Assembly: GCF_013343005.1 (NCBI RefSeq)
Contig: NZ_CP054491.1
Location: forward strand, 1,966,501 to 2,030,500
Source: Candidatus Reidiella endopervernicosa
Lineage (GTDB): Bacteria > Pseudomonadota > Gammaproteobacteria > GCF-013343005
Reading direction: 5' to 3'
DNA: 64,000 bases
Shown: one piece after another, positions 1 to 64,000 of the stretch
Layout of the letters: each line of letters begins with the position of its first letter
Numbering within the stretch: position 1 is the stretch's first letter
Notes under the pieces: generated by a model
Seen by the model: only the letters and a program-made list of their open reading frames with translations
Database searches by the model: none
Told to the model about the DNA's origin: nothing
Made by a program: the position numbers and the translations under genes

Positions 1-155
1 AGCAAGTTGGATTGCTTCTTGCTTTCCAAATAGTGAACTCTGTTCCAGTACCCCTTCATGATTAGTGTGAATGGGAGTGATTCAGGCTATCTTCTAGCTA
101 TCGGAGTTCGTTTTTCTGGAAACGTGGGTTATTTCTGACGAATAGTGAGGTTTTA

Positions 156-1190
156 ATGGTGAATGTAGCAATTAGCAATAAGATGACCGCTTCATATCGT
201 CAGTTCCCCTGCTCCTATCGCTGTTGCTGCTGTCTCTTGTTTCCAACCCGACCCTGGCAGAGCAGGGGAGGCTCACTCTCTGGACCAGCCTTCTCAACAC
301 CAGATCATACTGAGCATATGGAGGACGGTTGGCATTCGAAGGCGATCAAGTATGAGAAGGTACCTGAAGGAACCGATATCTCCATCACCCTCGACCAGCA
401 CCTCTATCCAGCGCTGTTACCCATCATTAATGACTACGGTAAGGCTCAGGGGATAAAGATCGCGGTGAAGGAGGGAACCTGTGGTATCTCTGCAGGTTCT
501 CTGCTCGACAAGCGGGTCGATATCGCCGGTTTCTGCTGCCCGCCAGGTGAGACTGATCGCCTACCAGGGGTGAAGTTTCACACCCTGGGAATCTCCGCTG
601 TTGCCTTCTTTACCCATCCCGATAACCCGGTCAAGGGGCTGACGATCAAGCAGGCGCGCGATATCTACCGTGGCAATATCGGCCAGTGGAATCGAATCAC
701 TCCCCTTGCGCAGGGACTTGCTGGTAACCAGGTTGAGCCGGTTGCACGACTCCACTGCAAGGCCCGACCGGGGCACTGGCGGTTGTTGCTCGATAATGAG
801 GATATGTTCAGTGTTTCTCTCTTCGAGGTGAGCGCCATCGAAGATATGCTCACTACCGTGGCGAGCAACCCTAAGGCGATTGGTTATGAGAGTGTCTGGA
901 TGACCAAGCGCTATGCAAAGGTCGCTCCGGTCAAATTGATTGCTATCAATGGAGCGATGCCGACTGAGCGTGCAGCCTTGATCTCGGGGCGCTACCCAAT
1001 CTACCGGACCTACAACATCACTAGCTGGTCGGGTGAGGCGGTTCACAATGAACGGGCCGATGCACTGATTGAACATATACAGCGGAACATCGGTGCGGTT
1101 GATCCCGATTTTGTCATTATCCCAGCAGCGGTACTTCGTCGTGCCGGCTGGCGTTTTGATGGTGACGAACTAGTCGGTGAACCACGCTAA
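156..1190 (+). CDS. Periplasmic substrate-binding-like protein, N-terminus disturbed by compensating frameshifts
   Basis: Residues from about 70 onward resemble a PstS/PBP-like solute-binding domain: a segment around GISAGSLLDKRVDIAGF is followed by KQARDIYRGNIGQWNRI, where the family carries its phosphate-ABC-type signature. The first 50 residues are implausible and cysteine-rich in this frame. The frame one base over, at about 191-290, encodes a classic signal peptide (LLLSLLLLSLVSNPTLA), so two offsetting indels near 200 and 290 probably hide the true N-terminus. An ATG at 183 is a likelier start than 156. The gene lies 35 bp upstream of a sensor kinase on the same strand and may deliver a ligand signal to it; that is inference. 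The ligand is unknown. Residues after 100 look normal, so either a recent lesion or an assembly error is possible. Bases 1-155 show no recognisable feature. Confidence 0.7.
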   Translation: MVNVAISNKMTASYRQFPCSYRCCCCLLFPTRPWQSRGGSLSGPAFSTPDHTEHMEDGWHSKAIKYEKVPEGTDISITLDQHLYPALLPIINDYGKAQGIKIAVKEGTCGISAGSLLDKRVDIAGFCCPPGETDRLPGVKFHTLGISAVAFFTHPDNPVKGLTIKQARDIYRGNIGQWNRITPLAQGLAGNQVEPVARLHCKARPGHWRLLLDNEDMFSVSLFEVSAIEDMLTTVASNPKAIGYESVWMTKRYAKVAPVKLIAINGAMPTERAALISGRYPIYRTYNITSWSGEAVHNERADALIEHIQRNIGAVDPDFVIIPAAVLRRAGWRFDGDELVGEPR

Positions 1191-1225
1191 TGTCAGCCTT
1201 CCATCAATCGGTGTAGATCGTATTT

Positions 1226-3172
1226 ATGTTTCGAAAGTGGTCGATCACAACCAAGGTACTGCTGCTAACACTCTCTGTCGGTGTTGTGCTCTCTATTATT
1301 CTCGACTATCTGCAGAGTCGTGCTCTTGAAGAGACGCTGATGGCAGAGGCGCAACGAGAGCTGAAGCTATATGCGGTCGATGATCGTCGTTTCTTTGATC
1401 AACATGTGCAGCAGGCCAATATCGCTGCTCGCATTATTATCTCGCAGAAGCACTTCCTCGATTATGTTGAGCAGAAGAGTTGGTCCGAAAGCACGCTAGC
1501 ACCTAGTTATTACCATATGGGAAATCGTGCCGCCTGGTTGCCGCGCGCCTCAGTGATGCGTGCGATGTTTAAGTCGCGTTACGCGTTATTGATTGGTCCT
1601 GAGGGGCGTGTGCATGAGATCTATCATAACGCGCCGCCTGACCAGCACGAGGGCGGTGAGCTGGCTTCAACGTTAACCGGCCCGGTTAGTCTGTTGCGCA
1701 GAATGAGCCATAACCAGGCCTATATGACCATGATTGATGCTGCACCCTATGTGATCGCGGCTCAATCGGTGAAAGGTGCGCAGGGCGAGGTGACGCTGAT
1801 GTTGATCAGTCCGATCGATAATCAGTTTCTCAAGGAAGTTAGCACTCAGGTTCCACAAGATACGGTTCTCGCATTAATTGATCCCGATACCGGTGTTGTG
1901 CTCTTTAGTAGCGACGAGCAAATGATCGAAGCGGGTAGTAAGACCGAAGTGCTGGGCAGTCGCTTCTTGCTCACTGGTAAATCATTTTTCGATTATGGTG
2001 CCTCCGATCTCAATATCCAGTTTGCCTCTTTCATAGCGACGGCTAATGCGAAGCGACTCGCTGAAAGAGTGGTGTCAGAGAGTCAGAGGCAACGCGTCTT
2101 TACGGCCTTTGTGCTGGTGCTCTCCTTTGCGCTGCTGAGTCTCTGGCTCGCGCAACGTATCAATAATCTGACTCAGGATGTGGTCAAGTTTTCCGACACC
2201 TTTCTCGATATTGAGCTGCCTATCGACCAGCGCGGTGATGAGATCGATGTGCTTGATGGTTATTTTCGCAAGTTCTCGCACGAGATCGTTGATGCGAGAG
2301 ATAGTCTCTATAAGAAGATGGAGGAGAGTGAGCAGCTGGCTGAACGACTGCAGAAGGGTAAGAGTGAGTTGGAGCATTTTAATGCCATGCTCAAAGGGGA
2401 AATTGCTGAGCGACTACTGCGTGAACGTGAGCTGGAGCAGGCACGTGAGGAGGCGATTGCTGCCAGTGGCGCCAAGTCAGAGTTCCTATCCTATATGAGT
2501 CATGAACTACGTACACCACTCAACGCGATTCTTGGCTTTTCACAGGTGCTCGAACTGGAGGAGCTGGATGAGTCACAGGCCCAGATGGTGTCCGATATCT
2601 ACAAGTCTGGTATGCACCTGCTTGAACTGATCAATGATGTGCTCGATTTGAGCAAGATTGAGGCGGGTCGCTTCGATATTAGCTTTGGTGAGGTGAACCT
2701 TGGCGATCTGGTCAGTGAGTGCATGGTGATGATGAACCCGCTGGCGGCAAACCGTGAGCTGACACTGCGCGTTGAGCCGTCTCAATTATCAGCGGTGATT
2801 CTCAATGCAGATAAGGTTCGACTCAAACAGGTTCTGCTCAATCTGCTCTCTAATGCCGTTAAATATAATCGTCGTGGCGGTTTCATTGCGATCACCGCGG
2901 AACCGGTTCACGACTGTTTCTATCGAATCAGTGTGACCGATAACGGGCTGGGGATTCCCAAAGAGCGCCAGGATGAGCTGTTTGAAGCGTTTAACCGAAT
3001 TGAGGCAGAAGGCACACACATTGAGGGTACGGGAATTGGTCTGGTGATATCTAAGCGAATTGCCGAGTTGATGGGCGGTACTCTTGGGTTTGAGAGTGAA
3101 TCGGGTCAGGGTAGTACCTTCTGGGTGGAGATCGGTCGATTTGAGCAACCGCTACTCAAAAAGATGGGATAA
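1226..3172 (+). CDS. Membrane sensor histidine kinase
   Basis: This 648-residue sensor kinase has a membrane segment at residues 9-26, a periplasmic sensor region of about 250 residues (probably Cache-like), and a second membrane segment near 290-308. A linker and a coiled coil (about 355-420) follow. The HisKA dimerisation domain contains the phospho-acceptor motif MSHELRTPLN near residue 425. The HATPase_c domain has the N box around LLNLLSNAVKY, then DNGLGIP and GTGIGLVISK. No receiver domain is fused and no response regulator is adjacent, so the partner is unknown. It starts 35 bp after the binding-protein-like gene and is probably co-transcribed with it. Detection of the ligand bound by that protein is inference. 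Confidence 0.9.
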   Translation: MFRKWSITTKVLLLTLSVGVVLSIILDYLQSRALEETLMAEAQRELKLYAVDDRRFFDQHVQQANIAARIIISQKHFLDYVEQKSWSESTLAPSYYHMGNRAAWLPRASVMRAMFKSRYALLIGPEGRVHEIYHNAPPDQHEGGELASTLTGPVSLLRRMSHNQAYMTMIDAAPYVIAAQSVKGAQGEVTLMLISPIDNQFLKEVSTQVPQDTVLALIDPDTGVVLFSSDEQMIEAGSKTEVLGSRFLLTGKSFFDYGASDLNIQFASFIATANAKRLAERVVSESQRQRVFTAFVLVLSFALLSLWLAQRINNLTQDVVKFSDTFLDIELPIDQRGDEIDVLDGYFRKFSHEIVDARDSLYKKMEESEQLAERLQKGKSELEHFNAMLKGEIAERLLRERELEQAREEAIAASGAKSEFLSYMSHELRTPLNAILGFSQVLELEELDESQAQMVSDIYKSGMHLLELINDVLDLSKIEAGRFDISFGEVNLGDLVSECMVMMNPLAANRELTLRVEPSQLSAVILNADKVRLKQVLLNLLSNAVKYNRRGGFIAITAEPVHDCFYRISVTDNGLGIPKERQDELFEAFNRIEAEGTHIEGTGIGLVISKRIAELMGGTLGFESESGQGSTFWVEIGRFEQPLLKKMG

Positions 3173-3331
3173 CCGATACAATCGCCTCACTCCCCTCAAT
3201 ATTCTTCTTTAATTCATTGTAAAACAGATGGTTGTTAATACCCGAGCATTGAATAGGGGCTAGGTTGCCGAGTGGGAAACGGGTAGAATATTCCCCCTTT
3301 CCGCATTCAATGTATTAAGCGAGTATTTCTG

Positions 3332-4735
3332 ATGGATTTCCTGCCGATTTTTATGAACCTGAAGGGGCGTAGCTGCCTCGTTGTTGGGGGAGGAGAGGTC
3401 GCCTCTCGTAAGGCTTCCCTGCTGCTCGATGCCGGAGCCGATCTCACTGTAGTGGCGCCAGAGTTGGCCAATACGCTGCAGGCCTGGGCCAATAGCGGCC
3501 GTGTTAAACATCGTGAGGCTGGTTTTGAGGCGAGCGATCTCGAGGACGTGGTACTGGTTATCGCGGCAACCGATGATGAGGCCGTTAATCGACAGGTCTC
3601 TGAACTGGCGCAGGCTCGCGCACTGCCGGTGAATGTAGTCGACAATCCGTCACTCTGTACATTCGTGATGCCATCGATCATCGACCGCTCACCAGTACAG
3701 ATTGCTGTTTCAACCGGTGGTGTCTCACCGGTATTGGCGCGTCTGCTTCGCGCCCGTCTCGAATCACTGATCCCATCTGCATACGGGCGACTCGCATCTA
3801 TGGTCGAGGGTTTTCGCGATGCGGTGAAGGGACGCTTCGATGACGTCAACTCACGTCGCGGTTTCTGGGAAGGGGTGCTGCAGGGACGTGTGGCTGAATT
3901 GGTCTTTGCCGGTAAGGATGATGCCGCCAGACGTGAGTTGGAAGCGTCAATCGAACGTGGTGAGGTGGAGATGCCGGGTGAGGTCTATCTGGTGGGTGGT
4001 GGCCCGGGTGATCCCGACCTGCTCACCTTCAGGGCACTGCGCCTGATGCAGCAGGCCGATGTTGTGGTTCACGACCGCCTCGTCTCGAAAGAGGTGCTCG
4101 ATCTCTGTCGTCGTGATGCCGAGCGTATCTACGTCGGTAAGGAGCGTGATAACCACTCCGTACCGCAGGATCAGATCAACCAACTATTGGTCGATCTGGC
4201 CAAGCAGGGAAAACGCATCTGTCGTCTCAAGGGCGGTGACCCCTTTGTCTTTGGCCGCGGTGGTGAGGAGATCGATACCCTTACCGCCAATGGCGTCAGT
4301 TTCCAGGTGGTCCCGGCGATCACCGCCGCACTGGGCGCCTCATCCTATGCCGGTATCCCGCTGACCCATCGTGACTACTCTCAGTCGGTCGTCTTTGTCA
4401 CGGGCCATCTCAAGGATGGCTCAATGAATCTCAACTGGAAGGGGCTGGCACAACCACAGCAGACCATCGTCTTCTATATGGGACTGAAGGGACTGCCGGT
4501 GATCTGCGAGAAACTGATCGAAAATGGCCTGTCACCTGACCTGCCAATCGCTCTGGTTCAGCAGGCGACCACTCCACGTCAGCGTGTATACACCGGCACA
4601 TTGTCGACCATGCCGCAGATTATTGAAGGAACCACTATCAAGCCACCAACCCTGATTATTGTCGGGGATGTGGTGCGTCTGCATGAGCGACTCAACTGGT
4701 TTACCTCCGATGAAGAGGCGGGTGAGAAGCAATAG
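3332..4735 (+). CDS. cysG: Sirohaem synthase CysG (trifunctional)
   Basis: The enzyme converts uroporphyrinogen III to sirohaem by methylation, NAD-dependent oxidation and iron insertion. Residues 1 to about 115 form the Rossmann precorrin-2 dehydrogenase/ferrochelatase part ([12 protein letters not shown]). A dimerisation region follows, and about 217-460 is the SAM uroporphyrinogen-III methyltransferase ([15 protein letters not shown], then [17 protein letters not shown]). Its 467 residues match the usual length of about 460. Sirohaem is the cofactor of DsrAB, encoded 17 kb away, so the enzyme probably supplies sulfur oxidation as well as assimilation. It stands alone with 160 bp upstream in which I see no clear promoter. 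The ATG at 3332 has no strong Shine-Dalgarno, but the protein aligns from its first residues. Confidence 0.96.
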
Positions 4736-4917
4736 GCTGGCTTTATTTACGCATGCAAATATTTTTTTCTGTTGTGTAGTTATTGTAATAAAACAGCGCT
4801 ACACTCGAGAACACTGTAATGAAGGATCTGAAGTGCTCTGCTTTTCGCTCTGGGCTTCCCCTCCAGCTGTTATAGTCAGTAAGTAGTGTGTATGACAAAA
4901 TTTTTGAGGTAAGTAAC
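4736..4917 (+). promoter_or_regulatory. Probable promoter and long 5' leader of the cold-shock gene
   Basis: These 182 bases between cysG and the cold-shock gene are AT-rich and contain no credible gene. Cold-shock genes commonly have long structured leaders that respond to temperature, so a leader is expected here. I could not assign a convincing -35/-10 pair or a defined fold. A GAGG ribosome-binding site lies just ahead of the ATG at 4918. Confidence 0.3.
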
Positions 4918-5121
4918 ATGGCAACAGGTACAGTTAAGTGGTTTAACAATTCCAAGGGATTCGGCTTTCTCGCACCGGCTGACGGTGGTGAAGATGTATT
5001 TGTACACTTCTCTGCTATCAAGGGTGACGGTTATAAGTCGCTGGAAGAGGGGCAGGGCGTATCGTTTGATATTGAAGATGGCCCGAAAGGACTGCAGGCT
5101 AGCAACGTCGTTCCTCAGTAA
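4918..5121 (+). CDS. Cold-shock domain protein, CspA family
   Basis: This 67-residue single cold-shock domain binds single-stranded RNA and DNA as an RNA chaperone. The RNP1 motif KGFGFLAP and RNP2 motif DVFVHFSAI are both present. An in-frame ATG ten codons upstream (4888) would add a non-homologous tail. The ATG at 4918 follows a GAGG box at normal spacing and gives the standard [11 protein letters not shown]-terminus. A rho-independent terminator follows within 30 bp, so it is probably monocistronic. Family members are too similar to assign a specific paralogue letter. Confidence 0.95.
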
Positions 5122-5147
5122 CTAGACGTCTTCAAGTTTGCTTCGAG

Positions 5148-5170
5148 AACCCCGCTCCTGCGGGGTTTTT
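5148..5170 (+). terminator. Rho-independent terminator after the cold-shock gene
   Basis: An 8-bp GC-rich stem (AACCCCGC with GCGGGGTT), a TCCT loop and a run of five T follow the cold-shock stop codon by 26 bases. Confidence 0.85.
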
Positions 5171-5188
5171 CGTTGTTGGGGTATAGAG

Positions 5189-5911
5189 ATGGTAGATCCA
5201 GTTTCGTTTAATGTGATTGGGGAGGTGCACTCCTGTTTTAAGGAGAAGTTTGGTACGCCCAGACAGCCGGGCCTGATTCGCGAGGCACCCGCAAAGTTGG
5301 AGTTACATCCACCCTACAATCGTGAAGAGGCCATTCGCGGACTGGATGGTTTCTCTCATCTCTGGATTCTGTTCCTCTTTAATCAGAGCATGATGGAAGC
5401 GTGGAAGCCGATGGTACGACCACCACGACTCGGTGGTAATCAACGAGTCGGCGTCTTCGCAAGCCGGTCAAATTTCAGACCGAATCCAGTTGGGCTTTCG
5501 GTCGTTGCACTCGATTCGATCGATCTGAGCAGTGGTGTGGTGCTCAATCTTAGCGGGGTGGATATTCTTGACGGTACACCGGTAATCGATATCAAACCCT
5601 ATCTCCCCTATGCCGATGTGATTGATGAGGCCAAGGCAGGTTATGCTCCAGCGCCACCAAGCACAGCAATTGGAATCCGATTCAGTGATCGTGCACTTAC
5701 CCGTTGTCAGGAGCTGGAATCGAAAGGGTGTAATAACCTTAAATTGATTATCGAACAGATGTTATTGAGTGATCCACGTCCGGGTTACCAGCGTGAAACA
5801 GCACAAGAGGGAAAGCAGTTTGGGATGCGCCTGTTCGATCTGAATATCAAATGGTCAGTAGAGCAGGGGCTGTTCGTGGTACTTGAAATCGAACGGGTTA
5901 AAACAGGCTAA
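5189..5911 (+). CDS. trmO: tRNA (N6-threonylcarbamoyladenosine37-N6)-methyltransferase TrmO
   Basis: TrmO (TsaA/YaeB family) uses SAM to methylate t6A37 of threonine tRNAs. The N-terminal UPF0066 beta-barrel is recognisable from the order IGEVHSCFKEKFGTPRQPGL, then GFSHLWILFLF, then RPNPVGLSVV and DGTPVIDIKPYLPYADV. Its 240 residues are close to the family's 235. An upstream in-frame start at 5138 lies inside the preceding terminator, so the ATG at 5189 was chosen. Its stop overlaps the stop of the convergent Rieske gene by four bases. Confidence 0.93.
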   Translation: MVDPVSFNVIGEVHSCFKEKFGTPRQPGLIREAPAKLELHPPYNREEAIRGLDGFSHLWILFLFNQSMMEAWKPMVRPPRLGGNQRVGVFASRSNFRPNPVGLSVVALDSIDLSSGVVLNLSGVDILDGTPVIDIKPYLPYADVIDEAKAGYAPAPPSTAIGIRFSDRALTRCQELESKGCNNLKLIIEQMLLSDPRPGYQRETAQEGKQFGMRLFDLNIKWSVEQGLFVVLEIERVKTG

Positions 5912-6219
5912 AGGGTAAACCCGATCTGCCCATCTTCAATAACGGTTTCAAAGATTCTGAGCGGATCACACTGTCCGGCGTTAGGTGTCAGTACTTCACC
6001 ATTGTTGAGATCGAAACGAATGTAGTGTTGATTGCATTCGATGCTCTGCTCATAGAGTGTGGCTCTATCCAGTGGCACACCGAAATGACCGCAACGGTTC
6101 TCTATCAGGTAGCTCCTGCCCTGTTGATGAATCAACAATAGCTGCAGTCCATTAACCTCAAAGCTGCGTTGATAGCCGTCATGCAACGCTTCCACTTTTT
6201 CTAAAGAGTGAAATGGCAT
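5908..6219 (-). CDS. Small Rieske [2Fe-2S] protein
   Basis: This 103-residue soluble protein carries the Rieske cluster ligands CGH and CNQH, seventeen residues apart. It resembles stand-alone Rieske ferredoxins that pass electrons to oxygenases or similar enzymes. No oxygenase is adjacent and the partner is unknown. An upstream in-frame start (6327) would overlap the DUF2798 gene completely, so the start at 6219 (MPFHSLEKV) was taken. It is the last gene of a likely minus-strand operon, rhodanese-DUF2798-Rieske, with gaps of 8 and 2 bases. Confidence 0.85.
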   Translation of the reverse strand: MPFHSLEKVEALHDGYQRSFEVNGLQLLLIHQQGRSYLIENRCGHFGVPLDRATLYEQSIECNQHYIRFDLNNGEVLTPNAGQCDPLRIFETVIEDGQIGFTL

Positions 6220-6221
6220 CG

Positions 6222-6455
6222 TTATGCCTCCTCGGTTAATCGGACAACCAGCCTGCGTACGATAGGCAGGACAATCAGCAGGGCCGGGAAGGCGATCGCA
6301 AAGGCGATCGGGAAGGCCCGCATCCACTGAATAAAGTAGTCGTCACGAAAACCGATATTGATCAAGGTGATCATCATCGACATGATGAAGGACATAAACA
6401 GCGAAGTGAACAGGACGATGAGGCGGGGTGCATAGCGCCGTGGTAGTCGCTTCAT
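6222..6455 (-). CDS. DUF2798 small membrane protein
   Basis: This 77-residue protein has two predicted membrane helices (about 11-33 and 45-65) and a basic N-terminus. The pattern matches the DUF2798 family, which has no known function. It is tightly packed between the rhodanese gene (8 bp upstream) and the Rieske gene (2 bp downstream), so the three are probably translated from one message. Confidence 0.8.
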   Translation of the reverse strand: MKRLPRRYAPRLIVLFTSLFMSFIMSMMITLINIGFRDDYFIQWMRAFPIAFAIAFPALLIVLPIVRRLVVRLTEEA

Positions 6456-6463
6456 GGGTTGGA

Positions 6464-6937
6464 CTATTTTTTGTAGTGGCTCGACATCTGTTCGGGACGC
6501 AGTCGTACTGAGAAGTATTCATCGGCAGCATCTTCGTCAACAGGTTTTTCATCCGTATCGACCAACGGTTGTTCATACTCCATCCAGCCGCGTACACCGG
6601 TTTTCAGTGAATAGACGTGCTCATAGCCAAGTCGTTGCATGCTGCTAGCAGCGAGGATGCTGCGATAGCCAGAGCGACAGACGATAACGATCTCTCTCTC
6701 GCGAGCCTGCACCAGTTCAGGAATAGTTTCCTCGTAGTCGTAATCGCAGGCCGACTCGAGAATGCCGCGCGGTACATTAATTGAGTTTGGGATATGCATC
6801 GCATCGAACTCGTAGGGTTCACGAACATCGAGGATCATCAACTCCTTACCCTCTTCAAACCACTCTTCTAAATCCCATGGAAAGATCTCCTTGATCTCAC
6901 CAAGGCAATCCTTCATCAGATCGATAAAATGCTGCAT
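6464..6937 (-). CDS. Rhodanese-domain sulfurtransferase
   Basis: A single rhodanese domain spans about residues 20-120 of 157. It shows the entry motif LDVREPYEF and the active-site loop CRSGYRS, whose cysteine would carry persulfide. A short charged N-terminal helix and an acidic C-terminal tail flank the domain. No signal peptide is seen, so the protein is cytoplasmic. In a sulfur oxidiser it could feed sulfane sulfur to carriers such as DsrEFH, but nothing in the sequence ties it directly to that pathway. It heads the rhodanese-DUF2798-Rieske operon. Confidence 0.88.
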   Translation of the reverse strand: MQHFIDLMKDCLGEIKEIFPWDLEEWFEEGKELMILDVREPYEFDAMHIPNSINVPRGILESACDYDYEETIPELVQAREREIVIVCRSGYRSILAASSMQRLGYEHVYSLKTGVRGWMEYEQPLVDTDEKPVDEDAADEYFSVRLRPEQMSSHYKK

Positions 6938-7130
6938 AACTCTCCTACCAATTAGTAGACTGAATTTGTATTGTACGTTGCACGGCTGTGTGGAAAAAGT
7001 GAATTACCCATAATAAGTAGGCACGTTAAGGGTGTGTGTATCGGGCAGCCTTGCGATGATATTGATAGAATAGCGCCCATATTGTTAAAGGCCACACAGT
7101 GTGGCTGAGAATAGTTTGTAGGAGTTTCTA

Positions 7131-7457
7131 ATGAGTGATCAGGCACAAAGTCAGTGTGAAGGTAACGAACCCTATGCGTTAATGGTATTGGGTGACAGCA
7201 TGCTGCCAGAATTTAAAGAGGGCGATATTATAATCATCGAGCCGAGTGGTGTGATTGCCAATGAGAGCTATGTGATCGCCTATCACAACGATGAGTACAT
7301 TTTTCGTCAACTGATCATTGATGATGACAAGTTTTACCTTAAGCCACTCAATGAGAGTTATGCGATGGAAGAGATCAGCGGACTCGATGTGATTAAAGGC
7401 AAGATTACGCAGAAGAAGTTCAGTAGCAAACGCAAGGATATTAAGTTCTACGCCTGA
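7131..7457 (+). CDS. S24/LexA-like domain protein lacking the catalytic lysine
   Basis: This 108-residue protein consists of a LexA/signal-peptidase-like (S24) fold with no DNA-binding domain. The serine motif VLGDSMLPEF is intact. At the position of the catalytic lysine (normally K in a VKRL-like strand) it reads FRQL, so arginine replaces lysine if the alignment is right. Autoproteolysis may therefore be lost, leaving a binding or sensory role. An AGGAG ribosome-binding site precedes the ATG. The 193 bp upstream hold no gene. Its 3' end overlaps the convergent narL-like gene by ten bases. A role with the neighbouring two-component pair is possible but unsupported. Confidence 0.75.
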   Translation: MSDQAQSQCEGNEPYALMVLGDSMLPEFKEGDIIIIEPSGVIANESYVIAYHNDEYIFRQLIIDDDKFYLKPLNESYAMEEISGLDVIKGKITQKKFSSKRKDIKFYA

Positions 7458-8128
7458 TCGCGCTCTGCGACACTCTTGTTGCAGACGCCCTGTTCCACTG
7501 CGATGACGGCCGCCTCGACACGAGAGTGGACCGATAGTTTGCGCAGTACCGCCTTTACATGGAGTTTTACGGTGCCGTCGGTTATGCCGAGGTTACGGGC
7601 GATGGCCTTGTTGCTTTGGCCCTCAGCCAACAGACAGAGAATCTCCTTCTCGCGTGGGGTGAGTTCAGAGAAGGGATTACTCTCTTCATTATCGATCTCT
7701 TCGTCTGCGCTGCCATCTCCCTGCTGCACGACCTTGGCAAGTACTCCGGCCAGATCTGGGGCGATGACGGTCTTTCCGGCGACGATATTGCGTAGTGCAC
7801 TGACCAGCTCATCAGGTTCCATATCTTTGAGCAGATAACCCTGTGCTCCGTTGCGTAGTGAGTCGATCAGGTCCTGCTCATCATCACTGGTAGTGAGCAT
7901 CACAGCAGGCATCTCCAGGCCGCTGTTGCGCACCTTGGTCAGCACTTCTATGCCGCTCATGTCGGGCATGCGCATATCGAGTAGTACCACGTCGGGATTG
8001 AGCTGAGGCGCAATCTCCAGTCCCTCGCTACCGCTGGCCACGGCAGTAACTTCAATGCCGCGTTTCTCTAGTAGTCCTTCGAGGCCTACACGGAAAAGGG
8101 CGTGATCATCAATTACCAATACTTTCAT
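7448..8128 (-). CDS. NarL/FixJ-family response regulator
   Basis: This 226-residue regulator has an N-terminal receiver (acidic pocket DDH, phospho-acceptor in VLLDMRMPDMSG, switch threonine LTTSD, conserved lysine LLKDMEP) and a C-terminal LuxR-type helix-turn-helix (LTPREKEILCLLAEGQSNKAIA). It overlaps the upstream sensor-kinase gene by one base, so the two form a two-component pair. The architecture matches NarL/NarP. Targets are unknown, but the dsrN-dsrR genes lie immediately upstream of the kinase on the same strand. A C-terminal extension after the HTH is slightly longer than usual. Confidence 0.92.
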   Translation of the reverse strand: MKVLVIDDHALFRVGLEGLLEKRGIEVTAVASGSEGLEIAPQLNPDVVLLDMRMPDMSGIEVLTKVRNSGLEMPAVMLTTSDDEQDLIDSLRNGAQGYLLKDMEPDELVSALRNIVAGKTVIAPDLAGVLAKVVQQGDGSADEEIDNEESNPFSELTPREKEILCLLAEGQSNKAIARNLGITDGTVKLHVKAVLRKLSVHSRVEAAVIAVEQGVCNKSVAERDQA

Positions 8129-9786
8129 CAGGTCATCACCTGTAGCTCGGGAATCTCTACCTGAACTCCCTCGTTGAAACGGAAGGTGAGCTGGATGCGC
8201 GTCCCGTCACCCGGTTCACTCTCAATTCTCACGCGTCCACCCAGGTGTTGAGCACGCTCTTCCATAATCGAAAGCCCGACGTGCTCGCCGGGGTGACCAT
8301 CAAGAATCGGCTTATCAAATCCGACACCATCATCCTCGACCAATACCATGTAGTTACCTGCCGCATCGCAACGCAGTATGACGCGTACTGCGTGCGCCTC
8401 GCTGTGTTTGCGTATGTTGGCCAGGCACTCCTGAATGATGCGCAGCACCTGCATCTCGTAGTTGGTCGGCAGGCTGGCATGTTGCCACTCCTTCTGCAGG
8501 AAGGTGGCGATACCGGTGTCATCTCGAAAGCGTTTGATGATCTTCTCGAGTGAGGGGATCAGGCCACGTTGGCCGATAGGGGCTCGGAAGTGGGCGATCA
8601 GCTCGCGTAGCTCCAGGTAGGCTTCATCGAGACTATTTTCGATCTGCTCAATCTCCTGGATCGCCTCGAAATCAGCGCTCTGCTGCAGCGTCTCATCAAG
8701 CACACGTACCTGAAAGCGCAGACTGGCAAGTGTCTGTGCCAGTGAGTCGTGCAGCTCATGGGCAAGCATGGTGCGTTCCTGAATGATTGAGAGTTTTTTC
8801 GCCTCATTATCAATATGCGCTTTTTCGATCGCCATACCGAGGTGTCGACCGATACTGGTCAACAGCGCATTGGTATCTTCGAGATCATCGAGTACCGACT
8901 TATCGACAAACAGATTGTAGACGCCGAGTGTGCGGCCGCGATACTGCAGAGGGACTGCGAGCATCTGAACATCCTCGTCGGTGAAAAACGCCTGGCCGGC
9001 GTATTCACCACAGGTGCTGATATCCTCCTGACACATCACCTCACCTTCGGTGGCGACCTTGCCGCACATGCAGCGCTGCAGGGGAATCATCTGTTCTTGT
9101 TCGACCACCTTCTCATCAAGTCCGATGCTATAGATCAGATTCATGTGTTGATCGTTAGTCAGCAGTCGAACCGCGGCGGCACGCGCCTTGGTGAGATCTT
9201 TGAGGGTATGCAGAAAGCGGATCAGCAAATCATTCAGATCGCGTGAGATGTTAATGCTGGCGGCTACGTCGTAGAGGATCTCAAGTGAGCGGGTCTTCTG
9301 TTCGATGTAGTGCATATTCTTCTGCACTTCATCGTCCATGTCGTGAGTCAGTTTTTGTAGTGCATCAGAGACGCGATTGACGTTGTTCGAGAGTTCGTTA
9401 CAACCACCGCACTCAAAATCCGGAAGGCGGTTATCAAGATTGCCGTGGGCGATACCAAAGGCCCAGTTATGTACCCGCTGCATTGGTTCAACCAGTGTTT
9501 TGCGCAGCTGGCGTGCAGCGAAGAAAAGGGTGAGTAGGGTGGTGACAGAGAGCAGTAGCAGTACAGTGATTACACTGTCACGCTGCTCAGGGTAGAGCAG
9601 GGCGGTGATCGCACAGCCGATAGTGGCTACGATGATTGCAAGGAGAAGCACAAACTCCGTAGTCAGGCCAAATCGCTTAACTAGAGAGAGGAGTGTGTTT
9701 GGAACGGAGTCACTAGAGTAGGCCTCATCAAGGGCCTCAACCTCAGTTTCATGCTCCTGTTCGTCTATCGGCTGGGATGTGATCAT
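8128..9786 (-). CDS. NarX-type sensor histidine kinase with GAF domain
   Basis: This 552-residue kinase has two membrane helices near residues 43-62 and 72-90 with almost no periplasmic loop, unlike true NarX. A HAMP-like linker and a GAF domain (about 190-320) follow. The GAF carries a cysteine set, RCMCG, then VMC, then STC, that could bind metal or an iron-sulfur cluster. A further CGGC pair lies in the linker near residue 127. The HisKA_3 domain (LAHELHDSLAQTL) and HATPase end the protein. The absence of a periplasmic sensor suggests a cytoplasmic redox or ligand signal; this is inference. It is paired with the NarL-type regulator by a one-base overlap. Confidence 0.9.
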   Translation of the reverse strand: MITSQPIDEQEHETEVEALDEAYSSDSVPNTLLSLVKRFGLTTEFVLLLAIIVATIGCAITALLYPEQRDSVITVLLLLSVTTLLTLFFAARQLRKTLVEPMQRVHNWAFGIAHGNLDNRLPDFECGGCNELSNNVNRVSDALQKLTHDMDDEVQKNMHYIEQKTRSLEILYDVAASINISRDLNDLLIRFLHTLKDLTKARAAAVRLLTNDQHMNLIYSIGLDEKVVEQEQMIPLQRCMCGKVATEGEVMCQEDISTCGEYAGQAFFTDEDVQMLAVPLQYRGRTLGVYNLFVDKSVLDDLEDTNALLTSIGRHLGMAIEKAHIDNEAKKLSIIQERTMLAHELHDSLAQTLASLRFQVRVLDETLQQSADFEAIQEIEQIENSLDEAYLELRELIAHFRAPIGQRGLIPSLEKIIKRFRDDTGIATFLQKEWQHASLPTNYEMQVLRIIQECLANIRKHSEAHAVRVILRCDAAGNYMVLVEDDGVGFDKPILDGHPGEHVGLSIMEERAQHLGGRVRIESEPGDGTRIQLTFRFNEGVQVEIPELQVMT

Positions 9787-9858
9787 GCGTGCTGCCCGCC
9801 AGGCGCTGATTAAACTCTGATTGTATCAGATCAGCGCAGGGTGCCGATTATTGTGGTC

Positions 9859-10176
9859 TTAATCCTCTTCGGTGGGTGGAACGAAGTTTGGATCGTTGGG
9901 ATTGAGGAAAATAAAGCTGAACTGACCTGGCTCCATCTCAACATAATCGACGGTGGTTCCCTGCAGAAGAGCCTTGCCTGTCTCGTCAATAACGATATCG
10001 ACACCCTCGGAGTCGAAGTGAAGGTCTCCGTCACGGCGTGAATCAAAACCGATGGCGTACTGAATCGAACCATCATCGGCGCGACGAGCTGCAATGCGCA
10101 ACGGTAGACCGTCGTTTTCACCCTGCTCGGCAGATTCCAGAATCTGTTTGGCAGCATTCTTCGTGACTTTCAACAT
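9859..10176 (-). CDS. dsrR: DsrR, cysteine-free A-type scaffold-like protein
   Basis: The 105-residue protein has the HesB/IscA fold but no cysteine at all, the hallmark of DsrR. In Allochromatium DsrR is needed for normal sulfur-globule oxidation and is thought to act on dsr expression rather than build Fe-S clusters. The sequence around TVDYVEMEPGQFSFIFLNPN occupies the place where A-type proteins have their cysteines. It follows dsrN by 39 bp on the same strand, the usual dsr order. In Allochromatium dsrS follows; here a NarX-type kinase comes next. Confidence 0.9.
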   Translation of the reverse strand: MLKVTKNAAKQILESAEQGENDGLPLRIAARRADDGSIQYAIGFDSRRDGDLHFDSEGVDIVIDETGKALLQGTTVDYVEMEPGQFSFIFLNPNDPNFVPPTEED

Positions 10177-10215
10177 TGTGGTAGTACCCCTTGGTTCTGA
10201 TCAGATGCAGCTGGA

Positions 10216-11601
10216 TTAGGTCGCTGTTGAATTTTTACAGCGCCTTACAAACTCGATAAAGCGTCCAATCCAACGATTGCTGGCAGTGTCTCGCAGGTGA
10301 GCATAATTGGCCAGCAGATTACGATAGACGATGCCGTCGCGCGTTCCGTCGATACCGACGCCGCGCAACACGTTATAGGCATAGTTGAGGCCATCGGGTA
10401 GGTTTTCAAGGGCAGAGTAATGGAACTCATGCCCCTTAAACTGCCCCGGTTGGCTATCACTGTTGGTTAGTGGCCATGGTCCCTGTCCACTCTCTTCGAG
10501 TTCAACATAGCCGCGCCCAACGGGACGCGGGTGCATGACTGTATCGGCTGGAATGGCTCCAACCATCTCAGCCGTCGATCCCTGCCACTGTAGCGAGCGG
10601 CTCAGATACATCAGGCCACCACACTCAGCGTAGACGGGCATATCCGCTTCGATGGCGGCATGGATCGCTGAACGCATTTCGCTATTGGTCTCAAGCGCCG
10701 CCATGTGGGTCTCAGGAAAACCACCGCCGATAAAGAGTGCGTCGACATCGGGCAGTGTTTTGTCGTTGAGTGTGTCGAAGAAGATCGGCTCAGCACCGGC
10801 GGCGCGCATCGCATCGAGATCATTCTCATAATAGAAGCCGAAGGCGGCATCTCGAGCGACACCGATACGTAGATCCATTGTGGCTGAAGGCTGCTGTTGG
10901 GTGCCTGCGGTAAGCGGTTTCGCATTGGCAGCAATTTCGATAATAGCGTCGAGATCGACCTGTGCAGCAACAAGATTGGCGATGCTCTCTATCTTACGTT
11001 CAGCACCACCCGCTTCATTGCTAGGTACCAGGCCAAGGTGACGCTCCTCGATGGTCAGTTCCCGATTGCGGTGAATTGCTCCCAGCACAGGCAAGTTGGT
11101 GTAGTGCTCTACCGCCTGCCGTAATTTTGTTTCGTGACGAGGGCCAGCAACCTTATTAAGGATGACACCCGCAATAACGATTTCATTATCAAACTGTTGA
11201 TAGCCAAGCAGTAGGGGGGCTATGCCACGTGTAATTCCCTGGCAATCGATCACCAGCACAACGGGTGCATTGATCAGCTTGGCAAGCGCAGCATTACTAT
11301 TACTACCATCGAGCTCCATGCCGTCATAGAGCCCCTTGTTGCCCTCGATAATGGAGATGTCGACGGGAGAGGATCGCTCTGCAAAGGTCGTAACAATCTC
11401 GTTGGGCTGCATGGTGTAGAAATCGAGGTTATAGCAGCCGTTACCCGATGCCTTACCAAGCCAGAGCGGGTCGATATAGTCAGGACCCTTCTTGAACGGA
11501 CGAACGTTATGACCGCGCGCGGCGAGTGCCGCGCAGAGTCCAATTGAGACAGTGGTCTTGCCCGACGACTTGTGGGCCGCCGAGATCATGATATGGCCCA
11601 T
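10216..11601 (-). CDS. dsrN: DsrN, glutamine-dependent sirohaem amidase (CbiA/CobB family)
   Basis: This 461-residue protein has an N-terminal P-loop ATPase domain (AHKSSGKTTVSIGL; FKKGPDYIDP) and a C-terminal class-I-like glutamine amidotransferase domain with the nucleophile in YAECGGLMYLS. It resembles cobyrinic acid a,c-diamide synthase. Within a dsr locus this protein is DsrN, which makes the sirohaem amide used by DsrAB. It starts 2 bp after the trpD2-like gene, so the two are translationally coupled. A strong terminator upstream of that gene separates this unit from dsrP. Confidence 0.93.
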   Translation of the reverse strand: MGHIMISAAHKSSGKTTVSIGLCAALAARGHNVRPFKKGPDYIDPLWLGKASGNGCYNLDFYTMQPNEIVTTFAERSSPVDISIIEGNKGLYDGMELDGSNSNAALAKLINAPVVLVIDCQGITRGIAPLLLGYQQFDNEIVIAGVILNKVAGPRHETKLRQAVEHYTNLPVLGAIHRNRELTIEERHLGLVPSNEAGGAERKIESIANLVAAQVDLDAIIEIAANAKPLTAGTQQQPSATMDLRIGVARDAAFGFYYENDLDAMRAAGAEPIFFDTLNDKTLPDVDALFIGGGFPETHMAALETNSEMRSAIHAAIEADMPVYAECGGLMYLSRSLQWQGSTAEMVGAIPADTVMHPRPVGRGYVELEESGQGPWPLTNSDSQPGQFKGHEFHYSALENLPDGLNYAYNVLRGVGIDGTRDGIVYRNLLANYAHLRDTASNRWIGRFIEFVRRCKNSTAT

Positions 11602-11603
11602 CT

Positions 11604-12608
11604 TTAGGCAGCAGCACCGTAGCGTTCACGATTGCGGTTTTCCCACATCTCGCGAGCAGCGGCTTCGGCACTCTCGATTGAGTCGGCACGTCCCATCATC
11701 TTCAGGGTGATGGCAACTGTGCCAACAACCGATGCCTCTGCATATTCATCTTCGTGAGTTCCGTTCCAGAGTGCCGCCAACTGGTCAAGATTGAGATCAG
11801 CATCCTTTACATGGCGTCGTTTAAACATCGGTGGCCACTCCTCATCGCTCATCTCACCGTCATGTACGCTCTGCACCAGACAGGCGATATCAGGATTACG
11901 CTCGATCTCACCACCTTCTCCTTTAATAACGGCCAAATGCGGCTGCTCAAGCAGGATGGCTGCCTCCTGGTGCATCGGACGGTAACCGGGGTGGAAGATG
12001 CCCTGAAGTACATAAGGCGCCTTAAAGGGGTTTAGCAGACGTGAGAGGGTATGCACCGGTGAGCGTAACCCAAGTACGGGGCGCAACTCGATAATCTGGT
12101 GCAGTTTGGGAGAGAGCTGCTCGAGATCGAGGTAGGCGAAGTTATTCTGCTCCATCTTATCGATAGCATCGGCAATTGAGTTACAGGGGGTCATACCGAA
12201 GTGACCCAACACATCCTTGGTATAGATGCGTCCTGCTGTATGACCGCTAGCGCCGTGCATGAATATACGTACGCCACTCTCTGCCAGCAGCAGGGCAGAG
12301 AGCAGGAACCAGGGTAGATGACGGCGTTTGCCGGCATAGGAGGACCAGTCGAGGTCCACCTGCAACTGAGTGTCGGGGAGCTCAAGGCACTCACGTGTCG
12401 CTGCAACAAACCCCGCTAACTCTTCCGGGCTCTCCTCTTTGACGCGCATTAGCATCAGGAAGGCACCTAACTGTTCTGGCTCGACCTCATCGTTAAGAAT
12501 CATGCGCATCGCCTGATGCGCTTCCTCCTGAGTCAGGGCACGTGAACCGTTCTTGCCTTTACCAAGAATACGGATAAAGGGGGCGAAGGGGTGTTCCTGT
12601 TGTGACAT
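11604..12608 (-). CDS. TrpD2/YbiB-like glycosyltransferase-3-fold protein
   Basis: This 334-residue protein shows the anthranilate phosphoribosyltransferase-like fold. The N-terminal helical part includes ALTQEEAHQAM and EQLGAFLMLMRVK, and the C-terminal part follows GASGHTAGRIYTKDVLGHFG. TrpD2 proteins (E. coli YbiB) bind nucleic acids rather than make tryptophan. It immediately precedes dsrN (2-bp gap), a placement I associate with other sulfur oxidisers. No trp genes are nearby, which supports TrpD2 over TrpD. Its job in sulfur oxidation, if any, is unknown. Confidence 0.85.
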   Translation of the reverse strand: MSQQEHPFAPFIRILGKGKNGSRALTQEEAHQAMRMILNDEVEPEQLGAFLMLMRVKEESPEELAGFVAATRECLELPDTQLQVDLDWSSYAGKRRHLPWFLLSALLLAESGVRIFMHGASGHTAGRIYTKDVLGHFGMTPCNSIADAIDKMEQNNFAYLDLEQLSPKLHQIIELRPVLGLRSPVHTLSRLLNPFKAPYVLQGIFHPGYRPMHQEAAILLEQPHLAVIKGEGGEIERNPDIACLVQSVHDGEMSDEEWPPMFKRRHVKDADLNLDQLAALWNGTHEDEYAEASVVGTVAITLKMMGRADSIESAEAAAREMWENRNRERYGAAA

Positions 12609-12732
12609 GGTGTTACCTCATTCTGTGGATGCTATGCGATCAAGCACTTTAGATTCGGTCTATCTTGCCATAATTCAAGGTCTGACACGTTCCCTGAGCT
12701 CATGGTTTTCACTATTTTCTAGGGTAGAAACA

Positions 12733-12760
12733 AAATGGCCGCCTATAAAGGCGGCCATTT
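12733..12760 (-). terminator. Strong terminator after dsrP
   Basis: A perfect 12-bp inverted repeat (AAATGGCCGCCT with AGGCGGCCATTT, loop of 4) sits 16 bp past the dsrP stop. On the minus strand it is followed by TTTTGTTTC, so it should end transcripts from dsrA-dsrP and make trpD2-dsrN-dsrR depend on another promoter or on read-through. Confidence 0.85.
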
Positions 12761-12775
12761 CGAAGCTAATGTGAC

Positions 12776-13990
12776 TTAGTGGTGCGGGTCGACAACCTCG
12801 TCAGCCAGGCTCTCCGGAAGAATGTGGAGTGTCTTGACCGCCATCAAAATCAGCAACAGGGCGGTGGCAAAACCACCCAGACCGAGCATTATTTCAGGCA
12901 GAGTCGGTGCGTAGCTGTGGGCAATGCCGTTCACGGCACCATCAAAGAAGCTGCTGCTCACCTCATAGCCAGGGAACATCATCAGTGGGAAGGCCTGTCC
13001 GCCAATGATGAGTACATACATCTGTATCAGGCCACCGAGGATAACCAGACCCGCTGCACTGGCAATCCAGTTACGTGAGGCACCCAGTTTCGGATGGTAG
13101 AGGATAGCCAGAGGTACCAGCGAGCCGAGCAGGATCTGACCGATCCAGAACAGTTTGGTGTAGATACCGCCATCAAGCAGGATGAAGCGTTCAACCGCAT
13201 GGTGTTCAGTGGCGTAGAGATTGGTAACGTGCTGGGTGATGACGAAGTAGAGCACACCGGCCACAAATACACCGAGCAGGTTCTTCATGCGTTTGATCAT
13301 CGCATCGCCCAGCGGACGCTCAATGGCGTTGTAGGTGAACATCAGTACCAGTAGAAAGATTGCAAGGCCGAAGGCGAATGACATGACGACAAACATCGGA
13401 GCCATGATCGCTGCATCGTAGGCCTGACGGGCAACCAGGAAGCCGAAGATTGAACCGGTACCGGTGGTAAGTACCAAACGCCAGACAAATGCGAAGGTAC
13501 CAACCGCTCTGGAGTAGGGGTTCATACGACGTTCCATCATGGTCCAGAGATAGGCCAGTACGATAACCAGGAAGCCATTATAGAGCAGGATGTTCCAGGC
13601 AAAGATCGACTTGAAGTTGTAGGTGGTCATTGCCACGATCAGACGATCAGGACGGCCGAGATCGAGGACCAGTACCATCAGACCACCAATCAGCAGCGCT
13701 ATAGCCATGATTGCTGAGAGTGGCGCCAAAGGTTTGTACATCTTCTTGCCAAACACGGAGCCGATTGAGGCTACGTTGAGTGCACCGGAGGCCGCAACGA
13801 TCAGGAATACCGCAAACACGTGCGGTGTGCCCCAGACGATCTGGTTACTCATACCGGTCACCCAGTGACCGTTATGCTCCATGTAGTAGGTCGAACCCAG
13901 TGCAGCCAGGATGAAGCCACCAAGGATGATTAGCAGGGAGTAGAAGCCCTGCATGTGTCCAATAATGTCGCGATAGACGATCTTTTTCAT
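12776..13990 (-). CDS. dsrP: DsrP, NrfD/PsrC-family quinone-interacting membrane subunit
   Basis: About ten membrane helices and the NrfD-type pattern identify DsrP, the integral subunit that exchanges electrons with the quinone pool in DsrMKJOP. Seen in order are GFYSLLIILGGFILAALG, LDLGRPDRLIVAM and the helix containing FKSIFAWNILLYN. A TTG three codons upstream (13999) is in frame, but ATG at 13990 (MKKIVYRD) is the likelier start. dsrO ends 41 bp upstream. A strong terminator follows, making dsrP the last gene of the main dsr transcript here. Confidence 0.94.
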   Translation of the reverse strand: MKKIVYRDIIGHMQGFYSLLIILGGFILAALGSTYYMEHNGHWVTGMSNQIVWGTPHVFAVFLIVAASGALNVASIGSVFGKKMYKPLAPLSAIMAIALLIGGLMVLVLDLGRPDRLIVAMTTYNFKSIFAWNILLYNGFLVIVLAYLWTMMERRMNPYSRAVGTFAFVWRLVLTTGTGSIFGFLVARQAYDAAIMAPMFVVMSFAFGLAIFLLVLMFTYNAIERPLGDAMIKRMKNLLGVFVAGVLYFVITQHVTNLYATEHHAVERFILLDGGIYTKLFWIGQILLGSLVPLAILYHPKLGASRNWIASAAGLVILGGLIQMYVLIIGGQAFPLMMFPGYEVSSSFFDGAVNGIAHSYAPTLPEIMLGLGGFATALLLILMAVKTLHILPESLADEVVDPHH

Positions 13991-14031
13991 CAGTCTCAAT
14001 ACCCGCTTTTATAAAGCTGTTAGTTGTAAGC

Positions 14032-14772
14032 TCAGATGCCCTGGTAACGCACGCCAGGATTAAGGCCGAGGTCGGCACGAATCTGGGTGGTTGCGTGGGT
14101 CTTAACGGCCTTGGCGATGTTGCTCTCTGGATCGTTGAGATCACCAAACACCATCGCGTCTTCGCCGCAGGACTCAACACAGGCTGGTGTACCGTCCTCG
14201 TCGACACGATGAACGCAGAGCGTACACGCCTCTACAGTGCCCTTGCCACGAGGTGAATAGGGCTTCTGATCCTCGACAGTCTCGTGCACAAATGAGCGAG
14301 CCTTATAGGGGCAGGCCATCATGCAATAGCGACAGCCGATACAGATGTGTTTGTCGACCAGAACGATACCATCCGCGCGTTTGAACGAAGCACCCGTTGG
14401 GCAGACATCGGCACAGGGTGGATTCTCACAGTGCTGGCACATCAGTGGCAGCGAGTGAACAGCACCAGTGGCCTTCTCACGCAGTTCAACCTTGCGGATG
14501 TACTGGGTATCGGTCTCTGGACGGCCGTGTGTAGTCAGCGCATGCTCTTCATTACAGGCGCTCACACAGTCGTTACACCCCTTAGCACACTTGTTGGTGT
14601 CGATCAGCATGCCCCAGCGAACCTTGTCGGTAACTGCTTCATCTGCTGGTTTGGCGTGTGCCGTTGAGAGCAGTACGCCTGGTGCGATGGTGACACTGGC
14701 AGCAGCAGCCGTACCGGCGATAAAACGACGACGCGACTGATCTTTTACTTGTTTATCTGCGTGGTTACTCAT
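14032..14772 (-). CDS. dsrO: DsrO, periplasmic ferredoxin-like iron-sulfur subunit
   Basis: The protein begins with a twin-arginine signal (SRRRFIAG, hydrophobic core, then AHA). It contains several four-cysteine motifs typical of DsrO/HybA: CAKGCNDCVSAC, CQHCENPPCADVCPTG, CIGCRYCMMACPYKA and CTLCVHR...CVESC. These would bind about four [4Fe-4S] clusters in the periplasm between DsrJ and DsrP. Starts at 14790 (TTG) and 14778 (ATG) are possible. The ATG at 14772 overlaps the dsrJ stop in ATGAGTAA, indicating translational coupling, and was chosen. Confidence 0.94.
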   Translation of the reverse strand: MSNHADKQVKDQSRRRFIAGTAAAASVTIAPGVLLSTAHAKPADEAVTDKVRWGMLIDTNKCAKGCNDCVSACNEEHALTTHGRPETDTQYIRKVELREKATGAVHSLPLMCQHCENPPCADVCPTGASFKRADGIVLVDKHICIGCRYCMMACPYKARSFVHETVEDQKPYSPRGKGTVEACTLCVHRVDEDGTPACVESCGEDAMVFGDLNDPESNIAKAVKTHATTQIRADLGLNPGVRYQGI

Positions 14773-15211
14773 TGACATTAACCTCGGCAATTTGGGCCTT
14801 CAACGTTTCGTTGATGGTTGCGTTGCCCAGTTTGGCTCTCTCTTCAGAGGGTTTAGAGGTGTGACACTGGAAGCAGTCGACGCTAACCGCTGCATATTTA
14901 TGGCAGCCGCTACAGAAGTGCTCAGGGTTCTTCACGCTCATGAACTGACCGTCACCATCTTGCTTAGCATGACAATCGATGCACCCTTTGAGGCTGTGTT
15001 TGCTGGTGCGGATGCCATCGCGCATGGTTGCATCACGTTGATGCCTGATCAGATCCATGTGGTTGTGTCGCATGAAATCGGTCGGCTCGACGCACTGTTC
15101 ACCCTTAGCGCCGGTACCAGTCTCATGCTCAGCCGCATGGGCAACCGCTACGAGACTCAGAGCGAGTGCGGCAGCAGCCAGTAGTTGAACTATTTTCTTC
15201 ATCGAAACCAT
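14765..15211 (-). CDS. dsrJ: DsrJ, periplasmic trihaem cytochrome c
   Basis: An uncleaved or cleavable signal helix (residues 4-26, ending AHA) precedes three CxxCH haem sites: CIDCH, CSGCH and CFQCH. The extra cysteine in GEQCVEP matches the cysteine known to ligate one haem in the unusual His/Cys fashion in Allochromatium DsrJ. Its length of 148 residues is normal. AAGGAA upstream of ATG 15211 overlaps the dsrL stop. It is part of DsrMKJOP, presumably exporting or accepting electrons in the periplasm. Confidence 0.95.
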   Translation of the reverse strand: MVSMKKIVQLLAAAALALSLVAVAHAAEHETGTGAKGEQCVEPTDFMRHNHMDLIRHQRDATMRDGIRTSKHSLKGCIDCHAKQDGDGQFMSVKNPEHFCSGCHKYAAVSVDCFQCHTSKPSEERAKLGNATINETLKAQIAEVNVNE

Positions 15212-15220
15212 AACGATTCC

Positions 15221-17218
15221 TTATTCACCCATGCCCATGTCGATGTAACCGGTGGGGCAGACGTCGGCGCAGATGTGACAACCGATACAACGGCTGTAGT
15301 CAGTGAAGACGTAACGGCCAGTGGTTGAATCCTTAGCCGGGGTCTTCTTAACAGCCTCCTGAGGACAGAAGACAACGCAGTTATCACACTCGAAGCACAT
15401 GCCGCAGCTCATGCAGCGACCAGCCTCTTCCTGTGCCTGCTCTGTGGTCAGACAGACCAGACGCTCCTGGTAGTTACCGAGCACTTCATCTGAGCCGATT
15501 GAGATCTCGTCACGCTTAATGCGGTCGGTGAACTCGAAGTGGCCGAGGAACAGGTTGGTTGAAGGAATGATCTCGTTGGTAGCACGATCTTCGTAGTTGT
15601 GTACCGCCCAGTCGTTCTCAGAGGTACCACGCAGACCCAGATCGATCTCCTTAGCAAAACCTTCGGCCTTCTTGATCTCATCGCGACCTGCTGCGTGGAA
15701 GTCCACTGGGCTGTGATCGGTCTCAACCAGCTTACGCATCAGGTTGAAGTGATGAACGTCGACCTTCGGACGCTTGCTCATCTCTTGATTGTCGAGGTAG
15801 CGATCAATACCGTCGGCTGCGATAGAAGCCTGGCCGATAGCGGTGGTCAGCAGGTGAGGGCGAACGATATCGCCAGCAACGAAGTGACCCGCCTTGCCAG
15901 GAACCTGGAAGTTGGCGTCGGCATCAATGAAACCCTTGCCGTTGTCGACTGATTCGATGCCTTCCATGTTACCGCTCTGACCGATCGCAGATACGACCAG
16001 GTCACACTCGATGGTCTCTTCAGAGCCTTCAATAACGGTAGGACGACCATCGACCATCTCACACTTGGCAATCTTCAGTGCGGTGGCGCGACCATCGGCA
16101 CCCTTGATGACTTCAAGAGGCATTACGCTGCCACGAATCTCAACACCCTCGTTGGTTGCATCACGAACTTCGTGTTCTGCAGCGGTCATCTCTTCAACGG
16201 GGAAGAGTGAGGTGAGCATAACGTCAGCGCCTTCACGCTTGGCAGTCGCTGCCACGTCGTGTGCGGTCTGGCCGAGGATAACGTTCTCGGCACGATCATT
16301 TTCGTGGACTTCGGTGATTGCACCGAGGCGACGGGCAACAGAGGCGACGTCGATCGAGGTGTCACCACCACCGATGACGATTACCTTACCGGTGACTGCC
16401 TGCAGGCGGCCTTCATTAAAGGCTGCGAGGAAGGCGATACCAGAGATACAGTTGACGGCATCTGCACCCTCAACCGGGATGTTACGACCAGAGTGGGTAC
16501 CGATCGCCCAGAGTACGGCGTCGTAATCCTTCTCGATCTGGTCCATTGGGATGTCTTTACCGATACGGGTGCTGGTACGAACCTCTACGCCCATGTCGGT
16601 GATGCGCTTGATCTCACCGTCGAGTACGTCGCGAGGAGTACGGTAGCCAGGAATGCCGTAACGCATGAAGCCGCCGAGCTCTTCGTGGTCATCAAATACG
16701 GTCGCACCGTGGCCACGACGACGCAGCTGGTAGGCAGCTGCCAGGCCCGCTGGTCCGCCACCGATGATCGCTACCTTCTTACCGGTCTCAGGAGCGGGTG
16801 CATCGAACTGGTAGTTGTTGGCCAGTGCGGTGTCACCGATGTACTGCTCGATAGAGTTGATACCGACGAAGTCTTCAACCTGGTTACGGTTACAGCCGTC
16901 CTGACAAGGAGCGGGGCAGACACGACCCATGATTGAAGGGAAGGGGTTGGCGTTAGTTGAACGGCGGAATGCATACTCCTGCCAATCCATATCGCCAACT
17001 GGTTTCTCGATACCGCGAACGATGTCGAGCCAGCCGCGGATATCCTCACCTGCAGGGCAGCTGCCCTGGCATGGGGGGGTACGGTGTACGTAGGTGGGGC
17101 ACTTGTGCGACCAGCTGGCCTGGAAGATCTGCTCTGACCATGCCGAGGTTTTGCTGTCGCCATCTTCATATCGACGGAATGTCAGATCGTTGTTCATATC
17201 TTCGCTGCTTGTAGCCAT
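15221..17218 (-). CDS. dsrL: DsrL, NAD(P)H:acceptor oxidoreductase
   Basis: The 665-residue iron-sulfur flavoprotein is related to the GltD subunit of glutamate synthase. It has an N-terminal cysteine region (CQGSCPAG, CPAPCQDGC), an FAD-binding motif (KVAIIGGGPAGLAAAYQLRR), an NAD(P)-binding motif (KVIVIGGGDTSIDVASVARR) and a C-terminal ferredoxin part (CGMCFECDNCVVFCP, CIGCHICADVCPTG). DsrL takes electrons released by DsrAB during sulfur oxidation and passes them to NAD+. Its presence, with dsrEFH, marks the oxidative direction. It lies between dsrK (101 bp upstream) and dsrJ (9 bp downstream). The C-terminal ferredoxin part is typical of the sulfur-oxidiser type. Confidence 0.96.
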   Translation of the reverse strand: MATSSEDMNNDLTFRRYEDGDSKTSAWSEQIFQASWSHKCPTYVHRTPPCQGSCPAGEDIRGWLDIVRGIEKPVGDMDWQEYAFRRSTNANPFPSIMGRVCPAPCQDGCNRNQVEDFVGINSIEQYIGDTALANNYQFDAPAPETGKKVAIIGGGPAGLAAAYQLRRRGHGATVFDDHEELGGFMRYGIPGYRTPRDVLDGEIKRITDMGVEVRTSTRIGKDIPMDQIEKDYDAVLWAIGTHSGRNIPVEGADAVNCISGIAFLAAFNEGRLQAVTGKVIVIGGGDTSIDVASVARRLGAITEVHENDRAENVILGQTAHDVAATAKREGADVMLTSLFPVEEMTAAEHEVRDATNEGVEIRGSVMPLEVIKGADGRATALKIAKCEMVDGRPTVIEGSEETIECDLVVSAIGQSGNMEGIESVDNGKGFIDADANFQVPGKAGHFVAGDIVRPHLLTTAIGQASIAADGIDRYLDNQEMSKRPKVDVHHFNLMRKLVETDHSPVDFHAAGRDEIKKAEGFAKEIDLGLRGTSENDWAVHNYEDRATNEIIPSTNLFLGHFEFTDRIKRDEISIGSDEVLGNYQERLVCLTTEQAQEEAGRCMSCGMCFECDNCVVFCPQEAVKKTPAKDSTTGRYVFTDYSRCIGCHICADVCPTGYIDMGMGE

Positions 17219-17319
17219 GCTCGAATCTCCTAAAGCTTAAAATTCTGCAGTTCTATCCAACTATTAGGGTTGGGTTTCACTGCTTTAAGAAAAATTTAAT
17301 TGTGGTTTAGCTATTGCTA

Positions 17320-18903
17320 TTAATCTTCGTTTTCTTCCTGATCGTCATCATTACCTTCACCCTCACCGGGGAGAATGATGGCGTCTTTAACCAGCTGGTG
17401 AGTACTGGTGATCATATCCATTGGGAAACCGTAGTAGGGCAGGACCTTGGCAAACTGTGCCTTACAGATTGCACAGATCGCAGCCAGATTGGTGACCTTA
17501 TGTTCATCAACCACGCTCTTGAGTGCTTCCATGCGTGGTAGTGCGCCCTTGACGCGAATCTCCATTAGATCATCGGTCAGCAGACCGCCGCCGCCACCGC
17601 AGCAGTAGGTCTTTTCACGAATCGTTTCGGGTTCCATGTCGACGTAGTTATTGCAGCACGCCTTGATGACCTCGCGAGGAATGTCGAACTGGCCACCAGG
17701 GGTGGTGCCCATGCGACTGCCACGCGCGACGTTGCATGAGTCGTGGAAGGTAACAACGCGGTGGTCGTTACGTGATTTGTCGAGATTCAGTTCACCCTTT
17801 TCGATTAGATCGTTGGTGAACTCACAGATGTGCTGAGGAATAGGGTAGCTATGGTCGAGCTGTTTCTGGAGCTGCTGGGCATAGACATCATTTTCATCGG
17901 CACCAGAGCCGATTCCAGCGGTGGTATTCCAGAAACTGTATGCAACGCGCCAGGCGTGACCACACTCACCGACAATGATGCGCTTAACGCCGAGGTCGAT
18001 TGCCGCCTTTCTAATACGTTCAGCCACGACCTTCATATTGGAGTAGCTGCCGATAAACATCGAGAAGTTGGCCGCTTCAGAGGCGTAGGTGCTCAGCGTC
18101 CATTTGACCCCCGCAGCATGGAAGACCTTGGCATAACCCATCAGACCATCAATGTGCGGCTCAGCAAAGAAGTCGGCAGAGGGGGTGATGAGTAGAACAT
18201 CGGCACCCTGCTCATCAATAGGGATGCGGACCTCAACGCCGGTCTCATCCTCAATCTCCTCTTCGAACTCTGCAAGAGTCGCCTTGAGAGCCTTCTCTGG
18301 TAGACCCAGATTGTTACCAATCTTCTGTAGTTTACCGAGGATCTCATTACAGTACTTCTGACCATGGCCAATAGAGTCCATGATCTCACGAGCCGCCATA
18401 GAGATTTCTGCGGTATCGATACCGTAGGGGCAGAAGACTGAGCAACGACGACACTGTGAGCACTGGTGGAAGTAGCTGTACCACTCATCCAGTACTTCAC
18501 GGTTCATCTCGCGTGCGCCGACGATGCCAGGCATGCCGAGTTTGGCAAAGAATTTACCCGCAAAGGTGAAGTAGCGGCGGTAGACACTACGTAGCAGGTC
18601 CTGACGAGCAACCGGCATGTTCTTAGGATCGTAGGTACCTTGGAAATAGTGGCACTTGTCGGTGCAGGCACCACACTTTACACAGCTATCGAGATAGACA
18701 CGAAGAGAGCGGTACTTACCGAGCAGATCGCCCATCTTGTCGATGGCTTTCTCTTCCCAGTTATCAACCAACTCACCGGGGAAGCCGATATCCTCATTGT
18801 GGTTCGGCTTAGCGATAAAGGGACTAAGGTGTGATGTCGCATCGTTTTGCAGATCCGGAATAATCGGAAATTCCTTCATCTGCGGTGTCTGGAAATCGGC
18901 CAC
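17320..18903 (-). CDS. dsrK: DsrK, HdrD-like iron-sulfur subunit
   Basis: DsrK is the cytoplasmic catalytic subunit of DsrMKJOP and is thought to reduce or oxidise the DsrC trisulfide/disulfide. Two [4Fe-4S] ferredoxin motifs (CVKCGACTDKC and CSQCRRCSVFCP) lie in the N-terminal half. Two CCG-type motifs (CCNNYVDME near the centre-right and YCCGGGGGL) would hold the special cubane centre. Its 527 residues match the family. dsrM ends 45 bp upstream, and a 101-bp gap precedes dsrL. The tail is acidic (DDDQEENED). Confidence 0.96.
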   Translation of the reverse strand: MADFQTPQMKEFPIIPDLQNDATSHLSPFIAKPNHNEDIGFPGELVDNWEEKAIDKMGDLLGKYRSLRVYLDSCVKCGACTDKCHYFQGTYDPKNMPVARQDLLRSVYRRYFTFAGKFFAKLGMPGIVGAREMNREVLDEWYSYFHQCSQCRRCSVFCPYGIDTAEISMAAREIMDSIGHGQKYCNEILGKLQKIGNNLGLPEKALKATLAEFEEEIEDETGVEVRIPIDEQGADVLLITPSADFFAEPHIDGLMGYAKVFHAAGVKWTLSTYASEAANFSMFIGSYSNMKVVAERIRKAAIDLGVKRIIVGECGHAWRVAYSFWNTTAGIGSGADENDVYAQQLQKQLDHSYPIPQHICEFTNDLIEKGELNLDKSRNDHRVVTFHDSCNVARGSRMGTTPGGQFDIPREVIKACCNNYVDMEPETIREKTYCCGGGGGLLTDDLMEIRVKGALPRMEALKSVVDEHKVTNLAAICAICKAQFAKVLPYYGFPMDMITSTHQLVKDAIILPGEGEGNDDDQEENED

Positions 18904-18948
18904 GCGATACTCCTGAATAATTCTATTTTTCGTTAATAACCGGCTTGA

Positions 18949-19677
18949 TTACTTATCAAGCTCTGCTGCCCAAGGCGCCACGTGACGTTTCTCACGGGGG
19001 TTGTCGGCCTGATTACGTGTTGGGCTGAAGAAGACACCAGGCGCATGCAGTAATTTGCTGATCGGGAAGATGATCATCAATACGGCTACCAGCAGCAGGT
19101 GAATCAGTAGGAAACCATCGGTCGGTAGTGGCTTAAAGCTGAAGGTCATTAGACCAAGCATGAATGACTTCAGTGCGACAATGTCGGTGTGTGCCACATA
19201 CTTCATGCCGAGACCGCTAACACCAATCGCAACCAGTAGTGCCAGGATCAGGTGATCAGACGGGTTAGTGATATAACGGATACGTTCAACAAAGATGCGG
19301 CGCGCCCAGAGGCCGCCAAGGCCCGCGATCATCGCGAAGCCGGCATATTTACCGAATGGCTGTGCCAGTACGATCAGTTCCCACACGGGATCCTGGAAAT
19401 AACGTACGTGACGGACAAGAACCAGCGCTAAAGCGACATGGAACATCCAGCCAAAGACCCAGATCCAGCGATTAGATCGGAATAGGCTTTCAAATAGCAC
19501 GACCTCACGGGCCATGCGAACTACTACGCCACTTGTAGTGATTGGCGCAGGAGTTGTAGGAATTTTTAACGGAGCAGGTGTTGTAGCGTATTGGCGAATC
19601 TTATAGCCAATTCCAACTACAAACAGAACCGTTGCGGTATAAAACAGTAGGGCATAAAACCCTGTAAGGAACGACAT
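18949..19677 (-). CDS. dsrM: DsrM, cytochrome b membrane subunit
   Basis: This 242-residue NarI-like protein has about five membrane helices, and histidines in the helices (for example GWMFHVALALVLVRHVRY and FLLIHLLLVAVLM) can bind haem b. It anchors DsrK and links it to the quinone pool. It sits between dsrC and dsrK in the canonical order. The cytoplasmic tail is basic and proline-containing. Confidence 0.94.
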   Translation of the reverse strand: MSFLTGFYALLFYTATVLFVVGIGYKIRQYATTPAPLKIPTTPAPITTSGVVVRMAREVVLFESLFRSNRWIWVFGWMFHVALALVLVRHVRYFQDPVWELIVLAQPFGKYAGFAMIAGLGGLWARRIFVERIRYITNPSDHLILALLVAIGVSGLGMKYVAHTDIVALKSFMLGLMTFSFKPLPTDGFLLIHLLLVAVLMIIFPISKLLHAPGVFFSPTRNQADNPREKRHVAPWAAELDK

Positions 19678-19763
19678 GTTAATCGGACCTCCAGCTAAAC
19701 ATCACTGAAATAAAGTTAGTAAGAGAAGGGGAGGCGTGAGCCTCCCCTCAGGACAGCTAAAGC

Positions 19764-20096
19764 TTAGATACAACCAGTAGGCTTAGGCAGTCCAGCGATC
19801 TTACAAGCCTGCTTTGCAGGACCGTAAGGGAACAGCTCATAGAGGTACTTGCTGTTGCCCTTTTCCTTGCCAAGCTTCTTACCAATTGCCTTGGTCAGAA
19901 CGCGTACAGCAGGAGCGATCTGGAACTCGTTGTAGTACTCACGCAGGAAGTGAATAACTTCCCAGTGGCTCTCGGTCAGTTCCAGGTTTTCGGTCTTAGC
20001 CAGCTCAAGTGCAGCAGGCTCGGTCCACTCGGTCAGATCGACCAGGTAACCTTCTTCGTCGGTCTCAAGGCTCTTACCTTCAACGTCTAATGGCAT
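19764..20096 (-). CDS. dsrC: DsrC, sulfur carrier with two C-terminal cysteines
   Basis: The 110-residue protein ends in the flexible arm KQACKIAGLPKPTGCI. It has both redox-active cysteines, C98 and the penultimate C109, ten residues apart as in active DsrC. It receives sulfur from DsrEFH and presents it to DsrAB, and the resulting intramolecular linkage is handled by DsrMK. A ribosome-binding site, AAGGAGAG, precedes the ATG. A second copy at 26.2-26.6 kb lacks both cysteines. Confidence 0.97.
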   Translation of the reverse strand: MPLDVEGKSLETDEEGYLVDLTEWTEPAALELAKTENLELTESHWEVIHFLREYYNEFQIAPAVRVLTKAIGKKLGKEKGNSKYLYELFPYGPAKQACKIAGLPKPTGCI

Positions 20097-20140
20097 GATT
20101 TCTCTCCTTAACTTAAAAAAGTAATTGAACTAAATTTGGA

Positions 20141-20443
20141 TTAAAGCCAAGCAGAGACGTTGTCGCTTTCGGCGACAAGATCCACGAAACCGGCATAATC
20201 TACAAGCTTGATGCCATCCATTACCTTATCTTGCATTCCACGTGCTTTTACATCTTCCTCAAGCGCGTAGACGGTAATGTCACCCATAACACCCTTAACC
20301 TTTTCAGATACTGAGGTGTTGTTGGTGGCGGCGTATACTCCGTCCTCGATCAGCAGGATGCTGCTGCCGGCCTTAGCCATGCGAAGGCAGCTATCCAGGG
20401 CATTCTTTTCGAACGGTGATTTATTTACTGTGTGTAGCAACAT
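20141..20443 (-). CDS. dsrH: DsrH subunit of the DsrEFH sulfurtransferase
   Basis: This is a TusB/DsrH-family protein of 100 residues. It begins MLLHTVNKSPFEKNALDSCL, with the conserved cysteine at residue 19. DsrH is the third subunit of the alpha2beta2gamma2 DsrEFH complex that hands sulfur to DsrC. It is 12 bp downstream of dsrF and 44 bp upstream of dsrC. Confidence 0.93.
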   Translation of the reverse strand: MLLHTVNKSPFEKNALDSCLRMAKAGSSILLIEDGVYAATNNTSVSEKVKGVMGDITVYALEEDVKARGMQDKVMDGIKLVDYAGFVDLVAESDNVSAWL

Positions 20444-20455
20444 GTTGAACTCCCC

Positions 20456-20848
20456 TTAAAAGCTCAGGACTACGTCCTGCTCTTCCATAAGGTCGCGGAT
20501 CTCTTCAGCAGTCTTAACTTCAACTTCTACGACGAAGTCTTCTGCTGTGAGGCCGCGAGCCTCCAATGACTCTTTCTCAACGTAGAGTTGTTCTACGTCA
20601 TACATCTCAAGAGCGCGGTAGGTAGGAGAGAAGTTCTTCATCTCGATACCGGCAGTATCCTGACCCTTGGCAATCTGGTAGAGACCATCATCAGCGAAGA
20701 CCAGACTTACGTCCTGCTCAAATGCTGCTCCAATCAGTACAACTTCCAAGGATTCCAGGGCGTATACAGTTCCGTACGGAGCCTTGCGGTTCATGTACAG
20801 AAACTTTTTGACGGGGCCCCCGTCTTCCATCATTTCATCACTCATCAT
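20456..20848 (-). CDS. dsrF: DsrF subunit of the DsrEFH sulfurtransferase
   Basis: This TusC/DsrF-family protein of about 130 residues is recognised from KFLYMNRKAPYGTVYALESL and the adjacent VVLIGAAFEQDVSLVFADDG. There is no catalytic cysteine, as expected for DsrF. Two adjacent ATG codons make the start uncertain by one residue. It is 13 bp downstream of dsrE and 12 bp upstream of dsrH. Confidence 0.93.
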   Translation of the reverse strand: MMSDEMMEDGGPVKKFLYMNRKAPYGTVYALESLEVVLIGAAFEQDVSLVFADDGLYQIAKGQDTAGIEMKNFSPTYRALEMYDVEQLYVEKESLEARGLTAEDFVVEVEVKTAEEIRDLMEEQDVVLSF

Positions 20849-20861
20849 TCAACTCCGCTGA

Positions 20862-21254
20862 TTAGTCGCCAAATACAACCAGACGATCAGCCTGAATGCC
20901 TGCTTCAATAAGCTGGCCCAGACCTGAGATACGGAAACCGGGTGCGAGATTGTCTGCATCCTTACCGTTGCGCTTTGACTCATCGGCATCTGCGATACCG
21001 CGGCGCTGGGCCGCAGCAACACAGACGACGAGATCGACGCCATGCTTATCAGCAAGATCGCTCCAGCGGTTGACGATGTGACGGTCATCCTGAGGAGGAG
21101 TGGTCAGACGAGTCGCGTTGTTTACGCCATCGTGGTAGAAGAAGATACGAAAGATTTCGTGTCCCTTCTCCAATGCGGCGCTCGCAAACTTGAACGCACT
21201 ATCGGAAGCCTGATGGGTATATGGCCCCTCGTTAACCTGTATTGAGAACTTCAT
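20862..21254 (-). CDS. dsrE: DsrE, catalytic subunit of the DsrEFH sulfurtransferase
   Basis: This 130-residue TusD/DsrE-family protein has the persulfide-carrying cysteine at residue 78 (DLVVCVAAAQRRG), the same number as in Allochromatium DsrE. It passes sulfur to DsrC. DsrEFH is typical of sulfur oxidisers rather than sulfate reducers. It starts 32 bp after dsrB. Confidence 0.95.
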   Translation of the reverse strand: MKFSIQVNEGPYTHQASDSAFKFASAALEKGHEIFRIFFYHDGVNNATRLTTPPQDDRHIVNRWSDLADKHGVDLVVCVAAAQRRGIADADESKRNGKDADNLAPGFRISGLGQLIEAGIQADRLVVFGD

Positions 21255-21286
21255 GAAGGGTTAACTCCTAGTTACTTAACGGCCGC

Positions 21287-22357
21287 TTAGAAGCGGATGT
21301 GTGCCGAAGCGTTCAGGCTGGTGCGAGCACCACGCCAGTTATCGATGTGGTACTTGGTGAACGGCAGACCGGTCTTCTCAAAGAAACGAGACCAACCGAT
21401 GCGATCAACCCACTCACCAATACGCTCGTAGTCCTTAGCATCTTCTTTGTAAACAGAGAGGATGTTCTTAACAACTTCAGCAACCTCAGGCCAGCGAGGA
21501 GGGTTGTTAGGGATACCAGCAGCAACCAGCTTGTGGAAGGTCGGCTTGGTACGAGCGTTAGAGTTCTTACCACCAATCCAGATCGCAAACTTCGAGTGCT
21601 CAGGATCGTTGATCTGCATGGGAGGGCAGGGTGGGAAGCAGGCGCCACAGCAGACACACTTCTTCTCGTCGATCTCAAGTGAAGGCTTGCCATTAACCAG
21701 TGCAGGACGAATCGCAGCAACTGGACAGCGAGCAACAACCGTTGGACGCTCACAGACGTTAGCAACCAGATCATGGTTGATCTTAGGTGGCTTGGTGTGC
21801 TGAATGTTGATCGCGATATCACCCTGACCACCACAGTTGATCTGGCAGCAAGAGGTGGTCATACGAACACGGTTAGGCATCTCTTCCTTGGTGAACTCGT
21901 CGTAGAGCTCATCCATCAGGGCCTTAACAGCACCGGATGCATCGGTACCAGGGATGTCGCAGTGCAACCAACCCTGAGTGTGAGAGATCATTGATACAGA
22001 GTTACCGGTACCACCGACAGGGAAGCCCTCTTCGCCGAGCTTGTCGATCAGCGGCTGAACGCGTGACTCATCGGTGACCATGTACTCGATGTTTGAGCGG
22101 ATGGTGAAACGGACAAAGCCGTCTGCAAACTCATCTGCGATATCACAGAGCTTACGAATGGTGTAGAGATCCATCTGACGCTGGGTACCTGCGCGAACAG
22201 TCCAGATCTGGTCGCCACCGTTGGCAACGTGATGAAGAACGCCGGGACGAGGACGATCGTGATACTTCCAGTCGCCGAAGTTCTCCTTCATGGTTGGGTG
22301 CATGTAGGGGAACGGATCTGGTACTCCGCACTCATCAGGCATACGAGGTGCTGACAT
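21287..22357 (-). CDS. dsrB: Reverse-type dissimilatory sulfite reductase beta subunit
   Basis: DsrB (356 residues) forms the alpha2beta2 sirohaem enzyme with DsrA, oxidising reduced sulfur to sulfite in this type of organism. Visible are the cluster region SCCQINCGGQGD, a downstream cysteine in VARCPVAAIRPA, and the inserted ferredoxin motif CVCCGACFPPCPP. A TTG four codons upstream (22369) is in frame. The ATG at 22357 has a GGAGG box at correct spacing and gives MSAPRMPDE, so it was chosen. dsrA lies 88 bp upstream. Confidence 0.97.
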   Translation of the reverse strand: MSAPRMPDECGVPDPFPYMHPTMKENFGDWKYHDRPRPGVLHHVANGGDQIWTVRAGTQRQMDLYTIRKLCDIADEFADGFVRFTIRSNIEYMVTDESRVQPLIDKLGEEGFPVGGTGNSVSMISHTQGWLHCDIPGTDASGAVKALMDELYDEFTKEEMPNRVRMTTSCCQINCGGQGDIAINIQHTKPPKINHDLVANVCERPTVVARCPVAAIRPALVNGKPSLEIDEKKCVCCGACFPPCPPMQINDPEHSKFAIWIGGKNSNARTKPTFHKLVAAGIPNNPPRWPEVAEVVKNILSVYKEDAKDYERIGEWVDRIGWSRFFEKTGLPFTKYHIDNWRGARTSLNASAHIRF

Positions 22358-22445
22358 GTTAACCTCCAAAAAAACTATATTTATTTAGTCTTGCGGGGTA
22401 CGGCATGTTAGCCATACCCCGCTTATCATTTCAGGAACAGACCGA

Positions 22446-23690
22446 TTAACCGGCAGCCTTGCGCTCGTTCCACTTACCAGCTTCCTCATCCCAATCATCG
22501 GCACGGAAGTAGTTACTGGTACGGGTCTGGTTGACCATGTTTGGATCAACCTCGAGGCCAATGCCTTCAAGGAAATTGATCAGGCCAATACGCTCGATCA
22601 TCTCACCGGTACGCTCATGCTCGAGAGCATTCTCGGCGAAGAAGTCGATCATCTCGCCAGCCAGCTCTTCAAGGGCTTCGAAATCATCATCATCTTCAAG
22701 CTTCATGAAAGGAACGACTACGGTGCCCATCAGATCGCCGATCTTCAGAGTACGCTTACCACCAACGAGCAGGGTTACACCCTTGTCGTCGCCAGGGGAG
22801 AGTGCCTTGGTCATCACGTTGATGCAGTGCATGCAGCGTACGCAGTTGCTGTTATCAACAGCCAGGGTGTCGTCGTCATTCAGAGACAGGGCCTGAGTTG
22901 GGCAGCGGGTGATGACATTGTCGATAACATACTTACGACCCTTGTCAGCAACATATGCTTTGACCTCGTCCTGATCGACCTTCATGTCGTCGCGCCAGGT
23001 ACCGATGGTAGCGAGGTCAGCACGCTGGATAGAGTTCATGCAATCGTTTCCGCAACCGGAAACCTTGAACTTGAACTTGTAAGGCAGTGCAGGGCGATGC
23101 ATATCATCAAGGAATGCATTGACCAGCATGCGGTGAACCTTCTGCTCATTAACACAAGAGTGCTCACAACGAGCAGCACCAACACATGACATACCGGTAC
23201 GGACAGCAGGACCGGCGCCGCCGAGGTCGAAGCCCATTTCGTTCAGCTCATCAAAAGCAGGCTGTACGTTGTCGGTGGTGCAGCCCTGGAACATGATGTC
23301 ACCAGACTGGCCGTGGAAAGCGATAAGGCCTGAACCGTACTTTTCCCAGACATCACACATCTTACGCAGGGTGTTGGTGTCATAGTGCATGCCGGCAGGA
23401 GGCATGATACGCAGGGTGTGGAACTCAGCAGCTTCAGGGAACAGAGGCTCTTTGTTGTCATCGAGCAGTTCGGTGAAGCGAGGAATGATGCCGCCGCCGT
23501 AACCGATAACGCCGACGGTGCCGCCTTTCCAGTAGCCCTTACGGGTTTCGTATGAGGTTTCCAGCTGACCCAGCAGGTCGACCATCATATCGTTGTCGTT
23601 CGCAAGACGCTTGAGACCGGTTACAAAGCTAGGCCATGGGCCGCTTTCCAGCTGATCGAGCATCGGAGTGTCATGGAGGTTCTTACCCAT
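22446..23690 (-). CDS. dsrA: Reverse-type dissimilatory sulfite reductase alpha subunit
   Basis: DsrA (414 residues) is the catalytic alpha subunit. The sirohaem-[4Fe-4S] ligand pattern is Cx5C (CVGAARC) followed by Cx3C (CGNDC). The ferredoxin insertion carries CVRCMHC with CPTQ upstream. A GGAG ribosome-binding site precedes the ATG. It is the first gene of the dsr operon, with some 500 bp of non-coding sequence upstream that must contain the promoter. The gene is intact and free of the repeat elements found downstream in the window. Confidence 0.97.
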   Translation of the reverse strand: MGKNLHDTPMLDQLESGPWPSFVTGLKRLANDNDMMVDLLGQLETSYETRKGYWKGGTVGVIGYGGGIIPRFTELLDDNKEPLFPEAAEFHTLRIMPPAGMHYDTNTLRKMCDVWEKYGSGLIAFHGQSGDIMFQGCTTDNVQPAFDELNEMGFDLGGAGPAVRTGMSCVGAARCEHSCVNEQKVHRMLVNAFLDDMHRPALPYKFKFKVSGCGNDCMNSIQRADLATIGTWRDDMKVDQDEVKAYVADKGRKYVIDNVITRCPTQALSLNDDDTLAVDNSNCVRCMHCINVMTKALSPGDDKGVTLLVGGKRTLKIGDLMGTVVVPFMKLEDDDDFEALEELAGEMIDFFAENALEHERTGEMIERIGLINFLEGIGLEVDPNMVNQTRTSNYFRADDWDEEAGKWNERKAAG

Positions 23691-24206
23691 GTCGCTTTCT
23701 CCTTAAATTAATAGAATCTACAGTTGTTGGTTGCCGTTGTTATGCCACCCGGGATTAAACAGGTACTTCCCGTACAACTTCAGCACTAGACCTTTACGGT
23801 GGTGCATAGTGTAGTAGCACGCTACCCCTGAGTCACATCCCGCTGATGGGGTGGTTCAAGAGTTTTATACCTATCCCAAAGGGGATAGGTGCTTTGCCGT
23901 CCGATGGCAGGTGTGACAGCTCTTCATGAGGGTTAGCGAACTTATCACAGCACAAATGGTAATAGCTAGCTGCTGAGGTGAGGGATTGTAAAAAATAGTG
24001 TCCTATATAATAAGGTGTAATTATGGTTAGAATATTAATAAATACTTAACATTTAACTTTGCGCGCGCTATTATCCAACCAAAATAGTCGGACACTTATC
24101 CACCTCTATCGCAGGGGTAGTATGTCGGTGATATGCCGATTGCGGGTATCATGTGTCGATTGTTTGTCTATAAATTATTGCATTGATCAAATTGTGGAGT
24201 AGGGCG
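23691..24206 (-). promoter_or_regulatory. dsr upstream region with a perfect inverted repeat
   Basis: This 516-bp gap separates dsrA from a small plus-strand gene and holds no credible gene. A perfect 9-bp inverted repeat (ACCTATCCC and GGGATAGGT, spacer 4) lies at 23869-23890, about 180 bp upstream of the dsrA ATG. It could be an operator or an RNA hairpin in the leader. The segment 23990-24060 is AT-rich. No firm -35/-10 pair was assigned. Confidence 0.5.
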
Positions 24207-24386
24207 ATGTTATATCTGAGTGAAGTGATGATTCAGCATACTGAGCTGGAGTCCTTTGAGGCACTGCTTGAGGTGATCACGGCAAGGGCAAAAGGGGGGG
24301 AGCGCTTTTTTAAAATCGATGTGAAGCCGCCTTATAACGATACGCCTGAGAATTGGGAAGATAGGCTGGAAGCCGCATTTACCTGA
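24207..24386 (+). CDS. Small hypothetical protein
   Basis: This 59-residue soluble protein begins MLYLSEVMIQHTELESFEAL and ends EDRLEAAFT. It has an amphipathic helix-rich profile and no cysteines. A GGAG box 8 bp before the ATG at 24207 supports this start; a TTG at 24183 is less likely. No family was recognised. It is divergent from dsrA and lies ahead of a repeat element, so it may be a dsr-associated gene or an isolated small gene. Confidence 0.55.
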   Translation: MLYLSEVMIQHTELESFEALLEVITARAKGGERFFKIDVKPPYNDTPENWEDRLEAAFT

Positions 24387-24489
24387 TATAACAATGAGTA
24401 ATGATATTTAGTTAATGTGATATGTGATGTTGTAGTGTCAGAAATTACTAAGTGCTACGGTTGATTCTCAGCAAATAGTGCCCATCAAC

Positions 24490-24773
24490 CGCTGACCGCC
24501 ATGGATAGCGAAGCGAAGGCGGTTAGTCCGCGATAGTCGACGCCGTCTGCATATTCGTAGTTGAGAGCGCGAGCGGACGACGAAGAAGATGCAGCAGCGG
24601 CTTTATGTCGGCGTAGAGTCACTGAGGGAGTTGTGTAGAGCCGCGAAGAGGTGATTACGCAACGTACGCAGGACGGTCGGGGCGCCGTAGGCATAAATGG
24701 TCGCGTTAAGTTTTTGCTGTTTGCTTGGGCTTGGATGCCCAAAACAAACTTTCGCAAAAATAGCGACTCCCCG
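24490..24773 (+). mobile_element. CG-bounded hairpin element, copy 1 (intergenic)
   Basis: This copy is 284 bp including the CG at each end. A left hairpin starts two bases in (CTGACCGCC 24492-24500 with GGCGGTTAG 24518-24526, one G-T pair). A right hairpin has three nested stems: TTTTTGC 24711-24717 with GCAAAAA 24754-24760, GTTTG with CAAAC, and TTGGGC with GCCCAA. The copy ends TAGCGACTCCCCG. It lies between two plus-strand genes and breaks no recognised gene. It belongs to the GATAGCGAAGCG loop subtype. Confidence 0.9.
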
Positions 24774-24810
24774 GTGTCAAATATTTTGTGTTAGAGATGA
24801 GGGTGTCTGT

Positions 24811-25515
24811 ATGACCCAGTTGAATACTGAACTACCTGCCAATATGGATTGTGCCAGCGATGCTGAGCCCTCCGAAGAGTCTATTATTGTGCAGCTGACA
24901 GCATTAAAAGATCAGCTCTCTGATCTCACGACTGATGCCTCCGCTGTTAATCGTGCCAATCTCCTGCTCGATATAAGCAGTCTGCAGCATCAGGTCGGTG
25001 AGAGTGAAGAGGCGTGGCAAAATGGCCATGACGCTTTTAAGGTCTTCTTAGAAAATGAGCAGTGGGAACAGGCTGCTCAAGCCTGTGAGGTTATCTTCAA
25101 GGCTGAGATGGATGATGCATTACCCGCACTGGGTCAGGGCATTTGGCTTTCAGTGACCTACCCAATCGATCCTCAGGTGAGTGTTGCGATGCTCGAATAT
25201 GTCGTTGATGAGACGCCGCACGACTCAGATGGTGCAGCTGTAGCAGCAACAACAGCCTATTTTCTGGCTGATATGCGTAGTGAGGGTAAAAAGCGCGAGG
25301 ATCTAACCCTCTATGCGGGTAATTTGCTGGCGAATGTCGCAAGGCGCCATAGCAATATTGAAGGACAGGATGCTTTTGATCTTTGGATGGAGCGGCTTGA
25401 ACTCAAGGATCCTGATAAGTTCTTGATTCGATTGCGTAACGTGATTGATGTGCTGGTACAGGAAGATTGGTGGTTTGATCGTGAGGCGCTGCAGGAACAG
25501 CTTCCGGAGAGCTGA
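24811..25515 (+). CDS. Hypothetical protein linked to Cmx6-like and DsrC-like genes
   Basis: This acidic, helix-rich soluble protein of about 235 residues has tetratricopeptide-like helices (LLDISSLQHQVGESEEAWQN; WEQAAQACEVIFKAEM; ALGQGIWLSVTYPID). No catalytic motif or signal peptide is visible. A start at 24811 (MTQLNTELP) follows a weak GAGG box. A longer frame running into the repeat element upstream is an artefact of the element. Its stop is 2 bp before the next ATG, so it is in an operon with the Cas6/Cmx6-like and cysteine-less DsrC-like genes. No function can be given. Confidence 0.8.
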   Translation: MTQLNTELPANMDCASDAEPSEESIIVQLTALKDQLSDLTTDASAVNRANLLLDISSLQHQVGESEEAWQNGHDAFKVFLENEQWEQAAQACEVIFKAEMDDALPALGQGIWLSVTYPIDPQVSVAMLEYVVDETPHDSDGAAVAATTAYFLADMRSEGKKREDLTLYAGNLLANVARRHSNIEGQDAFDLWMERLELKDPDKFLIRLRNVIDVLVQEDWWFDREALQEQLPES

Positions 25516-25517
25516 TT

Positions 25518-26180
25518 ATGTTCTGGGAAGAGGATGAAGACGAAACTATAAAACGGCCGGAGGATATCGTCGATCTGGCTTTTTCGCTGGTGGCTACTCA
25601 GATTCCGGTTGAGCATGCCTATCTGCTCTCTCAGGCCGTTGAGCGCGTTTTGCCCTGGTTAACCGATGAGACTGGTTGTGGTCTGCATCAGATTCATGGT
25701 GCCGAGAGCGGTAATGGCTGGCAGCGTCCCGATGATGGCGGTGCGATGTATATCTCCAAGCGAACCAAGTTGGTGCTGCGTCTGCCGAATGAACGAGTTG
25801 AGGATGCAGGAGTCCTGACCGGTCAAAAACTCGATCTTGATGGTTATACACTGGAGGTGGGCAAGGCGAACGTGCGTCTGCTCAATCCTGTGAGTACAAT
25901 ATATGCCCGTTACATCATTACCGATGGTGATGAGAGCGAAGAGCAGTTCCTCGAGTTCGTCTCTGAGCAGTTGCAAGAGATAGGGATTCGCTGCAAGAAG
26001 ATGATGTGTGGCAGAACCCACACGATTAGGGTTCCTGGTCGTGAGCTGCAGGCTCGTAGTCTGATGCTGGCTGATATCAGCAAAGAGGACTCGCTGCAGT
26101 TACAGAAACTGGGGCTCGGTAGGGGACGCAACATCGGTTGTGGACTCTTTATTCCCCATAAGGGAATACAACGAATATAA
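25518..26180 (+). CDS. Orphan Cas6/Cmx6-like RAMP-fold protein
   Basis: This 220-residue protein resembles the type I-MYXAN Cas6 (Cmx6) family. Features recalled from the family are VEHAYLLSQAVERVLPWL near residue 35, GLHQIHGAESGNGWQRPDDG, the pair RTKLVLRLP, the segment RSLMLADISKEDSLQLQ, and the C-terminal glycine-rich loop GRNIGCGLFIPHKGI. Cas6 proteins cleave CRISPR RNA, but no CRISPR array or other cas gene is in the window. The gene is fused into an operon (2 bp and 50 bp gaps) with a hypothetical gene and a DsrC paralogue. A role in RNA processing or sulfur metabolism regulation is inference. Family assignment is from pattern memory. Confidence 0.75.
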   Translation: MFWEEDEDETIKRPEDIVDLAFSLVATQIPVEHAYLLSQAVERVLPWLTDETGCGLHQIHGAESGNGWQRPDDGGAMYISKRTKLVLRLPNERVEDAGVLTGQKLDLDGYTLEVGKANVRLLNPVSTIYARYIITDGDESEEQFLEFVSEQLQEIGIRCKKMMCGRTHTIRVPGRELQARSLMLADISKEDSLQLQKLGLGRGRNIGCGLFIPHKGIQRI

Positions 26181-26230
26181 ATTCAATCAGATTTGGATCG
26201 TGTTAAAACACAAAGCTAGGAGAAGATAGT

Positions 26231-26572
26231 ATGTCGTACGAAGTAAATGGCCAGACCATAGCTGCAAACGCTAATGGTTACATTGAGAATGTTGAAGACT
26301 GGAATGAAGATGTTGCCAAGGCTATCGCTGCGGCCGAAGGTGTTGAAATCAGCGCGCGTGGCTGGGATATCATCAACTACCTGCGTGACGAGTTCCTCAA
26401 CAACGGTGGCAACCAGCCTAATGAGCGCAACATGGTCAAGCACTTCAAGGGTGCGTGGGATGACTCAAGTATCAACGCCAAGAGCCTCTACGAGCACTTC
26501 CCTAAGGGACCTGCCAAGCAGGCTGGCAAGATTGCTGGTACCCCTGAGACCAAGCGTAAGGGCGGCTACTAA
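26231..26572 (+). CDS. DsrC/TusE-family paralogue without the redox cysteines (RspA-like)
   Basis: This 113-residue DsrC-fold protein has the helix pattern of DsrC (EDWNEDVAKAIAAAEG; ARGWDIINYLRDEF; MVKHFKGAW; KSLYEHFPKGPAKQAGKIAG). The C-terminal arm reads KQAGKIAGTPETKRKGGY: the upstream cysteine is glycine and the penultimate cysteine is absent. Cysteine-less members have been grouped as RspA, presumed regulatory. It cannot carry sulfur on the arm. An AGGAGA box precedes the ATG. It is the last gene of the operon and is followed by a strong terminator. Confidence 0.88.
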   Translation: MSYEVNGQTIAANANGYIENVEDWNEDVAKAIAAAEGVEISARGWDIINYLRDEFLNNGGNQPNERNMVKHFKGAWDDSSINAKSLYEHFPKGPAKQAGKIAGTPETKRKGGY

Positions 26573-26590
26573 GCCTTACGATGGCTGATA

Positions 26591-26628
26591 AAACCGGCGC
26601 CTCGCTAACACGAGGCGCCGGTTTTTTT
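26591..26628 (+). terminator. Strong terminator after the RspA-like gene
   Basis: A perfect 14-bp stem (AAACCGGCGCCTCG with CGAGGCGCCGGTTT, 6-base loop) is followed by a T-run on the plus strand. The minus-strand side also has TTTT, so it can serve the convergent broken gene too. Confidence 0.92.
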
Positions 26629-27975
26629 ATGTCTCGAGTTTGGCTAGATTGATCATCGCTTCAAGACGATCTATCCGCTCGTACTCGCTGCTGTTGTTAT
26701 AGATGTTGACCATCTCATTGGCTATTGAAACCCAGTGTTCGAGGCCACGATCAATACAGGTTTTTACTGGGGTAAGAGAGCCATTGTCACTGCTGCACCA
26801 CTGTTTATATACATCGAGTAGGGCGGGGAAAATTTCTCGACGAATACCACTGAAATTGGCCATATAGAAATGAATAGAAGGAGTGTTCTGCGTTGCGATT
26901 AATTGTGGCAGGGTGGAGATAGCGTCAGCAATATGGTCACGAATAGCGCGTGCATAGAGTTCACTCTTTGTGCCAGCAATTGACATCACCATCTCGTTCC
27001 ACAATGGATTGAGTCGCTCTCCGCACTGATACTCCCCGATTTCATGCAGAACAACGGCCTCAATCTCGTTGTTGGTCATCTCTTCAAGGATCTCTGCAGG
27101 ACTATCTTTAAAGCTATAGCTGCTCAGGGCTCGCCCCATGCTGTTTTCGTACTCCTTCCAACCCCCGCTGACCGCCATGGAGAGCGAAGTGAGGGCGGTT
27201 AGTCCCCGATAGTCGACGCCGTCTGCCTATTCGTAGTTGAGAGCGCGAGCGGACGACGAAGAAGATGCAGCAGCGGCTTTATGTCGGCGTAGAGTCACTG
27301 AGGGAGTTGTGTAGAGCCGCGAAGAGGTGATTACGCAGCGTACGCAGGACGGTCGGGGCGCCGTAGGCATAAACGGTCGCGTTAAGTATTTGCCGCTTGC
27401 TTGGGCTTGGATGCCCAAAACAAGCTTCCGCAAAAATAGCGACTCCCGGACTCTTCAATACGCTCCCAAAGCATGCGTTGCAGCGATTCACGTCGTACGA
27501 TAATGGTTTTGCCTTGGGTCATGGCGGGGGGTGCGACAATATCTCGTGCCAGCTCTCGGCCAGTAATAACAATATTCATTGCCTGATGTTGTTGCTGGGA
27601 CTCCAGTTCAGCAACAACAAAGAGTGGTTTGGCAAAGCGCCCATATCCGCCGCTATAGACGTACCCGTGTGGAAAAAGTTTGTTGTTGAGCATGTCGCTC
27701 TCAAAGGGAGAGAACAGTTGTGATGCGAAGCTGAGATCGGAAAAGGCGTCATTTTCAACTCGATCCCAGAGCGCCTCTCGCTCTGTTATCCAGCCACCCA
27801 ATGCCTCATGAGCAAGCTTCTCTTCATAACCATGCCCCTGTTCCCAGCGATAGAGCTCTCGCATTTTGAGCAGGTAGATGCAGAGGGTATAGTTCTGAGC
27901 AAAACGAGCATCCGAGATGTGACAATTTTGCTGTACGGTTTCTATGAGGCTGTCGATTTCGCTGCTCACGGTCAC
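26627..27975 (-). pseudogene. Sfum_1244/DsrS-like protein gene, split by element copy 2
   Basis: The N-terminal part (27975 to about 27449) encodes ISDARFAQNYTLCIYLLKMRE, RWEQGHGYEEKLAHEALGGW and RELARDIVAPPAMTQGKTI. The C-terminal part (27165-27627 side, 27165 down to 26627) begins after the element with GWKEYENSM and includes EAVVLHEIGEYQCGERL. The pattern resembles the Sfum_1244 family. Removing the element and one CG restores frame (E-E-S-G-G-W-K-E-Y) and gives about 355 residues, close to the size reported for DsrS of Allochromatium. DsrS identity is possible but not proven. As it stands translation enters the element and stops. No other lesion is seen, so the insertion looks recent. Confidence 0.75.
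27166..27448 (+). mobile_element. CG-bounded hairpin element, copy 2 (inside Sfum_1244-like gene)
   Basis: This 283-bp copy has the GAGAGCGAAGTG loop subtype. Its right hairpin carries the compensated variant GCTTG with CAAGC in place of GTTTG with CAAAC. It is antisense to its host gene. One G seems lost at the right boundary (CTCCCG rather than CTCCCCG). Confidence 0.9.
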
Positions 27976-28092
27976 TCCTCGTCGACGACATTGCCGACAC
28001 CGACAATAAGACCTATTAAAATAGTCTGTCTTTAGTAAGATATCATGCGTGCTTGATACTGACTACGCTGCAAAAACCAATAGAGCCGATAC

Positions 28093-29505
28093 GTGTCAAC
28101 AGAGAGTGAAAAAGTGAACTCAATGAGTGGCGGTCAACGAAGTTTGTTGATCGTTGTACTACTACTGCTACTGTTTGTGCTCTTTGTAGGCCCCTGGCCC
28201 ACAAATCACGACGATTATCTTGGGCAGTCCTATAGCCAGCAGACCTTCACCCGCATTGATCAGTTACAGCCCGTAATATCAGGGAATGGGAAGCTGAGTG
28301 CGGGACTCTCTGTGATCGATATCACCCCTCCGATGGGGGTGCCCCTGGCCGGTTATTCAGCACGAAATCCGAAAGAGAATGTTGGCGTGCGAGATCGTGT
28401 GTTTGTGAAGGCATTGTCGATTAAGGCTGGCGAGGCGCTGGTAACGATAGTTGCAGCTGACTACCTATTGCCAATTCCACAGCTAGTTGATGCGGTGGTA
28501 CAACGCAGTGGTGTTGAACGGGGTGCAATCTTCTTCACGGCTACTCATACCCACTCGGGTCCAGGTGGTTATGGTGAAGATATGGTCTCACAGTACGCTT
28601 TGGGCAACTTCGATCCAGCCCAGTTTGAGCGCATGGTTTCGTCCTTTAGCCGAGCCGTGCTGGAGAGTCGAGCCTCAATGCTTCCGGTCAGGCTTAGTTA
28701 TCGGCAGCAGCGACTCGATGCACCCAGTTCACAATCTCTAATGCGTCACGCCCTGGATAGAGAGATAGAGGCCTCTGCAACGCTCAATCTGCTACAGCTT
28801 TCGCATCTAAAGTCTAAGCGTCCCTTTGCCTCATTAGTCTCCTTTCCTGCCCATCCAACGATACTCGGTAAACGCAACTACAGAGTCAGTGGTGACTATC
28901 CGGCGAAGTTGCAGCAGCTGTTGGCCAAGCAGCTGGGAGGGGAGGTGCTGTTTGCCGTGGGCGCGGTGGGCAGTACCAAGACGCCTCGTGTCGATCTCGA
29001 TCGGGAACAGAAACTTGATGAGGTGGCACGACGCATTGGTGAACGCTATGTGTCACTTGCAGCGAGTAAGGGTAAGCCTGGCATGAGTCTGTTAGCGTTA
29101 GAGGCGCCTGTCTCGAGCTATCTGCTGGAGGTTGATCTGCCGGTGCTCTCGGTCAATATCGCTGATGGTTGGCGTCTCAGTACGTTTCTCAGCGGTATTA
29201 TTCATGATCAGAAGAGCCAATTGCAGCTGTTGCGTATCGGTAAGTTGGTACTGGTCGGCTATCCTGGTGATCTCTCGCTCGATATCGCCGATCGCCTGCG
29301 TGACAGATTTGAGGGCGATGGCATCGCCTTCTGGCCGACCAGCTTCAATGGCGACTATATTGGCTATCTGATGCCCCAATCACACTACCACTTCAATCGT
29401 TATGAGACGCGCCGCGCCAACCTGCTTGGACCGTGGGGTGGTGACTACTTCGATGACCTCACGCTACGCCTTGTAGAACGTGCTGTGACGCCCCATATCG
29501 AGTAG
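28093..29505 (+). CDS. Neutral/alkaline ceramidase-like hydrolase, membrane-anchored
   Basis: This 470-residue protein starts with one membrane helix (about 18-34) and continues with the N-terminal catalytic domain of neutral ceramidases: DITPPMGVPLAGYSAR and the zinc-site motif ATHTHSGPGGYG. A further histidine lies in SFPAHPTILGKRN. True ceramidases are about 700 residues and have a C-terminal Ig-like domain that is missing here, so this is the short bacterial type with unknown substrate. The start may be GTG 28093 or ATG 28123. It is followed 28 bp later by a hypothetical gene in the same direction. No other lipid genes are adjacent. Confidence 0.85.
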   Translation: MSTESEKVNSMSGGQRSLLIVVLLLLLFVLFVGPWPTNHDDYLGQSYSQQTFTRIDQLQPVISGNGKLSAGLSVIDITPPMGVPLAGYSARNPKENVGVRDRVFVKALSIKAGEALVTIVAADYLLPIPQLVDAVVQRSGVERGAIFFTATHTHSGPGGYGEDMVSQYALGNFDPAQFERMVSSFSRAVLESRASMLPVRLSYRQQRLDAPSSQSLMRHALDREIEASATLNLLQLSHLKSKRPFASLVSFPAHPTILGKRNYRVSGDYPAKLQQLLAKQLGGEVLFAVGAVGSTKTPRVDLDREQKLDEVARRIGERYVSLAASKGKPGMSLLALEAPVSSYLLEVDLPVLSVNIADGWRLSTFLSGIIHDQKSQLQLLRIGKLVLVGYPGDLSLDIADRLRDRFEGDGIAFWPTSFNGDYIGYLMPQSHYHFNRYETRRANLLGPWGGDYFDDLTLRLVERAVTPHIE

Positions 29506-29533
29506 AGAAAATTCGTCCAAGAGAGGTAGAGCA

Positions 29534-30079
29534 GTGCGTATCAAGACAAAATGGCACAAAGACAAAGAGGGTAAGTCGCTCGAGGAGAGCGCTAGCGTAA
29601 TGGGCTTTGTCGCCTGGCGTGCAGCTATGAATGGTCTCAATCAGATGGAGAATGATGGTTTCCGTACCGACTCATACAGCCACCAGCTGGAGATTATTGC
29701 AGAGTTTGTCGCCTTTGAGCTTCAGGTGGCTGATCGTCTGGCCTATATCCGTCTTGAGGATGAGGATCGTCAGGCCTTTATCTCCACCCTGGCGGGTCAT
29801 CTGATTGAACATACGGTCGATAATATGCTCGATGTGCAGGGACCGGGTGACTACCGTCCTGTTGTGATAGAAAAGCTCAACAACCGAGCCGCAGAGTACG
29901 CAGAGTTGAAGTTTCAGGGGGAGGAGCCGGGTTATCCCTTCCTGAGCCATCTGGGGCGCTGTGTCGACGGCATAATGGGCGGTGAGAAGAACAAGTTTGC
30001 GATTGAGTTTGCAGCTGAGGTTATCGGTCCCGATCTGGTAAAAACCTTACGCAAGAGTGTTGCTGATCTACTCGACTAA
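29534..30079 (+). CDS. Conserved hypothetical protein
   Basis: This 181-residue soluble, acidic, mainly alpha-helical protein begins at a GTG with an AGAGG box 6-10 bp before it. Its sequence (AWRAAMNGLNQMENDGF; QLEIIAEFVAFELQVADRL; LAGHLIEHTVDNM) suggests a helical bundle without metal-binding clusters. It is probably co-transcribed with the ceramidase-like gene. No family name recalled and no function inferred. Confidence 0.75.
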   Translation: MRIKTKWHKDKEGKSLEESASVMGFVAWRAAMNGLNQMENDGFRTDSYSHQLEIIAEFVAFELQVADRLAYIRLEDEDRQAFISTLAGHLIEHTVDNMLDVQGPGDYRPVVIEKLNNRAAEYAELKFQGEEPGYPFLSHLGRCVDGIMGGEKNKFAIEFAAEVIGPDLVKTLRKSVADLLD

Positions 30080-30126
30080 TAGATCGAGTTAACAACCGAG
30101 TCAGGCAATTGAATCAACACTTCACG

Positions 30127-30306
30127 CTAGACGGCCATAACAAGCAGGAAGACGAAGGCGATCACCAGTGCGATAGGTATGATTGCACCCATCCAATCCT
30201 TGCTTGACCCCTTGGGGCTGTTCTTCAGCATGTGACTGGCGCGCGGCCACAGGTAGAACAGCATCATCACAAGTAGTATTGCCGATCCAATCTTTAACCA
30301 ATCCAT
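30127..30306 (-). CDS. Small two-helix membrane protein
   Basis: This 59-residue protein (MDWLKIGSAILLVMMLFYLW at the start) has membrane helices at about 5-20 and 40-58 joined by a basic loop (RASHMLKNSPKGSSKDW). A GGAGG box at optimal spacing precedes the ATG, and the composition is protein-like, so it is probably real. The box directly abuts the palindromic terminator after the YccA-like gene, so expression may depend on read-through or on a promoter inside that gene. Function is unknown. Confidence 0.75.
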   Translation of the reverse strand: MDWLKIGSAILLVMMLFYLWPRASHMLKNSPKGSSKDWMGAIIPIALVIAFVFLLVMAV

Positions 30307-30321
30307 TTTCTATCCTCCAAA

Positions 30322-30349
30322 AGAAAGCCCCGCCTAGGCGGGGCTTTCT
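30322..30349 (-). terminator. Palindromic terminator after the YccA-like gene
   Basis: A perfect 28-bp palindrome runs from AGAAAGCCCC to GGGGCTTTCT. On the minus strand it is followed by TTTT and then the ribosome-binding site of the 59-residue gene. It may act in either direction. Confidence 0.85.
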
Positions 30350-30370
30350 GGTTTCTCTATCGCTTATGAA

Positions 30371-31045
30371 TCAATCGTCACCTGAGAATGCACCAAGAAT
30401 GTGAAGCAGGCTGGTGAAGATGTTGAGAATGCTGAGGAAGAGACCGACCGTCATCATCACATAGTTCGCATTCGGATCATGGATCATGCGGCTTGTGTCA
30501 TAAAGAATCAGGCCGCTCATGATCATGATGACCGCAGCTGATATCGCCAGTGACAGTGCAGGGATGCCCATGAAGATGTTAGCCAGCGAAGCGACAATCG
30601 CGACAATCAGGCCAACCATCAGGAAGCCACCCATGAAGCTGAAATCTTTGCGAGTGGTCAGTGCATAGGCCGACAGGGCCATGAAGATGATTCCGGTACC
30701 ACCAGCTGCAGTTGCGATCAGCTGGCCGCCGTTCTGCATGGCCAGATAGTGGTTGAGAATCGGGCCGAGGCCAAAACCGAGTAGGCCGGTAATTGCAAAG
30801 ACAACACCGACGCCTGCGCCAGAATTGGCAGTGCGAGGCAGTACAAACCACATCAGCAGCAGCGCAATACCAGAGCTGGCCAGATTGGTCATGATGCCCA
30901 TATTCATCGCCATTGAGGCGACGGCAGTCACAGCGCTGAAGATCAGCGTCATCGACAGCAGTAAATAGGTATTTCGAATCACCTTGTTGGTAGCGAGTAC
31001 GCTCTCAACGTTGGTGTTGGTCGCGTTTGATTGGCTCAGGTTCAT
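30371..31045 (-). CDS. Bax inhibitor-1/YccA-family membrane protein
   Basis: This 224-residue protein with seven membrane helices belongs to the BI-1 (UPF0005) family, including E. coli YccA, a substrate and modulator of the FtsH protease. The C-terminal helices contain the family motif around LILYDTSRMIHDP and end in LLHILGAFSGDD. An in-frame start at 31087 exists, but ATG 31045 (MNLSQSNATN) follows a GGAG box and fits the family. It is transcribed alone and is followed by a palindromic terminator. Confidence 0.9.
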   Translation of the reverse strand: MNLSQSNATNTNVESVLATNKVIRNTYLLLSMTLIFSAVTAVASMAMNMGIMTNLASSGIALLLMWFVLPRTANSGAGVGVVFAITGLLGFGLGPILNHYLAMQNGGQLIATAAGGTGIIFMALSAYALTTRKDFSFMGGFLMVGLIVAIVASLANIFMGIPALSLAISAAVIMIMSGLILYDTSRMIHDPNANYVMMTVGLFLSILNIFTSLLHILGAFSGDD

Positions 31046-31192
31046 TATTGATGATCTCCAGTTTTCATCTGCTACTAATGGTAACAACGTGTTTTAGTAA
31101 AGCAAGTCGAACAGTATGACAGATGAGGTCAGATTTTGTTCCTTTCAAGGGCTAGCACTTTGGGGCCGACTTCGGGTATGATGCGCTCCGTT

Positions 31193-31282
31193 GGAGGGTT
31201 GGCTGAGTGGTCGAAAGCACCGGTCTTGAAAACCGGCAGGGGTGTAAGCCCCTCCAGGGTTCGAATCCCTGATCCTCCGCCA
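31193..31282 (+). tRNA. tRNA-Ser (anticodon UGA)
   Basis: This 90-base class II tRNA has an acceptor stem GGAGGGT paired with ATCCTCC, a discriminator G and an encoded CCA. The anticodon loop CTTGAAA gives UGA and reads UCA. The long variable arm (CAGGGGTGTAAGCCCCTC) and GGTTCGAATCC T-loop are typical of serine tRNA. Confidence 0.97.
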
Positions 31283-31820
31283 TATTTTATCTATTCCCAA
31301 TAGAATCAATTAATTAGCTTATATATAAGCAAACGCTTCATCATTGCCTGAAGTGTAGCTCAGCTGGCCTGGGCTGAGTTTGTTCTGTATCTATCTGATC
31401 TGCCCCCGACTTTTCCGCTGATTGATGGTGACCTGCTGTCACCATTGCTTAGGGATAAGGTCGATGAGTATCACTCTCTCCCCACTCTTGAGCTCCTGCG
31501 ATCTGTAGTAGCCCGCTTTCTCACGCCGAAAATGTCAGTTGATTTAGACTGAAACAGACCCTTGAGTACGTTCATGGGGCACACAGTGCTGAAATACCAC
31601 CGAATCTATGCCTCTCAGCACCCAATTCCATCGTGAAGCGGCTCCCAGACTCGCTGTGTGAACTATAGTGATGGACATGGATTAGTAGCAGCACCTTTTG
31701 CTGTGGAGCAGTGGAGGCTATCGATACACGAAATATCCCAATTATCATTTTGACCGCCAAGGTGTTGACTGATTACGGCCGAGAGTGCGGATAGAGAGAT
31801 ACCACTCATTCGAGAACAGC
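31283..31820. other. Gene-poor stretch with a degraded coding remnant
   Basis: This 538-bp stretch between tRNA-Ser and element copy 3 holds no intact gene. An open stretch at about 31344-31551 on the plus strand reads protein-like (LYLSDLPPTFPLIDGDLLS; LLRDKVDEYHSLPTLELL) but has no start, so it may be the 3' remnant of a lost gene. The minus strand next to copy 3 stays open to 31663, but its sequence does not resemble the beta-propeller gene on the other side of the element. No integrase or transposase is seen despite the tRNA. Confidence 0.5.
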
Positions 31821-32102
31821 CGCTGACCGCCATGGATAGCGAAGCGAAGGCGGTTAGTCCGCGATAGTCGACGCCGTCTGCCTATTCGTAGTTGAGAGCG
31901 CGAGCGAACGACGAAGAAGATGCAGCAGCGGCTTTATGTCGGCGTAGAGTCACTGAGGGAGTTGTGTAGAGCCGCGAAGAGGTGATTACGCAACGTACGC
32001 AGGACGGTCGGGGCGCCGTAGGCATAAATGGTCGCGTTAAGTTTTTGCTGTTTGCTTGGGCTTGGATGCCCAAACAAACTTTCGCAAAATAGCGACTCCC
32101 CG
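31821..32102 (+). mobile_element. CG-bounded hairpin element, copy 3
   Basis: This 282-bp copy has the GATAGCGAAGCG loop subtype. Its right flank is the beta-propeller gene. Its left flank shows no match to that gene's expected 3' part. Both boundary CGs are present. Confidence 0.9.
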
Positions 32103-33754
32103 ACACCCTCATCAGCCAGCAGTGCATCGATGCCCTCATCGTCGTAGAGCACCTGTGGCAGGTCGCGCGGTTGTGCCACCACCACCTCATCGAATATCAC
32201 CCCCTCAACAGGCAGTACTACCGGCTGCTGGGTGTCATCACTCATGTCGTAGATAAAGAGGCCGTAGAGCGGCGGAGCGGTGACCACATCGGGATCGGCC
32301 AACGCCGCCTCACTGCAGGGACCGATGGTGGTGCCCTCAAGCAGTCGGCAGGGGCTCCAGCTCACCAGTAGTCGTTCGGTGCCGTCATCAAGCGGGTAGG
32401 CACTGCGAAAGCGACCGCCGGGGGAGGGGCCGCTGAGGGTGCTGACCGAATTGATGGTGGCGGGGGTCTGCGCCGGACCGCTCAGTACACCCATGTTGGC
32501 CGCGGTCGGTCCGCTGTTGTCGATGTAGTTGAGGGTATCGATCACGATCAGCGCACCGCCATCCTCGGTGTCGTTGAAGGGGCGGATAAGGCTCAACAGA
32601 CGGCCATCGGGCATCTCACGCGGCCGCATGAACTGCACCGTGGTGTCGTCGGTGCCGGTGTTATGACTATGCGCTCCGTAGTGGAGCTGCAGCTGGCCAC
32701 CGTCAGGACGCATGGTGTAGAGGCTGATGGCGTTGCGCCCGCCCATGTTGTCCCAGCGGCTGAAGAGTACCTTGCCGCTGCTGAGCAGGGTCGGGTCGAG
32801 ATCGTGACTCGGATTGAATGAGACCTGATGGATATCGCTGCCGTCACTGTTCATCACGTGCAGCATGGCGGCGTATTCGCGCCGATCCTCATCTTCTGCG
32901 GTGAACTGAGGTTTACCCTCATCGACCAACACCGCCGCTGACCGCCATGGAGAGCGAAGTGAGGGCGGTTAGTCCCGATAGTCGACGCCGTCTGCCTATT
33001 CGTAGTTGAGGCGCGAGCGAACGACGGAGAAGATGCAGCAGCGGCTTTATGTCGGCGTAGAGTCACTGAGGGAGTTGTGTAGAGCCGCGAAGAGGTGATT
33101 ACGCAACGTACGCAGGACGGTCGGGGCGCCGCAGGCATAAACGGTCGCGTGAAGTTTTGCTGTTTGCTTGGGCTTGGATGCCCAAAACAAACTTTCGCAA
33201 AAATAGCGACTCCCCGGCTTGGCCTGCTGCTGACGGGTGGAGGAGAAGATGATGCGTCCATCGGGCAGATAGTGGGGGGCGAGATCCTGACCGCCCTCAG
33301 CGGTTAGATCATCGGCGATGATGCGCTGCAGGATGCCGCTATCGATCTCATATTCCCAGATATTCCAGGTCGGCTGATCCTCCGGATCGGCACCCTCGAT
33401 GTCGGGTTTACGTAGAGAGAAGAGCAGGCGATCACCGTCGAAAGAACTCTCGACATCACGCACATCTCCCAATCCCTCGGTCTCTATCAGGGTGATGTTG
33501 GATTCGGCGGCGCTGGGTGAGGCGAGATCGCGCAGATAGAGATCGCCACCTTCGATAAATCCGAGCCGCTGTCGCAGGTCTTCGCTCTCGGTAATGGGAC
33601 GTTTGACATAGGCGATGGCGAAGTCCTGCACCACCGGGTCGGGTGACTGCTCAGTGGCAGGTGCCAGGCATGCGGAGGTGCTAACAGTTAATAGAACGAC
33701 TGTGATCGCTCTGCTGACTATTTCGCTCCATGATCTTGTTATATCTATATACAT
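32103..33754 (-). pseudogene. Secreted beta-propeller (TolB/PD40-like) protein, split by copy 4 and truncated at copy 3
   Basis: The gene begins with a signal peptide and lipobox-like ending (LLTVSTSACLAP). It continues with propeller-like blades: SSFDGDRLLFSLRKPD, HYLPDGRIIFSS, HVMNSDGSDIHQVSFNPSHD, LSSGKVLFSRWD and LYTMRPDGGQLQLHYG. Removing copy 4 restores the frame (Q-A-K-P-A-V-L-V-D-E-G). At copy 3 the frame runs into the element, and the sequence beyond does not continue the fold, so the 3' end appears lost. It is divergent from the haem/LamG/DUF1501 cluster starting at 33975, and a shared 220-bp intergenic region suggests joint regulation. It may be a partner of those secreted proteins. 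Confidence 0.8.
32936..33216 (+). mobile_element. CG-bounded hairpin element, copy 4 (inside the propeller gene)
   Basis: This 281-bp copy has the GAGAGCGAAGTG loop subtype and is antisense to the host gene. It is only 833 bp from copy 3, so the same gene received two insertions. A base is lost in GTTGAGGCGCG compared with other copies. Confidence 0.9.
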
Positions 33755-33974
33755 AGCGTTTGACGCATCTAAGCAGTCCGCTCTCTTTTTAATTTCTGCG
33801 AGCCCATTATTGGCCGTAGAGATTTTTCACTCTGAGAACCGCTTCACAAAAGTTGTGGACCTGCTGCGCAGAAAACGCGCTTCGATCCGGGCAAAGTGCT
33901 CTCAAGCCTGGGAGATATATACCCAGTGAAAAGAAGCGTGAATAAAAGAAATTAATTAATTCGGGGGCGGTGTG

Positions 33975-35201
33975 ATGCAGGCAATAACTAAATTTTCCGA
34001 TTTAATTAAACGCCACGACCCATGGTTGCGGCTGATCGTATGTATGGTGCTTTTTTATGGGGCGGTCAGTGCGCAGGCGGGACCACGTGAACAGGCGAAA
34101 CGATTGCACGACCGCATCGCCGGTGTACCATCGAGTAATGGTGAACTCGATATCCTGGCCGATCTTATCGATGGCTCTCAGCCCGGTACGGTGGAGGATG
34201 CTGCCTACCGGGTGATGGACCACCCCGATTTCTATAACGTCACGCTGAAAAATATGGTCACCCCCTGGACCAACGAGGCGCAGACACCCTTTGCACCACT
34301 TAACGACTACACCGCCACGGTGATCGGCATGGTGCGTGACGATGTGCCGTTCAATACGCTGCTCTCGGCCGATCTGCTCTATGTGGTCGATGACGCACAG
34401 GGACTGCCTGCCTATGCAATGAATAGCAACGCCCACTATCAGTCAGCGGAGAATCAGGGTATCGATCTGCAGGCCCATCTGGTTCAGCGACAGCAGTCAC
34501 TGCTCACCGATCTGCCAGCCGGTGCCACGGCGGGGGTGATAACTACCCGTGCGTCGGCCGAGGCATTTTTTGTCGCCGGTACCAATCGCGCCATGTTGCG
34601 TTTCACTCTGATGAACCACCTCTGTAGCGATCTTGAACCGCTCAAGGACACCACCCTTAGCCCCGACCGTATTCGTCAGGATGTCTCACGCAGCCCCGGC
34701 GGCGACAGTCGTATCTTTCTCAACAGCTGTATCGGCTGCCACACCGGTATGGATCCGCTGGCGCAGGCCTACGCCTACTACGACTACGACAGCAGTGCGG
34801 CGCGTCTGGTCTACAACGACATCGGCACCATCGATGCCGAGAGCGGTAGCCGGGTGCAGGGCAAATATCTGATCAACGCTGATAACTTCGCGCCGGGTTT
34901 CGTCACTCCCGATGATCGCTGGGACAACTACTGGCGACGCGGCATCAACAGCCATCTCGGTTGGGATGGTGGGTTATCGGGTGGCGGTTACGGGGCAAAG
35001 TCGATGGGTCAGGAGTTGGGCAATAGTCAGGCCTTTGCCAGTTGTCAGGCGAAGAAGGTGTTTCGTTCCGTCTGTCTGCGCGATCCGGTCGATAGCGGTG
35101 ATCGCAACCGGGTGGCGACGATGACCAGCGCCTTTATCAACGACGGCTACCGCTTCAAACGGCTCTTTGCCGAAGCGGGCAGCTACTGTATGGGTGATTG
35201 A
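33975..35201 (+). CDS. Secreted protein with one c-type haem motif
   Basis: The protein is about 408 residues. A signal peptide (LIVCMVLFYGAVSAQAG) is followed by a mostly helical domain and, near residue 250, a single haem-binding motif CIGCH in a context (RIFLNSCIGCHTGMDPLAQA) that recalls DUF1585/DUF1592-type planctomycete-like cytochromes. GTG 33972 or ATG 33975 could be the start. The next gene overlaps closely (8-bp gap). Together with the LamG/cytochrome lipoprotein and DUF1501-like protein it forms a three-gene operon. The role is unknown; electron transfer or binding of a polymer outside the cell are guesses. Confidence 0.75.
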   Translation: MQAITKFSDLIKRHDPWLRLIVCMVLFYGAVSAQAGPREQAKRLHDRIAGVPSSNGELDILADLIDGSQPGTVEDAAYRVMDHPDFYNVTLKNMVTPWTNEAQTPFAPLNDYTATVIGMVRDDVPFNTLLSADLLYVVDDAQGLPAYAMNSNAHYQSAENQGIDLQAHLVQRQQSLLTDLPAGATAGVITTRASAEAFFVAGTNRAMLRFTLMNHLCSDLEPLKDTTLSPDRIRQDVSRSPGGDSRIFLNSCIGCHTGMDPLAQAYAYYDYDSSAARLVYNDIGTIDAESGSRVQGKYLINADNFAPGFVTPDDRWDNYWRRGINSHLGWDGGLSGGGYGAKSMGQELGNSQAFASCQAKKVFRSVCLRDPVDSGDRNRVATMTSAFINDGYRFKRLFAEAGSYCMGD

Positions 35202-35208
35202 GGGAGCG

Positions 35209-37674
35209 ATGATGATGCGACTGATAAGAGTCAAACAGATCCAATCGTTGATGCTGCTACTGGCCGCAGCGCTACTCACAGCCTGTGGTGGTGAGGAGAC
35301 AGTAAGCCTGCCGAATCTTAGCGGTGGTACGGTGGTTGCCGCCTATAGTGGCCCGGTTCCGACTACTGACGATGTGCAGTCGTTCAAGCTCAACGTCTGG
35401 GACTATCTGGTTGAAGCCGATCGCTGCGGTAACTGCCACAGCGATGGTGGCCAGTCGCCGCAGTTTGTGCGACAGGACAACATCAATCTCGCCTATGCGG
35501 TCGCCAACGGTATTGTCGATCTCGTTTCACCGGGGCAGTCGCGACTGGTGGAGAAGGTGGCGGCGGGTCACAACTGCTGGCTGGCAAGCGATACCGCCTG
35601 TGCCGATATTCTTACTACCTATATCGCCAACTGGGCCGGTGAGAGCGGCGGTGATGGGGGGCGGCAGATCGAGCTGCTCGCACCGATCGCCTACGATCCC
35701 GGTGCGAGCAAGCGTCTGCCGGAAGACTCCACACTCTTTGCCAGCTACGTACACCCATTGCTGAGCAGCTACTGTGCCGGATGTCATGCCGATGATTCGG
35801 CGACTCCACAGTCGCCCTTCTTTGCACAGGACGATATCGAGGCCGCCTACGATGCGGTCTCCACCAAGATCGATCTCGATAACCCCGCCAACGCTCGACT
35901 GGTACTGCGCCTGCGCAACGAGTTCCACAACTGTTGGGATGACTGTGACAGCAATGCCGATGAGATGGAGGCGGCGATCACCGCGATGAGCGACGGTGTG
36001 ACCAGCACCGAGATCGACGCGCAACTGATCACCAGTAAGGCGCTGACACTCACCGACGGTATCGTCGCCAGCGGTGGCAATCGCCATGAGAGTGATCTGA
36101 TCGCCCTCTATGAGTTCAAGACCGGACAGGGGAGTACCGCCTACGACACCAGCGGTATCGAACCGGTGATCGACCTCACCCTGAGCGGCAATGTGCAGTG
36201 GGTCGGGGGCTACGGTATTGAGTTTATTGACGGGCGTGCGCAGGGCACCACTGCCGATAGCCGCAAGCTGCGCGATCTGATTGCCGCCACCGGCGAGTAC
36301 ACGGTCGAGGCGTGGGTGGTCCCGGCTAATGTGACCCAGGAGGGACCGGCGCGCATCATCTCCTACTCCGGTAGCACTCAGCTGCGTAACTTCACTCTCG
36401 GTCAGACGCAGTACAATTACGACTTCATGCAGCGTATGCAGAGCAGCGATGCCAACGGTGAACCGGCGCTCTCCACGGCCGATGCCGATGAGGATCTACA
36501 GGCGACGCTGCAGCATGTGGTGGCGAGCTATGATCCGATCAATGGCCGACGTCTCTTTGTGAATGGCGCCTTTACCGGCGATACCGATCCAGCAGCCGCA
36601 TCGAGTCTCGCCTCCTGGGACGACACCTTTGCACTGGTGATGGGCAGTGAAGTAGGTGGCAGTGACCGCTGGCAGGGCAAGCTGCGTCAGGTGGCAATCC
36701 ACAATCGTGCACTGAATCTCGAACAGGTTGAGCAGAACTTCGCCGCTGGTGTCGGTGAGAAGTTCTACCTGCTGTTTGGTGTGAGCGATTGGGTCGATAC
36801 ACCGCAGAGCTACCTGATGTTCGAGGTGAGTCAGTTCGACAGCTACAGCTATCTGTTCGACAAGCCGACCTTTATCTCGCTCGATCCGACGGCCACACCC
36901 GATGGAATCGACATTCAGAGCATGCGTATCGGCATCAACGGGCGTCTGGCAGAGGTGGGGCAGGCCTACCGTTTCCTCGATACCCAGGTTACGACGGCTG
37001 AGTACGGCGCCAACGGACAACGCCTCTCGCCGCTCGGCACTATCATCGCGCTGGAGAAGGGGCCAGACGGTGATGAGTTCTTCCTCAGCTTCGATCGTCT
37101 CGGCAACCACGAACACGTCATGACCGAGGCCATTCCGCTGGCCCCACCGGTACCTGCCGATGGGGCGGCAGTGGCCGACATCGGTCTGCGTCACTTCGAT
37201 GAGATCAACGCCACTATGGCAGCACTGACCCAGGTCGATCGTAACCAGACGGCGGTGAGAGCGACCTTCGAGACCATTAAGCAGCAATTGCCGACGGTGG
37301 AGAGTATTGAAGGTTTCCTCTCCGCCCAGCAGATGGCAATCGCCCAGCTCTCAATCGAGTGCTGCAATGCCCTGGTTGACGATGCGACGCTGCGCAGTGG
37401 GCTCTTCCCAGACTTCAACTTCAACCAGAGCCACACAGTGGCGTTCGACAGCCAGCTCGAACTGGACCAGGTCACGTTACCGCTGGTCGATACCCTGCTA
37501 GGCAATACGCTGCTGAGCCAGCCCGATAGCGCCACGGTGGTGAGTGAACTCGAATCGCTGATCGATGCACTCGATGACAGCTGCAGCAACGACTGTGGTG
37601 TCGAGCGCACCCATACCGTGGTGAAAGCCGCCTGTGCCGCCACCCTGGGTGGCGCAACGATGTTGATCCAGTAG
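35209..37674 (+). CDS. Lipoprotein with cytochrome motifs and a LamG/concanavalin-like domain
   Basis: The protein is about 821 residues with a type II signal (LLAAALLTACGG), so it is lipid-anchored. Two CxxCH motifs (CGNCHSDGG and CAGCHADDS), each in a small repeated domain with downstream tryptophan/cysteine residues (NCWLASDTAC and NCWDDCDSN), suggest duplicated haem domains. A LamG-like beta-sandwich occupies about residues 285-500 (LIALYEFKTGQGSTAYDTSG through VAIHNRALNLEQVEQNFAAG). The C-terminal 300 residues are unrecognised. Three successive ATGs (35209, 35212, 35215) follow a GAGGGAG box. Middle gene of the operon. Confidence 0.78.
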   Translation: MMMRLIRVKQIQSLMLLLAAALLTACGGEETVSLPNLSGGTVVAAYSGPVPTTDDVQSFKLNVWDYLVEADRCGNCHSDGGQSPQFVRQDNINLAYAVANGIVDLVSPGQSRLVEKVAAGHNCWLASDTACADILTTYIANWAGESGGDGGRQIELLAPIAYDPGASKRLPEDSTLFASYVHPLLSSYCAGCHADDSATPQSPFFAQDDIEAAYDAVSTKIDLDNPANARLVLRLRNEFHNCWDDCDSNADEMEAAITAMSDGVTSTEIDAQLITSKALTLTDGIVASGGNRHESDLIALYEFKTGQGSTAYDTSGIEPVIDLTLSGNVQWVGGYGIEFIDGRAQGTTADSRKLRDLIAATGEYTVEAWVVPANVTQEGPARIISYSGSTQLRNFTLGQTQYNYDFMQRMQSSDANGEPALSTADADEDLQATLQHVVASYDPINGRRLFVNGAFTGDTDPAAASSLASWDDTFALVMGSEVGGSDRWQGKLRQVAIHNRALNLEQVEQNFAAGVGEKFYLLFGVSDWVDTPQSYLMFEVSQFDSYSYLFDKPTFISLDPTATPDGIDIQSMRIGINGRLAEVGQAYRFLDTQVTTAEYGANGQRLSPLGTIIALEKGPDGDEFFLSFDRLGNHEHVMTEAIPLAPPVPADGAAVADIGLRHFDEINATMAALTQVDRNQTAVRATFETIKQQLPTVESIEGFLSAQQMAIAQLSIECCNALVDDATLRSGLFPDFNFNQSHTVAFDSQLELDQVTLPLVDTLLGNTLLSQPDSATVVSELESLIDALDDSCSNDCGVERTHTVVKAACAATLGGATMLIQ

Positions 37675-37700
37675 CCGTCAGGCAGAGAGAGGAACCGGAT

Positions 37701-39299
37701 ATGCCACTGTTTAAAAAACTGCCCAAGGCGCAGCCGCTCGATAGACCGCTCTACCATGCGGACCATAAACGTCCGGTCACTCGCCGCGATTTTCTCGCCC
37801 AGGGGTTCAGGGCGGGGGCTGGGATCACGCTCGGCAGTTCACTGTTAGGATTACTGGGGTTACCCCGACTGGCCAGTGCAGCACTGGCACCCGACATGGC
37901 CGACCTGCGCGATAACCTCTGTGGTATTGCGGCACAGGGGGCGGGCAAGATCCCCTTCATCTGTTTCGATCTTGCAGGTGGCGCCAATATCGCTGGCTCC
38001 AATGTATTGATCGGCGGGCAGGGCGGACAGCTCGATTTCATCTCCACTGCCGGTTACAGCAAGCTCGGTCTGCCGGGGGATATGATTCCGCCGCTGGCCG
38101 ATACGGTAAATGGTGGTGACTTTACCGATAGTCGCTTTGGACTCTCCTTCCACAAACGCAGCGCGATGCTGCAGGGCATTATCGAACGGGCCGGGAGTCG
38201 GGCAGCCAATATCAACGGCGCGGTAATTCCGGCACGCTCCGATAACGATACCGGCAACAATCCACATAACCCGATGTACGGCATTAACCGCGCCGGGGCC
38301 GACGGTTCGCTGGTCACTCTGATCGGTTCACGTAGCTCCGACTCGGGTGGTAACAGCCTTGCACCGACGATGATGCTCAACCCAGAGGTGCGCCCAACCA
38401 AGGTCGATCGTCCCAGCGATGTGACCGGCATGGTCGATACCGGCGAGCTGATCAATATCCTCAACAAGGATGATGCGGTGAAGGTGATGGAGTCGATTGC
38501 ACGCCTCAGCCAGGAGAAGCTCGGTGTGGTCGATACCCAACTGGCGAATGATGCTGTGATCAAGCAACTGGTGCGCTGCGGCTACATCAAGAGCGCCGAT
38601 CTGGTCGATCGCTTCTCCGATCCATCCGCACTCAACCCCGAGGCCGATCCCGATATTGTCGGAGCCGGGGGCATCTTCAGTGTCGGTGAGTTCAACGGCG
38701 ATAGTGAGTTTCGTAAGACCGCCTCGGTGATGAAGATGGTGATCGATGGCTACGCCGGGGCAGGCACCATCACCATGGGCGGTTACGACTATCATACCGG
38801 CGAGCGTGGTACCGGTGAGCGACGCGATCTGCGTGCAGGTCGCTGCATGGGTGCCTGTCTCGAGTATGCAGCACGCAAGGGAGTGCCGTTGATGATGTAC
38901 GTCTTCAGTGACGGCTCAGTGGCCAGTAACGGCACCATCGACGATTCGGTTGACGGGGCAGGGAAGGGCGTTTGGACCGGCGACAACAGCTCCACCGCCG
39001 CCTCCTTCTTCCTCGTCTACAACCCCGGTAGTGCCCCAGTACTGCTCGGTGCATCACCCGAAGCGCAGGCGCGCCACCAACAGATCGGCTGGTTTCGCAA
39101 CGACGCCTCGGTCGAGACAGCGGCTAGCCCTGCTGCAAATAACGTCAATCTTCTGGTCGAGACGGTAATCCTCAACTACCTCGCCCTGCACGGTGAACAG
39201 AACCAGTTCGCCAGCTACTTCCCTGGTCGCGGGTTGGGTAACGCGCAGCTGATGGATAGTCTGACTGCGTTCTCGCCCATTGTAAGTGGCACGATTTAG
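37701..39299 (+). CDS. Tat-exported DUF1501-like protein
   Basis: This 532-residue protein has a twin-arginine signal (PVTRRDFLAQGF, hydrophobic stretch, PRLASAAL). It resembles the DUF1501 family, which sits in the alkaline-phosphatase-like superfamily: FICFDLAGGANIAGSNVLIG early and GGYDYHTGERGTGERRD late correspond to the metal-site regions. In planctomycetes and other bacteria DUF1501 proteins are encoded beside cytochrome proteins of the PSCyt kind, the arrangement seen here. It is the last gene of the operon, 26 bp after the LamG lipoprotein. Substrate unknown. Confidence 0.78.
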   Translation: MPLFKKLPKAQPLDRPLYHADHKRPVTRRDFLAQGFRAGAGITLGSSLLGLLGLPRLASAALAPDMADLRDNLCGIAAQGAGKIPFICFDLAGGANIAGSNVLIGGQGGQLDFISTAGYSKLGLPGDMIPPLADTVNGGDFTDSRFGLSFHKRSAMLQGIIERAGSRAANINGAVIPARSDNDTGNNPHNPMYGINRAGADGSLVTLIGSRSSDSGGNSLAPTMMLNPEVRPTKVDRPSDVTGMVDTGELINILNKDDAVKVMESIARLSQEKLGVVDTQLANDAVIKQLVRCGYIKSADLVDRFSDPSALNPEADPDIVGAGGIFSVGEFNGDSEFRKTASVMKMVIDGYAGAGTITMGGYDYHTGERGTGERRDLRAGRCMGACLEYAARKGVPLMMYVFSDGSVASNGTIDDSVDGAGKGVWTGDNSSTAASFFLVYNPGSAPVLLGASPEAQARHQQIGWFRNDASVETAASPAANNVNLLVETVILNYLALHGEQNQFASYFPGRGLGNAQLMDSLTAFSPIVSGTI

Positions 39300-39328
39300 G
39301 TATCAATCGAAGGCTGTGGGTAAATACT

Positions 39329-39859
39329 CTATTCAGAGCTGATATTTAATTGTCTTTTGTCTTTGACAGGCAGTTTGAATTCAGCAGAAACTTTCTTGAT
39401 TGTGTACTCATTTCCTGTGCTGAAGTGTCTGTACTGAAATATGTTCTCATTCTGGTTGATTATTTCGTATGCATCATAATTGTATGGGTCATATGGGCTG
39501 GATGGTGATATCTCACCATCCTCAATCCAGCCTCTAAAGATTGTGAAATATATAGGACCTGATATTCCCCAGTGACCCACTTCAGCCTGGTACCTGTTGT
39601 TGCCATCCTTATTCTCAATTAGAAGTTCAATAATGTAGGTGCCATCAGCTCTTCTATTCATTAGTTGATGTCTTATACCGCCATTACCAATGTTTTTGAG
39701 TCCATACCACTTGCCTACCATTTCCTGCCAACGATCCATTTCAGATTTCGATATTTCAGGTTTAAAAGTCCCTGTCTCTATGGTCGGTGTAGCGGTAGTG
39801 TTGATACAGAGTGTTGAAGATAACAGTGTTACGACGAAAATCTGTTGCCATCTTTCCAT
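39329..39859 (-). CDS. Hypothetical secreted protein
   Basis: The protein has 176 residues. A signal peptide (FVVTLLSSTLCINTTATP) is followed by a lipocalin- or DUF-like beta-rich domain with the segment RWQEMVGKWYGLKNIGNGG and many aromatic residues. The base composition is more AT-rich than the neighbouring cluster, which suggests a different origin. No family was recognised. It is convergent with the DUF1501-like gene. Confidence 0.7.
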   Translation of the reverse strand: MERWQQIFVVTLLSSTLCINTTATPTIETGTFKPEISKSEMDRWQEMVGKWYGLKNIGNGGIRHQLMNRRADGTYIIELLIENKDGNNRYQAEVGHWGISGPIYFTIFRGWIEDGEISPSSPYDPYNYDAYEIINQNENIFQYRHFSTGNEYTIKKVSAEFKLPVKDKRQLNISSE

Positions 39860-39956
39860 GGATAATGTGCTCCCTGAGCCGGATCGGTCCTTGTGTGAGG
39901 ATGCTAGTGTTGGCGGTTAATTGCGTCTTTATGGAACCAGATAGTTAGGCATTTAA

Positions 39957-40346
39957 TCAACTCTGTTCATAATCTGAAATTGATGTCCTGATCTGTACAT
40001 CGCTTTGACCGTCGTCGAGACAAACGGCATAATCGAGGGTTTCGGTGACTATTAGTGGATCAAACTTAGAGTGGTAAATCTGGGTTTTGCCATTGACGAT
40101 GCCAATGTTATCGCTATTACAGGCATCTCTTGCCTGCCGCATGAACATCTCTTTGGCCGTGTCGTGTCTAGCGACTATTGCTGGGTTCGTCCTCACGTAG
40201 ATGTAGTAGATGGATGTATTCACAGGAATGGTTTGGTATCCGCCGCCCAGTGAACTGTCGCCATCGCGAAGATTGTGGTTAGAAGAGCACCCGGAAAGCA
40301 GGGTGACTAGAAGTGGTGAAATGAGAGCGAGGTGTGATAGCTGCAT
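39957..40346 (-). CDS. Hypothetical small lipoprotein
   Basis: The protein has 129 residues with the lipobox LLSGC after a short hydrophobic signal. The mature part contains two cysteines that may pair (ARDACNSDN and DYAVCLDDG). No family was recognised. It stands alone, with 110 bp to the upstream-oriented secreted gene. Composition is AT-richer than the dsr region. Confidence 0.7.
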   Translation of the reverse strand: MQLSHLALISPLLVTLLSGCSSNHNLRDGDSSLGGGYQTIPVNTSIYYIYVRTNPAIVARHDTAKEMFMRQARDACNSDNIGIVNGKTQIYHSKFDPLIVTETLDYAVCLDDGQSDVQIRTSISDYEQS

Positions 40347-41002
40347 AGTCTTTCCTTAGTCTATTTGGCGTGTATAGCTAGGATGAGAACCCAGATGCCA
40401 ACAATAATCTATTTCATAGTGCTTCCAATTGGGCCGTAAACAGATTTTAGATGCAAATCGTCCACGTGGTGGCTGTTAGAGATAGGTTGTGATTTGGTGG
40501 AAAATTTGGCATCTAGCTCCATTGTCACTCAGTCTGACCGACATCTGAAGCTATTAGCCAGTCCCGGGGAGTCGCTATTTTTGCGAAAGTTTGTTTTGGG
40601 CATCCAAGCCCAAGCAAACAGCAAAAACTTCACGCGACCGTTTATGCCTGCGGCGCCCCGACCGTCCTGCGTACGTTGCGTAATCACCTCTTCGCGGCTC
40701 TACACAACTCCCTCAGTGACTCTACGCCGACATAAAGCCGCTGCTGCATCTTCTTCGTCGTTCGCTCGCGCTCTCAACTACGAATAGGCAGACGGCGTCG
40801 ACTATCGCGGACTAACCGCCTTCGCTTCGCTATCCATGGCGGTCAGCGCCGGAGTGTGCTGGCACTCTATCGATTGTTGTCCGCGTAGGATATTGATGGC
40901 TTTACCTTGGGCGAGAAAGTCGTAGTATCCCTCTGCTATCAGTTCAACGGGTGCATGGTGTCTTCCCGAAGAACGACAACTATCCAATCGGAGTCCTATT
41001 GA
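40347..41002. other. Intergenic region holding element copy 5 and a possible short gene
   Basis: These 656 bp separate the small lipoprotein gene from the LOG-family gene. Most is element copy 5. On the minus strand, from about 40976, an open frame without ATG (HAPVELIAEGYYDFLAQGKA) runs into the element. Joined across it, it would end near 40516 as a 50-60 residue product. A real disrupted small gene is possible but weakly supported. The remaining 200 bp show nothing recognisable. Confidence 0.4.
40565..40848 (-). mobile_element. CG-bounded hairpin element, copy 5 (inverted)
   Basis: This 284-bp copy is the only one of nine in the opposite orientation. It has the GATAGCGAAGCG loop subtype (read on the minus strand) and both boundary CGs. 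It retains the full right hairpin with GTTTG and CAAAC. Confidence 0.9.
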
Positions 41003-41671
41003 ATGATCGAAGATCTCAAGATCAAGGGTGATGAATCCTGGCGCATGTTCAGGATTATTAGTGAATTCACCGAGGGCTTCGACAAGCTGGCAGATATCGG
41101 TTACGCGGTCTCCATGTTTGGTTCGGCTCGTCTGGCGCCGACTAACCCTTACTACGCTACAGCGGTCGAAATCTCACACCGTTTGGCAGAGAACGGTTTC
41201 TCTATTATTACCGGTGGTGGTCCCGGAATCATGGAGGCGGGGAACAAAGGGGCGGCTGAGGCCGATAAGGTCTCGGTTGGACTGAATATCGAGCTGCCCC
41301 ACGAGCAGACACCCAATAAATATCAGAATAAATCGCTGGAGTATCGCTACTTCTTTGCCCGTAAGGTGATGTTCGTTAAATACTCGATGGGCTATGTCAT
41401 TATGCCGGGTGGTTTTGGCACATTCGATGAGTTTTTCGAAGCGTTAACCCTGGTGCAGACCAACAAGATTTACCCGATACCGCTGGTCCTGTTTGGCAGC
41501 GACTACTGGCAAGGTCTGTTGGAGTGGCTGAAGGGACCGGTGCTGGAGATGGGGACGATCTCGGCCTCGGATTTCGACCTCTTCACACTGACCGATGATG
41601 TCGATGAAGTGATTGATGTCATGACCAAACATCGCAATTGGAAAATGAATGTGACTGAGGGGGACAACTAA
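41003..41671 (+). CDS. LOG-family protein (TIGR00730-like)
   Basis: This 222-residue Rossmann-fold protein has the LOG signatures GGGPGIMEAGNKGA and PGGFGTFDEFFE. Such proteins hydrolyse nucleoside 5'-monophosphates to base and ribose 5-phosphate. Older annotation calls them lysine decarboxylases. The N-terminal extension (MIEDLKIKGDESWRMFRII) is usual for the bacterial type. It is intact and transcribed alone. The convergent response-regulator gene ends 48 bp downstream. Confidence 0.9.
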   Translation: MIEDLKIKGDESWRMFRIISEFTEGFDKLADIGYAVSMFGSARLAPTNPYYATAVEISHRLAENGFSIITGGGPGIMEAGNKGAAEADKVSVGLNIELPHEQTPNKYQNKSLEYRYFFARKVMFVKYSMGYVIMPGGFGTFDEFFEALTLVQTNKIYPIPLVLFGSDYWQGLLEWLKGPVLEMGTISASDFDLFTLTDDVDEVIDVMTKHRNWKMNVTEGDN

Positions 41672-41719
41672 GAGAAGCGAGCAGTAAGCCTCTCAAGTTG
41701 CGCTCGTCTTTGTCCAGAT

Positions 41720-42418
41720 CTACGACTTGGGCAGTACGATCCTGTAGCCGGCCCCGTAGGTGTTTTGAATAAAAAAAGCATCCGGATTGTAGGATTTCTC
41801 CAACTTTCTTTTAAAGCGGGAGATGATCTGTACAACATTATTACCACTTGGATCGCGATTGCTATCAATGTCGAAGATCTGATCTGCGATGTGTGTAGCT
41901 GTGTAGTAACGATTTGGATGACGGCATAACAGCGCCAGTATCAGACGCTCGTTGTTACTGATTTTTACACCACTCCCGTTGTACTCAAGTTGTTGTTCAA
42001 TGCTGTTCCAGCGGTAACCATCGCCTAACATTAGCGTGCTGCTGTCGATCAGGCGTTTGATGACACGCCTCAAGGTAGTATCGAGTTGCGGTTGCAGTAT
42101 CGGCTTTACCAGGTAGGCGAAGAGCTGCAGGTTTACCGCACGTAGTAGTTTCTGCTGGTCGGCGTGGGCCGTCAGCATAATGATTGGTATCTCTTCATTA
42201 CTCTCACGGATTGTCGCGGCAACCTGTAAACCGTTGGTATGTGGGATGGCGATATCGAGCAGCGCTACATCGGGCTGTTCACTGACATAGAGTTCCAGTG
42301 CGTCGCGCCCATTGTCTGTTACCACAACTCTGTTGAAGTAACGCTGCAGGATGGCCGTGAAGTTCTCTCTGACCACGGCATCATCCTCTACATAGAGAAG
42401 GGTTAGGTTGTTGTTCAT
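41720..42418 (-). CDS. OmpR-family response regulator
   Basis: The protein has 232 residues with a receiver domain (YVEDDAVVRENF; phospho-acceptor in VALLDIAIPHTNG; switch threonine MLTAHAD; lysine YLVKPI) and a winged-helix DNA-binding domain (about 135-230, ending NTYGAGYRIVLPKS). Its ATG overlaps the original stop of the upstream 7TM kinase gene, so the two are a coupled pair. The kinase is broken, so the regulator may now lack its partner. Confidence 0.92.
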   Translation of the reverse strand: MNNNLTLLYVEDDAVVRENFTAILQRYFNRVVVTDNGRDALELYVSEQPDVALLDIAIPHTNGLQVAATIRESNEEIPIIMLTAHADQQKLLRAVNLQLFAYLVKPILQPQLDTTLRRVIKRLIDSSTLMLGDGYRWNSIEQQLEYNGSGVKISNNERLILALLCRHPNRYYTATHIADQIFDIDSNRDPSGNNVVQIISRFKRKLEKSYNPDAFFIQNTYGAGYRIVLPKS

Positions 42419-44323
42419 AACCTGATCCTGAAGCGGGTGCCGCCATCAAGACTGATTGCCTAAATTGATCCCTGCATCTGCTCTTCAATAATATATTTTG
42501 AGAGGTATAGGCCGAGTCCGCGATCTTGCTGGTTCTGCTTGCTGCTATAGAACTCATCGAAGATATGGTTGAGATGTTTCTCTGCGATACCGCCGGCATT
42601 GTCTTCAACGTCAATGGTGATCTGCTCACGATCGCCATGACCGTTAATCACAATCGTTTTACTCTCAGAGGGTGAGCTCTCAAAGGCCTCTTTGGCATTG
42701 AGTATCAGATTGAGCAGGATGTGTAGTAGTTCGGTCTTCAGTACCGTTGGGTTATCGTTGAAGTAGAACTCGGTGCGAATCATGATGTTGGCCGATAACA
42801 GCTCATCTCTGGACATCGCAACGGCACGCTCTACGACCGCAGTGACATCGCTCCGATCAGCACTGTTACGCGTGCCGATAAACTGGCGAAACTCATCAAG
42901 TGTCTCGGAGAGGAAGGCGATCTTTTCATTGATTTGCCTCAGTGTCGGTTTGATCTCATCTTTGCTGATCTGTTTCTCATCCTCGAGCCGGTACTGCAGC
43001 CGCATGATAATGGCGCTAATGGCTGTGAGTGGCTGTTTCCACTGGTGTGAGACGGCACTGATCAACTCCCCCTGTTGTGCCTTGCGGTTCTTAAGCAGCA
43101 GTCCCTGACGTTTGCGTTGGATATCCGCCTCCAGCAGTTTGATGCGGTGTTGTAGCAGGTAGGAGAACATCAGCGCCTCAACCACCAGACCGATGCCAGA
43201 GGCGAAGAAGCCCGTACTGCTATAGGGCATAGCGCCGTAGAGCGTCAGGGTGGAGATGGTCATTCCGATGGCATAGGCAGTGTAGGCCGCGATAAATATC
43301 TTGATCAGTAGGATGATTCTGTCTGTAGAGCTTCACGCCAAGAATCAGCAGAGTAATAAACGAGCTGGTGAAGACCACGATGATCAGCTTGAAGCTCAGC
43401 AGAAGATCGACAGTGAGTGCTATTGCAACGATGAGCAGGGAGAGCGCGATCGTCGTCTTAAGCCATCGTTCAACCCAGCCACCAATAGTCTGGGTATCGA
43501 AGGTGTGTCGGACAAACAGCATCAGGAATAGTGGCACCATGATGGCGGTCAGATTGAACCAGTTGGTCAGCGATCCGTAGAGATTGAAGTTGTGGTAGAT
43601 CGTGCCGTACATGTAGGAGAGGCCTATGGCGGCGTTGATCAGGTAGAGGCTGTAGAAGAGGTACTCCTTGCGCCAGCCGTAAAAGAAGAGGATCAGGTTG
43701 TAGATCGACAGGGTGAGGAGGATGACCAGAACGGTGTTAGCGGCGAGGTTTTTGTCGATCAGTGCCTGGCTGGCCTGTTTCGAGTCGTAGATGTCCCAGT
43801 CGATGATCTGGGTGGCTAGCGCGGTGGCTACCCGAATGTAGAGGATTCGAGACTCGTCCGCTTTCAGCTCGAATGGATAGACCAGCGTGCTGCCGGTGAG
43901 GTAGAGGTCACCGTTGGGTTGGTCTATCTGATAGTGGCGCTGGTCAATGCGCTCAGGCCCACTGTAGGCGTATATATCGATCTGACCGCTGAAGTAGGCG
44001 GAGTTGTTGTGCAGCTGAAGCAGTTGCGGCTCGAGGGAGTCGTTTGTGATGCTCATTCTCAGCCAGATGACCGGTATTTCGGCCGGTAGGCTGCTTTTGC
44101 TGGAGGTGGGAGTGAAACGACGATCGGTGACATCTTCAATCGTCAGCTCCTGATCCTCGTCGATTAGATACGCCATCGGGAAGTGGGTAATCTCGTCCGG
44201 TTGCTGAACGATATGCACGACTCGCTCTGCCCAGGCGCTTGGGGCAATGAGAAGAAGAAACCAGATTGCTACTTTTAGTTGTGTCACGAAAAGGGCGCTT
44301 GTAAACGATATCCGCTGTCGCAA
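42415..44323 (-). pseudogene. 7TMR-DISM sensor histidine kinase, broken by a frameshift and an amber stop
   Basis: The N-terminal part has a signal peptide, an extracellular DISM-type beta domain (about 30-180) and several membrane helices (LVILLTLSIYNLILFF, LTAIMVPLFLMLFV). Near 43310 the frame shifts between LLILGVKLYR and KIFIAAYTAYAIGMT. The rest of the membrane part, HisKA (AVSHQWKQPLTAIS) and HATPase (NAGGIAEKHLNHIF; RGLGLYLSK) continue in another frame. A TAG near 42461 then ends the protein 14 codons before the ancestral stop that overlaps the regulator gene. Two independent lesions suggest real decay, though either could be a sequencing error. Confidence 0.85.
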
Positions 44324-44712
44324 TGTGTCGACAGAGTGAAAAGAAGGGGTCTCATTAGATACTTTTTTGGGCCATAACTAAAGCGGTAAAAGTAGCTCTG
44401 AAATATAGGGCAAAAATGACAACGGTTGAGGTTGGCTGACACCCTAATCAAGACTATTGATGTTTCTGGTTTGTCACTTCTATCTGTCTGTTTGAATTCA
44501 TAATTAAGAAATTGATGCAGTACCGCTGTGTAGGCATCTAATCCACCTCAGTATTAGCCGTTGGTCTGTCTGAAAGGGCTAAAGATTTTCCACTTCCTAC
44601 CGCTAATTATCTAGCGAGTCATCGACTATCCAACCAGACATTTTTGCTTCCTGGCAGTTCATGTCGGGAACGACGCAACCTCTATTCAATAAGCTTTCGT
44701 AAGGAATCCTTA
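44324..44712. other. Intergenic region, nothing recognised
   Basis: These 389 bp lie between the divergent kinase and SPOR-domain genes and must hold both promoters. A short inverted repeat, TTAGCC with GGCTAA, lies near 44557. The sequence does not match a riboswitch class I know. An AAGGAAT box precedes the SPOR gene. Confidence 0.4.
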
Positions 44713-46845
44713 ATGTTTGTTACTGCAGTTCACTCACAGATTTCACGGGCAGATTTCGGCCCGTTGTTGAGTGCGCTATTAGCTGCTTTGATGCTGTTGC
44801 TTGTCAGTAACCCATCTCAGGCACAACCGGGTGATTTGGATCAGGGGTTGCCGGGAACGATCGTATCAAAGGTCCAGCAGGGGGCAGGTAACTACTGGAT
44901 TCAGTTGCACGCGGTCTCCAGAGGAGTCAATTTGCCGAGCCTGGGACGTATCGCTCAGCATAAGAAGAGGGTGATCCATCAGGGGCAGGATGGTGTGACG
45001 CGTGTTCTGATCGGCCCCTATCAGCACTACCCTGAGGTCCGGGCGGAACAGCGGGCACTGCAAAACAGCGGTGTGTCGATGGGCTTTCTCCGCTTTACCA
45101 CAATGACCTCTCAGTACGACTCCATCGCCAGAGAGAGTGCCAGGTCACTCCCGGGTGAGGTCGTGTCGGTCGCTTCCAGTGATGCTGGAGAGTATTGGGT
45201 GCAGGTTTCTGCATCGAGCAAGGGTTATCTTGCACCGGCCTATCTCAAGAACTACCCGAATCTATTGCAACATCGTCATCGGGATCGGCAGGGTCTGCAT
45301 CGCCTGCTTATTGGGCCCTACCGCTCCTTTGATAAGGCGCAATCGCTACGGATGGCGATGAATCGAGACCACGGTGCGGGCACCTTTGTTCGGTTTGCAG
45401 CGTCTGAACGGGGAATGAGTCGCGTCGTGGTGGAAGCTCCCGCCGAACACCCTCGTGCGACTCCTGCTAACCAGTCGATGGAAAACCACGTTGAACATGC
45501 TGACCTGGCTGTTACTGATGAGATTAGGGTGGAGCAGAGCAGCGATGAAACATCGGTGACTGCGGACCGTGATGAGTCGCAAGACGCCCTTGTCGCCACA
45601 GGTCTGGATCGAGGTGTCAGCGCAGATATTGGGCGCGGTACGCCGCTGAAGATTGGTGTCAGTCTTGGGGCCGCCTATGCCGCCGATCAACGCCTCAGAT
45701 TCTATGGTGAGGATGAGCCTGACCCGCTGAGCAATCTGTTTCCCGCCTGGAATAACGGAACGCTGGCCAGAACGGAGTCGAATCTGTTGTCCCGTCACTT
45801 TGGTGTCCATCTGCAGAAGCTGTTTAACAGTGAGTGGGGAATTGCTGTTGACTACCTGCATGAGCGCTCGGAGATGGATCAACAGCCGATGCGACCGGAG
45901 CTGCTTGATATCAATCACACCACAACCCTGCGTTCGCTGACCGCCATGGAGAGCGAAGTGAGGGCGGTTAGTCCCGATAGTCGACGCCGTCTGCATATTC
46001 GTAGTTGAGAGCGCGAGCGGACGACGAAGAAGATGCAGCAGCGGCTTTATGTCGGCGTAGAGTCACTGAGGGAGTGTGTAGAGCCGCGAAGAGGTGATTA
46101 CGCAACGAACGCAGGACGGTCGGGCGCCGCAGGCATAAACGGTCGCGTGAAGTTTTGCTGTTTGCTTGGGCTTGGATGCCCAAAACAAACTTTCGCAAAA
46201 ATAGCGACTCCCGGATCTGGATGGCTCGTTGGCGAGTTATAACGCGGGTTCCACCGATCACCTGAGTGGATTATTGGTGCGTAATCATCTTGATGGAGTG
46301 GTGTTATTCCCAATCAATAACACCTTTACTGCCAAGATGGGGCTCTCGGCGGCTCATCATGATCTATCGGCGGATCTCACACAGTTAAAGCTGGATCAGA
46401 CGCTGCTGCAATCGGTCAGTCACGATATCAATACACTCTTTATTGGCATTATGGGGGGCTGGATCTCAACCATCATCTGTCGAATTCGCTCTCTGTCGGA
46501 ATCGATTCAAAGCTCTACTTCTATACACTCCACTCAGAGCTATCAAGCAGACAGAGTGTCAATCTTGCAGGTGGGACTACTCACCATGTTGCCTATCGTG
46601 AACAGCGTAACCACAGCTATCGAACCAAGATTGAGCCCTATATTGAGTACGCCTTTAGCAAACATCTGAGCACTACCTTCGCCACCCATCTCGATTATTG
46701 GGACAACAGTGTCACGCTGGATAATCCAGCCTGTTATCGGAATGTTGCGCTCAGCTACTCGGCCGAGTGTTCCCAATTGCCCTCACTGACAACTAACAAC
46801 GTTGCCAATTACGGAGCCAATATCCGGGTGAACTATCACTACTAA
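44713..46845 (+). pseudogene. SPOR-repeat outer-membrane beta-barrel protein, split by copy 6 and frameshifted
   Basis: A signal peptide (ALLAALMLLLVSNPSQAQ) is followed by two similar SPOR-like repeats, VQQGAGNYWIQLHAVSRG...VLIGPYQHY and SSDAGEYWVQVSASSKG...LLIGPYRSF. An acidic linker and a beta-barrel ending in IRVNYHY, typical of outer-membrane proteins, complete it. Copy 6 interrupts the barrel; removing it and one CG restores L-R-S-D-L-D-G-S in frame. At a run of six G near 46452 and again further on the frame shifts before the natural end at 46845. Without lesions the product would be about 617 residues. Such proteins may bind peptidoglycan and carry a porin-like domain; function is unknown. 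Confidence 0.75.
45935..46213 (+). mobile_element. CG-bounded hairpin element, copy 6 (inside the SPOR gene)
   Basis: This 279-bp copy has the GAGAGCGAAGTG loop subtype and is in sense orientation with the host. Minor base losses (GGAGTGTGTAG, GGTCGGGCGCC) distinguish it. The right boundary is CTCCCG. Confidence 0.9.
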
Positions 46846-47095
46846 GCGCCAGGTGATGAGGTTGGTAGTTTTTTTGATTAAAACGTAGAAATGCTGCGGG
46901 CTGTGGGCGTCATATTTGTTCGATATTTCACTGATACATTGAAATTTCTATCAGGGAAGTGCCTTTGGTTGATCTCCTCTTGCTACACATTCTGAATGCC
47001 GGAGGCAGCTCGACTTACTCTATTGGCGTCAGACCCTTATGGCTTTATTAACCACAGTTGGCTGCAGCCTGTAGCCAACTGTTGTAAAGAAGATT

Positions 47096-50000
47096 ATGAC
47101 AATTTTGACCAGCGCTCTCCAACACCCGTATCGATCTTACAGTCGGTTCATTACATATCTATCACTCTTGGTTATGTTGTCGGGCTGTTTTTCGCAGGGA
47201 TCTGACTCTCCAACACCTAACCTGGCACCCACGGCAGGGTTCACGGTCAGTACCAGCAGCATCGACAGTGGTGAATCGGTCAATTTTGACGCCTCCACAT
47301 CCAGCGATATCGACGGCAGCGTTGCAGAATACCGCTGGGACTTTGGCGATGGCAGCTCTGCCACGGGGCGGCAGGTGACACATCTCTACACTACGCCAGG
47401 CAAGTACTCGGTTAACTTAACCGTGACTGATGATGCCGGTGCTAAGGCCAGTGGCACGGTACGGTACGGGTTGTCGAGGTATTGAGTACCAATGAGGCCC
47501 CCTCGGCATCTTTTATTGTCGATGTCGGAACGGGACACAGCCCGTTGATGGTCAATTTTGATGCAAGCCCATCGAGTGACAGCGATGGAAGTATCGCCGG
47601 CTATTCATGGCTCTTTGGTGATGGCAGTACTGCCACCGGTCAGCAGGTTAGCCACAGTTACACGAACGTCGGTAATCACTCAGTAACTCTCACGGTTACC
47701 GATAATGAAGGGGCGATAGATAACGCCACACCTCAGACTATTTCGGTGTGGATTGCCAATAACGCTCCCACCGCACTCTTCAGTGTCGATACCGATAGTG
47801 GAGAGGGACCGTTGACGGTGAACTTCGATGCGTCTGCATCAGGTGATTCCGACGGCACGATCGTCGCCTACGGGTGGGACTTTGGTGATGGCTCCAGTGG
47901 CAATGGTCAGACTGTGGCACACAGTTATACGACGCCGGGAGTCTACCTTGCGACGCTGACGGTGCGTGATGATGATGCCGCCACGAAGCTGAGCACGGCA
48001 CACATTATTCGGGTACTGCCAGCCAATCAGGCACCGACCGCTGCCTTTAGCGTCGATACCGATTCAGGCACCACGCCACTGACGGTCAATTTTGATGCCT
48101 CCGGTTCAACTGATACCGATGGCTCCATTGTCTCCTACGCCTGGGACTTTGGTGACGGAGACTCTGGTGTGGGTCAACAGGTCTCCCATACCTACACTTC
48201 CGATGGCAGCTATACGGCCACGCTGACGGTCACCGACAATGCTGGCGCTGAGGATAGTGATAGCGATGTCATCGACTCTATTTCGGCAAGCCACTACCCG
48301 ACGGCCCGATACGATGTCGATGTGGATAGCGGGCCTGCACCGCTGACGGTCAGTTTTGACGCCTCAACCTCATCCGATCCTGACAACGATATCATCAACT
48401 ATTTTTGGCAGTTTGGTGACGGGGATAACGCCTCGGGCGTGACCACTTCGCACACCTATACCGTTCCAGGCAGCTACGATGTCCAGATGTTGGCAACCGA
48501 TAGTGCCAGCCAGGGGGATGTGGCTGATGTGCGCACCATCACCGTGCAGGGCCCCAATACACTTCCCACGGCGGCCTTTACGGTCGATGTGAACTCAGGC
48601 ACCAGCCCAGTAACGGTCAACTTCGATGCCACCACCTCCAGCGATTCTGATGGAAGCGTCGTCGGCTATGGGTGGGATTTTGGTGATGGCTTTCAGGGCA
48701 GTGGTGCATCGACCACCCATACCTACTTTGCAGATGGTACCCATACGGCAATCCTGACAGTGACCGATGACCGAGGAGGGCAGCACAGCGTGTCACACGA
48801 CATCAGCGTTGCCGCCAGTGGTGGTGTGACCTTATCTGGAGTGCTGGGGTTGTCGGGAACGGGAACAGTGGACTCTGATGTAAATGATATCAATGCTGAC
48901 TATCAGAGCAACAACACAACAGCGACCGCGCAGCTATTAATATCTCCCTCTTCGCTAGGGAATGTCTGGGGATTTGTGAGCAAAACGGCGACAGGTATCG
49001 AAGGAGAGCGGTTTACCTACAGTGCGGATGAGGTCGATATCTACAGAGCCTATCTGCCAGTAGGTCAAAGGATATGTTTGACCATCAAAAACCCCGATGA
49101 TGAGACAGGGTTAGAGAACGCTAACGATCTCGATCTCTATCTCTATTCAGTCGATGATCCAGAATCTCCGGTGGCTACCGCTCTGGGAACCCATAGCAGT
49201 GAGACGCTTCACGTTCCGACAGGAGGCGAATATTACATTGTGGTTGCCGCCTACCGTGGTAAAAGCACCTATAAGTTGGCGACATTTATGGATCTCACCT
49301 CGGTAGACGAAGTGCAAACGCTGCGCCTCGAAGACGATTTTGTTCCCGGTCAGGTCATTGCAAAGCTGAAAAGTGAGGTGGTGAATCCACCGGGCGCAGG
49401 TGCCGATAAAAAGGGTGTGGCGGCGGCCACCGCTGACCGCCATGGAGAGCGAAGTGAGGGCGGTTAGTCCCCGATAGTCGACGCCGTCTGCCTATTCGTA
49501 GTTGAGAGCGCGAGCGGACGACGAAGAAGATGCAGCAGCGGCTTTATGTCGGCGTAGAGTCACTGAGGGAGTTGTGTAGAGCCGCGAAGAGGTGATTACG
49601 CAACGTACGCAGGACGGTCGGGGCGCCGAAGGCATAAACGGTCGCGTTAAGTTTTGCTGTTTGCTTGGGCTTGGGTGCCCAAAACAAACTTTCGCAAAAT
49701 AGCGACTCCCCGGAGCGATTGAATCTGTCAGCAGCCGTGGCAGTGTCAGCATGATACGTGGCGCTGCAGATCGAGCCTCGCTGTTTTCGGTCAACGATAT
49801 GGGCCAGAACTCCGCTTCAGGGAAGCTGCAGTCAGCCGCTAGCAGTGACCAGGATGAAAGTGAATACAGCCTGTTGGACGGTCGCTACGGCATCGGTTTA
49901 AGTCAGAAGGATCGGGAAGCCTTCGAAACTATTAAAGCGATCAAGCGACTACGTCAGGATAGTCGCATCGACTATGCAGAACCGAACTATATCCAGAAAA

Positions 50001-51700
50001 TGAGCCTCGTACCCGATGATCTGCACTATGAGCAGCAGTGGCACTACCCGGCGATAAACCTTCCCGACACCTGGGATATCACCACCGGCGATGCGTCGGT
50101 TATCGTCGCAGTTATTGATAGTGGTGTCTTTATGGCCCATGAAGATCTATCGGGCAATCTACTCTCGACTGGTTACGATTTTATCGTATCAACCTCAATG
50201 AGTAATGATGGCGATGGCATCGATCCAGACCCCGACCCCGACGATCCCGGTGATATAGTTATTTCATATAGCGTCTGGCACGGCACCCATGTGGCCGGCA
50301 CCATCGCGGCGAGTACCAATACCACCACCGGGGTGGCCGGCGTAGCGCCCGATGTGCGGATAATGCCGATCCGGGTACTGGGCGAGGGGGGATCGGGTGC
50401 CTCCTATGATGTCGCTCAGGGAATCTTGTATGCGGCAGGCCTGGCAAACGACTCCGCCACGGTTCCGCCGCAGGCGGCCGATATTATCAATCTGAGTCTG
50501 GGTGGCGCCTACGTCAACCAAGCATCGAAAGATGCGATCAGTGCGGCCCTGAATGCCGGGGTGATCGTGATTGCCGCAAAGGGCAATGATGGCAGCGATG
50601 CTCCACACTACCCATCCGATTACGAAGGTGTGGTCTCTGTGGGAGCTCTCGGTATGGGCGACGAGCAGGCCTACTATTCAAACTATGGCCCCACGCTCGA
50701 TCTGGTCGCACCGGGAGGGGACAGTAAGATCGATGCCGATAACGATGGCAAGTTTGATAGCACCATCCTCAGCACCTCGGTGGATGTCTCATCCGGTAGC
50801 CGTGAGTCGGGGTATGACCATAAACAGGGCACCTCCATGGCAACGCCCCATGTTGCCGGTGTTATTGCCCTGATGAAATCGGTCTACTCTGAACTGACGC
50901 CCACGCTACTCACTGCGCTGATCGAAAATGGTGCGATCACGACCGACCTGAGCGGGGATGGTGCGGCTGTGCGCAATGACACCTATGGCTACGGGAAGAT
51001 CGATGCACTCAAGGCGGTGCAGCAGGCACAGGCAATTGCTGGTGGTGCGACACCACCCGTGCATGACGAGGTCGGTATCATCTACGAAATCGACAATATG
51101 GTTCTCTCTAGCTCTCAAACCATCTCGATCGTGAAGTGGAGTGGCACATTCACTGTCGACTCGATAACGCTCAACTACCCCTGGGCCACGCTGACCCCCA
51201 CGGCCGTCGATGGTGAAGGCTTCGGTGACTACCAGCTCGATATCGACCGCGATCAATTTGGTGACGGTCTCTACCTGCTCGATATTACATTTGTAATGAG
51301 CAATGGCGATCAATATGTCACACGGATCAATGTGACCGACAGAGTTTCTACTTTAGATGAGAGAGATGTCGGCAATGTTTATATGGTGCTGGTGGATGAA
51401 TCAACGCTGAATGTGGTCAAGCAAATACGCATGAATCTCGATGTGGCGCTATTTGAACCAGAGGTGCCGTTTAGCATGAGTAACGTCCCAGATGGAACCT
51501 ATCTACTCTATGCAGGAACCGATTTTGATGGCGACCGGTTGCTGGAGGATGACGAGTATTTTGGTAGGGGTTTTTATGATCATGATGATGACATCTTCAC
51601 CTCAGATATCAGCCCTATTGTTGTAAACAGTGCCGATATCGATAGCGTTTCGATCTATGTGGGTAGTACCAGTGCCGATCCCGTTGGTCTGATTGATTGA
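47096..51700 (+). pseudogene. PKD-domain lipoprotein subtilase, frameshifted by a 5-bp repeat and split by copy 7
   Basis: A lipobox (LVMLSGC) begins a secreted multidomain protease. Six PKD domains follow from 47230 to about 48810, each with a variant of WDFGDG and NFDAS. Next is a prepeptidase C-terminal-like domain (DVNDINADYQSNNT; VDIYRAYLPVGQ), then a propeptide-like region, and an S8 catalytic domain with Asp in AVIDSGV (about 50117), His in HGTHVAGT (about 50279) and Ser in GTSMATPHVAG (about 50834). A tandem CGGTA near 47460 shifts the frame after PKD1; one fewer copy would restore V-R-V-V-E-V-L-S-T-N-E. Copy 7 interrupts the propeptide; removal restores A-T-G-A-I-E-S. Intact length would be about 1,440 residues. 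Confidence 0.85.
49431..49712 (+). mobile_element. CG-bounded hairpin element, copy 7 (inside the subtilase gene)
   Basis: This 282-bp copy has the GAGAGCGAAGTG loop subtype and is in sense orientation. Both CGs are present. The best junction for judging insertion: the host reads GCC AC, then CG-element-CG, then GAGCG. Confidence 0.9.
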
Positions 51701-51864
51701 GCTGAGGATTTTACACGCCTCTAACCGCTGTTACGGTTGGTTCTGATGCTGGATGCCAATCTCAGGGCGTGGTGTGGAGACTGGTGAGGAGTGTTTTGCG
51801 ATCCATGCTGTTGAATTGTCTTGCCATCTCTACTCGACGCAGTGGTTAGTGCTGAAATAATCTG

Positions 51865-54168
51865 ATGTTTGTCTGGTGTTTAACCGATCGATTATCTGTC
51901 TCGCCCAAGAGGGGCTGTGCCTTCATGTCTTGTGTACGCGCTCCATCGCGAATGGCTATCTTGTTTGTCATCCTGTCTCTACAAATCGTGACTCAGGCTG
52001 GCGTACTAGCCGCTGACAAGGTGACGCTGGAGTTGAAGTGGTATCACCAGTTTCAATTTGCAGGCTACTATGCGGCACAGGAGAAGGGCTTTTGCCGAGG
52101 AGTCCTCGAGGTCGAGATTAATGAGCGTGATCCCTCATCTCTCCGGTCGATCAGGTGATCGATGGAGAGGCGCAGTTTGGGGTGGCAGACTCGAGTCTTA
52201 TTTTGCATCGGCTTCAGGGAAGCCGGTTGTCGTACTGTGTGCAATTTTTCAACACTCGCCTCTGGTCCTGCTGACGCTTGCTGAGGCGAACATCTACGGA
52301 CCGCTTGAACTCAAGGGGAAGCGGTTGATGCGGCAGCAGGGAGTTGATGATGCCGCTATTACCGCCATGTTTCACCAGGAGGGTATGGATGACGGGATTT
52401 TCTCGCTGACCGCCATGGATAGCGAAGCGAAGGCGGTTAGTCCCGATAGTCGACGCCGTCTGCCTATTCGTAGTTGAGAGCGCGAGCGAACGACGAAGAA
52501 GATGCAGCAGCGGCTTTATGTCGGCGTAGAGTCACTGAGGGAGTTGTGTAGAGCCGCGAAGAGGTGATTACGCAACGTACGCAGGACGGTCGGGGCGCCG
52601 TAGGCATAAACGGTCGCGTTAAGTATTTGCCGCTTGCTTGGGCTTGGATGCCCAAAACATGCTTCCGCAAAAATAGCGACTCCCCGAGATGTTCCCCATA
52701 CCTTCAAAGACGATGCGCTCATTACCGGCGATGCCGATGCGATGACCGCCTATCTGACAGACCAGCCCTACTATTACAGGGAGCGAGGGGTTTCAGTCAG
52801 AATGATCAATCCGCTCAATTACGGCATCGATCTATACGGTGACATGCTCTTTACCAGTGAAGATATCATGCAAACGCAGCCTGAGCTTGCGCTGCGATTC
52901 CGTCGTGCGGCACTCAAAGGGTGGCAATACGCGCTGGAAAACCCGGAGGAGGTTGTTGACTGGACCATCGAACGATATGGATCCAAAAGAGTCGTGCCGC
53001 ACTTCTGTATGAGGCCAGCTCGACCCGAGAGATGATCATGCCAAATCTGGTTGAGGTTGGGCATCTTAACGCTGACCGCTTTGTGCGTATTGCCGAGATC
53101 TACCGAACGGAGACGATGGTTCCACCCGATGCGGAGCTGGGGCATATTGTCTATAGCGACTATTTGAATATTGATAGTGAGATTCCTCAATGGGTCGTAT
53201 GGCTGGTGAGCGGCTCGATTTTACTGCTGCTGGTAGCGTTTGGGCTTGTGTTGGTGGTTCGACAGCTGAGGGCGCTGGTCGAGAAGCGAGCGGATGAGCT
53301 CAAGCAGGCGCATAACAAACTACAGCGCTATATCGATATTCTGGACCGCTATATCATCACCTCGAGTACTGATCTCAACGGTCGTTTTACATACGCCTCA
53401 GAGGCGTTTAGCCAAATTTCGAAATACTCCACTCAGGAGTTGTTAACACAACCACACAATATTATTCGTCATCCTGATATGTCCGATAAGGTCTACAGTG
53501 AGATGTGGCGGGCGATTGAACAGGGGAATAGTTGGTGTGGTGAGATCCTGAACAGGGCGAAGGATGGTAGTGGCTACTGGGTAGAAGCGAATGTTGAAGC
53601 AGACCTGAATGAACACGGCGAAATTATCGGTTATACCGCCATCCAGCAGAACATTACGGATAAGAAACAGATCGAAGAGCTTTCAAGTACCGACTATCTG
53701 ACAGGGTTATATAACCGAAAAAAGTAGATGATATTTTTGAGCTTGAGTTGAAACGTGCAAGACGCTATGAAAAACCACTGTCAGTGATTTTGTGCGATCT
53801 CGATAATTTTAAGCAGATCAATGATAGTTATGGTCATCAGGTGGGTGATGAGGTGTTGATTGTTATTGCGCGGTTAATCCTGAAATCCGTTCGAGTGACG
53901 GATTTTGCCGGTCGCTGGGGTGGAGAGGAGTTTATGATTATCTGTCCTGAGTCCGATCTGAATCAGGCGATAAGAGTTGCTGAGAAACTCAGAATGGAAA
54001 TTGAGATGCAGCCATTTTCTGAAATCGGTCAACGAACATCCAGCTTCGGTGTTGCAAGCTTTGTGTTGGGTGATGATATCGATGCCATGCTAAAGAGGGC
54101 GGATAGATGCACTCTATCGTGCAAAAAGAGGTGGTAGAAATCGCGTAAAAGCTGGGATTCCAAAATAG
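51865..54168 (+). pseudogene. NMT1/ThiY-like sensor diguanylate cyclase, multiply frameshifted and split by copy 8
   Basis: Translated across lesions, the gene encodes a signal peptide (LFVILSLQIVTQAGVLA), an NMT1/ThiY-like binding domain (KVTLELKWYHQFQFAGYYAA; FQHSPLVLLTL; VPHTFKDDALITGDADAMTA), a membrane helix (WLVSGSILLLLVAFGLVLVV), a PAS domain with PAC tail (QQNITDKKQIEELSS), and a GGDEF domain with RWGGEEF. Frameshifts are seen near 52146, 52214, 53000, 53722 (a short A-run) and 54105, and copy 8 sits near residue 170. Start at 51865 or 51925 is uncertain. The signalling activity is probably lost unless the lesions are sequencing errors. Confidence 0.85.
52404..52686 (+). mobile_element. 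CG-bounded hairpin element, copy 8 (inside the NMT1 gene)
   Basis: This 283-bp copy has the GATAGCGAAGCG loop subtype but carries the GCTTG right-stem variant with CATGC opposite, a partial break of pairing. It is sense to the host. Removing it and one CG leaves the host off by one base, in a gene with several other indels. Confidence 0.9.
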
Positions 54169-54192
54169 TGATACCAGTTGAGTCATGCTGAC

Positions 54193-56097
54193 TCAGTGAC
54201 TCTTATCGGTGAGGGGGAGGTCAAAGTAGAAGCTGGCACCCTCTCCCGGTGTGCTCTCGAGACCTATCGTGCCGCCGTGTCGTTCGATGATCTCCTTGGT
54301 GATCGCAAGTCCCAGGCCTGTGCCGCCGGTATTGCGTGTGTCGGATGAGTCGGCCTGAACGAATTTCTCGAAGATGCTCTGTTGATAATCGGCGGCGATG
54401 CCGGGGCCGTTGTCAGTGATTGAGATTCGGACGGTTTTATCATCGTGGCTCGTAGAGATGACAACCTCACCATCCTCGGGTGAGAACTTGATCGCATTGG
54501 AGCAGAGGTTTGAGAGGACCTGTATCAGCCTGTTTTTATCGGCGCTGATGGTGAGTTGATCTTCATCGCTTGGTTGCCAGCTGAGTTTGACGTTGTATTT
54601 ATCGGAGAATCCCTGATTGGCGTAGATGGCATCGACCAGCAATGTCCTAAGATTGAGCGGTTTCATCTCGAACAGCGTATCGCTGTTTTCAATTTTGTTG
54701 ATATCGAGCAGGTCGTTGATCAGCAGGGTGAGGCGCTCGCTGTTCTCGTAGGCGATGCGCAACATCTTTCTGGCCGTCTTGGGATCTTCATCAAACTGTC
54801 CGTTGGCGATGAGCCCGAGTGAGCCCTTGATGGATGTTAGCGGTGTGCGTAGTTCATGGCTGACGGTTGAGATGAATTCGTTCTTCATGCGCTCCATCTT
54901 CTTGCGCTCACTCGAGTCGTTGAAGGTCACCACCGCGCCGACAAGCGCCCCGTTTTTGTAGACCGGGGTGCTGGTGTACTCAATCGGGAAGCTGCTGCCA
55001 TCCTTGCGCCATAACACCTCATCCTCAACCCGATGTACTTCACCGTCAGTAAAGGCGGCGTACATCGGGCACTCTTCGCTGGGGTAATCGGAACCGTCGG
55101 GATGGTTGTGGTGCACAATCTCATGGATCGGTTTACCGAGCAGTTCATCCACTTTATAACCGAGCATCTTGCAGGCGGCCGGGTTGATAAAGGTTGTATT
55201 GCCGTTCAGATCGAGGCCGTAGATACCGTCACCCGCCGAATCGAGCAGCAATCGGTTGTGTTCTTCGGACTCTATCAATGAGTTCATAGCCTGCTTTCGT
55301 TCACCGATCTCCTTCTCGATTCTGGCGGTACGCTCCTCGACCCGCTGCTGCAGCACCTTCGACTGGTTGCGCAGCCTGACGATGACAAAGGCGATCACCA
55401 ATACAATGCCAAGTCCGATGGCAGCGTAGGCGAAGGTTGTATATCTCAGGCTCTCTTCGGTCTGCGCAATGATGTCATCGATCGGCAGGCTGATAACCAG
55501 TACGCCACGTACATCGCCCACCTGCCAGTCATCCTTGGGTGTGTCAGGGTAGGTGTTATGGCAATCAACGCAGGCCTGTTGCATCACATCGGCGGTGGCG
55601 TAGCGCAACAGAGTGGTTTCACCCGTCGACTCAAAACGGGAGAAACTCTGGTCGGTGTTTACAGAGAGAAAAGCCCAGGCATCTTTTTCAAATGCTCTCT
55701 GCACTCTCGATTCGCTTCTCCAGGGAAACGGATAGGGGCTGTAGAGCTGCGCCCTGGCCCCGGTGGCATGTTTGCCGATCTCTTCACCCAGTTTCATACC
55801 GAGTGTCGCTGGTAGTGGAATTGCGTTATCGCGATCCACATAGTCGTGAGTGACATCGAGACCCGATGCGCTCGCCTTCGACACCACCTCTGATGAGTAG
55901 AGGCTACGGAACTGGGTTAAAGCGACTGAATAGAGTTCAGCGGTTTTGAGCGCGGTGGAGTTGATCAGGTTCGATTGAAGTTGCGAGACATGCATCACCA
56001 TTGCCGTAACAACAACGGTTAATAGAAGCAGTAGTGGAAAGATGATTCTGAGGTTTGTCATGGGGTCTAAAGGGGAGTCGCAACGGCAGTCGGTCAT
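54193..56097 (-). CDS. Haem-binding (DUF3365/Tll0287-like) PAS histidine kinase
   Basis: This kinase has up to 634 residues. After an N-terminal membrane helix (IIFPLLLLLTVVVTAMVM) it has a periplasmic Tll0287/DUF3365-like domain with a c-type haem motif CVDCH near residue 175. A second membrane helix (AYAAIGLGIVLVIAFVIV), a coiled coil, a PAS domain (LLDSAGDGIYGLDLNGNTTF) with ATFNDSSERKKMER, HisKA (STVSHELRTPLTSIKG) and HATPase (NGPGIAADYQQSIFEKF; GTGLGLAITK) follow. Such proteins may sense redox or gas ligands through the haem. ATG 56061 is an alternative start. The gene is intact, with no adjacent response regulator. Confidence 0.88.
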   Translation of the reverse strand: MTDCRCDSPLDPMTNLRIIFPLLLLLTVVVTAMVMHVSQLQSNLINSTALKTAELYSVALTQFRSLYSSEVVSKASASGLDVTHDYVDRDNAIPLPATLGMKLGEEIGKHATGARAQLYSPYPFPWRSESRVQRAFEKDAWAFLSVNTDQSFSRFESTGETTLLRYATADVMQQACVDCHNTYPDTPKDDWQVGDVRGVLVISLPIDDIIAQTEESLRYTTFAYAAIGLGIVLVIAFVIVRLRNQSKVLQQRVEERTARIEKEIGERKQAMNSLIESEEHNRLLLDSAGDGIYGLDLNGNTTFINPAACKMLGYKVDELLGKPIHEIVHHNHPDGSDYPSEECPMYAAFTDGEVHRVEDEVLWRKDGSSFPIEYTSTPVYKNGALVGAVVTFNDSSERKKMERMKNEFISTVSHELRTPLTSIKGSLGLIANGQFDEDPKTARKMLRIAYENSERLTLLINDLLDINKIENSDTLFEMKPLNLRTLLVDAIYANQGFSDKYNVKLSWQPSDEDQLTISADKNRLIQVLSNLCSNAIKFSPEDGEVVISTSHDDKTVRISITDNGPGIAADYQQSIFEKFVQADSSDTRNTGGTGLGLAITKEIIERHGGTIGLESTPGEGASFYFDLPLTDKSH

Positions 56098-56249
56098 TCA
56101 GGCTAATTGAGTTTAATAGATAACACCAGCGGACAAGAGTATAGACGCTTGTTACGGGTTTTGTGTGTGGAGAGAGTCTAAACAGTAAAGGCGAGTCGTC
56201 TGGCACAGAACGGCTATCTGGATAGGACCGTACTGTTATCTCTGTACTG

Positions 56250-57227
56250 TTATCTCTGTGGAGTACCCAGCCCCGATGAGTAGTGCATCTTGCCCTGGTT
56301 ATCGATGATGATCGCTTCGAGATCCGGTGAAGCCTCTACCAGTTTCATGCCAGCTTTCAGACCGAGCACAAACACCGTGGTTGATAAGGCATCAGTAGTG
56401 GTGGCGTTGGCGCTGATAATCGATACGCTGCGTAGCTCATCAACCGAGCGTCCCGTTGATGGACTGATGATGTGGTGATGGCGAATGCCGTCCTTCTCAA
56501 AGTAGCGCTCGTAGTCACCAGAGGTGGAGATGGCGGCATTACTCAGCGGTACGACCACCTCGCTGCGGCCTGGATTCCTTGGGTCACGGATACCGGTCAT
56601 CCAGGGACGCCCCTGTTTGTTGCCGAGGATGCGGGTATCGCCACCGGCACTGACCAGTGCCTGGCTGATACCGCGCCGTTTGAGAAGAGCGATGGAGCGA
56701 TCCACTGCATGCCCCTTGGCGATTCCACCCAGATCGATACGCACACCATGACGTGTATAGGAGATGCTCTGCTGCATGGGGTTAAGTATCAGGTGGCGGT
56801 AGTCGATGGTGTTGAGCTGTGCCTCGATGGTATCGGCACTGGGATTGATCTGATTGCGGTAGTCGTAGAGGTGGCCAACGCTGGCGAAGGTGATATCGAA
56901 GCTGCCGTTCGAGAGCTCTGAGACCTCGTTGGCGCGTTCAATGAGCTGGTAGAGTTCACTACTGATGACTACCGGTTGATTGGCCGCCTCACGGTTAACC
57001 CGGGAGAGTTCACTCTGTTCCTTGTAGGGGCTCATCAAATGGTCGATGCGGTGCATCTCCTCGAAGACCGCAGCGACGGCCGCCTTACCGAGCGTAGAAT
57101 CTGAGTGCCACAGTTCGACTCGGATCAACGTACCCATGATGGGCTGCTCGTCTCTGTGCCACTCGGCCGTGGCCGATAGTGAAAGGGTCAGTAGGAGTAG
57201 GGCGGTAATCAGCTTATTGATCTGCAT
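56250..57227 (-). CDS. apbE: FAD:protein FMN transferase ApbE
   Basis: The protein is about 325 residues with an N-terminal signal (LITALLLLTLSLSATAEW) and the ApbE fold: MGTLIRVELW, SFDITFASVGHLYDYR, DLGGIAKGHAVDR and HHHIISPSTGRSVDELRSVSI, where the motif normally reads HIIDPxTG. ApbE attaches FMN to threonines in flavoproteins such as the Rnf and Nqr complexes; no target protein is adjacent. An upstream in-frame start (57311) adds a non-signal extension, so ATG 57227 was chosen. Confidence 0.92.
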   Translation of the reverse strand: MQINKLITALLLLTLSLSATAEWHRDEQPIMGTLIRVELWHSDSTLGKAAVAAVFEEMHRIDHLMSPYKEQSELSRVNREAANQPVVISSELYQLIERANEVSELSNGSFDITFASVGHLYDYRNQINPSADTIEAQLNTIDYRHLILNPMQQSISYTRHGVRIDLGGIAKGHAVDRSIALLKRRGISQALVSAGGDTRILGNKQGRPWMTGIRDPRNPGRSEVVVPLSNAAISTSGDYERYFEKDGIRHHHIISPSTGRSVDELRSVSIISANATTTDALSTTVFVLGLKAGMKLVEASPDLEAIIIDNQGKMHYSSGLGTPQR

Positions 57228-57498
57228 CGTTGCAGTATATCGCCGTGCATGTGGTGAATTTTGGCGGGATTCTATTTTTGTGAACCATGCAACGTGTAAA
57301 GTTTTTAACATCCGTTGTTAACTTTGGTTAATCGCTATTTACCACGCCTGATCTATGGTGTTATATCGCTGCTGCTTTTCTATAATTAATTTCCGTACTC
57401 CGTGATTAATGTCACAGTTCCGATGCTGTCATCGTATGACAATTGTTTGTCGTGGGTGGTAGACTCAAATCGGACTGAACGCACAATAAGGAATTGAG

Positions 57499-58155
57499 AT
57501 GATTCGAGTTTTACTCGTTGATGACCATCAGCTGATTCGTACCGGTACCAAACGAATTCTAGATGATGCTGTAGGGATTGAGGTGATCGCTGAGGCGACC
57601 AGTGGAGAGGAGGCAATCGATTTTGTTCGTAAGAATGAGGTCGATGTGGTGATCATGGATGTCGATATGCCCGGCATCGGTGGTCTTGAAGCGACCACTA
57701 AGATCTCTAGTATCCAGCCCGGTACTAAAGTGATTATTCTCACCGTTCATACCGACGACCCTTTCCCCAGCCGTCTGCTCAATGCGGGTGCTTCGGGTTA
57801 TATCACCAAAAACTGCGCCTCCGATGAGATCATTGCATCGGTGAAGACGGTCTTTTCCGGTAAAAAACATATCAGCCCCGATATCGCGCAGAGCCTCGCA
57901 CTCTCGATGCTCGATGGCGATGAGACCCCATTCTCCAAACTCTCGCAACGCGAGATGCAGGTGATGATGATGATCACCCAGGGCTACAGTATCCAGGAGA
58001 CCTCGGAGAAGCTTCACCTCAGCCCGAAGACGGTTAGTACCTATCGCTATCGGCTCTACGAGAAACTAAAGGTAGAGAATGATGTGGCGTTGACCCATCT
58101 GGCGATCCGCTACGGTGTGGTCGATACCAATATGCGAGATCAGGAGAATCTCTGA
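57499..58155 (+). CDS. uvrY: GacA/UvrY-type response regulator
   Basis: This 218-residue FixJ-family regulator has a receiver (VDDHQLIRTG; phospho-acceptor in VVIMDVDMPGIGG; ILTVHTD; YITKNC) and a LuxR HTH (LSQREMQVMMMITQGYS). In gammaproteobacteria GacA/UvrY controls csr small RNAs. Synteny supports the name: it is followed by uvrC and pgsA as in E. coli. Here an extra uracil-DNA glycosylase gene lies between. A GGAATTGAG box precedes the ATG. Confidence 0.93.
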   Translation: MIRVLLVDDHQLIRTGTKRILDDAVGIEVIAEATSGEEAIDFVRKNEVDVVIMDVDMPGIGGLEATTKISSIQPGTKVIILTVHTDDPFPSRLLNAGASGYITKNCASDEIIASVKTVFSGKKHISPDIAQSLALSMLDGDETPFSKLSQREMQVMMMITQGYSIQETSEKLHLSPKTVSTYRYRLYEKLKVENDVALTHLAIRYGVVDTNMRDQENL

Positions 58156-58217
58156 CCCCTGGCACACGACCGAGTGGTAAGCTTGGCAGCCTCGAAAGCT
58201 ACTCAGCACACTTTGCT

Positions 58218-58874
58218 ATGGATCAAAAACTCAGTTTCGATGTCGATTGCCGCCTCTGCCCACGCCTCAGTGAATTCCTCGACGAGGTGGGTGAAGAGTA
58301 CCCCGACTACCACGCCCGACCCGTTGCACCGTTTGGTGCGAAGAATCCCGATCTACTGATTGTTGGCCTTGCGCCCGGTATGCACGGCGCCAACGCCACC
58401 GGTCGCCCTTTTACCGGCGACTATGCGGGCGTGCTGCTCTACGAGACGCTGCACCACTTCGGTTACGGCAATAGACCTGAGTCGGTCTCGGCCGATGATG
58501 GGCTGAAGCTCAAGGGGTGTCGTATTACCAATGCGGTCAAGTGCCTGCCGCCGCAGAACAAACCGCTTACCTCAGAGGTGGTCGCCTGTAGCCCCTATCT
58601 GCAGAATGAACTGAATGGTCTGAAGAAGGGGGCTGTCGTCATGGCTCTGGGTGGTGTCGCCCATAATGCGGTGTTGCGTGCACTCGGGCTGAAGGCCTCA
58701 CAGCATAAGTTCGGTCACAATAATCGTTACCCGCTCGAAGGCGATCGCTGGCTGCTCGACTCCTACCACTGCAGCCGCTACAACACCCAGACTCGTCGTC
58801 TCACCCCCGAGATGTTCCGTGATGTCTTCGCCTCGGCCGATGAGCTGCTGGGTAAAAAGGGTCGTAAGCGCTGA
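58218..58874 (+). CDS. Family 5-type uracil-DNA glycosylase (UDGb)
   Basis: This 218-residue iron-sulfur glycosylase removes uracil, and in the UDGb family other deaminated bases, from DNA. Cysteines in CRLCPRL, AVKCLPP and VACSPYL fit the four-ligand [4Fe-4S] set. The active-site segments are GLAPGMHGANATGRPFTGD and, late, DSYHCSRYNTQTRRLT. It is inserted between uvrY and uvrC in an otherwise E. coli-like order and ends 25 bp before uvrC, so it may be co-expressed with excision repair. Confidence 0.9.
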   Translation: MDQKLSFDVDCRLCPRLSEFLDEVGEEYPDYHARPVAPFGAKNPDLLIVGLAPGMHGANATGRPFTGDYAGVLLYETLHHFGYGNRPESVSADDGLKLKGCRITNAVKCLPPQNKPLTSEVVACSPYLQNELNGLKKGAVVMALGGVAHNAVLRALGLKASQHKFGHNNRYPLEGDRWLLDSYHCSRYNTQTRRLTPEMFRDVFASADELLGKKGRKR

Positions 58875-58899
58875 GCCCAATACGGCATAATCGCTGCAC

Positions 58900-60741
58900 A
58901 TGAGTGAAGAGCAGAACGACAATCCCCCCTTCGATCACAAGGCGTTTCTCAAAAGCCTGACCTCGAAGCCCGGTGTCTACCGGATGCTCGACGAGGCGGG
59001 AACGGTGATTTATGTCGGCAAGGCACGCAATCTCAAGCGACGTGTCTCGAGCTACTTCAACCGCTCCGGTCAGACGATCAAGACCCACGCGATGGTGGCG
59101 CAGATCCGTGACATTGCCATCACCATCACTCACACCGAGAGTGAGGCGCTGATCCTTGAGAACACGCTGATCAAGGAGCACAAGCCGCGCTATAACGTGC
59201 TGCTGCGTGATGATAAGAGTTATCCCTATATCTATGTCTCCACCGATGAGACCTTTCCGCGCCTGACCACCCATCGCGGTGCCAAGCGCGGCAAGGGGCG
59301 CTACTTCGGTCCCTATCCCAATGCCGGTGCGGTGCGTGAGAGTCTCAATCTGTTACAGAAGCTCTTTCAGGTGCGTCAGTGCGAGCCGAGCTTCTTTGCC
59401 AACCGCACGCGTCCCTGTCTGCAGTATCAGATCAAACGCTGCACCGCTCCCTGTACCGGACTGATCGACGAGGCGGCCTATGGTGAGGATGTACGCCGTA
59501 CCACGCTGTTTCTCGAGGGGCGCAATAATGAGGTGATCGACGAGCTTGTCGAACGTATGGAGGCGAGTTCACAGAAGCTGGAGTTTGAGCAGGCGGCTCA
59601 CTATCGCGACCAGATCGCCAACATGCGTCGGGTGCAGGAGAAGCAGTATGTGAGCGGTGAGAGCGGCGATCTCGATGTGGTTGGTGCGGTGCTGAAGGGC
59701 GGAACCGCCTCGATACAGCTCTTCTTTATCCGCAATGGTCGTAATCTGGGCAACAAAAGCCTCTTTCCCAAGGTGCCGCCTGATGCTGATCTGCAGGAGG
59801 TGGTGGGCGCTTTCATCGCTCAGTACTACTTTGAGCGCGAAGTGCCTGCCGAGATTCTGATCAATGTCGAACCGAACGAGCATGAGCTGCTGGAGGCGGC
59901 CTTCAGCGAGCGGGCTGGACGCAAGGTGGCGATCAGCAGTCGGCTGCGCGGTGAGCGCTCACGCTGGCTGAAGATGGCCGTCGCCAATGCCGAACATGCT
60001 CTCAGCGCCCGGTTGCAGAGCCGTGCCGGTGTCTATCAGCGTTTTGAGGCGCTGCAGGAGGCGCTCAAGCTCGATGAGCTGCCGGCACGCATGGAGTGTT
60101 TTGACATTAGCCATACGATGGGCGAGGCGACCGTTGCCTCCTGTGTGGTCTTCGGTCATGAGGGGCCGATCAAGTCCGACTATCGCCGTTTTAATATCGA
60201 AGGCATCACCGGTGGTGATGACTATGCGGCGATGAACCAGGCGCTGATGCGACGCTATACCCGCTTGAAGAAGGGGGAGGGGATACTGCCCGATATCCTC
60301 TTTATCGATGGCGGCAAGGGGCAGCTGAGTGAGGCGCGTAAGGTGCTTGATGAGTTGCAGGTGGAGGGTGTGACGCTGGTCGGTGTGGCCAAGGGGCCGG
60401 AACGGCGAGCCGGTATGGAACAGCTCTTCTTGTCCGACTCCAAGGCCCCCATTATACTGCCCGATGATTCGTCGGCTCTGCACCTGGTGCAGCAGATACG
60501 GGATGAAGCCCACCGCTTTGCCATCACCGCCCACCGTCAACGCCGTGCCAAGGCACGCAAGCGTTCACCGTTGGAGGATATTGAGGGGATGGGTCCCAAG
60601 CGCCGACAGCAGTTGCTAAAACAGTTTGGTGGGCTGAGAGAGATCGCACGCGCCGGTGTCGAGGATCTTGCCAAGGTACCCAGTATCAGCAAGGCACTTG
60701 CACAACGGATATATGACCAGTTTCATAACGACAATGACTGA
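58900..60741 (+). CDS. uvrC: Excinuclease ABC subunit C
   Basis: UvrC (613 residues) makes both incisions in nucleotide excision repair. Domains in order: GIY-YIG nuclease (PGVYRMLDEAGTVIYVGKA), a cysteine-containing linker (CLQYQIKRCTAPC), UVR (EFEQAAHYRDQIANMRRVQ), the RNase H-like nuclease (ECFDISHTMGEATVAS; DILFIDGGKGQL) and a C-terminal helix-hairpin-helix pair (EGMGPKRRQQLLKQFGG; KVPSISKALAQRIY). Intact. Followed 14 bp later by pgsA. Confidence 0.97.
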   Translation: MSEEQNDNPPFDHKAFLKSLTSKPGVYRMLDEAGTVIYVGKARNLKRRVSSYFNRSGQTIKTHAMVAQIRDIAITITHTESEALILENTLIKEHKPRYNVLLRDDKSYPYIYVSTDETFPRLTTHRGAKRGKGRYFGPYPNAGAVRESLNLLQKLFQVRQCEPSFFANRTRPCLQYQIKRCTAPCTGLIDEAAYGEDVRRTTLFLEGRNNEVIDELVERMEASSQKLEFEQAAHYRDQIANMRRVQEKQYVSGESGDLDVVGAVLKGGTASIQLFFIRNGRNLGNKSLFPKVPPDADLQEVVGAFIAQYYFEREVPAEILINVEPNEHELLEAAFSERAGRKVAISSRLRGERSRWLKMAVANAEHALSARLQSRAGVYQRFEALQEALKLDELPARMECFDISHTMGEATVASCVVFGHEGPIKSDYRRFNIEGITGGDDYAAMNQALMRRYTRLKKGEGILPDILFIDGGKGQLSEARKVLDELQVEGVTLVGVAKGPERRAGMEQLFLSDSKAPIILPDDSSALHLVQQIRDEAHRFAITAHRQRRAKARKRSPLEDIEGMGPKRRQQLLKQFGGLREIARAGVEDLAKVPSISKALAQRIYDQFHNDND

Positions 60742-60755
60742 AAGGGCAGGGCTCA

Positions 60756-61331
60756 ATGCCACTGAACATTCCTAATCTGCTCACGCTGCTGCGTATCGCA
60801 CTGATACCGGTCTTCGTCGTGGTCTTCTATCTCCCCTATAGCTGGTCAAATGAGGTCACCACCCTGATCTTCGCCCTGGCCGGTCTTACCGACTGGCTCG
60901 ATGGTTATCTGGCACGTCGCCTCAAGCAGGAGTCACCCTTCGGTGCCTTCCTCGATCCGGTCGCCGATAAGCTGATTGTTGCCGCCGCACTGGTGCTGCT
61001 GGTACAGGCACATCCCACGCCGCTGCTGGCGATCCCCGCGCTGATCATCATCGGCCGTGAGATCGCTATCTCGGCACTGCGAGAGTGGATGGCAGCGATT
61101 GGTGAACGGGTGAAGGTGGCGGTGATGATGGTCGGCAAGCTCAAGACCAGCGCCCAGATTGGGGCCATCCTGTTGCTACTCTATGGAGACTCAATCGGCC
61201 CTTTCCCCACCTACGATGCTGGCATCGTGTTGATCTATGGCTGCAGCCTGACGCTCTGGTCGATGATCGTCTACCTCATCAAGGCATGGCCAATTTTACA
61301 GGAAAAGTTCATAACTTGGCTTGACAGATAA
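60756..61331 (+). CDS. pgsA: CDP-diacylglycerol--glycerol-3-phosphate 3-phosphatidyltransferase
   Basis: PgsA (191 residues) makes phosphatidylglycerol phosphate at the membrane. The CDP-alcohol phosphotransferase motif is complete: DWLDGYLARR...GAFLDPVADK. Four to six membrane helices. Order uvrC-pgsA-tRNA-Gly-tRNA-Cys is the same as in E. coli. Confidence 0.97.
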   Translation: MPLNIPNLLTLLRIALIPVFVVVFYLPYSWSNEVTTLIFALAGLTDWLDGYLARRLKQESPFGAFLDPVADKLIVAAALVLLVQAHPTPLLAIPALIIIGREIAISALREWMAAIGERVKVAVMMVGKLKTSAQIGAILLLLYGDSIGPFPTYDAGIVLIYGCSLTLWSMIVYLIKAWPILQEKFITWLDR

Positions 61332-61356
61332 GCTGGCCGATGTAGAACCGGCTCTC

Positions 61357-61432
<76 letters not shown>

Positions 61433-61441
61433 AATACTAGA

Positions 61442-61467
61442 CCCTGGTCGATTGACCGGGGTTTTTT
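61442..61467 (+). terminator. Terminator between tRNA-Gly and tRNA-Cys
   Basis: Stem CCCTGGTC with GACCGGGG (one G-T pair) is followed by six T. Its place between the two tRNA genes implies that tRNA-Cys needs read-through or its own promoter. Confidence 0.75.
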
Positions 61468-61473
61468 ATATCT

Positions 61474-61547
61474 GGCCGGATAGCCAAGCGGTTAGGCAGA
61501 GGATTGCAAATCCTTGTAGCCCGGTTCGACTCCGGGTCCGGCCTCCA
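61474..61547 (+). tRNA. tRNA-Cys (anticodon GCA)
   Basis: This 74-base cloverleaf has the acceptor GGCCGGA paired with TCCGGCC, anticodon loop TTGCAAA (GCA) and T-loop GTTCGACT, with encoded CCA. The third gene of the E. coli set (tRNA-Leu) is not present after it. Confidence 0.98.
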
Positions 61548-61556
61548 CTAAGAAGA

Positions 61557-61587
61557 AAGACCTAGCGTTTTCGCTAGGTCTTTTTTT
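61557..61587 (+). terminator. Terminator after tRNA-Cys
   Basis: An 11-bp stem (AAGACCTAGCG with CGCTAGGTCTT) with a four-base loop is followed by a T-run, 10 bp after the tRNA. Confidence 0.92.
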
Positions 61588-61649
61588 GTCTGAAACTCTT
61601 GTTTCGGGAGTAGTGAAGATGGGTGGTCTCGTCCCTGAGACCGTTGATG

Positions 61650-62162
61650 TTACAGGCTACGGATTCGTGCTATCTCTTCGGCATGAATGCCTAAAGACTC
61701 AAGAAACTTCTGATGCTCGTCCGGCTCCATCTGCTCAAACTTCTGGTGCCATGTTCGCATCGCTGCTTCATCAAATCCTGCAGCCGACATGATTGCTACC
61801 CAACGCTCTTTAGTTACCATGTTTTCCTCCAACAATTTTGGTTCCTGCAGTAAAGCGACTATCGCCTTCTGCTGTCTCCTAAGAAGGTTGATCTCTTTTC
61901 CCAGTTCATTGAGGTGATCTCTCAAAATCTGGAATTGAGACGCTCCCTGTTTACGATCGAGCAGGTCACCTATGTTTGCGACGGGTATCCCATACGAACG
62001 GTAAGCGACAATCGCCTCCAACCGCTCAATCTCACTGTCGCCGTACCACCTGTAGCCGTTATCCGAACGATTAGCAGGCATTAGCAAGCCCTCACGCTCG
62101 TAGTACAGAATGGTCGCTCTGGAGATGCCAAACTTTCTGGCGATCTGGGTCACCGTCAACAT
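61650..62162 (-). CDS. MerR-family transcriptional regulator
   Basis: This 170-residue regulator has an N-terminal MerR winged helix (VTQIARKFGISRATILYYE; NGYRWYGDSEIERLEAI), a dimerisation helix and a C-terminal helical TipAS-like end (WVAIMSAAGFDEAAMRTWHQKF). No metal-binding cysteine is present, so a small-molecule or drug-type ligand is likelier than a metal. It stands alone; target unknown. Confidence 0.9.
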   Translation of the reverse strand: MLTVTQIARKFGISRATILYYEREGLLMPANRSDNGYRWYGDSEIERLEAIVAYRSYGIPVANIGDLLDRKQGASQFQILRDHLNELGKEINLLRRQQKAIVALLQEPKLLEENMVTKERWVAIMSAAGFDEAAMRTWHQKFEQMEPDEHQKFLESLGIHAEEIARIRSL

Positions 62163-62290
62163 AAAGTCACCAATTGCCGTCGAAAAACAATCATGAACCC
62201 TGATCCTATAGACGGGTCAACACCAATTTTTAAGATAAAAAAACGACGCTCGATTGGATCGGCATCGTTTCGATGTGGCTGGGGAGGTGG

Positions 62291-63985
62291 CTACTGCGCT
62301 TCGGGCGGCGCCTCTGCCTCTCCCAGGTCGGGTGTGATGGCGTCGAACACGCTGCCGATGGTGCTACCGATACTGGAGGCGATCTCTCCGGTGCGGTTGC
62401 CCTTGTTCTCCGCCTCACGCTGTTCCTGTACCCGTTCTGGCAGCAGGATCTCAGCCACGCTTAGAGGGGTGGTCTGGGCCTGCTCCACAAGCTCAATACC
62501 CTGTTTGCTGAGTGCACTTAGAAGCTGGGGAGAGGCGCGACCAGAGAGCCATAGAATTCGCTTGCTGGTTGAAGGCCTGGTAAGAGCCTCGATCAAACCA
62601 TTGTTGGACTCACTCAGGGTGAGGTAGTCGGCGATTACGGGATAGATCTTGTTACCGCTCCAGTCGACCAGCTGTAGTTGCCCATCCTGACTATGGAGAT
62701 TGATCACGCGGTCTCTGTTGGTGTGGTAGTTGTAGATCAGCTCAGCCTGCTGCTGGGCGTGGCGACATGCCATCTCGGAATCAGCACCGCTGTTGCTTTT
62801 CAGTAGCGCCTCTCTACCGAGCGCCCCTTCCAGGATGCTGATAGCTGCGACCTGTCGTGTGAGGTGGTTCACGCTGCAGATGGGGTGGTAGACGAGCTGG
62901 GTCGACTCCTCTTCCGCTGACCGCCATGGATAGCGAAGCGAAGGCGGTTAGTCCGCGATAGTCGACGCCGTCTGCATATTCGTAGTTGAGAGCGCGAGCG
63001 GACGACAGAAGATGCAGCAGCGGCTTTATGTCGGCGTAGAGTCACTGAGGGAGTTGTGTAGAGCCGCGAAGGGTGATTACGCAACGAACGCAGGACGTCG
63101 GGGCGCCGTAGGCATAAATGGTCGCGTTAAGTTTTGCTGTTTGCTTGGGCTGGATGCCCAAAACAAACTTTCGCAAAATAGCGACTCCCCGAGCTAAGGC
63201 CGATTTTCTGCGCCGACTGATCAGCGGCCTTTAGCATCGTGGTGGGGCTGATCTTCCAGCCGTTGGGGTCGCTCTGGGTACCGTTGCTGATGCGTACCGA
63301 GACCGAGGCAACCATCGGTGCCGCCACCATCACCGCCTCAATCGGTGCACCACCGGCAAATACCGACCACGCCACATCATCCAGCTCCTCCTGCAGCAGT
63401 CTGTTACTGGAGTAGGGATCAACACCCAGCTCGGCAGCGAGACGGCGTTTAACGGTGTTAAAACCGAGCAGGTTCTTGGCCAGCGTATCGTCTTCATCAC
63501 TGCTCTCCTTGCCGATGCTGGAGATAGCCGCGCCTACGTCACTTAGCACATTGCCGATGCCAGAGGGATAGATTCAAGCGTGCCGACCGGATCGGTGACC
63601 AGATTACGCGTCAGACTGATCGGTGCCTCGGCAGCAGCCATAAAGCCCTTCTGGAAGGTGTCGCTCTCCTTCATCTGCCGCAGTGCCACAATCGCCTCGA
63701 TCTCGTGGGCGCGCTCACGCAGCAGCGAATCGGTGTGGACCACGAGCGACTGAATCTCAGAGCTGAGCTGGTAGCTGTTCATCCTGCCGTCATTCGCCAC
63801 CTCAGGCTCGATACGGTAGTGCTCAGAGGTCGTGACTGATTCATCCAGCAGTGTTGCAGCGGTCAGCGTAACGGCGGGCTCATATGGGGTGGCGTGCTGG
63901 TAGTCGCACTGAGTGTGGCTGAGCCAATCAGCAGTGTTGCGCCGGTGAAGATAGATAGAAGGTGAGACGGCTGGGTTCCATTCAT
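62291..63985 (-). pseudogene. Secreted hypothetical protein, split by copy 9 and frameshifted
   Basis: Starting at ATG 63985 a signal peptide-like segment (LLSIFTGATLLIGSATLSA) leads into the mature part, but the frame must shift near 63895 (a run of C) and again near 63553. The readable parts include TLLDESVTTSEHYRIEPEV, IVALRQMKESDTFQKGFMAA, LLGFNTVKRRLAAELGVDPY and, after copy 9, NHLTRQVAAISILEGALGRE and ILWLSGRASPQLLSALSKQG. Removing copy 9 restores K-I-G-L-S-S-E-E-E-S in frame. Total would be about 470 residues. No family was recognised. The window ends 15 bp before its start. Confidence 0.7.
62915..63191 (+). mobile_element. CG-bounded hairpin element, copy 9 (inside the 62-64 kb gene)
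   Basis: This 277-bp copy has the GATAGCGAAGCG loop subtype and is antisense to the host. Several single-base losses (GACGACAGAAG, GGGCTGGATG) make it the shortest copy. Both CGs are present. Confidence 0.9.
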
Positions 63986-64000
63986 AATCTCGTGCTCTCA

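Follow-up and report, generated by a model that had tools for sequence, protein, structure and literature searches.

A Cas6-family gene outside CRISPR, conserved beside the dsr genes of sulfur-oxidising Gammaproteobacteria

We analysed a 64,000-nucleotide stretch of the genome of Candidatus Reidiella endopervernicosa (the window), in which a cas6-like gene, cmx6, lies close to the genes for sulfur oxidation (Table 1). A sequence-only reading of the window had described a helical gene (hlx), the cas6-like gene and a dsrC-like gene in tight succession, and the three were located as described, with gaps of 2 bp between hlx and cmx6 and 50 bp between cmx6 and the dsrC-like gene. The strong terminator that it had placed after the dsrC-like gene was also recovered, as was the proximity to the dsr operon: dsrA starts at 23690, and the three genes lie 1.1 kb off on the opposite strand. 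The operon is of the oxidative kind, with dsrEFH and dsrL present. The description of the three genes as a self-contained triplet could not be upheld, since they are part of a module of four to six genes that includes s63, and to which relatives add a tauD-like gene and s67.

Table 1. Features of the cmx6 locus (positions in the window)
Feature	Position	Strand	Basis or remark
Hairpin between dsrC and dsrM	19726..19749	-	candidate RNA target only
Hairpin between dsrA and dsrB	22393..22422	-	candidate RNA target only
dsrA, first gene of the oxidative dsr operon dsrABEFHCMKLJOP, divergent from the module	22446..23690	-	TIGR02064 557 bits, ORFs
dsrA promoter element: CTATCCC-N4-GGGATAG, second site CACCCCATCAG..GGGATGT, TAnAnT -10-like box	23800..23890	-	
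Sigma-70-like promoter TTAACA-17-TATTAT upstream of s63 (tentative)	24046..24074	+	consensus scan, not above chance
s63, conserved protein of about 60 aa, core partner of cmx6	24207..24386	+	alignment
284-bp dispersed repeat between s63 and hlx, lineage-specific, not part of the module	24490..24773	+	8 window copies aligned
hlx, all-helical TPR/alpha-solenoid-like protein, variable partner	24811..25515	+	AlphaFold pLDDT 90.4, weak TPR-like Foldseek matches
cmx6, domesticated Cas6-family protein	25518..26180	+	TIGR02807 and PF09559, Foldseek 8fcj TM 0.79
Cys-less DsrC paralogue (RspA type), C-terminus KRKGGY	26231..26572	+	PF04358
Intrinsic terminator, 15-bp stem, 6-nt loop, T tail	26590..26625	+	

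The Cmx6 assignment of the earlier reading was checked by profile search, in which the cmx6 product scored 150.9 bits against TIGR02807 (Cas6/Cmx6; curated cut-off 98.85 bits) and 212 bits against PF09559 (cut-off 26.7 bits). The AlphaFold model of the protein (pLDDT 86) returned the Cas6 of type I-B CAST (PDB 8fcj) as its top Foldseek match, with E 3.5e-17, followed by other Cas6 and Cse3 structures, and an HMM match to the same type I-B CAST Cas6 gave E 2e-26. The gene product is a true Cas6/Cmx6 homologue, with the double-ferredoxin fold of Cas6 in its predicted structure. Residue conservation was counted over 139 dereplicated dsr-type Cas6 sequences. The C-terminal Gly-rich RNA loop is retained, G199, G201, G207 and G209 being conserved in at least 99%, and these glycines, along with R88 and R131, are common to the dsr-type and CRISPR-type proteins. 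Confined to the dsr type are W3, G67-W68, R70, R82 and K161, all invariant or near-invariant, and the highly conserved R180 and K215; W68 to P71 fall inside an insertion (NGW-R) that is absent from CRISPR Cmx6. The candidate catalytic histidines are H33 (99% conserved) and H57 (94%), the latter position being occupied by Q, N, S or A in cyanobacterial CRISPR Cmx6. The stretch around H57, LHxIxG, resembles LHEVKG, the surroundings of the catalytic His46 in P. furiosus Cas6 (sequence verified against 3pkm); a profile alignment to P. furiosus Cas6 gave no support for a match between H57 and His46. In a phylogenetic tree, the dsr-type proteins were separated at 100/99 support from six plasmid Cmx6, all of which adjoin cas3 except that of Gloeobacter morelensis pGMOR1 (L095). 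Judged by their sequences, the dsr-linked Cas6 proteins form one group apart from CRISPR Cmx6. In the fetched stretch of pGMOR1 there is no cas3, and the genes after its Cmx6 encode a PAPS-reductase-family protein and a cupin; this is possibly another Cas6 outside CRISPR beside a sulfur-type enzyme.

The third gene had been read as a cysteine-less DsrC, and its product indeed scored 106.8 bits against PF04358, within the DsrC/TusE superfamily, and contains no cysteine at all, so that the C-terminal cysteine arm of DsrC is missing. Paralogues of this Cys-less DsrC/TusE type go by the name RspA. The RKGGY end is near-invariant in the module paralogues, compared with the GCV or GCI at the end of DsrC, and 63 of 64 DsrC have a cysteine within the last 15 residues. 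The gene, rspA, lies downstream of cmx6 in 93 of 122 dereplicated loci. Six DsrC-family proteins are encoded in the window's own genome.

The ancestral order of the module, as reconstructed from the compared loci, is dsrA divergent from tauD-like, s63, (hlx, TPR-like), cmx6, Cys-less DsrC (rspA) and (s67), of which s63 and cmx6 make the most constant pair. Near the window module, neither the tauD-like gene nor s67 is present, which we read as loss of both from the ancestral unit. The s63 protein has no Pfam or NCBIfam family match; its gene was found upstream of cmx6 in 109 of 124 dereplicated loci, and 104 of the 105 genomes with s63 have cmx6, even where both lie away from dsr. The sole exception, G122, stops at a contig border right there. 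Where cmx6 is away from dsr, in Beggiatoa-like genera and Thiothrix, s63 has mostly moved along with it. Homologues of hlx occur upstream of cmx6 in 48 of 119 dereplicated loci; s67, a gene of about 67 aa, is present in 59 of 122. The two are nearly mutually exclusive (hlx only, 40 loci; s67 only, 47; both, 3; neither, 13).

The dispersed repeat inserted between s63 and hlx has the sequence CGCTGACCGCC...GCGACTCCCCG and a length of about 284 bp. Seven more copies lie in the window, one at 27175-27455 and the others from 31829, 32943, 40660, 45942, 49439 and 52411, with 97-99% identity among the best copies. A 29-nt core of the repeat has 338 matches in the 3.45-Mb genome (177 on the plus and 161 on the minus strand). 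Of 19 relatives sampled, 18 lack the repeat and one matches half of it, once, at 81%. Its RNA fold has a z of -2.2. At 26627-27975, a repeat copy splits the N-terminal from the C-terminal half of a Sfum_1244/DUF6866 gene, which was probably inactivated by it.

The sequence-only reading regarded cmx6 as a cas6 gene without CRISPR, and searches for Cas1 and Cas3 turned up no CRISPR-Cas locus elsewhere in the genome. The complete, single-contig 3.45-Mb sequence gave no Cas1 match, and its Cas3-core matches all fell below the cut-off, at the level of generic helicases. We surveyed 369 gammaproteobacterial genomes, in which cmx6 showed no association with Cas1: Cas1 was present in 50 of 117 cmx6 genomes versus 86 of 252 others (p=0.13), and absent from the other 67 of the 117. 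The neighbours of cmx6 in the window are dsr genes and module genes. Judged by cas genes and neighbours, cmx6 does not belong to type I-MYXAN CRISPR-Cas, and its membership in a CRISPR system was rejected. The helical gene was tried as Cas11/Cse2 and discarded, as it scored 16.5 bits against PF09485 (cut-off 24.6 bits), only one of 16 homologues gave a match, and its fold is TPR-like.

The survey upheld the proposed tie to sulfur metabolism. While cmx6 was found in 117 genomes, dsrA was found in 118, a count that takes in partial matches below the model cut-off; both were present in 110, cmx6 only in 7, dsrA only in 8 and neither in 244, which gives an odds ratio of 479 (Fisher p about 1e-74, a significance inflated by relatedness). 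The distribution of cmx6 covers 57 families, and all but one of the 117 genomes have a single match, the exception (G263) having two adjacent pieces of one gene. Most exceptions to co-occurrence stop at contig borders where the partner would be expected (L071, L072, L074, L076, L078-L082), and G317, scored as lacking dsrA, has a dsrA stretch adjoining the module (L077). Linkage is conserved in relatives: in the 72 tabulated same-contig cases, cmx6 and dsrA are always divergent, and of the 96 dereplicated loci whose upstream sequence was long enough, 79 have a divergent dsrA nearby and none has one on the same strand. Loci with cmx6 were recovered from Sedimenticola, Thiothrix, Marithrix, Parabeggiatoa, Thioploca, Thiomargarita, Cocleimonas, Thiohalophilus and Thioglobus MED-G25; several Thiotrichaceae have cmx6 without dsr inside the fetched stretch. 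In G108 and G324, cmx6, s63-hlx and dsr sit at three separate places and all are retained, which argues for a functional tie and against mere hitch-hiking. A phylum-wide draw gave the window's genome as the only cmx6 match, and since all the genomes listed were from the same class, it says little on other classes.

The family of G206 provided a contrast, as cmx6 is absent from 17 of its 18 genomes and 11 of these 17 have dsrA over the cut-off. In this cmx6-less clade, dsrA and dsrB overlap by 4 nt, compared with a gap of about 85 nt otherwise. The contrast comes from one clade and is suggestive only, but the presence of dsr without cmx6 does show that the module is an accessory, not needed for the pathway or its core chemistry. 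Taken together, the results show that cmx6 is a Cas6 lineage that has gone from CRISPR and become a fixed accessory of reverse dsr sulfur oxidation in Gammaproteobacteria. In most of the sulfur-oxidising Gammaproteobacteria examined, it has joined a conserved gene cluster next to the dsr genes.

We considered two hairpins in the dsr operon as candidate RNA targets. The dsrA-dsrB hairpin scored at least 20 in 50 of 94 loci versus 4 in shuffled sequence, and the dsrC-dsrM hairpin did so in 58 of 68 loci versus 1. Both are absent from reduced genomes that retain cmx6 (L067, L069), and the dsrC-dsrM hairpin is retained in at least one cmx6-less genome (L197). Owing to this poor tracking of cmx6, the hairpins were set aside as the Cas6 target and remain a lead. 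Of 108 dsrA upstream regions, 83 carry a conserved 86-nt element with two operator-like sites; its architecture in the window also reads CTATCCC-N4-GGGATAG, CACCCCAT..GGGT and a CTAGACT-like -10. Because of its invariant TAnAnT box and its operator-like sites, the element reads as a promoter, and it survives, diverged, in the cmx6-less clade; it was therefore rejected as an RNA target, and its regulator is probably not the cmx6 module. Rfam gave zero matches in window positions 19500-27200. The earlier suggestion of an RNA-based or regulatory device for sulfur metabolism was thus borne out for sulfur, but not for its RNA-based or regulatory part, as no RNA substrate was identified and the hairpins track cmx6 poorly.

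The position of a Cas6 beside dsr points to an unrecognised device for sulfur metabolism that is probably RNA-based. We favour, with close to even confidence, a domesticated Cas6 that controls sulfur oxidation post-transcriptionally by binding RNA and perhaps cleaving it, with a DsrC mimic as sensor; we judged this most likely because the RNA-facing residues common with CRISPR Cas6 have been kept. The protein would still bind structured RNA through the Gly-rich loop and the conserved Arg and Lys residues, probably with s63, and it may cleave the RNA and stay on the product, as Cas6 does with crRNA. Such binding or cleavage would set the stability or translation of sulfur-oxidation transcripts. 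The Cys-less DsrC cannot carry sulfur on its C-terminal arm; it may instead mimic DsrC, binding the partners of DsrC and relaying their state to the RNA-binding component, and the TPR-like hlx protein may serve as a scaffold. The fuller proposal, that a CRISPR-derived RNA processor, an obligate s63 and a Cys-less DsrC sensor make up a post-transcriptional sulfur-oxidation switch in most of the dsr-bearing Gammaproteobacteria examined, is put forward more tentatively.

The Cas6 fold could also have been reused at the protein level, as a scaffold or assembly factor without RNA. Together with the products of s63 and hlx and the Cys-less DsrC, it would then mature or gate the rDsrAB-DsrC-DsrEFH machinery. 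The DsrC mimic and the TPR-like partner do resemble components that make protein-protein contacts, the NGW-R insertion, specific to the clade, could form a new interface with another protein, and neither the hairpins nor the Rfam search yielded an RNA target. We nevertheless regard this role as somewhat unlikely, as the dsr-type proteins have, with hardly an exception, conserved the Gly-rich RNA loop and the Arg positions found in CRISPR Cas6. A role in RNA modification is improbable. Here, the Cas6-like protein would present tRNA or another RNA to the TauD-like 2OG-Fe(II) oxygenase, and the TusE/DsrC-like protein would be the adaptor that couples translation to sulfur status. RspA belongs to the family of TusE, which acts in tRNA thiolation, and the tauD-like gene is present in 83 of 105 dereplicated loci, its product scoring 82.8 bits against PF02668. 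However, the TauD-like protein finds its best NCBIfam matches among small-molecule hydroxylases, RspA is without the sulfur-carrying cysteine, and the gene is absent from the window and from the Sedimenticola loci L175 and L176, where the remaining module is retained. Far less probable is an orphan Cas6 that serves CRISPR arrays in trans, or one left behind by a CRISPR locus that has since been lost. The NCBI equivalog model does bear the name type I-MYXAN Cas6/Cmx6, but against this stand the lack of Cas1, and of Cas3 above cut-off, in the window's genome, the 67 of 117 cmx6 genomes without Cas1, the one match per genome in 116 of 117, nearly always beside or co-occurring with dsr, and the single dsr-type group apart from CRISPR Cmx6. 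A chance or hitch-hiking neighbourhood without functional link is scarcely credible, for although the sampled genomes are all Gammaproteobacteria of common ancestry, the order is retained across 57 families at 40-50% protein identity, co-occurrence is near-perfect and the parts are retained even when dispersed (G108, G324).

An RNA-based role for cmx6 would mean that a Cas6 has been domesticated to serve host metabolism, and would make control of the dsr genes directly testable. The module also offers a testable role for Cys-less DsrC paralogues. We know of no system composed of Cas6, s63, a Cys-less DsrC and a TauD-like or TPR-like partner at dsr, and our search of the open-access literature gave no match to this composition, no paper on a link between Cas6 and dsr, and no earlier report of a Cas6-like linkage and RKGGY end in a DsrC paralogue. 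The nearest relatives by family are the type I-MYXAN Cas6/Cmx6 proteins (TIGR02807; Gloeothece pP742402, Synechocystis 6714 pSYLB), which have the same fold and C-terminal Gly-rich loop at 22-30% identity. Their neighbours are cas3, cmx8 and cas8, whereas those of the dsr-type Cas6 are s63, RspA and dsr; the dsr type has in addition the NGW-R loop and the N-terminal W3, and no CRISPR context was found for it. The closest solved structure, the type I-B CAST Cas6 (8fcj), is part of a Cascade complex in a Tn7-like transposon and, unlike cmx6, has no link to dsr. The window DsrC paralogue resembles RspA-type DsrC/TusE paralogues in belonging to PF04358 and in having no C-terminal cysteine, and differs from them by its linkage to a Cas6-like gene and its near-invariant RKGGY end. 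Because the NCBI model names the dsr-type proteins CRISPR Cas6, a defence label obscures what is a conserved component of a major biogeochemical pathway.
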